Virus record (IMG/VR): IMGVR_UViG_3300023192_001143
Location: 1-22,610 of that record
Length of the DNA stretch: 22,610 nucleotides
Origin: a virus
Strand: one strand, 5' to 3'
A program made the translations under genes and the position numbers. Below the pieces are notes generated by a model, which had not been told where the DNA came from, made no database searches, and saw only the letters and a list, made by a program, of their open reading frames with translations. Below are positions 1-22,610 of the stretch, one piece after another. Every line of letters starts with the position of its first letter. Positions within the stretch are counted from its first letter, which is position 1.

Positions 1-54
1 ATGTTTTGAAACGATGAATACGAATTATTATCCGTCTTGTTGATGATTATCAGT

Positions 55-318
55 TCACTGGCGGGATTGCCAATCAGCGTAATTGCCGCGCCATATATTT
101 ATATACGAAAAACTATCCCCATAATCTGGATGCCGTCCCGCGTACAGTTGTATATGCGGATGAAACTCGTTCATCCACCTCAAAAATCCGTCGTCCGGCA
201 ATGGCGTCATCGCCTGTGGACCTAGAACTCTCCCCTTAATGGGCGCGCCAAGGCGGCCCTCTATCTCATTCAAATATTGTGCAGATTCTATTAAACTTTT
301 CCAATTTCGTGTTTCCAT
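55..318 (-). CDS. Hypothetical 87-aa protein downstream of the major capsid gene
   Basis: I do not recognise this protein. The 87 residues are soluble-looking, rich in Trp, Asp, Arg and aromatic residues, with no signal peptide or membrane segment. The sequence is moderately acidic to neutral with a His/Trp-rich middle (WMNEFHPHIQ). It starts at ATG 318, about 25 bases downstream of a perfect TATAAATA late-promoter box. The sequence GGAGACATAAAC just before the ATG provides a Shine-Dalgarno. It is separated from the capsid gene by a strong terminator, so it is probably its own late unit. The first 240 bases of the window look more GC-rich than the capsid genes, which may mean a recently acquired gene. 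It could be a small virion or accessory protein; no function is claimed. Confidence 0.7.
   Translation of the reverse strand: METRNWKSLIESAQYLNEIEGRLGAPIKGRVLGPQAMTPLPDDGFLRWMNEFHPHIQLYAGRHPDYGDSFSYINIWRGNYADWQSRQ
96..103 (-). promoter_or_regulatory. Possible late promoter at the end of the 87-aa gene
   Basis: Exact TATAAATA on the minus strand, about 40 bases before the stop of the 87-aa gene, pointing off the left edge. It could serve the next gene to the left, which is outside the window. It lies within coding sequence, so this is tentative. Confidence 0.25.
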
Positions 319-342
319 GTTTATGTCTCCTGTATTCTTTCT

Positions 343-350
343 TATTTATA
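343..350 (-). promoter_or_regulatory. T4-type late promoter for the 87-aa gene
   Basis: The minus strand reads TATAAATA exactly, the box recognised by the T4 late sigma factor gp55. It sits 25 bases before the ATG at 318 and just after the capsid terminator, in an intergenic region. Position and orientation both fit a late promoter. The match to the T4 consensus is seen; activity is inferred. Confidence 0.65.
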
Positions 351-371
351 AAAAATAGATTTTATATAAAA

Positions 372-396
372 CAAGAGAGGAATAAATCCTCTCTTG
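372..396 (-). terminator. Intrinsic terminator after the major capsid gene
   Basis: A perfect 9-bp inverted repeat (CAAGAGAGG / CCTCTCTTG) with a 7-base AT loop is followed, on the minus strand, by a T-rich run (TTTTATAT). It begins 30 bases after the capsid stop codon. This is the clearest hairpin plus U-tract I found in the window, and it would end the long structural transcript after gp23. Confidence 0.85.
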
Positions 397-425
397 CTTC
401 AATCATTATTATAATTATTGTCAGT

Positions 426-1907
426 TTACGGGAAACTAGTTCCTGCAGCGACCGCACCACCATGAAGTCCATCTACTCTAAAGATTCTAAAGTATTGGTT
501 CTGGCGAATAGCAGTTGGACTACTCGGTTCAAAGTCACCAGCGTGGTTAGTCATTGAACCATCTTCATCAACAAACGGATTCATCACCATTCCGTAACGA
601 GTCTTAAACCCGATACGAGGTTGGAAGTCGTTTTCACCAACGGCGCGTACCATCTGTAGTGGTACATACGGACAGTAGAACAGTCCAGCATCATAAGGTG
701 AAGAACCACGATATCCTACACAACAGTAGTTAGTATCCGATGAATACGGGTCAATATAAACTTTCAACTTGCCGTTGAGTGTTCCGACAAAGGTGTTACC
801 AGTGTCATCGGGCTCAATGTCAGTTGATTTTGCGGGAGAGATTTGTAGGAAACCAGACATTGCAAGTGCAGAAGCGACATCTGAAGTACAGATAACAAAG
901 TTACCTTTACCTCTACGAGTATCTTTTGCGATTTTGTTGCATTCTCTTTCGAGTTGGAACATCAAACCACGGAATCGTTCAGCACTCCATCGTCCATCAG
1001 AGTCTCGGTCTAGGTCGTAAATACCACCGATACCCTGTGAAGGCGCTGCTGTTGTACCAGTTGCCCCAGAAGAACCAAGTCCAGTACCAGCACCACCCTT
1101 GTAATAAAGGTCAGTTTGCTGAGCACCAAGTTTAGCAATACGGTAGATAGTGCGGATAACTTCTCGGTTGATTTCAGCAAGAATTTCTGTGCTGAGAATG
1201 TTCGCGAGTTCAGTTTCTGCATCCAAACCATGTACTGCTTTCAAGTCTTGAGCGAGTTCAGTAGTGTATTCTGCTTTCAATGCACGGGTTTTAGCAACAA
1301 CGGATGTTCGTTCGATTGAGAACGCCATTTCACTGAACTGAGTACCATCTGAGGCACCAAGTGTTTCAGCATCGTTTGTTGACATACCACCACTTACACC
1401 AACACCAGTGTATGCCGCAGTACCTGTGTTTGCAGTAAATCCTGCAACTTGTGAACCAGTACCTAGAGGGTCACCAAGGTTGCCAGACATATCTGGGTTG
1501 ACATTAGTTGTTCCAGCGGCAGCATTAGTTGCAGCCTCATTGAACAGTGCTTCGTTACCTGTGTTACCGTGATATCGGGCTCGCATTGCAAAGATAAGTC
1601 CAGTAGGACCAGTCATTGGTTGCACACCACAAACATCGTATGCCATTAGATTGGGCATCGCTCGGCGAACGAGTGAGATGAGTACTGGGTCGAAACCTCT
1701 GACTGAACCTTCACCACCAATTACAGGGGACATACCGCCACCTACGAGGTTATTTGCTTGTTCTTGTAGAGCCTTTTCCTGATTCTCTAAAAGAATTGCT
1801 GTTACATTCTTTCTATAAGAATCTTTAATAGTGGGAAGACTTGGATGCTCAATAATGGGCCTCCATTTCTCCGCTAGAAATTGACTTGCTGTTTCGATGT
1901 TTTGCAT
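426..1907 (-). CDS. gp23: Major capsid protein gp23
   Basis: This is the T4-family major head protein, which forms the hexamers of the prolate or isometric head. The 493 residues match the usual family length. The N-terminus (about 1-66) resembles the gp23 delta-domain, which is removed by the prohead protease. The sequence VIGGE|GSVRG puts a candidate cut after Glu66, close to T4's Glu65. The conserved core includes RALKAEYTTELAQDL near residue 215, the segment around AETELANILSTEI, and GKGNFVICTSDVA. A Gly/Thr-rich stretch in the first third looks like a surface insertion. The Shine-Dalgarno AAGGAGA precedes ATG 1907. It follows scaffold and protease genes, as in other T4-like phages. No separate vertex protein gp24 is seen next to it. 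Confidence 0.97.
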   Translation of the reverse strand: MQNIETASQFLAEKWRPIIEHPSLPTIKDSYRKNVTAILLENQEKALQEQANNLVGGGMSPVIGGEGSVRGFDPVLISLVRRAMPNLMAYDVCGVQPMTGPTGLIFAMRARYHGNTGNEALFNEAATNAAAGTTNVNPDMSGNLGDPLGTGSQVAGFTANTGTAAYTGVGVSGGMSTNDAETLGASDGTQFSEMAFSIERTSVVAKTRALKAEYTTELAQDLKAVHGLDAETELANILSTEILAEINREVIRTIYRIAKLGAQQTDLYYKGGAGTGLGSSGATGTTAAPSQGIGGIYDLDRDSDGRWSAERFRGLMFQLERECNKIAKDTRRGKGNFVICTSDVASALAMSGFLQISPAKSTDIEPDDTGNTFVGTLNGKLKVYIDPYSSDTNYCCVGYRGSSPYDAGLFYCPYVPLQMVRAVGENDFQPRIGFKTRYGMVMNPFVDEDGSMTNHAGDFEPSSPTAIRQNQYFRIFRVDGLHGGAVAAGTSFP

Positions 1908-1949
1908 CAGTTTCTCTCCTTGATTTCCTTGTTATACCTTTTTAGGTTC

Positions 1950-1957
1950 TCTTTATA
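1950..1957 (-). promoter_or_regulatory. Possible late promoter for gp23
   Basis: The minus strand reads TATAAAGA, one mismatch from the T4 late consensus TATAAATA, 43 bases before the gp23 ATG in the 72-base gap after gp22. A capsid gene needs very high late expression, so a promoter here is expected. The match is imperfect and the region is AT-rich, so this remains tentative. Confidence 0.4.
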
Positions 1958-1979
1958 TAGTAAATTATATATTTTGGGG

Positions 1980-3092
1980 TTATGTTTGTGAATTATTTTC
2001 GTCTGCATCTGCAAGACGACCTACAGTATTAAAATATGAACTCATTCTATCGCTCATTCCTTCGGTTTCTTCATAAGAAGGAACATCTACAATTTCATTT
2101 AGTACCTGTTGTGGTGCTGTTGCATATGATCGGTCAAAATAACTTTCTTTGATTATTGCCAATTTATTAGCAAATTCTTGTTCATTTCCATATTCAACTC
2201 CGCGGGAAAGTGCTTTGAACTTTTCAATTTCAGTAGCAGCAAGACCGTGGCACATTGATTCAAAAATACCCTCACAATTAGACTGTACAGTTTCCTTTGA
2301 AAGTTGAACATTCTCATGCAAAGTTTGATTTAATTTTCCAGTAAGTTGTTCACATTTACCTGCAAGTTGATCTACTAGGTCTACTCTACTTTCTGGTACT
2401 TCAATGTAATGACTTTCAAAGAGGTTTCGAAGTCCTCCCATGAATGATTCGGAAATTTCGTTTTGAACACCACGGTCAATAGCAAGTTCGTTATTATCCA
2501 TCCATTCATTTACGACATAATTTAGATAGTCGTCTAGTTGGTTTGTTAATTGACTCTTGATACCAAGGACTTCTTCAACAACAACATCACGCGATTGTCG
2601 AACCAACTCTGATTGAATTTCTTCTACGCGGGAATTAACAGCCGCCTCAAAGATTGATGCGGCTTTTCTTTTGAATGAATCGGTTAAATTTTCACCACTA
2701 AACAGTGCTTCTAAATGTTCTACTGTTTTGCCTTTTTTCTTATCTTCAAGAGTCTTTTTCGCATTTCCAGTATTTACTGGATGAGCAAACTTAACTGATT
2801 TTCCATCAGCAGTATGTGAACCTTTACCTTCGCCATCTTCCTCATCTTCACCTTCTTTGCCAGTGACAATTTCCGCCTTCAACTTTTCACGATGAAGTGC
2901 TTCGTCTAATTCCACTTCATCATCGGCATAAGATACTCTATTTAGAGCATCACTGATATATTCAGATGTGAGTCCCATTGTGCCAAGAACACTTGCAAAC
3001 CAATTAATCTTTTCATTAATTCTGTTTTTAGTTTCTACGGTATCACTTCGTTCTAGAATACTTCTTGCAGTATTTATTGTGCTATTTGACAT
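1980..3092 (-). CDS. gp22: Prohead core scaffold protein gp22
   Basis: This is the main internal scaffold of the T4-like prohead; it assembles inside the gp23 shell and is later degraded by gp21. The 370-residue protein is highly charged and mostly helical. An acidic low-complexity stretch (GEDEEDGEGKG) lies near residue 85. The family-typical segment NYVVNEWMDNNELAIDRG, followed by GGLRNLFESHYIEVPE, lies in the middle. Possible gp21 cut sites (IKE|S, LNE|I) occur in the last quarter. GAAGGAG precedes ATG 3092. It lies between gp21 and gp23, as in T4. The roughly 70-base gap upstream shows no clear late-promoter octamer. Confidence 0.93.
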   Translation of the reverse strand: MSNSTINTARSILERSDTVETKNRINEKINWFASVLGTMGLTSEYISDALNRVSYADDEVELDEALHREKLKAEIVTGKEGEDEEDGEGKGSHTADGKSVKFAHPVNTGNAKKTLEDKKKGKTVEHLEALFSGENLTDSFKRKAASIFEAAVNSRVEEIQSELVRQSRDVVVEEVLGIKSQLTNQLDDYLNYVVNEWMDNNELAIDRGVQNEISESFMGGLRNLFESHYIEVPESRVDLVDQLAGKCEQLTGKLNQTLHENVQLSKETVQSNCEGIFESMCHGLAATEIEKFKALSRGVEYGNEQEFANKLAIIKESYFDRSYATAPQQVLNEIVDVPSYEETEGMSDRMSSYFNTVGRLADADENNSQT

Positions 3093-3163
3093 GAAATATT
3101 ACTCCTTCGGTTTCCATTGGTACTAATCAATATCTATTGTATTGTATCAGTATGTATATTTTT

Positions 3164-3808
3164 CTATAATTTGGACAAGAAATCAGCAAAACAATATTCT
3201 GCTACTTCATCAAGTGTCCGTGAATTGGATTTTGAGATGTTTTTCTTATAATAATTGATATGTTTTTCTACAACTAACCCATTATCCCAAACCCATTCTT
3301 TCCCTTCCATGATTCCGTCTACAAATGCTGATGAAGCGGATGGGTCTGCAACAATATCTATCGCCGCAAGCATGAAATCGTTACCGACATACTTTGCACC
3401 ATCCCTTTCTTCTAAACTACCCATTCCGCGAGAAGAAACGCCTAATTTTGCACCTTCTTCGAGTAATCCCTCTGCAATTTTGCCCATTGGAGTTTTTAAT
3501 ATTTTGGCTTTACCCTTGGCACTGTTGCCTTCCATTTTTAATTCTTTAATCATATGCGAAACTCTTTCTAAATTGACGGTTGGACCTTCTGGATGTCCTA
3601 ATTCCCCCATCGCACGATTTTCTTTCACAAGTTTATTATATTTCTTAACTTCTTTTTCCATAATATTAATAGGATAGATTCTACCGTTTCTATTCTTTTC
3701 TTCTGCTTGCATAAAAGTACCAACAATATAATAGTTAGTAGGCTTACCTTCACCACCATCTTCTTTTAATACTTCTACATCATGAGTTATTTCTGTTATT
3801 AGTTTCAT
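3164..3808 (-). CDS. gp21: Prohead core protease gp21
   Basis: This serine protease, of the T4 gp21 type with a herpesvirus-assemblin-like fold, cuts capsid and core proteins during head maturation, typically after Glu in an (L/I)xE context. The 214 residues match the family length. Visible motifs are GTFMQAEEKNRNGRIYP near the start, GELGHPEGP with the likely catalytic His72, and GVSSRGMGS with the likely catalytic Ser125/126. The His-Ser spacing is close to that of T4 gp21. The conserved DIVADPSA follows at about 151. The Shine-Dalgarno AAAGGAC precedes ATG 3808. The substrates encoded beside it are gp22, gp23 and probably the 483-aa core protein. Confidence 0.95.
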   Translation of the reverse strand: MKLITEITHDVEVLKEDGGEGKPTNYYIVGTFMQAEEKNRNGRIYPINIMEKEVKKYNKLVKENRAMGELGHPEGPTVNLERVSHMIKELKMEGNSAKGKAKILKTPMGKIAEGLLEEGAKLGVSSRGMGSLEERDGAKYVGNDFMLAAIDIVADPSASSAFVDGIMEGKEWVWDNGLVVEKHINYYKKNISKSNSRTLDEVAEYCFADFLSKL

Positions 3809-3817
3809 GTTTGTCCT

Positions 3818-4369
3818 TTAAAATCCGTAAAATTGTTCTCTTAGACATGAGTGATTTCTATTTTTATAGGATTCTACTTTTACATACATGGGTGTATGTA
3901 CTTTTGTACCGCCCCATCCTGCTGGAAAGTTGTTTGCTATCCATTCTCCAACACCACCGGCAGCGCCTTGTACTATATCTGTATTACCGATTGCATTTCC
4001 TGCCATATATCCCAATTCGCCGGCAGTATATGCGGCACCAACCACTCCTGCACGCCTCAATGCTGTTTTACCGGCGGCCCAACGGGCCGCTTTCCTCCTC
4101 GCCGCGTTGTGTCCAGCAATTTGTCTGGCTTCTTTCGCTACTCGTTTCGCTTGCATCGCGTCCCATTCCGCCACCGTTGGAATCGACGGCGGTTTCGGGT
4201 TTGCCACACGCCACCGCGCCGCATCTCGCGCCCTTACGGCAGCATCATATGCTCGTCTGTTATCCTGTTGGATGTTGTAGAGTTGAGTAAAATTCAGTTG
4301 CGGCGCGGATTCGCAAACATTTTGAGTCCATCGTTGTCTTTCTTCGTATAGGTTTGTATTGAATATCAT
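3818..4369 (-). CDS. Ala/Arg-rich 183-aa hypothetical protein, GC-rich insertion
   Basis: I do not recognise this protein. It begins directly after the previous stop codon (TAAATG junction), so it is co-translated with the head-core genes. The N-terminal half is basic and Ala/Arg-rich, apparently helical (residues about 40-110). A Gly/Ala-rich, mildly hydrophobic segment follows (about 108-150, e.g. GVVGAAYTAGELGYMAG), and a short basic tail with Cys ends the protein. My counts of 4081-4260 give about 57-63% GC, against about 37% for a line within gp21, so it looks horizontally acquired. Overlapping long frames on the other strand are a by-product of the high GC. It may be an internal head protein or an accessory protein; no function is claimed. 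Confidence 0.75.
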   Translation of the reverse strand: MIFNTNLYEERQRWTQNVCESAPQLNFTQLYNIQQDNRRAYDAAVRARDAARWRVANPKPPSIPTVAEWDAMQAKRVAKEARQIAGHNAARRKAARWAAGKTALRRAGVVGAAYTAGELGYMAGNAIGNTDIVQGAAGGVGEWIANNFPAGWGGTKVHTPMYVKVESYKNRNHSCLREQFYGF

Positions 4370-4732
4370 TTATGCTCCTTCGCCTCCGCCACCGGCACCG
4401 CCTTCTTGACCTGGCATTCCTGGCATTCCTGGCATACCAGGCATTCCGCCTTGTGGTGGTGCCGATGATTTTGCTAAAACTTTTCTTGCCATGTAAGTTA
4501 ATTCGGGAGTAAATTTCTCCCAAAGTCTGTCTAATATAACGGAATCGGCCCATCCTTCTATTTGCATATCTTGAATGAATCGGTCTATTTTAGGATACTT
4601 TCTAAACTCATCAAACAATAAATCCTCAAGTTTAGGTGGAGGTCCTGGTGGTGGCCCGCCCATTCCAGGCATTCCTGGCATTCCTGGCGGAGGTCCTTGT
4701 TCTATAATAAAATCTATTTGTCCTGTGTTCAT
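4370..4732 (-). CDS. Gly-Met-Pro repeat protein (120 aa) in the prohead-core cluster
   Basis: I do not recognise a named family. Two collagen-like low-complexity arms flank a folded middle. Residues about 13-33 read as Pro/Gly/Met repeats, and residues about 93-120 contain (GMP)n followed by a Gly/Glu tail. The centre (about 35-88, DEFRKYPKIDRFIQDM...) looks helical and globular. At the DNA level the arms are tandem near-identical 9-bp units at about 4408-4448 and 4660-4690, which could expand or contract. The start overlaps the upstream stop by four bases (ATGA), and the next gene begins immediately after its stop. Its place between gp20 and gp21 suggests a small prohead-core or internal head protein, by analogy with gp67/gp68. 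Confidence 0.8.
   Translation of the reverse strand: MNTGQIDFIIEQGPPPGMPGMPGMGGPPPGPPPKLEDLLFDEFRKYPKIDRFIQDMQIEGWADSVILDRLWEKFTPELTYMARKVLAKSSAPPQGGMPGMPGMPGMPGQEGGAGGGGEGA
4408..4448. repeat. Tandem 9-bp repeats encoding Gly-Met-Pro (copy cluster 1)
   Basis: About four consecutive near-identical 9-base units (ggcattcct on the plus strand) encode the C-terminal GMP repeats of the 120-aa protein. A second, shorter cluster of the same unit lies at about 4660-4690 in the same gene. Such arrays are prone to slippage. Confidence 0.8.
4660..4690. repeat. Tandem 9-bp repeats encoding Gly-Met-Pro (copy cluster 2)
   Basis: About three units of the same 9-base motif as cluster 1 encode the N-terminal PGM repeats of the 120-aa protein. 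The two clusters are in the same orientation about 220 bases apart, so they could recombine or exchange sequence. Confidence 0.75.
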
Positions 4733-5025
4733 CTATAGTATCGTTCTTTCATTGCCTTACTGATTTTCTTTCTACGATTTCTTAGATATTCATCTGATTC
4801 ATCAGAATCACCATCGTTATCAATATCAGCATCACCTTTTCCTACAGGGTCAAGGGTATCACCAGAATCATCTTCTGAATCATTGTCTTTGTCTGTTACT
4901 TTGGCAACCTTTTTCTTTTCTTCTAAAGCGTATCCTATCTTATTGAGTAGCAACGATTCAATTCTATCATTTGCTTCATAAAGATTGCCAATTATAATGT
5001 CTTTAAATAATTTTCTACTACTCAT
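4729..5025 (-). CDS. Small acidic/basic prohead-core-type protein with EF-hand-like loop
   Basis: A 98-residue protein located where T4-like phages encode small prohead core proteins (gp67/gp68 region). Residues 1-35 are helical. Residues 45-79 are very acidic and contain DADIDNDGDSDESD. This fits a 12-residue EF-hand calcium loop, with Asp at positions 67, 69, 71, 73, 75 and 78 and Gly72. The tail is basic (YLRNRRKKISKAMKE). AAAAGGAAAT precedes ATG 5025, and the stop overlaps the next start (ATGA). The charge pattern suits an internal head or scaffold component. Function is inferred from position and composition, not from a recognised catalytic motif. Confidence 0.8.
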   Translation of the reverse strand: MSSRKLFKDIIIGNLYEANDRIESLLLNKIGYALEEKKKVAKVTDKDNDSEDDSGDTLDPVGKGDADIDNDGDSDESDEYLRNRRKKISKAMKERYYR

Positions 5026-5027
5026 TT

Positions 5028-6479
5028 TTATTTCCTTTTCTTTGCAAAATTACTAATTTCTACAAATGATTTTATGTTCTCGTTGATAAGTTCTCTAAGT
5101 CTAATCTGATTATCTGCATTTAATTCATCATGTAATAATACAATTTCTTCACATATATCTGGAGTAACATGAATGATTTTTCCATCAATATCTATGTCAA
5201 CGGGCATTTTGGATGTATATGCTTCTTGTATTTTAGAAATTACTGATTCGTTTAGTTTCTTACCACGACTTTTCTTTAAATACTTTGCAAGTCCACCCTT
5301 ACCGACTGATTTGTTACCAGGCAACATTTGAACTTGTACTTTTGTTGTGTCAACCAATTCTGTTGTGGCGATGCCACTATTACTCATATCCTTTGCAAAC
5401 TGACTCGCTAGTCTATTGTTAGGGAATTCATATACTAATCCAGTAGTACCTGTTTTGTTTCGTTCATACAGATAGGATTCCTTTGTGTTACGCAATTGCG
5501 CCAACTGCTTGTTAGCCAACATTGTGCCAATAAGTTTGTTGTTCTTTGCAAATTTCATTGCCCCTGCAAGATTGACATGAGTACCATGATAAGAGAACAT
5601 CTTGATGCGACCACCCTTTGGGTCACTGATGGTTGCCATTAATACTTTGTCTTGGTTCGATGACACTTTACCCTTGTGTCCTAAAGGTCTTTCAACTACG
5701 ACAAACCGAGCATTCTTATGGATAGAAGATACTCCAGTATACAGAATCTTTGCTTTGCCACTTTGGATAAGGTCTTTGGTTTTCTTATCCGCAGGAATAT
5801 CAGTTTTGTTTCGTTCTTCATACAGATAGGATTCTCTCTTCAATGAGGGTTTTACATTCCCACGCATAAGAACTTCAATTGTATGGACATCTACTTTCAT
5901 AATCTTAGCAATTTGTTTGGCACTCTTTTTTTGCTTGATAAGCATATGAAGTTCTGACATCTTGCTTTCTTTTAATCCAGCACATTTTTTACATCCACAC
6001 CCGCCTTCATCGAATCCTTCTTGTTCTTCTTCCCATTCTTCATGAGATGTATCGGGATGGACTTCATCGCAACTTCCTTTATGGGATGCTTTATTATTTT
6101 CATTAATCGCAACAGATTCTGCCATAAAGGTTGTATATTTAATATTTAAATCTTTCTTATATGTTTTCTCTACATATGTTTTAATTTTTTGTAAATCATT
6201 CTTTGGACCGTGAAAACTTAAATCAAATCCTCTGCCCATTGACCCAGAGCCAGAAAAATACTTCTTAAATCTTTTCTTTAAGTCTTCTTCTACTTTCTTT
6301 TTATCTCCTGATTTAAAATCAAAGACAAGAATCCAATCAGATGCTTCTAATAAATTAACAGAAATTTCCGATTTCCGAGCCGATAAAGAATTAACAATCT
6401 TTTCTGCTAATATTTGATGAACATTAGTTCTAAAATTGTCAACATTTTCAGTTATAAGAGATTTAATAAAATTACTCAT
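5028..6479 (-). CDS. Modular prohead core protein with gp67/68-like N-terminus (483 aa)
   Basis: Lies directly after the portal gene, where T4-like phages encode core proteins gp67 and gp68 (80 and 141 aa in T4), but is far longer. Residues 1-45 look like the core-protein N-terminus (HQILAEKIVNSL...VNLLE). A compact alpha/beta module follows (46-121), then an acidic Cys/His segment (122-171; CGCKKC at 161-166). Next is a helix-turn-helix-like module (172-216, MSELHMLIKQKKSAKQIAKI), an unknown alpha/beta module (217-334), a second (335-411), and a helical C-terminus. The boundaries coincide with Glu|Ser or Glu|Ala steps at 45, 121, 171, 216, 334 and 411. Several of these are LxE, the gp21 cleavage style. 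The peptide SYLYE(E)RNKT occurs twice. The start overlaps the portal stop (TAATG). Core-protein role is likely; module functions are unknown. Confidence 0.85.
   Translation of the reverse strand: MSNFIKSLITENVDNFRTNVHQILAEKIVNSLSARKSEISVNLLEASDWILVFDFKSGDKKKVEEDLKKRFKKYFSGSGSMGRGFDLSFHGPKNDLQKIKTYVEKTYKKDLNIKYTTFMAESVAINENNKASHKGSCDEVHPDTSHEEWEEEQEGFDEGGCGCKKCAGLKESKMSELHMLIKQKKSAKQIAKIMKVDVHTIEVLMRGNVKPSLKRESYLYEERNKTDIPADKKTKDLIQSGKAKILYTGVSSIHKNARFVVVERPLGHKGKVSSNQDKVLMATISDPKGGRIKMFSYHGTHVNLAGAMKFAKNNKLIGTMLANKQLAQLRNTKESYLYERNKTGTTGLVYEFPNNRLASQFAKDMSNSGIATTELVDTTKVQVQMLPGNKSVGKGGLAKYLKKSRGKKLNESVISKIQEAYTSKMPVDIDIDGKIIHVTPDICEEIVLLHDELNADNQIRLRELINENIKSFVEISNFAKKRK
5452..5480. repeat. 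Direct repeat within the core protein gene, copy A
   Basis: This 29-base stretch recurs at 5803-5834, differing only by a 3-base insertion (TTC). It encodes SYLYERNKT. The spacing between copies (354 bases, 118 codons) keeps frame, so the copies flank a complete coding module. Confidence 0.85.
5803..5834. repeat. Direct repeat within the core protein gene, copy B
   Basis: Second copy of the repeat at 5452-5480, with one extra TTC that adds a Glu to give SYLYEERNKT. Recombination between copies would remove the 118-codon module cleanly in frame. Confidence 0.85.
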
Positions 6480-7990
6480 TAGAAGTCCTCATCATCTTCG
6501 CCATGCAAACCTTTTGCCTTTTCATCTTTCATTTCTTTATCCATGTCAGAAATTTCATCTTCGGTTTGCTTTAGAATGTTTTTCCTGACCCATTCTATAG
6601 AGTAGTACCTACCTATGTATTCATTTACCTCTCTCAAGACTTCCATTCTTTCCTTTAAAATTTCTGATTCTTTAAGTTCTGTGAAATATGAATCTTTTGC
6701 ATATTCACAATATACATTTTGAGAGATTTCTTTCCAATCATCAGGAGTAATAATGTTTTTCATTAGAAGTTGTGTCTTGAGCAACTCCATGAACATATCA
6801 CTGAATTTCTTTCGTAGTCTTTCAATAAACTTAAAGAATTTAAGTTCATCTCTTGTAATTTCTGCACTTCTACCCATATTGAATCCATTATCAGCATCCA
6901 ATCTAGAGGTAGGAACATGTAATGCACGATAAAGTTTCTTTTGGAAATACAGGACATCTTCCATTTCTCCAAGATTTTGTCCACCATCGAGAGTAGTAAT
7001 TTCAGTTCCTCTACCACCTTCTCGTCTTGGTAGCCAATAATCTTCAAGCATTGACATGTGGCGTTTATCGTCTTTAATTTCACCTGTTTGAGCATCATAA
7101 ACAAGTTTATTACGATATCGATTCATAATATCTTTAAGATATTGTTCTGCTTTATTTTTTGGTAAGTTACCAACATCAATATAAAAGATTCTTCGTTCTG
7201 GCGCTCTAGCGATACGATAAATCACAACTGCATCTTCAATCATTCGTAATTGATTTAGTGGTTTGATTGCTTTATGTAAGTGACCGATTACTCTTTTTTT
7301 TGCACCATCAAACAGACCAGAGTTTACATAACAGATAGCATCTGGAGATACTTTTACTCCCTTTTGGTCCCAACCACCGTATGAATATCCTGAACCTGTG
7401 ATTGGAGTCTGGTCATACATGTAAAATTCTCTTATTTCTTTAATAACCTCTATGCCATCTTTATTTCTTTCTTTTACTACTTCACGAATTTTTCGAATCT
7501 TCGTGGGGTCGATTGGTCTAATTTCTGTTATTCCTTTTCCACCATTTTCTTGGTCAGTTATGATGTGAAAATATAATCGACCATCAATAAACCATTTCCT
7601 GAAAAGGTCGTATGCTTTGTTATTGAAATTTAATAAAGAAAGCACATTATCAAATTCTTCATATATTTTATTTTTAACGGTATCTGATTGTTTATAGTGG
7701 TCCATAACCAGTTTAACTGGAACTCTGTACTCATCAAAAACAATTGCATCGTTACAGATATCTTCAACCGCTTGTTCAACTTCTGGTTGAAGTACCATAG
7801 TTCGGTAATGGTTAATAAACCCTACCTCACTTTTAATATCACCTTCTAAGTCAAGATATGACCCATAAAAACCCCCTGCTGTAACAACGGTTGCGCCATC
7901 GTCATAGTCAGGGGACACGAAGGATTTTGATTTAGTTGGTTTTTCAGGGGTTTTAGATTTCCCGAATTTAAATCCAAACAGTTCTGGCAT
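6479..7990 (-). CDS. gp20: Portal vertex protein gp20
   Basis: This is the dodecameric portal of the T4-like head, through which terminase pumps DNA and to which the neck attaches. The 503 residues compare with 524 in T4. Family-typical stretches include VGFINHYRTMVLQPEVEQAVEDICNDAI cut into shorter conserved blocks near residues 57-85. Also visible are RIARAPERRIFYIDVGNLP near 265, and the region around TLDGGQNLGEMEDVLYF and VPTSRLD near 335-365. The highly charged C-terminus (DEDF) overlaps the next start by one base (TAATG). GAGGAC precedes ATG 7990. It lies between tail tube gp19 and the core proteins, as in T4. Confidence 0.96.
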   Translation of the reverse strand: MPELFGFKFGKSKTPEKPTKSKSFVSPDYDDGATVVTAGGFYGSYLDLEGDIKSEVGFINHYRTMVLQPEVEQAVEDICNDAIVFDEYRVPVKLVMDHYKQSDTVKNKIYEEFDNVLSLLNFNNKAYDLFRKWFIDGRLYFHIITDQENGGKGITEIRPIDPTKIRKIREVVKERNKDGIEVIKEIREFYMYDQTPITGSGYSYGGWDQKGVKVSPDAICYVNSGLFDGAKKRVIGHLHKAIKPLNQLRMIEDAVVIYRIARAPERRIFYIDVGNLPKNKAEQYLKDIMNRYRNKLVYDAQTGEIKDDKRHMSMLEDYWLPRREGGRGTEITTLDGGQNLGEMEDVLYFQKKLYRALHVPTSRLDADNGFNMGRSAEITRDELKFFKFIERLRKKFSDMFMELLKTQLLMKNIITPDDWKEISQNVYCEYAKDSYFTELKESEILKERMEVLREVNEYIGRYYSIEWVRKNILKQTEDEISDMDKEMKDEKAKGLHGEDDEDF

Positions 7991-8021
7991 AATAAGTCCT
8001 CATTTTATATATTTACCGAAA

Positions 8022-8612
8022 TTAACCGGCTTCTCCAACGCCACCTACATCAACTGATTCTGTAAGGTCAACATCTGGAGCATCACTTGTCAAGAAGTAA
8101 CTATAAGACATGGTTATAGCGAAATCTGACAATGTATCACTGGCATCTGCATCCAATGCCATATCACCAATCACAGTGGGGAAGCAATGAAAGAAGGAGT
8201 AAGTTTTGATTGCATTGTTTTGCCTATCAAGTTGGTCCACACTCCAAGTTGGAAATAGCCCTGTATTTAAAGCACCACCTTGAGTCAGGTCGTGCGGTTG
8301 TTCAGCGATATTGCCAATAGTAGAATTGATTGCTTCCATCCATTTTTCAAATTTAGTTCTGAGATTGAATTCCCCATCACTGATGACGGTCAATGACCAG
8401 TCATCAAATGTTCTGTTTCCAGGCAATTTAAGTTGCCGTCCGCGGAAAGGTACTAAAATTGTACTTAGGTTTGTTGCAGGTAAAGAGGCTGTTCTAATTA
8501 GAAAAGAACCAGAAGAATCTATTCCTGTTGGTCCTATAGGTCCATTTACTCTAAACAGGTTAGGGCGAACGCCACCAGCCTTGAGATGATTTTTAAAGTC
8601 GTTAATGTTCAT
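8022..8612 (-). CDS. gp19: Tail tube protein gp19
   Basis: This is the subunit of the inner tail tube that the contractile sheath surrounds. The 196 residues are longer than T4's 163 but look normal for marine T4-like phages. The N-terminus (MNINDFKNHLKAGGVRPNLF) and the middle (LKLPGNRTFDDWSLTVISDG) are characteristic. The short Gly/Pro insertion GPIGPTGIDSSG near residue 25 is a loop decoration. AGAGGA precedes ATG 8612, and a perfect late-promoter box lies just upstream. It sits next to sheath gp18 and portal gp20. Confidence 0.96.
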   Translation of the reverse strand: MNINDFKNHLKAGGVRPNLFRVNGPIGPTGIDSSGSFLIRTASLPATNLSTILVPFRGRQLKLPGNRTFDDWSLTVISDGEFNLRTKFEKWMEAINSTIGNIAEQPHDLTQGGALNTGLFPTWSVDQLDRQNNAIKTYSFFHCFPTVIGDMALDADASDTLSDFAITMSYSYFLTSDAPDVDLTESVDVGGVGEAG

Positions 8613-8630
8613 GCTTTGTTTCCTCTTTTA

Positions 8631-8638
8631 TATTTATA
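8631..8638 (-). promoter_or_regulatory. T4-type late promoter for gp19
   Basis: Exact TATAAATA on the minus strand in the short gap between gp18 and gp19, 19 bases before the gp19 ATG and just upstream of its Shine-Dalgarno. The placement fits a late promoter giving extra tail-tube transcript on top of read-through from gp18. Confidence 0.6.
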
Positions 8639-8649
8639 CCAATTTATAA

Positions 8650-10656
8650 TCATCCCCCAGCAACTTCACTGAAATCTACACCAGATCGTGTAGCGACGAA
8701 GTTTAGTTGGATGAAATTGATTGAACGGGTTGGTTTTACAAAGATATCTGCAACAAATTTATTTGCATCAATTACAACAGAAGTATTATTAGTGGTATCA
8801 CAAACAACCTTGAAGTCAGTAATTCCTCTTCGTCCTTGAATATCTCGTAAGAACGGTTCAATCATATTCTTGAATTGGGCTCTTGTAAATGAATCGTTTT
8901 GTTCAAAGAGTTGGAACTTAGATGCTGTTGAGATTGCTTTTTCAAGAACAATAAAGAGTCGTCTAACATTAATTCTATCAAATGCACTTCCTTTACTCTG
9001 TAGTGTCTTATCACCGAAGAGGACTGTTCCTTCGCCGGGGAATGCAACTACAGGGTTAATTCCGTTCTTGTAAAGTTCATCACGATGTGCTTCATCGGTT
9101 GGATTCAGTGCAAGTTTTACTGCACCACGAATCTGTCCACGATTGAAACCCGCTGGTGAGAACCAAGGGTCGTTAACATTGTCTGTTCTTGCACAGAGTC
9201 CTGCCATATCACCGTTTAGTGGCACCCATCGCAACTTGTCAGTGTATCGGTCGTACATATACTTCCAACCACTGTCTAAGAATGCATAAGAACTATTCTT
9301 ATTAAGTGTAGTGTCTCGATAAGTTACCACATTCGATACCTGAGTTGTAGTAGTTGTTTCATCTACAACATCTGCTCTTAATGGTGAAACAAATGCTACG
9401 CAATCTTTTCGAGCATCTGCAATGTCTATAACGAAACCTGAAAGTGGCCCATCTGCATCTCCAGTAACCAGTAGTGATACATCAACAGTATCTGGGTCAG
9501 AGAATAAGTTCCACGAAGTTTGTTTGTTGCCATTGGTCGCGGCTGATGAACTATATGCACCTGAAGCACCAGAACCATAAGACCGTGTAATTACTCCGAA
9601 ATTCTTCCCTACACTACCGAAAGTTATACCACATCCACTATATCCACCAGCAGTCTGGATGTTGGCTATCAGACCACCAACCCAAAGATATTTGGATTTG
9701 TTATTTATAACATCGACATAGTAATTGGAATTTCCATCTCCATCTTTAGCGTCAATTGCTTTAGAAACATGGTTGAAAACTTCAAGAACACTATTTGTAA
9801 CTCCAGAAAAATCACCATCTTCGTCAATAACTACGATAGCAAATTGGTCGCCTGTTCCACCAAGAAAATCTAGGTTGGATGATGTCGTAGGTCTTTCAAC
9901 ATATGACCTGTATGCAAATTCCCAGTGTGCGGTTGAACCAGCGGCAACCAGAGTGGTTAAAGCAGGTGTAAATCCGAATGTTGTTCCTGCCGAGGCATGA
10001 GTAGAACCTGTAATTGTATAATTTTTATTTATACTACCGATTCTAAGAGTATCACCAACTAACGCAGAAGTTGCACCGTCAGCACTATTTCCAGCAGTCA
10101 CCGCTGCGAAGTACAAAGTCGTAGAATCAATAGAACCACCAGTGGCAATACCTAAATTGCTACCACAAAGGCCTTGTTGTGCCACAAGTAGTGCAGTGTC
10201 CCCTGTACCACCTCCGTCTACGATGGCAACTTTAAGACTGTTACCCCATACTCCTGCATATTTTGCAACAAACTCAGTGCCGCTAGCAGGTTGCCAGAGA
10301 CCGGTATCACCAGTTGCTCCTGCGGCATGTGTATCTGCATTGTCGATACGGACTCCACCACCACTTACTCCGTCTAAACCTGCATTGACTGGACCTGTGT
10401 CTGCACATCGAACTACAGTGAGTGAACCACCATATCCAAGGAAGTTTGCGGCTGCAAGCCATCCTTTATAGTTTTCGTTATTTGGTTTGCCAAAAAGGTC
10501 TACTAATTCATTTTCACCTGTTATAAGTACTCGATAATCAATGGGCCCCCACTGAAATGTGCCAGCATAAGCCGCGCGCGTGGTCGAGACTGCGGGAACA
10601 ATATTTGTAAAGTCCTTTTCTGTGACTGTTACGCCTGGACTAACTCTAAATGCCAT
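8650..10656 (-). CDS. gp18: Contractile tail sheath protein gp18
   Basis: This subunit of the contractile sheath drives tube penetration on contraction. The 668 residues compare with 659 in T4. The N-terminus MAFRVSPGVTVTEKDFTNIV and the following TTRAAYAGTFQWGP are typical of the family. The conserved C-terminal region includes DRINVRRLFIVLEKAI near 565 and the RSINFIQLNFVATRSGVDF terminus. The middle third is a Gly/Ala/Thr-rich, variable domain with GATGDTGLW-like loops, likely exposed on the sheath surface. AAGGAG precedes ATG 10656. The 81-base upstream gap is AT-rich. A TATAAATA box lies farther up, inside gp17. Confidence 0.97.
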   Translation of the reverse strand: MAFRVSPGVTVTEKDFTNIVPAVSTTRAAYAGTFQWGPIDYRVLITGENELVDLFGKPNNENYKGWLAAANFLGYGGSLTVVRCADTGPVNAGLDGVSGGGVRIDNADTHAAGATGDTGLWQPASGTEFVAKYAGVWGNSLKVAIVDGGGTGDTALLVAQQGLCGSNLGIATGGSIDSTTLYFAAVTAGNSADGATSALVGDTLRIGSINKNYTITGSTHASAGTTFGFTPALTTLVAAGSTAHWEFAYRSYVERPTTSSNLDFLGGTGDQFAIVVIDEDGDFSGVTNSVLEVFNHVSKAIDAKDGDGNSNYYVDVINNKSKYLWVGGLIANIQTAGGYSGCGITFGSVGKNFGVITRSYGSGASGAYSSSAATNGNKQTSWNLFSDPDTVDVSLLVTGDADGPLSGFVIDIADARKDCVAFVSPLRADVVDETTTTTQVSNVVTYRDTTLNKNSSYAFLDSGWKYMYDRYTDKLRWVPLNGDMAGLCARTDNVNDPWFSPAGFNRGQIRGAVKLALNPTDEAHRDELYKNGINPVVAFPGEGTVLFGDKTLQSKGSAFDRINVRRLFIVLEKAISTASKFQLFEQNDSFTRAQFKNMIEPFLRDIQGRRGITDFKVVCDTTNNTSVVIDANKFVADIFVKPTRSINFIQLNFVATRSGVDFSEVAGG

Positions 10657-10737
10657 GTTAATTCTCCTTGAGACTGTTATATATCTTGTTACACTATATG
10701 TGTTTTCTGAAAATATATATCATTTTTCGGTATTTCA

Positions 10738-12865
<2,128 letters not shown>

Positions 12866-12880
12866 TATAATTCCTTAATG

Positions 12881-13711
12881 TTATGGGTCCACAGTATATG
12901 TATTACCCGCATGGTCCATAGATGCACCGAACACCCATGTTTCGGTGCCGGCAGTGTAGTCATCTATTGCAGAGTCTGAACCAGAAGGTCCAGTAACAAA
13001 AGTTTGTACAGTTGACAATGCACCAGTTGCTCCAGAAAGTCCACCACTTCCAGTAAAGTCTTCAACATCCCAGAATGTATTGTTAACTGTTTTGATTACC
13101 TTAGATGTCTTAATAGGACCATAGACGAAAGATTTTGCCATAAATTCAAAATCAAAATTAATATTTCTTCTTGTATCGAAGTCTCCCTCATAATCTTCAG
13201 TAATCGAAGAGGATTGTAATATAACAGGAATGTCAACACTTTGATGTAAAGCATTCATATTAACCGTAATATTAAATTCTGGCGTAAAGTATGGTAAAAT
13301 TTGTTCTACTATTTGAAGTCCATCATCCATATGTCTAACAAATGCAGACAGTCTAAAAGAAAAATTATATGGAACTTCAGCGTAATCAAATGATGTACTA
13401 GTTACTCCAGTAGAATCACTTAAAAATCTTTTACTTATTGTATTTCTTTTTCGTGCCGCATCATAATCCATAGAAGTTAATTCAAATCCCAAACGAGGTA
13501 ATGTCATCGATACTTTTGGACCATCAGAAATAGAACTTGATTCATAAATTCTTCTAATAAACTTTTCTTTAGGACCATATGCAATCGGAACTCTAATTTG
13601 TTCTTTTATAGAACCATCTACATTCTTTCTAGTGATATAGATGTCATTAAAAAGAGTACCAAAAGCAATTACTACATTTCTTACTGAATTATGATAAAAT
13701 GTTGTAAACAT
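12881..13711 (-). CDS. gp15: Tail completion / sheath stabiliser protein gp15
   Basis: This protein caps the head-proximal end of the tail and stabilises the sheath before joining to the neck. The 276 residues compare with 272 in T4. The family core spans about 1-218, e.g. GTLFNDIYITRKN, VPIAYGPKEKFIRRI, LPRLGFELTSMDYD, and FEFMAKSFVYGPI near 190-200. A Gly/Ser/Thr-rich extension of about 55 residues (220-276, SGATGAL..., TGPSGSDS) follows the core. The ATG overlaps the gp14 stop by one base (TAATG), with GGAGGG inside the end of gp14 as Shine-Dalgarno. Confidence 0.93.
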   Translation of the reverse strand: MFTTFYHNSVRNVVIAFGTLFNDIYITRKNVDGSIKEQIRVPIAYGPKEKFIRRIYESSSISDGPKVSMTLPRLGFELTSMDYDAARKRNTISKRFLSDSTGVTSTSFDYAEVPYNFSFRLSAFVRHMDDGLQIVEQILPYFTPEFNITVNMNALHQSVDIPVILQSSSITEDYEGDFDTRRNINFDFEFMAKSFVYGPIKTSKVIKTVNNTFWDVEDFTGSGGLSGATGALSTVQTFVTGPSGSDSAIDDYTAGTETWVFGASMDHAGNTYTVDP

Positions 13712-14664
13712 TAGATGTTACCCTCCGAAAATGGGTCGGTTTCACTAAAATCAAATATCGAATCTGCGCTCATTTCTAAATCATCTGAGTCATCATAATC
13801 ATCTGCAATAATAATTGTTCGTATCGCTGGGTCTAAGGTTTGTCCGGCAGTGTAGAATGTATCAGAACTTGCACCACTAACTCCAGCAGTAACGCTCGTT
13901 CCTATAACAAATCCTGTTGCACCAGAAGGTCCTGCAACGGTTAGTAAGTTATAACCAGAGGTAACTCCGCCAGTAACCGCCGGCCCACCTGTTCCTGCTG
14001 TTGCCCAATTTATAACAGTAGCGTACCAAGTTGCACTGGCACCATTTGTTCCAAATCCCGCAGTTCCTTGATAAACATATTCACCGACACTATAATCAGT
14101 AGTGGCACCGCCAGTAACATAAATGTTAAATGCAACATTTTCTGCAAGGTTTACAATCTTATCAATATCGGTGAATCCAGTGGTAAAATCTTCTTCACTA
14201 TATTCAAAGAGTTCACATGAAAGTTTATATGTGTAAAGTCTACCCAATTGATAAAATGGATTTTCATGTTCAACAAATTTAATTTCAAAAAGACCTTTAG
14301 AAAGAGGTAAGTAAATTAAATCACCTTCTCTTGGTCTGTTTATTGTATTTTCGTGAGAAAGTTTTTGTGAAAATATCTTTTTAGAAACTACAAATTCAAC
14401 GGTATCTTTAATTTGGATTCCAAATTTGGAAGCAAAATCCCCTTCTCCCTCAAAACCATCAGCACTGGCAATATACATTTCTATATTGATACCTTGTTGA
14501 AAATTGGAAATGGTATCTTCACCAAACAAAAAATCACGATTGACAAGTGTTCTTGGAATGTAAATAACATCATGACCATACATTTGAATTGTTTCGATGG
14601 TTAAATCTTCAACAAGGTCTTGTTCTGAATTTACTTGATGTCTAAAAAATTTATTAGTTGCCAT
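13711..14664 (-). CDS. gp14: Neck protein gp14 with a C-terminal insertion
   Basis: This head-completion protein joins gp13 at the portal to close the packaged head and bind the tail. The 317 residues are longer than T4's 256. The core (1-182) includes FFRHQVNSEQDLVEDL, ETIQMYGHDVIYIPR and REGDLIYLPLSKGLFEIKFV. The conserved terminus reads DFSETDPFSEGNI. Between them, about residues 183-277, lies a beta-rich Gly/Thr/Ser insertion (YSVGEYVYQGTAG...AGPSGATGF), which explains the extra length. The insertion resembles surface-exposed decoration domains seen in marine T4-like virion proteins. It starts three bases after the gp13 stop. Confidence 0.94.
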   Translation of the reverse strand: MATNKFFRHQVNSEQDLVEDLTIETIQMYGHDVIYIPRTLVNRDFLFGEDTISNFQQGINIEMYIASADGFEGEGDFASKFGIQIKDTVEFVVSKKIFSQKLSHENTINRPREGDLIYLPLSKGLFEIKFVEHENPFYQLGRLYTYKLSCELFEYSEEDFTTGFTDIDKIVNLAENVAFNIYVTGGATTDYSVGEYVYQGTAGFGTNGASATWYATVINWATAGTGGPAVTGGVTSGYNLLTVAGPSGATGFVIGTSVTAGVSGASSDTFYTAGQTLDPAIRTIIIADDYDDSDDLEMSADSIFDFSETDPFSEGNI

Positions 14665-14667
14665 TTA

Positions 14668-15411
14668 TTATCCTACCATAAAGTCAGGCGGAAGTTCATA
14701 CATCAACTGTACATTTTCCTCAATTTTATCAATTTCTGTTTGTGCTTGTTCTAATAATTCTCTGCCATTGAAAGTTACTCCACCGGGTAGTTGAATACCT
14801 TCAAACTTAGAAAGATTAGAAGCCCATTGCTTCTTGAACAATGCAGTTACATAATTTTTAAGTAACCTGTCTTTATAAATTTCTGGATATGTTTCTGGGT
14901 CTAGTATGAGATATGCTTCCGCAACAATATATTTTCCTATTTGCGCTTCTTCACTCCAATCCCAATCAATTTTTAATCGGTTAGTTACACGACTAAAACG
15001 AATTGATTTTTCTGGAGATAAAATATCTTGAATTAAAGCCAGATGATTTTTGGTAATGGTGTATTGTATCATTGATTGATTTGGATTTCTCAATCCATAA
15101 AAGTCATTTAATGCCATTTGATATCTAACATCAAACAGATTAACTGTTCCTTCACTTAATTGAAATATTTTTGTAATAGAGATAACATCTTCAGAAATGG
15201 TGAAATATTCGTTATCAACATCTTCTTGCGTTATTTGAAGACTTAAATATGTTCTTTCAACACCATCGAAATGATATTCTGCAAAGAATTGTAAGGCATC
15301 ATCAATTCTATCTTCAAGTTGAGCATCGTCAACATTAATTTCAATGACAGGCGCACCTAATCTTCTAAGTGCGAATTCTTTGAGTGTTGCTCTTGATGTC
15401 GGTTGTGCCAT
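14668..15411 (-). CDS. gp13: Neck protein gp13
   Basis: This head-completion or neck protein docks on the portal after packaging and works with gp14. The 247 residues are shorter than T4's 309 but usual for marine relatives. Typical segments are TLKEFALRRLGAPVIEINVD, DRIDDALQFFAEYHFDGVER, and LIQDILSPEKSIRFSRVTNR. AAAGGAAA precedes ATG 15411. It starts the conserved gp13-23 run after the adhesin genes. The 88-base gap upstream holds TATACATA-like AT-rich sequence but no clean late-promoter octamer or terminator. Confidence 0.95.
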   Translation of the reverse strand: MAQPTSRATLKEFALRRLGAPVIEINVDDAQLEDRIDDALQFFAEYHFDGVERTYLSLQITQEDVDNEYFTISEDVISITKIFQLSEGTVNLFDVRYQMALNDFYGLRNPNQSMIQYTITKNHLALIQDILSPEKSIRFSRVTNRLKIDWDWSEEAQIGKYIVAEAYLILDPETYPEIYKDRLLKNYVTALFKKQWASNLSKFEGIQLPGGVTFNGRELLEQAQTEIDKIEENVQLMYELPPDFMVG

Positions 15412-15499
15412 AGTTCAATTTCCTTTGAAGACTTGCGTTTCTTTTTATATGTATAACTACGACAGCACTGCCTTTGTTTTGTTTTACCTTTAGGTCGGG

Positions 15500-15793
15500 T
15501 CAATTTCTTTTTAGATATTTTAATTCCTCCGTTTTTTTATCTAATTTTAATTGTTCTTTCAAATACAACAAGTCTTTCAAAGACTTTATATAATTATCTC
15601 CCTCTTTCCACGGAAAAGGACCACCAATTTGATTTTTTCCTGTCGAAAAATAGTGTTTTTTACCTTGAATGTAATATCTAGAGGTACAACCGTTCGGTAG
15701 ACTATACTCTGGGTCGAATGTTGTGATGACATCTAAATCAAATGAATATTCGTCTATGTGAATTTTGCCATTGGTGTGAATGAATTCAGACAT
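15500..15793 (-). CDS. Hypothetical 97-aa protein between the adhesin cluster and gp13
   Basis: I do not recognise this protein. I prefer ATG 15793 (MSEFIHTNGK...) over the upstream GTG 15826. The ATG gives an 8-base overlap with the preceding stop, while the GTG would overlap by 41 bases and adds an uninformative leader. The N-terminal half looks like beta strands (KIHIDEYSFDLDVITTFDPEY). The C-terminal third is lysine-rich and helical (LKDLLYLKEQLKLDKKTEEL), perhaps a short coiled coil. No membrane segment or signal peptide is present. The role is unknown; co-transcription with tail adhesin genes suggests a late protein, perhaps an assembly helper. Confidence 0.7.
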   Translation of the reverse strand: MSEFIHTNGKIHIDEYSFDLDVITTFDPEYSLPNGCTSRYYIQGKKHYFSTGKNQIGGPFPWKEGDNYIKSLKDLLYLKEQLKLDKKTEELKYLKRN

Positions 15794-17216
15794 GTCGTTT
15801 AGCACAAGGTCTAAAAGACATCCCACATTGAAGCATGCTCATGCCAATTGACGGAGATGCATCATGAACTAGTCCAGTGACATTATCCCATCCATCTGTC
15901 CCAGTATCATCAAGTTCATAATGTGCCAATATATCAAAATAATCATTAGATGCGTTTCTTTTTATTACCCACAATCCTTCTGATGCCTTATTATAAGTCG
16001 CGTGGCAATTCTTTTTTTTCTTATTTCTGTTTACAAATAACCATAAAGAATCTTTTCCATATAAACTTTGACCGTAGATATCACAACACCCAGCATCTGC
16101 ATTGCAATGATTGGTCCAATCATAATGGAAGCCACCGTTATCGCAGGTTTGTTCAGGTAATTTACTATTGAAATGCATAATCCTTTGATTGGCATTACCA
16201 CCACTTACTGGCGCATTAATACGAGCAACATCGTGCATGTATTGGGGAGTGCTTGTTTGATAAGGTGGTATATCACCGTATGGTTCGTATGGAGGACCAC
16301 CTACCGATGTACCAAAATACCATGATACACTCCCATAATACATATTTCCTTTAGAATCGAAGGCCATCCAACCTTCACCTTGGTCCCAGTCAGCATTGGG
16401 AGAAACCCCACCGTTTCCAATTTGAGAAATTAATTTCCACGATGAAGTGGTGCCGCTGTCTCTCCATGAAGTAGATGCTTCATAATAATTATTACCAATT
16501 GCAGTATCCACAGTATCCAAACGAAGTATTTGATTTTTATGGTCTTGTCCAGTGTCATTCCCTCCTCCGAAATAACTCCATGGACCTCCATAGGGAATGC
16601 AACCTGTTAATGCAACAATACTAGCCGCCTTTTTCTGTACATCGAATAAATTTGATTCTGGAGGCACAAAAGAAAAACCAGAAACAGAACCCGGCCAATT
16701 ATTATCATTACTGTCAGTGGTGCCTTGTTTTAAAATTTTTCTATTCCATATTTTAGTATTTGATACACCAGTGCCGGCGGCATTAAGTTTGTTTGCATAT
16801 AGTGTTGTTTTGACTGGTGTATTCAATCCAGGCGGGTTTTCATTCTCCCCGGGCCTCATACTAGACCCAAGTAGAAAAACATCCCTTGAAATAAATGTAA
16901 GACCACCATATACGCGAGTATTGTTATCATCATTACTATCTGGAGGATATTCTTGAACCAAATCTTCTATTAAAGTAGGTTTTATTTTACCAACAGGGTA
17001 TGTACCTGAAGTGTTCATATCGTGTTGACCTTGACCATTTAAATTAAATTTAATTTTATACAATTTCTGCGATAACGCATTCTGTGGAACATTACCATTA
17101 TCCTCAGTTGATGGATATCCAACAACACTCCCAATAAAATAGTAAAGTTCTGGGTCACCATTGGCATCAATAACCCATCCGTATGGGTCTTGCATCATTG
17201 TCCCAAGACCAACCAT
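15786..17216 (-). CDS. Large Cys-containing beta-rich protein, candidate tail adhesin (476 aa)
   Basis: I do not recognise a named family. The protein is Gly/Asn/Asp/aromatic-rich. It has recurrent short strand patterns that resemble beta-propeller blades, e.g. WVIDANGDPELYYFIGS, GGLTFISRDVFLLGSS, WMAFDSKGNMYYGSVSW and LWVIKRNASNDYFDIL. Cysteines are concentrated in the C-terminal third (TCDNGG, NHCNADAGCCDIYG, KKNCHATY, QCGMSFRPC), which is unusual for a cytoplasmically assembled phage protein. No signal peptide is seen. It begins directly after the fibre gene's stop (TAAATG) and overlaps the next gene by eight bases. Its position among fibre genes suggests a receptor-binding or accessory fibre protein; this is inference. 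Confidence 0.8.
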   Translation of the reverse strand: MVGLGTMMQDPYGWVIDANGDPELYYFIGSVVGYPSTEDNGNVPQNALSQKLYKIKFNLNGQGQHDMNTSGTYPVGKIKPTLIEDLVQEYPPDSNDDNNTRVYGGLTFISRDVFLLGSSMRPGENENPPGLNTPVKTTLYANKLNAAGTGVSNTKIWNRKILKQGTTDSNDNNWPGSVSGFSFVPPESNLFDVQKKAASIVALTGCIPYGGPWSYFGGGNDTGQDHKNQILRLDTVDTAIGNNYYEASTSWRDSGTTSSWKLISQIGNGGVSPNADWDQGEGWMAFDSKGNMYYGSVSWYFGTSVGGPPYEPYGDIPPYQTSTPQYMHDVARINAPVSGGNANQRIMHFNSKLPEQTCDNGGFHYDWTNHCNADAGCCDIYGQSLYGKDSLWLFVNRNKKKKNCHATYNKASEGLWVIKRNASNDYFDILAHYELDDTGTDGWDNVTGLVHDASPSIGMSMLQCGMSFRPCAKRHV

Positions 17217-17681
17217 TTAACTAAAGTCCTCAGCCCATGTGCAAAGTAACCAACTGGATGCTAAACAAACCGCAGAAATTACTAATATCTTACCTGCTCG
17301 AACAATATTAGGTTTAATTCCATTCGCGAACTTGTATTGGGTTCCAATCGATAGGGTAACATTATTGCCGTTGCCCACATTGTCAAAGACAAACGAATAC
17401 ATTGCGCCTGCTACTTCCCCGCTCGGATTCTTAAGTGTAAATGCAGTACCACCGTTCATGTCCACGATGTGAACATTTCCGTTATTCATATTGGGGGTTG
17501 TATTACCAACGAGAGTTACCGAATTAGAACGAATTTGTCCTCCACTCGCCACAATATTTCCAGTCGCATCGACATTACCAGTAACATTCACACCAGCACC
17601 AAAATTAGTCAGATAATTATTAGTAATCGTACCATTGGCGGCAATCAATATCCTTGTACTATTACCAGTCGCAAGCCGCAT
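17217..17681 (-). CDS. C-terminal fragment of the split tail-collar fibre (fibre tip)
   Basis: This frame carries a typical marine T4-like fibre C-terminus. It has RLATGNSTRILIAANGTI, short beta repeats (VNVTGNVDATGNIVASGG), and a tip domain ending MYSFVFDNVGNGNNVTLSIG...LLCTWAEDFS. It looks like the continuation of the upstream 496-aa frame, which stops at 17683. The open frame extends up to ATG 17729 (170 aa), overlapping that gene by 47 bases, but those first residues (ILVTIVNYIYS) do not look like fibre sequence. ATG 17681, one base after the upstream stop, is the best start if it is translated separately by reinitiation (154 aa). See the frameshift entry. Confidence 0.7.
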   Translation of the reverse strand: MRLATGNSTRILIAANGTITNNYLTNFGAGVNVTGNVDATGNIVASGGQIRSNSVTLVGNTTPNMNNGNVHIVDMNGGTAFTLKNPSGEVAGAMYSFVFDNVGNGNNVTLSIGTQYKFANGIKPNIVRAGKILVISAVCLASSWLLCTWAEDFS

Positions 17682-17682
17682 T

Positions 17683-17735
17683 TCATGGCCTCGACTGTAA
17701 ATATAATTTACAATTGTTACTAGTATCATGAACTA
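17683..17735 (-). other. Apparent frameshift joining the two parts of the collar fibre
   Basis: The 496-aa frame ends NCKLYLQSRP-stop, and the overlapping frame continues RGHEMRLATGNSTR, which reads as one fibre sequence across the join (LQS-RGHEMRL). The second frame has a stop (TAG) at 17733-17735, so any shift must lie between it and 17683. Restoring one CG dinucleotide (TCGAGG to TCGCGAGG) would give a continuous frame. It could be a real mutation, an assembly error, or reinitiation at ATG 17681. There is no convincing slippery heptamer. Confidence 0.6.
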
Positions 17736-19173
17736 GAATTGTAGGACTGCCGACCCTCTTAATGTGAATGTCAGTCTCAGGAGAATCATCTCCAATACCA
17801 ATTCTTGCATTTGTAGTATCAATTATAAAATTGCCTTCAAAATTACCTATACTATTTGGATATGAATTGAATAATTTTAAGTTTTTATAGTTGTTAGCAT
17901 CTCCATCCCAAACAAGTACATCACCATCTTCTTTAATAGCGGTACTATGGTCAGTTAAATCATCATCTGCATTGTTAAAAGTTACATCTCCAAGAATTGC
18001 TGCCGGTGCATGTGAAGAAATTCTAGCAATATAGTGTGTTGCAACAAACGGGTCTCTGAGGTTTGCACTTGATGTACTATTTGCCTTATATACTCTTTGT
18101 GAACCATCGGAGGTAACAACAATTGTGTCTGCATCTTCTGCACCACCAACTTGTCCTGCGGTGAATCCATCGTATGTACCATGTGCATCTCCTGCACCTA
18201 TAGTTGTTCTTGATCGCATGTCTGGAGTTTTCGCTGAACTAATTGTTCTATTATTTACAGTATATGCAGTTGAACCGACTGACAAAGCAGAAGCATCGTA
18301 AACTAATCCATGTGGAAAGAAAGCATCATCCCCAGAAGTTTCTCCACCAACACCTTGTATCCCTACGAAAATATCTGGGTCAACAATACATACTGCTGTA
18401 CCACCACCGCCAGAAGATGTTTCTGTATAAGAAACAACACTGGACTTCACGACCGTAGGTCCAGCAAGTGTTTGAGCGGCAGTCGCTCCGACATCCATAA
18501 TTTGACCAGTCGCAACAGTCCCTGTATCTCCTTGATGAGCAATTTCAAGTTCGACTTCATATCCAAACTTTGTTCCAACTGTTGTATAATATTCTGGATA
18601 TGTTGCGGTGCTTACAGTACCACCATCACATAGTTGCCATCCAGTTGGAATGTTATAAGTTTCTCCACCCCAAGGAATAATTTCCCCTACAGGGTTAACA
18701 CTTGTAAGACTTACTGTGTTTTCACCACCAACAACAGTACCAACAAAATTAGTTACAAGACCGATGTCATCGTTCGCACCACTTACTAATGTAAGAACAG
18801 GTTTTACAAGGTTTCCTGCGGTAACAGGAGCATATGCAGTCATGCCACCAGTAACAGTTGGGTCTAAGAACCAAACATCTGAAATGGTAAGAGGTCCACC
18901 AACATCAGAACCAAAGTTCGCGACATTGATTTCACCTCCATATACAATTACAAATTCGTTTGCTGTTACAGACTCGACAATACCAACTACTTCTGCATTG
19001 ACGGCACTGTTTGCCAGTGCCAGTTGAAAATCTCCAGTGTTTCCAGTAGCGTTTTGTACATATCTAACAACACTACCTGCGGAAAATCCGTGGGCCAATT
19101 GAACTTTGGTTGCGCGGGTAGATTTCCCATCCGAACCAATTCCACTACTTAAATTAAATGCTGAACCTGCCAT
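17683..19173 (-). CDS. Tail-collar fibre protein, N-terminal part (496 aa)
   Basis: A host-recognition or short-fibre type protein. Residues about 24-146 form a beta-rich module also present in the neighbouring 477-aa fibre (AHGFSAGSVVRY...LALANSAVNAEVVGIV...GGEI). Residues about 161-386 form a phage tail-collar domain: VGEIIPWGG, PTGWQLCDGG, YPEYYTTVGTKFG, TPDMRSRTTIGAG, and the closing THYIARISS. About 110 residues of Gly/Thr/Val-rich sequence are inserted between its two conserved halves. The C-terminus begins a fibre repeat (ARIGIGDDSPETDIHIKR) that is cut off by an apparent frameshift; the continuation is at 17217-17681. GGAG upstream of ATG 19173 is the Shine-Dalgarno. It is likely trimeric, at the baseplate or fibre tip. 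Confidence 0.85.
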   Translation of the reverse strand: MAGSAFNLSSGIGSDGKSTRATKVQLAHGFSAGSVVRYVQNATGNTGDFQLALANSAVNAEVVGIVESVTANEFVIVYGGEINVANFGSDVGGPLTISDVWFLDPTVTGGMTAYAPVTAGNLVKPVLTLVSGANDDIGLVTNFVGTVVGGENTVSLTSVNPVGEIIPWGGETYNIPTGWQLCDGGTVSTATYPEYYTTVGTKFGYEVELEIAHQGDTGTVATGQIMDVGATAAQTLAGPTVVKSSVVSYTETSSGGGGTAVCIVDPDIFVGIQGVGGETSGDDAFFPHGLVYDASALSVGSTAYTVNNRTISSAKTPDMRSRTTIGAGDAHGTYDGFTAGQVGGAEDADTIVVTSDGSQRVYKANSTSSANLRDPFVATHYIARISSHAPAAILGDVTFNNADDDLTDHSTAIKEDGDVLVWDGDANNYKNLKLFNSYPNSIGNFEGNFIIDTTNARIGIGDDSPETDIHIKRVGSPTILVHDTSNNCKLYLQSRP

Positions 19174-19184
19174 TTATTTCTCCA

Positions 19185-19529
19185 TTATCCTCCACCATCG
19201 TGGATTACGCCATGTACGAATGAGGCCGGTGTAAGAGTACCAGATGGGTCTCTAAATTCTAATGAAATACCATTAGTCCCCCTAACCGCAATATTTGCGG
19301 AAAGCATGGTTGTATGTTCCGCGGTAAAAAGTGCCGCATATCCAGTATTTCCTATCCCATGTTCAATGTGATATTTTCCAGCAGAAACATAAGCGGCAGT
19401 TATACCACCGAGAAGATTATCAGCCGTCATGGCATTTGTATTACTCGACGCGCCAGTTCCTAGAAACACAAAACAATGTCTAGGACCTACTCCAATATAT
19501 GTTCTTGCACTTTGATTTGCACTACCCAT
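19185..19529 (-). CDS. Small beta-rich virion protein paralogous to the 477-aa fibre C-terminus (114 aa)
   Basis: This is a 114-residue Gly/Ala/Thr-rich protein. Residues about 50-114 (GKYHIEHGIGNTGYAALF...) show the same pattern as the last 95 residues of the adjacent 477-aa fibre (GEYIIHHGFGTGNYCVNV...). It therefore probably shares a small beta domain and may be a free fibre-tip or adaptor subunit. It starts directly at the previous stop (TAAATG) and ends 11 bases before the collar fibre gene. No named function is recognised. Confidence 0.8.
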   Translation of the reverse strand: MGSANQSARTYIGVGPRHCFVFLGTGASSNTNAMTADNLLGGITAAYVSAGKYHIEHGIGNTGYAALFTAEHTTMLSANIAVRGTNGISLEFRDPSGTLTPASFVHGVIHDGGG

Positions 19530-20963
19530 TTATGTTACATCCTTTGCTAATAATACATCTATTCCCATATCTACTTTGGTGCCCGAAGCGTTGCGTGTGT
19601 GAATTTCACAACTATTATCTCCAGTTACTCCAATAACACCCCACCCAGGAGTTAGTCCATGTACCGACACATTGACACAGTAATTGCCTGTTCCAAAACC
19701 ATGATGGATTATATATTCACCAGTATCTTCCTTTGCCCCTGTCAAACTAGTATTTGATGAATGTTGAAGTGTCCCATCCGCGCCGATACTAATTCTTCTC
19801 ATAGTTGGTGCGCTTGAATCTGTTTCCGCGGCAATCCTTGCACCAACATATTGGAATACATAACCAGAAGTTAATCCCATACCTAACATCATGGGTTTTC
19901 TAATTTTGCCTGCTTCAACGGATTCTATTGATGATATCAAACCATAGGTACTACCTGTTGATAAAAAGTAAACTGCTCCTGCACACAAACCACCAGATAC
20001 TGCACCGATGTTGAAATCTCCGTGAATTTCTCCTTGAGTGGTAACTACAAATTGACTTGTATTTAGAACTTCTGAAACCATACCAAATACTTCTGCTTCT
20101 TCTTTACTATTTGCATTTGCCAATGTCCATCCAATAGGACCTGTACCAAGTCTTACACTGTTGCCAAAAGTAAGTCCGTGAGATGCTTGAGTTACAAGTT
20201 TCTTGTTTACACCATCATAAATTCTAACCATTCCATCTTCATCAAAATATATTCCATGTGTAGTACCTACACCACCTGTCCCCATGTGAGACATTTTCAT
20301 GGAATCCCCTGTGTATGCACCTTGACCAGAACTTGGACCTGAAGCAGTTGTCAACATAAAACCAGGACCATCTGGTTTAACTGAACTTGAACCGGTCTTA
20401 AATCTAAATGTGTTATCAGTAGATAAAACTCCTACACCACCAGTCAGTGAAATATAATCAGTAGAATTCCATGAGCCAGATGAACCAATACCAGTGTTTG
20501 GATATGTTGCACCTGAACCAAAACTAAATCCTCTCCACATCCACTCTACAGTTGCGCCAGGGTCAGTACTATTGTTTAACAATCTTGTTATAAGTAAACC
20601 ACCACCGCCACTTTGGCCGATATTATAATCCGATGTTCCAGCATCCGATTCACCAATTGCACCAAGAACAAGATTATAATCATCTACGGTAAGTACAACC
20701 GAATTGATTTTTGTAATTGTTCCATTGAATCTAACATCTCCTAAGAATGTAATTCCATGTGGAATTTCATTAGAGAGTGCTATATCAATTTGACCATTAA
20801 CATTTGCACTTGCACTGATACCTTCAATCCCAGTAATGGTATAGACTTCCATTAGATTAAGTTTTCTAATAACCTTGTCATTTGTGACACTCAACCATTC
20901 ATAAAAGGTATCACCTAAAACTAGGTCTGGAATGTCGTATGTGGCAGTCGTTACATCAGCCAT
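19530..20963 (-). CDS. Tail fibre / structural protein (477 aa)
   Basis: A beta-rich virion protein in the adhesin cluster. Residues 1-45 (DIPDLVLGDTFYEWLSVTND) look like an attachment region typical of marine T4-like fibre proteins. Residues about 65-105 contain a short repeat-like strand region (GITFLGDVRFNGTITKINSV). Residues 258-376 form a module shared with the collar fibre (SHGLTFGNSVRLG...LANANSKEEAEVFGMV...QGEI). The C-terminal ~95 residues are shared with the 114-aa neighbour. The start overlaps the upstream stop (TAATG). A role in host attachment is probable from context; the exact fibre type is not determined. Confidence 0.85.
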   Translation of the reverse strand: MADVTTATYDIPDLVLGDTFYEWLSVTNDKVIRKLNLMEVYTITGIEGISASANVNGQIDIALSNEIPHGITFLGDVRFNGTITKINSVVLTVDDYNLVLGAIGESDAGTSDYNIGQSGGGGLLITRLLNNSTDPGATVEWMWRGFSFGSGATYPNTGIGSSGSWNSTDYISLTGGVGVLSTDNTFRFKTGSSSVKPDGPGFMLTTASGPSSGQGAYTGDSMKMSHMGTGGVGTTHGIYFDEDGMVRIYDGVNKKLVTQASHGLTFGNSVRLGTGPIGWTLANANSKEEAEVFGMVSEVLNTSQFVVTTQGEIHGDFNIGAVSGGLCAGAVYFLSTGSTYGLISSIESVEAGKIRKPMMLGMGLTSGYVFQYVGARIAAETDSSAPTMRRISIGADGTLQHSSNTSLTGAKEDTGEYIIHHGFGTGNYCVNVSVHGLTPGWGVIGVTGDNSCEIHTRNASGTKVDMGIDVLLAKDVT

Positions 20964-21181
20964 TATTTAATCCTCTGTATTATTTCTTTTAACATATTTT
21001 TCATTTCATCAAGTTCGTTTCTTATATTATTTATCTCTAATTCATGGGTTTCAATTTGATTTGTCTTTATTTTTCTTTTTTTCCACGCATCAAGCGCATC
21101 TTTGTTTGTATTTAATACTGCTTTAGAGTATGAATCCCTAACCAAGTCTTCATTATTATTTATAGAGATAAATTCTGACAT
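20963..21181 (-). CDS. Small coiled-coil protein (72 aa) upstream of the fibre genes
   Basis: The N-terminus (MSEFISINNNEDLVRDSYSKAVLNTN) is a pattern seen in small proteins next to T4-like baseplate genes. The C-terminal half is a charged coiled coil (ELEINNIRNELDEMKNML). It starts two bases after the preceding stop and overlaps the next ATG by one base, so it is translated with the baseplate and fibre genes. It may be a small virion component or an assembly chaperone; I cannot choose. A TATAAATA octamer lies inside its first codons. Confidence 0.8.
   Translation of the reverse strand: MSEFISINNNEDLVRDSYSKAVLNTNKDALDAWKKRKIKTNQIETHELEINNIRNELDEMKNMLKEIIQRIK
21157..21164 (-). promoter_or_regulatory. 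Possible internal late promoter for the fibre cluster
   Basis: Exact TATAAATA in transcription orientation, inside the first codons of the 72-aa gene and about 195 bases before the 477-aa fibre start. Its position would allow extra expression of the fibre genes, but it is within coding AT-rich sequence, so this is tentative. Confidence 0.3.
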
Positions 21182-21183
21182 AA

Positions 21184-22610
21184 TTAACCAGCCAATGCTA
21201 TCGCTCTAAAGTCTCTAACCGATGGAACTTTTGTGGAAGAACTGCTATACAAACAAACCTTTATAGAAAAAGTTTTAATAGGTTTATCAAAGTTACTTGC
21301 CAAAGAGAAAGTCATATCAGTAAAGTCATAATCATTTACTGAATCTGGAATAGTTGTAGATGTCATTTCTGTATAACTTATTTCTTCAAATGGTGTTTCG
21401 TCTTCCTCGGCCAAAGGTTTAATGAATACTTGCACAGTTGCTTCGGAAGGTTTATTTATTGACATCAAAACTTTAAAATTATTAGATTCAAAACCATCTG
21501 CAAGTGTTACTCGTCTTGTGATATATCTCGCCTCTGCTCCTTTTGTTAACTCTAAATTTTCAGGATATGGTGAACCTGATCCATAAAGCCCATCCTCAGA
21601 AGAATGTGCATTTGCATCTAGTTCTCCATTTGAAGATGTAGCAGTACTATTATTTATTTTATTATTTACCGTAATCAAATCTAATCTCTTTTCATCAATT
21701 ACAGGTGATACAAAATAATCTGATGTTGTTAATCGGACATCTAATTTAAAATCTTCATTAGTAACAATAGCCTGTGGTTTTTCTAAATAAATGTTTTCAT
21801 TTGCAATGATGTTAATATTATCCACACTGTTTGGTGATACTCCCATATCAAAATCGTATGCAAGTGCAGTATTTCTTGGTACAAGTTCACCAGAATTAAT
21901 TTTGAAAACATCAGCAGTTAGTCCAGTAAATTCGCTAGATGGAATCTCATAACCAATTTCTCCATTTGCAACAAATTCACAAACATTAATCTTAAATTTA
22001 AGACTCTTGTTTGTATTTGGAACAGAAATTCCAGTATTTTGTGGTGTGAATAACGAACCAGTATACGGTTGTTCAGTAATAAGAACACCAGTATCTAATT
22101 GACTCTCTCCTAATTGTGCAGAGAATAAATTATACAAATCACTAGTTGTTTTCAGACACAATGAATATTCGCCAGCGGCAACATAAACAGGACTACTAAA
22201 TGTAAATCTTGTGTAGTCAACTTCATTTGGATAATCAGTTCGTACCTCGTCCTCGGCTGGAATTAATGTTACTGTAGAGAATGGAAGCGACTGTGAAAGA
22301 CTAGGCCATCCTCCGATAGTCGGTCTAATTTCTATTGTAATTGGAATATCTGGGTCGCGATTCTGGAAGTAAAGGTCAATACTATGCAGGAACACACCAC
22401 CAGGATAATCATTTCGATTTATAGTGAATGATTGTGCAAGCGGGTCAATCCATAGATTGTTGCCACTTGTATTAATATATTGCTCACGGTCAAATGCATC
22501 TTTTACAATCGCTTCGTCATTGACAACTTGTCGTTTACTTACAATGGGTCTAGTAGATGCCATATCGCCATCTGTTTGTTGAACATTTCCAAGTCCATAA
22601 TAAATTGTAT
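21184..22610 (-). CDS. Large baseplate/tail structural protein, gp10-like, 5'-truncated at window edge
   Basis: The frame stays open from the stop at 21184 to the right edge. Codons upstream of ATG 22563 translate as YYGLGNVQQTDGD and contain no stop, so that ATG is an internal Met and the gene begins outside the window. The visible ~475 residues contain NLWIDPLAQSFTINRND, GGVFLHSIDLYFQNRD, ITIEIRPTIGGWPS and the strand-rich RFTFSSPVYVAAGEYSLCL. These are typical of the big structural proteins encoded upstream of fibres in marine T4-like phages, often compared with baseplate wedge gp10. The C-terminal 110 residues (RYITRRVTLADGFESNNFKV...) form another beta domain. Structural role is well supported; gp10 identity is only moderate. 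Confidence 0.75.
   Translation of the reverse strand, partial: TIYYGLGNVQQTDGDMASTRPIVSKRQVVNDEAIVKDAFDREQYINTSGNNLWIDPLAQSFTINRNDYPGGVFLHSIDLYFQNRDPDIPITIEIRPTIGGWPSLSQSLPFSTVTLIPAEDEVRTDYPNEVDYTRFTFSSPVYVAAGEYSLCLKTTSDLYNLFSAQLGESQLDTGVLITEQPYTGSLFTPQNTGISVPNTNKSLKFKINVCEFVANGEIGYEIPSSEFTGLTADVFKINSGELVPRNTALAYDFDMGVSPNSVDNINIIANENIYLEKPQAIVTNEDFKLDVRLTTSDYFVSPVIDEKRLDLITVNNKINNSTATSSNGELDANAHSSEDGLYGSGSPYPENLELTKGAEARYITRRVTLADGFESNNFKVLMSINKPSEATVQVFIKPLAEEDETPFEEISYTEMTSTTIPDSVNDYDFTDMTFSLASNFDKPIKTFSIKVCLYSSSSTKVPSVRDFRAIALAG

Follow-up and report, generated by a model that had tools for sequence, protein, structure and literature searches.

In T4, the internal proteins IPI, IPII and IPIII, together with Alt, are small proteins of the prohead core that lie behind a peptide removed by the prohead protease gp21 after L/I-x-E; each is encoded by a separate gene and receives a single N-terminal cut. 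Among the T4 internal proteins are factors for anti-restriction and for takeover of the host; T4 gp21 also cleaves itself. The cleavage of T4 proteins by gp21 after L/I-x-E has been described (PMC9026906). For the T4 core protein gp67, present in approximately 340 copies per core, breakdown into small peptides has been reported, and these presumably escape from the prohead (PMC9958956). In giant phages (SPN3US gp245, phiKZ gp175) a protease related to gp21 processes head and ejection proteins after x-x-E and cuts the propeptides several times (PMC10052503); a single mature protein is retained and the propeptide is lost, and no description of cassette exchange in giant phage head proteins was found in the open-access literature. 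The polyvalent proteins of phages and conjugative elements (PMC5512222) are multidomain, with exchangeable domains, and are predicted to be packaged and injected; their domains are recognizable and often enzymatic, and some carry a peptidase of their own.

The protein analysed here, of 483 residues, is encoded in a 22,610-base fragment of a T4-like bacterial virus that derives from a single IMG/VR record (the window). Its closest known counterparts are T4 gp67, the T4 internal proteins and the polyvalent proteins, the conservation of its linkers at the DNA level being unusual, and no earlier description of such head-cargo polyproteins was found in the open-access literature. The likeness to the T4 internal proteins and Alt extends to sister polyproteins with CTS-like starts, whereas many proteins are here joined in one chain with linkers. 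Unlike in polyvalent proteins, the modules are of 50-110 residues and the linkers are of the prohead-protease type; with regard to the disparate activities of that class, no Pfam, NCBIfam or PADLOC domain was found above cutoff, and only a weak HTH match was obtained. We consider it probable that the 483-residue protein is an enlarged relative of gp67 that serves as a cassette polyprotein, its modules being set apart by gp21 to give individual items of head cargo.

Gene position and relation to gp67

The polyprotein ORF (5028..6479, minus strand; ORF call and homologues) stands in a series transcribed in the order terminase, sheath, tube, gp20, polyprotein gene, ORFs of 98, 120 and 183 residues, gp21, gp22 and gp23. 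The portal gp20 (6479..7990; PF07230), the S77 prohead protease gp21, which is the presumed cutter (3164..3808; PF03420, E 2.9e-32; phrog_207), the scaffold gp22 (1980..3092; PF25623) and the major capsid protein gp23 (426..1907; PF07068) are all encoded on the minus strand. The gene occupies the place held in T4 by gp67 and gp68, between gp20 and gp21, which confirms the statement of the earlier note that the ORF lies where small prohead core proteins are expected. Its start overlaps the gp20 stop by one base, and the same overlap is found for gp20 and gp67 in T4. A Pfam search with the protein gave nothing above threshold, comparison with PHROG, NCBIfam and PADLOC yielded no convincing match, and no defence-related domains were detected by PADLOC.

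A second small core-type protein of 98 residues is encoded next to it (4729..5025, minus strand), with NLYE|A at residue 17 (the bar marks a putative cut) and a DNDGDSDESD module. This neighbouring gene gains modules in L031 (5222-5623) and in L146, where FKPHMMYDPKSGKGYK.. or an ESVELDE seam is seen, so that the entry of cassettes is not confined to a single core gene. The 183-residue ORF (3818-4369) and the 120-residue ORF (4370-4732), adjoining gp21, have early [LI]xE sites (MIFNTNLYE|ER and MNTGQIDFIIE|QG) and are candidates for additional packaged proteins of the core or internal type; the C-terminus of the former (VESYKNRNHSCLREQFYGF) recurs in a 225-residue ORF of L002.

In hhalign, a profile of the N-terminus aligned with T4 gp67 (phrog_1064) over 45 columns, the last of them at FLIE|G of the T4 protein (E 3.5e-4, probability 37.5). 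Weak N-terminal matches to phrog_1064 were also given by L007 (E 0.0036) and L066 (E 0.02), and none by the 483-residue protein itself. The alignment with gp67 and gp68 suggested previously thus gave a weak gp67 similarity of the N-terminus, whereas a search for T4 gp68 homology in the C-terminal module found none. Like T4 gp67, the protein is encoded between gp20 and gp21 with the one-base gp20 overlap, begins with a weakly similar stretch of approximately 45 residues ending in LIE| or LLE|, and contains [LI]xE sites. However, T4 gp67 has 80 residues and an acidic C-terminal tail; here the proteins are of 272-658 residues, the tail is absent and exchangeable folded modules stand in its place, followed by a constant C-terminal domain. 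In combination, these features are suggestive, but not proof, of membership in the gp67 family.

The position and the N-terminus would also suit a scaffold filler, the modules providing core bulk and the linkers being cut to break the core up, with fragments that exit before DNA packaging in the manner of T4 gp22, gp67 and gp68. The constant N- and C-terminal ends would be enough for such a core role, and T4 gp67 and gp68 are reported to be degraded with loss of the peptides (PMC9958956; PMC9026906). Yet the modules are conserved domains that are folded in the AlphaFold model and hold few cut motifs, whereas T4 gp22 has [LI]xE throughout; the same modules are found in non-core polyproteins with CTS-like starts, and bulk has no need for a large exchanged repertoire. 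We therefore regard this role as unlikely.

Modules and junctions of the 483-residue protein

The putative cargo polyprotein, all parts of which are encoded on the minus strand, begins with a gp67-like core module (residues 1-45, 6345..6479; profile against T4 gp67) that ends in LLE|A. It is followed by a ferredoxin-like or PII-like alpha-beta module (46-121, 6117..6344; AlphaFold pLDDT mostly 83-93), also present in L002, L013, L039 and L042, and by a disordered acidic and Cys-rich segment (122-171, 5967..6116; HEEWEEEQ..GGCGCKKCAGLKE; pLDDT <50 for 120-169), the acidic part of which is common to L002. A small module, three-helix and HTH-like in the AlphaFold model (172-216, 5832..5966), gave a weak HTH_38 match (E 0.09, below cutoff) and is also present in L004 and L050. 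The first linker or seam copy, GAATCCTATCTGTATGAA (ESYLYE; 216-221, 5817..5834), is perfect and lies in low-pLDDT sequence (207-229). Next come the module 222-334 (5478..5816; DIPADKK..ISDP..GRIKMFSYHGTH; delimited by homologues), whose family is found in many relatives and in 20 of the 20 loci from a scan with that module, and the second ESYLYE (334-339, 5463..5480; low pLDDT at 332-346). The module 340-411 (5247..5462; YEFPNNRLASQFAKDMSNSGIATT..; AlphaFold domain 347-409) recurs in L002, L003, L004, L005, L006, L013, L016 and L017. The chain is closed by the constant C-terminal module (412-483, 5031..5246; KMPVDIDIDG..HVTPD..LHDELN; 12-row alignment), at the start of which SVISKIQE (412-419, 5223..5246), between LNE|S and IQE|A, is a candidate excised octapeptide; this region is a predicted helix (413-423) in the AlphaFold model, not disordered.

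The model as a whole (mean pLDDT 64.8, pTM 0.27) divides into domains at 47-119, 170-206, 232-331, 347-409 and 412-482, and its longest stretches with pLDDT <50 are 24-46, 120-169, 207-229 and 332-346. Burial of the Glu-Ser steps inside folds, which would have told against the polyprotein, is not seen for most sites, since junctions 45, 121/127, 216/221 and 334/339 fall in these low-confidence linkers between folded domains. Junction 171 coincides with a helix start, whereas 411 (a short turn) and 419 (within a helix) lie in ordered, partly helical sequence. The structure of residues 43-126 gave a best Z of 8.9 to PII-like SbtB and de novo ferredoxin folds, with many chains at Z about 8-9, and Foldseek against the PDB returned no match below E 0.001. 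A function deduced from this fold was rejected, because the ferredoxin-like/PII-like arrangement is common and implies none; viral structure matches, being low-scoring uncharacterized proteins, were set aside. A second AlphaFold model, of the L020 protein, was of low confidence (mean pLDDT 52).

The six E|S or E|A steps reported in the earlier note (45, 121, 171, 216, 334 and 411) are all present, with a seventh at 419. Their repetition is nevertheless at chance level, with seven E[SA] against 4.7-4.8 expected by composition (P about 0.2), and counting them was dropped as evidence. Conversely, the T4 gp21 motif [LI]xE occurs 12 times in the protein against 5.2 expected (P = 0.002); it is raised in only three of the 18 other window ORFs, gp21 (P<0.001), gp15 (P=0.03) and gp22 (P=0.053). 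The count in gp21 (3164-3808) is 10 against 3.3 expected, which fits multi-site self-cleavage; the specificity of gp21 of this phage is assumed from T4. Of the six steps, those at 45, 171 and 411 fit [LI]xE and those at 121 (MAE), 216 (KRE) and 334 (TKE) do not, and the E|S or E|A sites that are themselves [LI]xE are 45, 171, 411 and 419 only. Each non-fitting step is followed after 5-6 residues by an [LI]xE (127 INE, 221 LYE, 339 LYE). From sequence, the junction appears to be better described as E|S-x(1-4)-L-x-E|, and three of the six proposed cut sites seem better placed 5-6 residues downstream. The gp21-type sites are thus above chance and situated in exposed linkers, with the exception of 411 and 419 in ordered sequence. 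Further [LI]xE sites occur within the constant C-terminal domain (444, 463 and 467), which would consequently be cut up or protected.

The three E|S sites off [LI]xE would agree with a multidomain protein that enters the head whole and stays uncut, in the manner of the polyvalent proteins (Iyer et al. 2017), the linkers being plain flexible tethers; phage-injected multidomain proteins are known, and some are uncut (PMC5512222). However, the linkers keep L and E, which a tether would not need, while the middle residue varies (D, N, Y, E, G) in accordance with T4 gp21 specificity, and the gene adjoins gp21. A protein that stays in one piece is, on this evidence, distinctly improbable.

Relatives, cassette exchange and linker DNA

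None of the isolated phages carries the 483-residue protein, and only single modules recur among them, in Melnitz and cyanophages. Melnitz EXVC044M (L009) also encodes multi-module proteins, of 650, 462 and 251 residues. Homologues are carried by IMG/VR contigs, and 12 full-length members, including that of the window, are 274-658 residues long; in L002, L007 and L031, for which the flanks were read, the polyprotein gene lies directly after gp20. Both ends are common to the relatives, namely a start of approximately 45 residues ending in LLE, LME or VTE and an end of approximately 70 residues (KMPVDIDIDG..HVTPD..LHDELNE). The middle modules vary, recurring in differing numbers and neighbourhoods, and each is terminated by a linker (ESYLYE or ESVELDE, for example). 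The architecture is settled by these relatives, with their shared ends and differing middles. Comparison of L020 with L031 reveals the exact insertion of one cassette and one linker: L031 reads ..NRINE|SVELDE|ATLKFD.., and L020 reads ..NNIKE|SVELEE|(extra module)..YNE|SVELDE|ATLKFD... Similarly, in L029 and L030 another module replaces the ATLKFD.. module of L031, again between SFELDE| and E|SNL, in an exact swap.

Across 17 proteins [LI]xE was found 152 times (59.2 ± 7.0 expected) and ES.{1,3}L.E 34 times (0.5 expected), whereas the controls [LI].K (116 vs 112) and [LI].D (63 vs 57) were at chance; in several CTS-type relatives [LI]xE is not individually enriched. Homology blocks extended across [LI]xE junctions less frequently than across rotated control junctions (0.670 against 0.806 ± 0.028; 0 of 3000). 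Neither [LI].K nor [LI].D showed such a deficit, and that for [VAFM].E was weaker (P = 0.017). This test was used instead of BLAST HSP ends as breakpoints, which were noisy though above the null (0.388 vs 0.264 within 6 residues), and structure alignments with many fragments (A5, A7), misaligned by MAFFT, were left out. From 72 nonredundant proteins or fragments, 255 segments were obtained in 116 segment families, the largest of which may be merged owing to the single-linkage clustering; 35 families occur in at least two proteins, and 32 of these recurrent families adjoin at least two different neighbours on a side. Modular architecture with cassette exchange at the linkers is well supported by these comparisons. 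The notion of a polyprotein of different modules therefore stands as regards architecture (gain, loss and swap between linkers, [LI]xE enrichment, gp67-like head, low-pLDDT linkers), albeit with three cut sites shifted.

The linkers are conserved also as DNA, and consequently look like recombination seams too. Among 56 linkers Ser is encoded by TCC in 49 (88%) and Leu by CTG in 48 (86%), against 71/694 (10%) and 32/627 (5%), respectively, elsewhere in the same genes, the consensus being GAATCC(TAT or GTTGAA or TTTGAA)CTG-N-ATGAA. The codon test is not circular, as the linker set was fetched by module similarity and not by linker DNA. Exactly two perfect GAATCCTATCTGTATGAA copies occur in the window (residues 216-221 and 334-339), where 0.03 are expected. 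Codon differences at identical residues amount to 0.154 in linkers and 0.290 in the orthologous module, linkers being lower in 65 of the 75 gene pairs, and low-divergence linkers stand beside unrelated modules. Shared recent ancestry of the cassettes may explain part of this conservation, because the protein sequences of the cassettes retain an average identity of 71% for the module tested. A seam scan of viral contigs gave 95 stretches, a few of which are chance; 80 of the 82 examined reading frames were in frame in ORFs of at least 100 residues, and a single ORF or stretch holds as many as 5-6 copies. A search of 84,980 cellular genomes for the seam gave 16 stretches, within a few-fold of estimated chance, and no spaced arrays. 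Matches in L086, L104, L078, L101 and L117 (start MAxYKGEDIDL) were dropped as chance; they resemble unrelated capsid/protease fusion proteins.

Linkers serving purely as DNA recombination seams, with [LI]xE incidental to the seam sequence, would account for the strong codon preference (TCC 0.88 vs 0.10, CTG 0.86 vs 0.05) and the low divergence relative to module codons, but this is very improbable, since [LI]xE also marks junctions that have no DNA seam (45, 127, 171, 411 and 419 in the window; ESNLHAIAE|S in L031) and gp21 is [LI]xE-enriched as well.

A second class of polyproteins and the proposed cassette platform

The presumed cargo polyprotein of the window has no N-terminal peptide of approximately 10 residues ending in [LI]xE, the gp67-like start of approximately 45 residues standing instead. 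The scan with module 222-334 led to polyproteins at other loci, of up to 815 residues, and several of these sister proteins (L039, L042, L113, L133, L142) have CTS-like starts, such as MKTFNKIKEQILIE|S, MKTFKELRLITE|E, MQPKQFRNLME|S and MKSFKTFINE|A. One record of 134,816 bases holds both an 815-residue CTS-type protein and, between its gp20 and gp21, a 275-residue gp67-headed protein. The last module of the 815-residue protein resembles the constant C-terminal domain, and the C-terminal profile matches the last module of L042.

Starts like those of the T4 CTS were also observed in genes of isolated marine T4-like phages (Melnitz, S-SSM4, S-B43), many of them annotated hypothetical: MQGFKTFLSE|A, MLTLINFSKYITE|D, MKKFSEIIE|A, MKKFSDFLTE|A and MKSFQDFLQE|S. 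Genes with CTS-like starts are located at 4470-5555, 5539-6795 and 7181-9133 in L009, 2304-3473 in L033 and 3785-4102 in L032. The marine genes include nucleotidyltransferase- and ligase-like (KWDGAP) proteins, which may be packaged. A protein of S-SSM4 annotated as cytidylyltransferase starts with MKKFSDFLTE|A, as expected of a CTS, and a putative cytidylyltransferase has been found in virions of cyanophage S-SM1 (PMC3037559). In a 1786-residue open frame of L088 (minus strand) a nucleotidyltransferase-like domain comes first and many modules follow, which suggests a cytidylyltransferase as the first cargo of a polyprotein; L106 and L143 have smaller versions. Near the second-locus polyprotein of L004 lies a 271-residue trypsin-like serine protease with a lipoprotein-like signal (1136-1951, minus strand; TAAHC, GDSGGG), and the surroundings contain many small Gly/Pro-rich ORFs with early LxE sites.

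According to the proposed mechanism, the protein would be tied into the prohead core by its first 45 or so residues, and a chain of small folded modules with the constant C-terminal domain would stand where gp67 has its acidic tail. Activated gp21 would cut after the Glu of [LI]xE in exposed linkers, with predicted cuts at LLE|A 45, INE|N 127, LKE|S 171, LYE|E 221, LYE|R 339, LNE|S 411 and perhaps IQE|A 419, and would thereby free 4-6 small proteins inside the head together with short spacer peptides such as SYLYE. The freed modules would probably stay among the DNA and be delivered at infection like T4 internal proteins; at the gp67 copy number of the T4 core, each would be packed in hundreds. 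Given the reported breakdown of T4 gp67 and the presumed loss of its peptides, this delivery is an inference. The cutting by gp21, the retention in the head and the mechanism of recombination are inferred as well. Since the linkers are nearly identical as DNA, recombination could add, remove or exchange cassettes, each of which would remain in frame and between cut sites.

A wider and more tentative proposal, which we judge nearly as apt to hold as to fail, is that marine-type T4-like phages possess a cassette platform in which one short linker acts as protease site in the protein and as recombination seam in the DNA. Any small domain placed between seams would then be read in the correct frame, directed into the head, released by cleavage and carried into the next host cell. 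The platform would comprise two classes, gp67-headed by gp20 and CTS-headed elsewhere, with at least one genome record holding both. If cargo is loaded as swappable cassettes, the 116 segment families (35 recurrent) would constitute a catalogue of candidate injected proteins from uncultured viruses, and the signature GAATCC..CTG.ATGAA could be used for finding more such genes. The gain of cargo with targeting, reading frame and processing all preserved would be explained by a very short sequence, and prohead proteolysis would be linked to the evolution of cargo in a way open to direct test.
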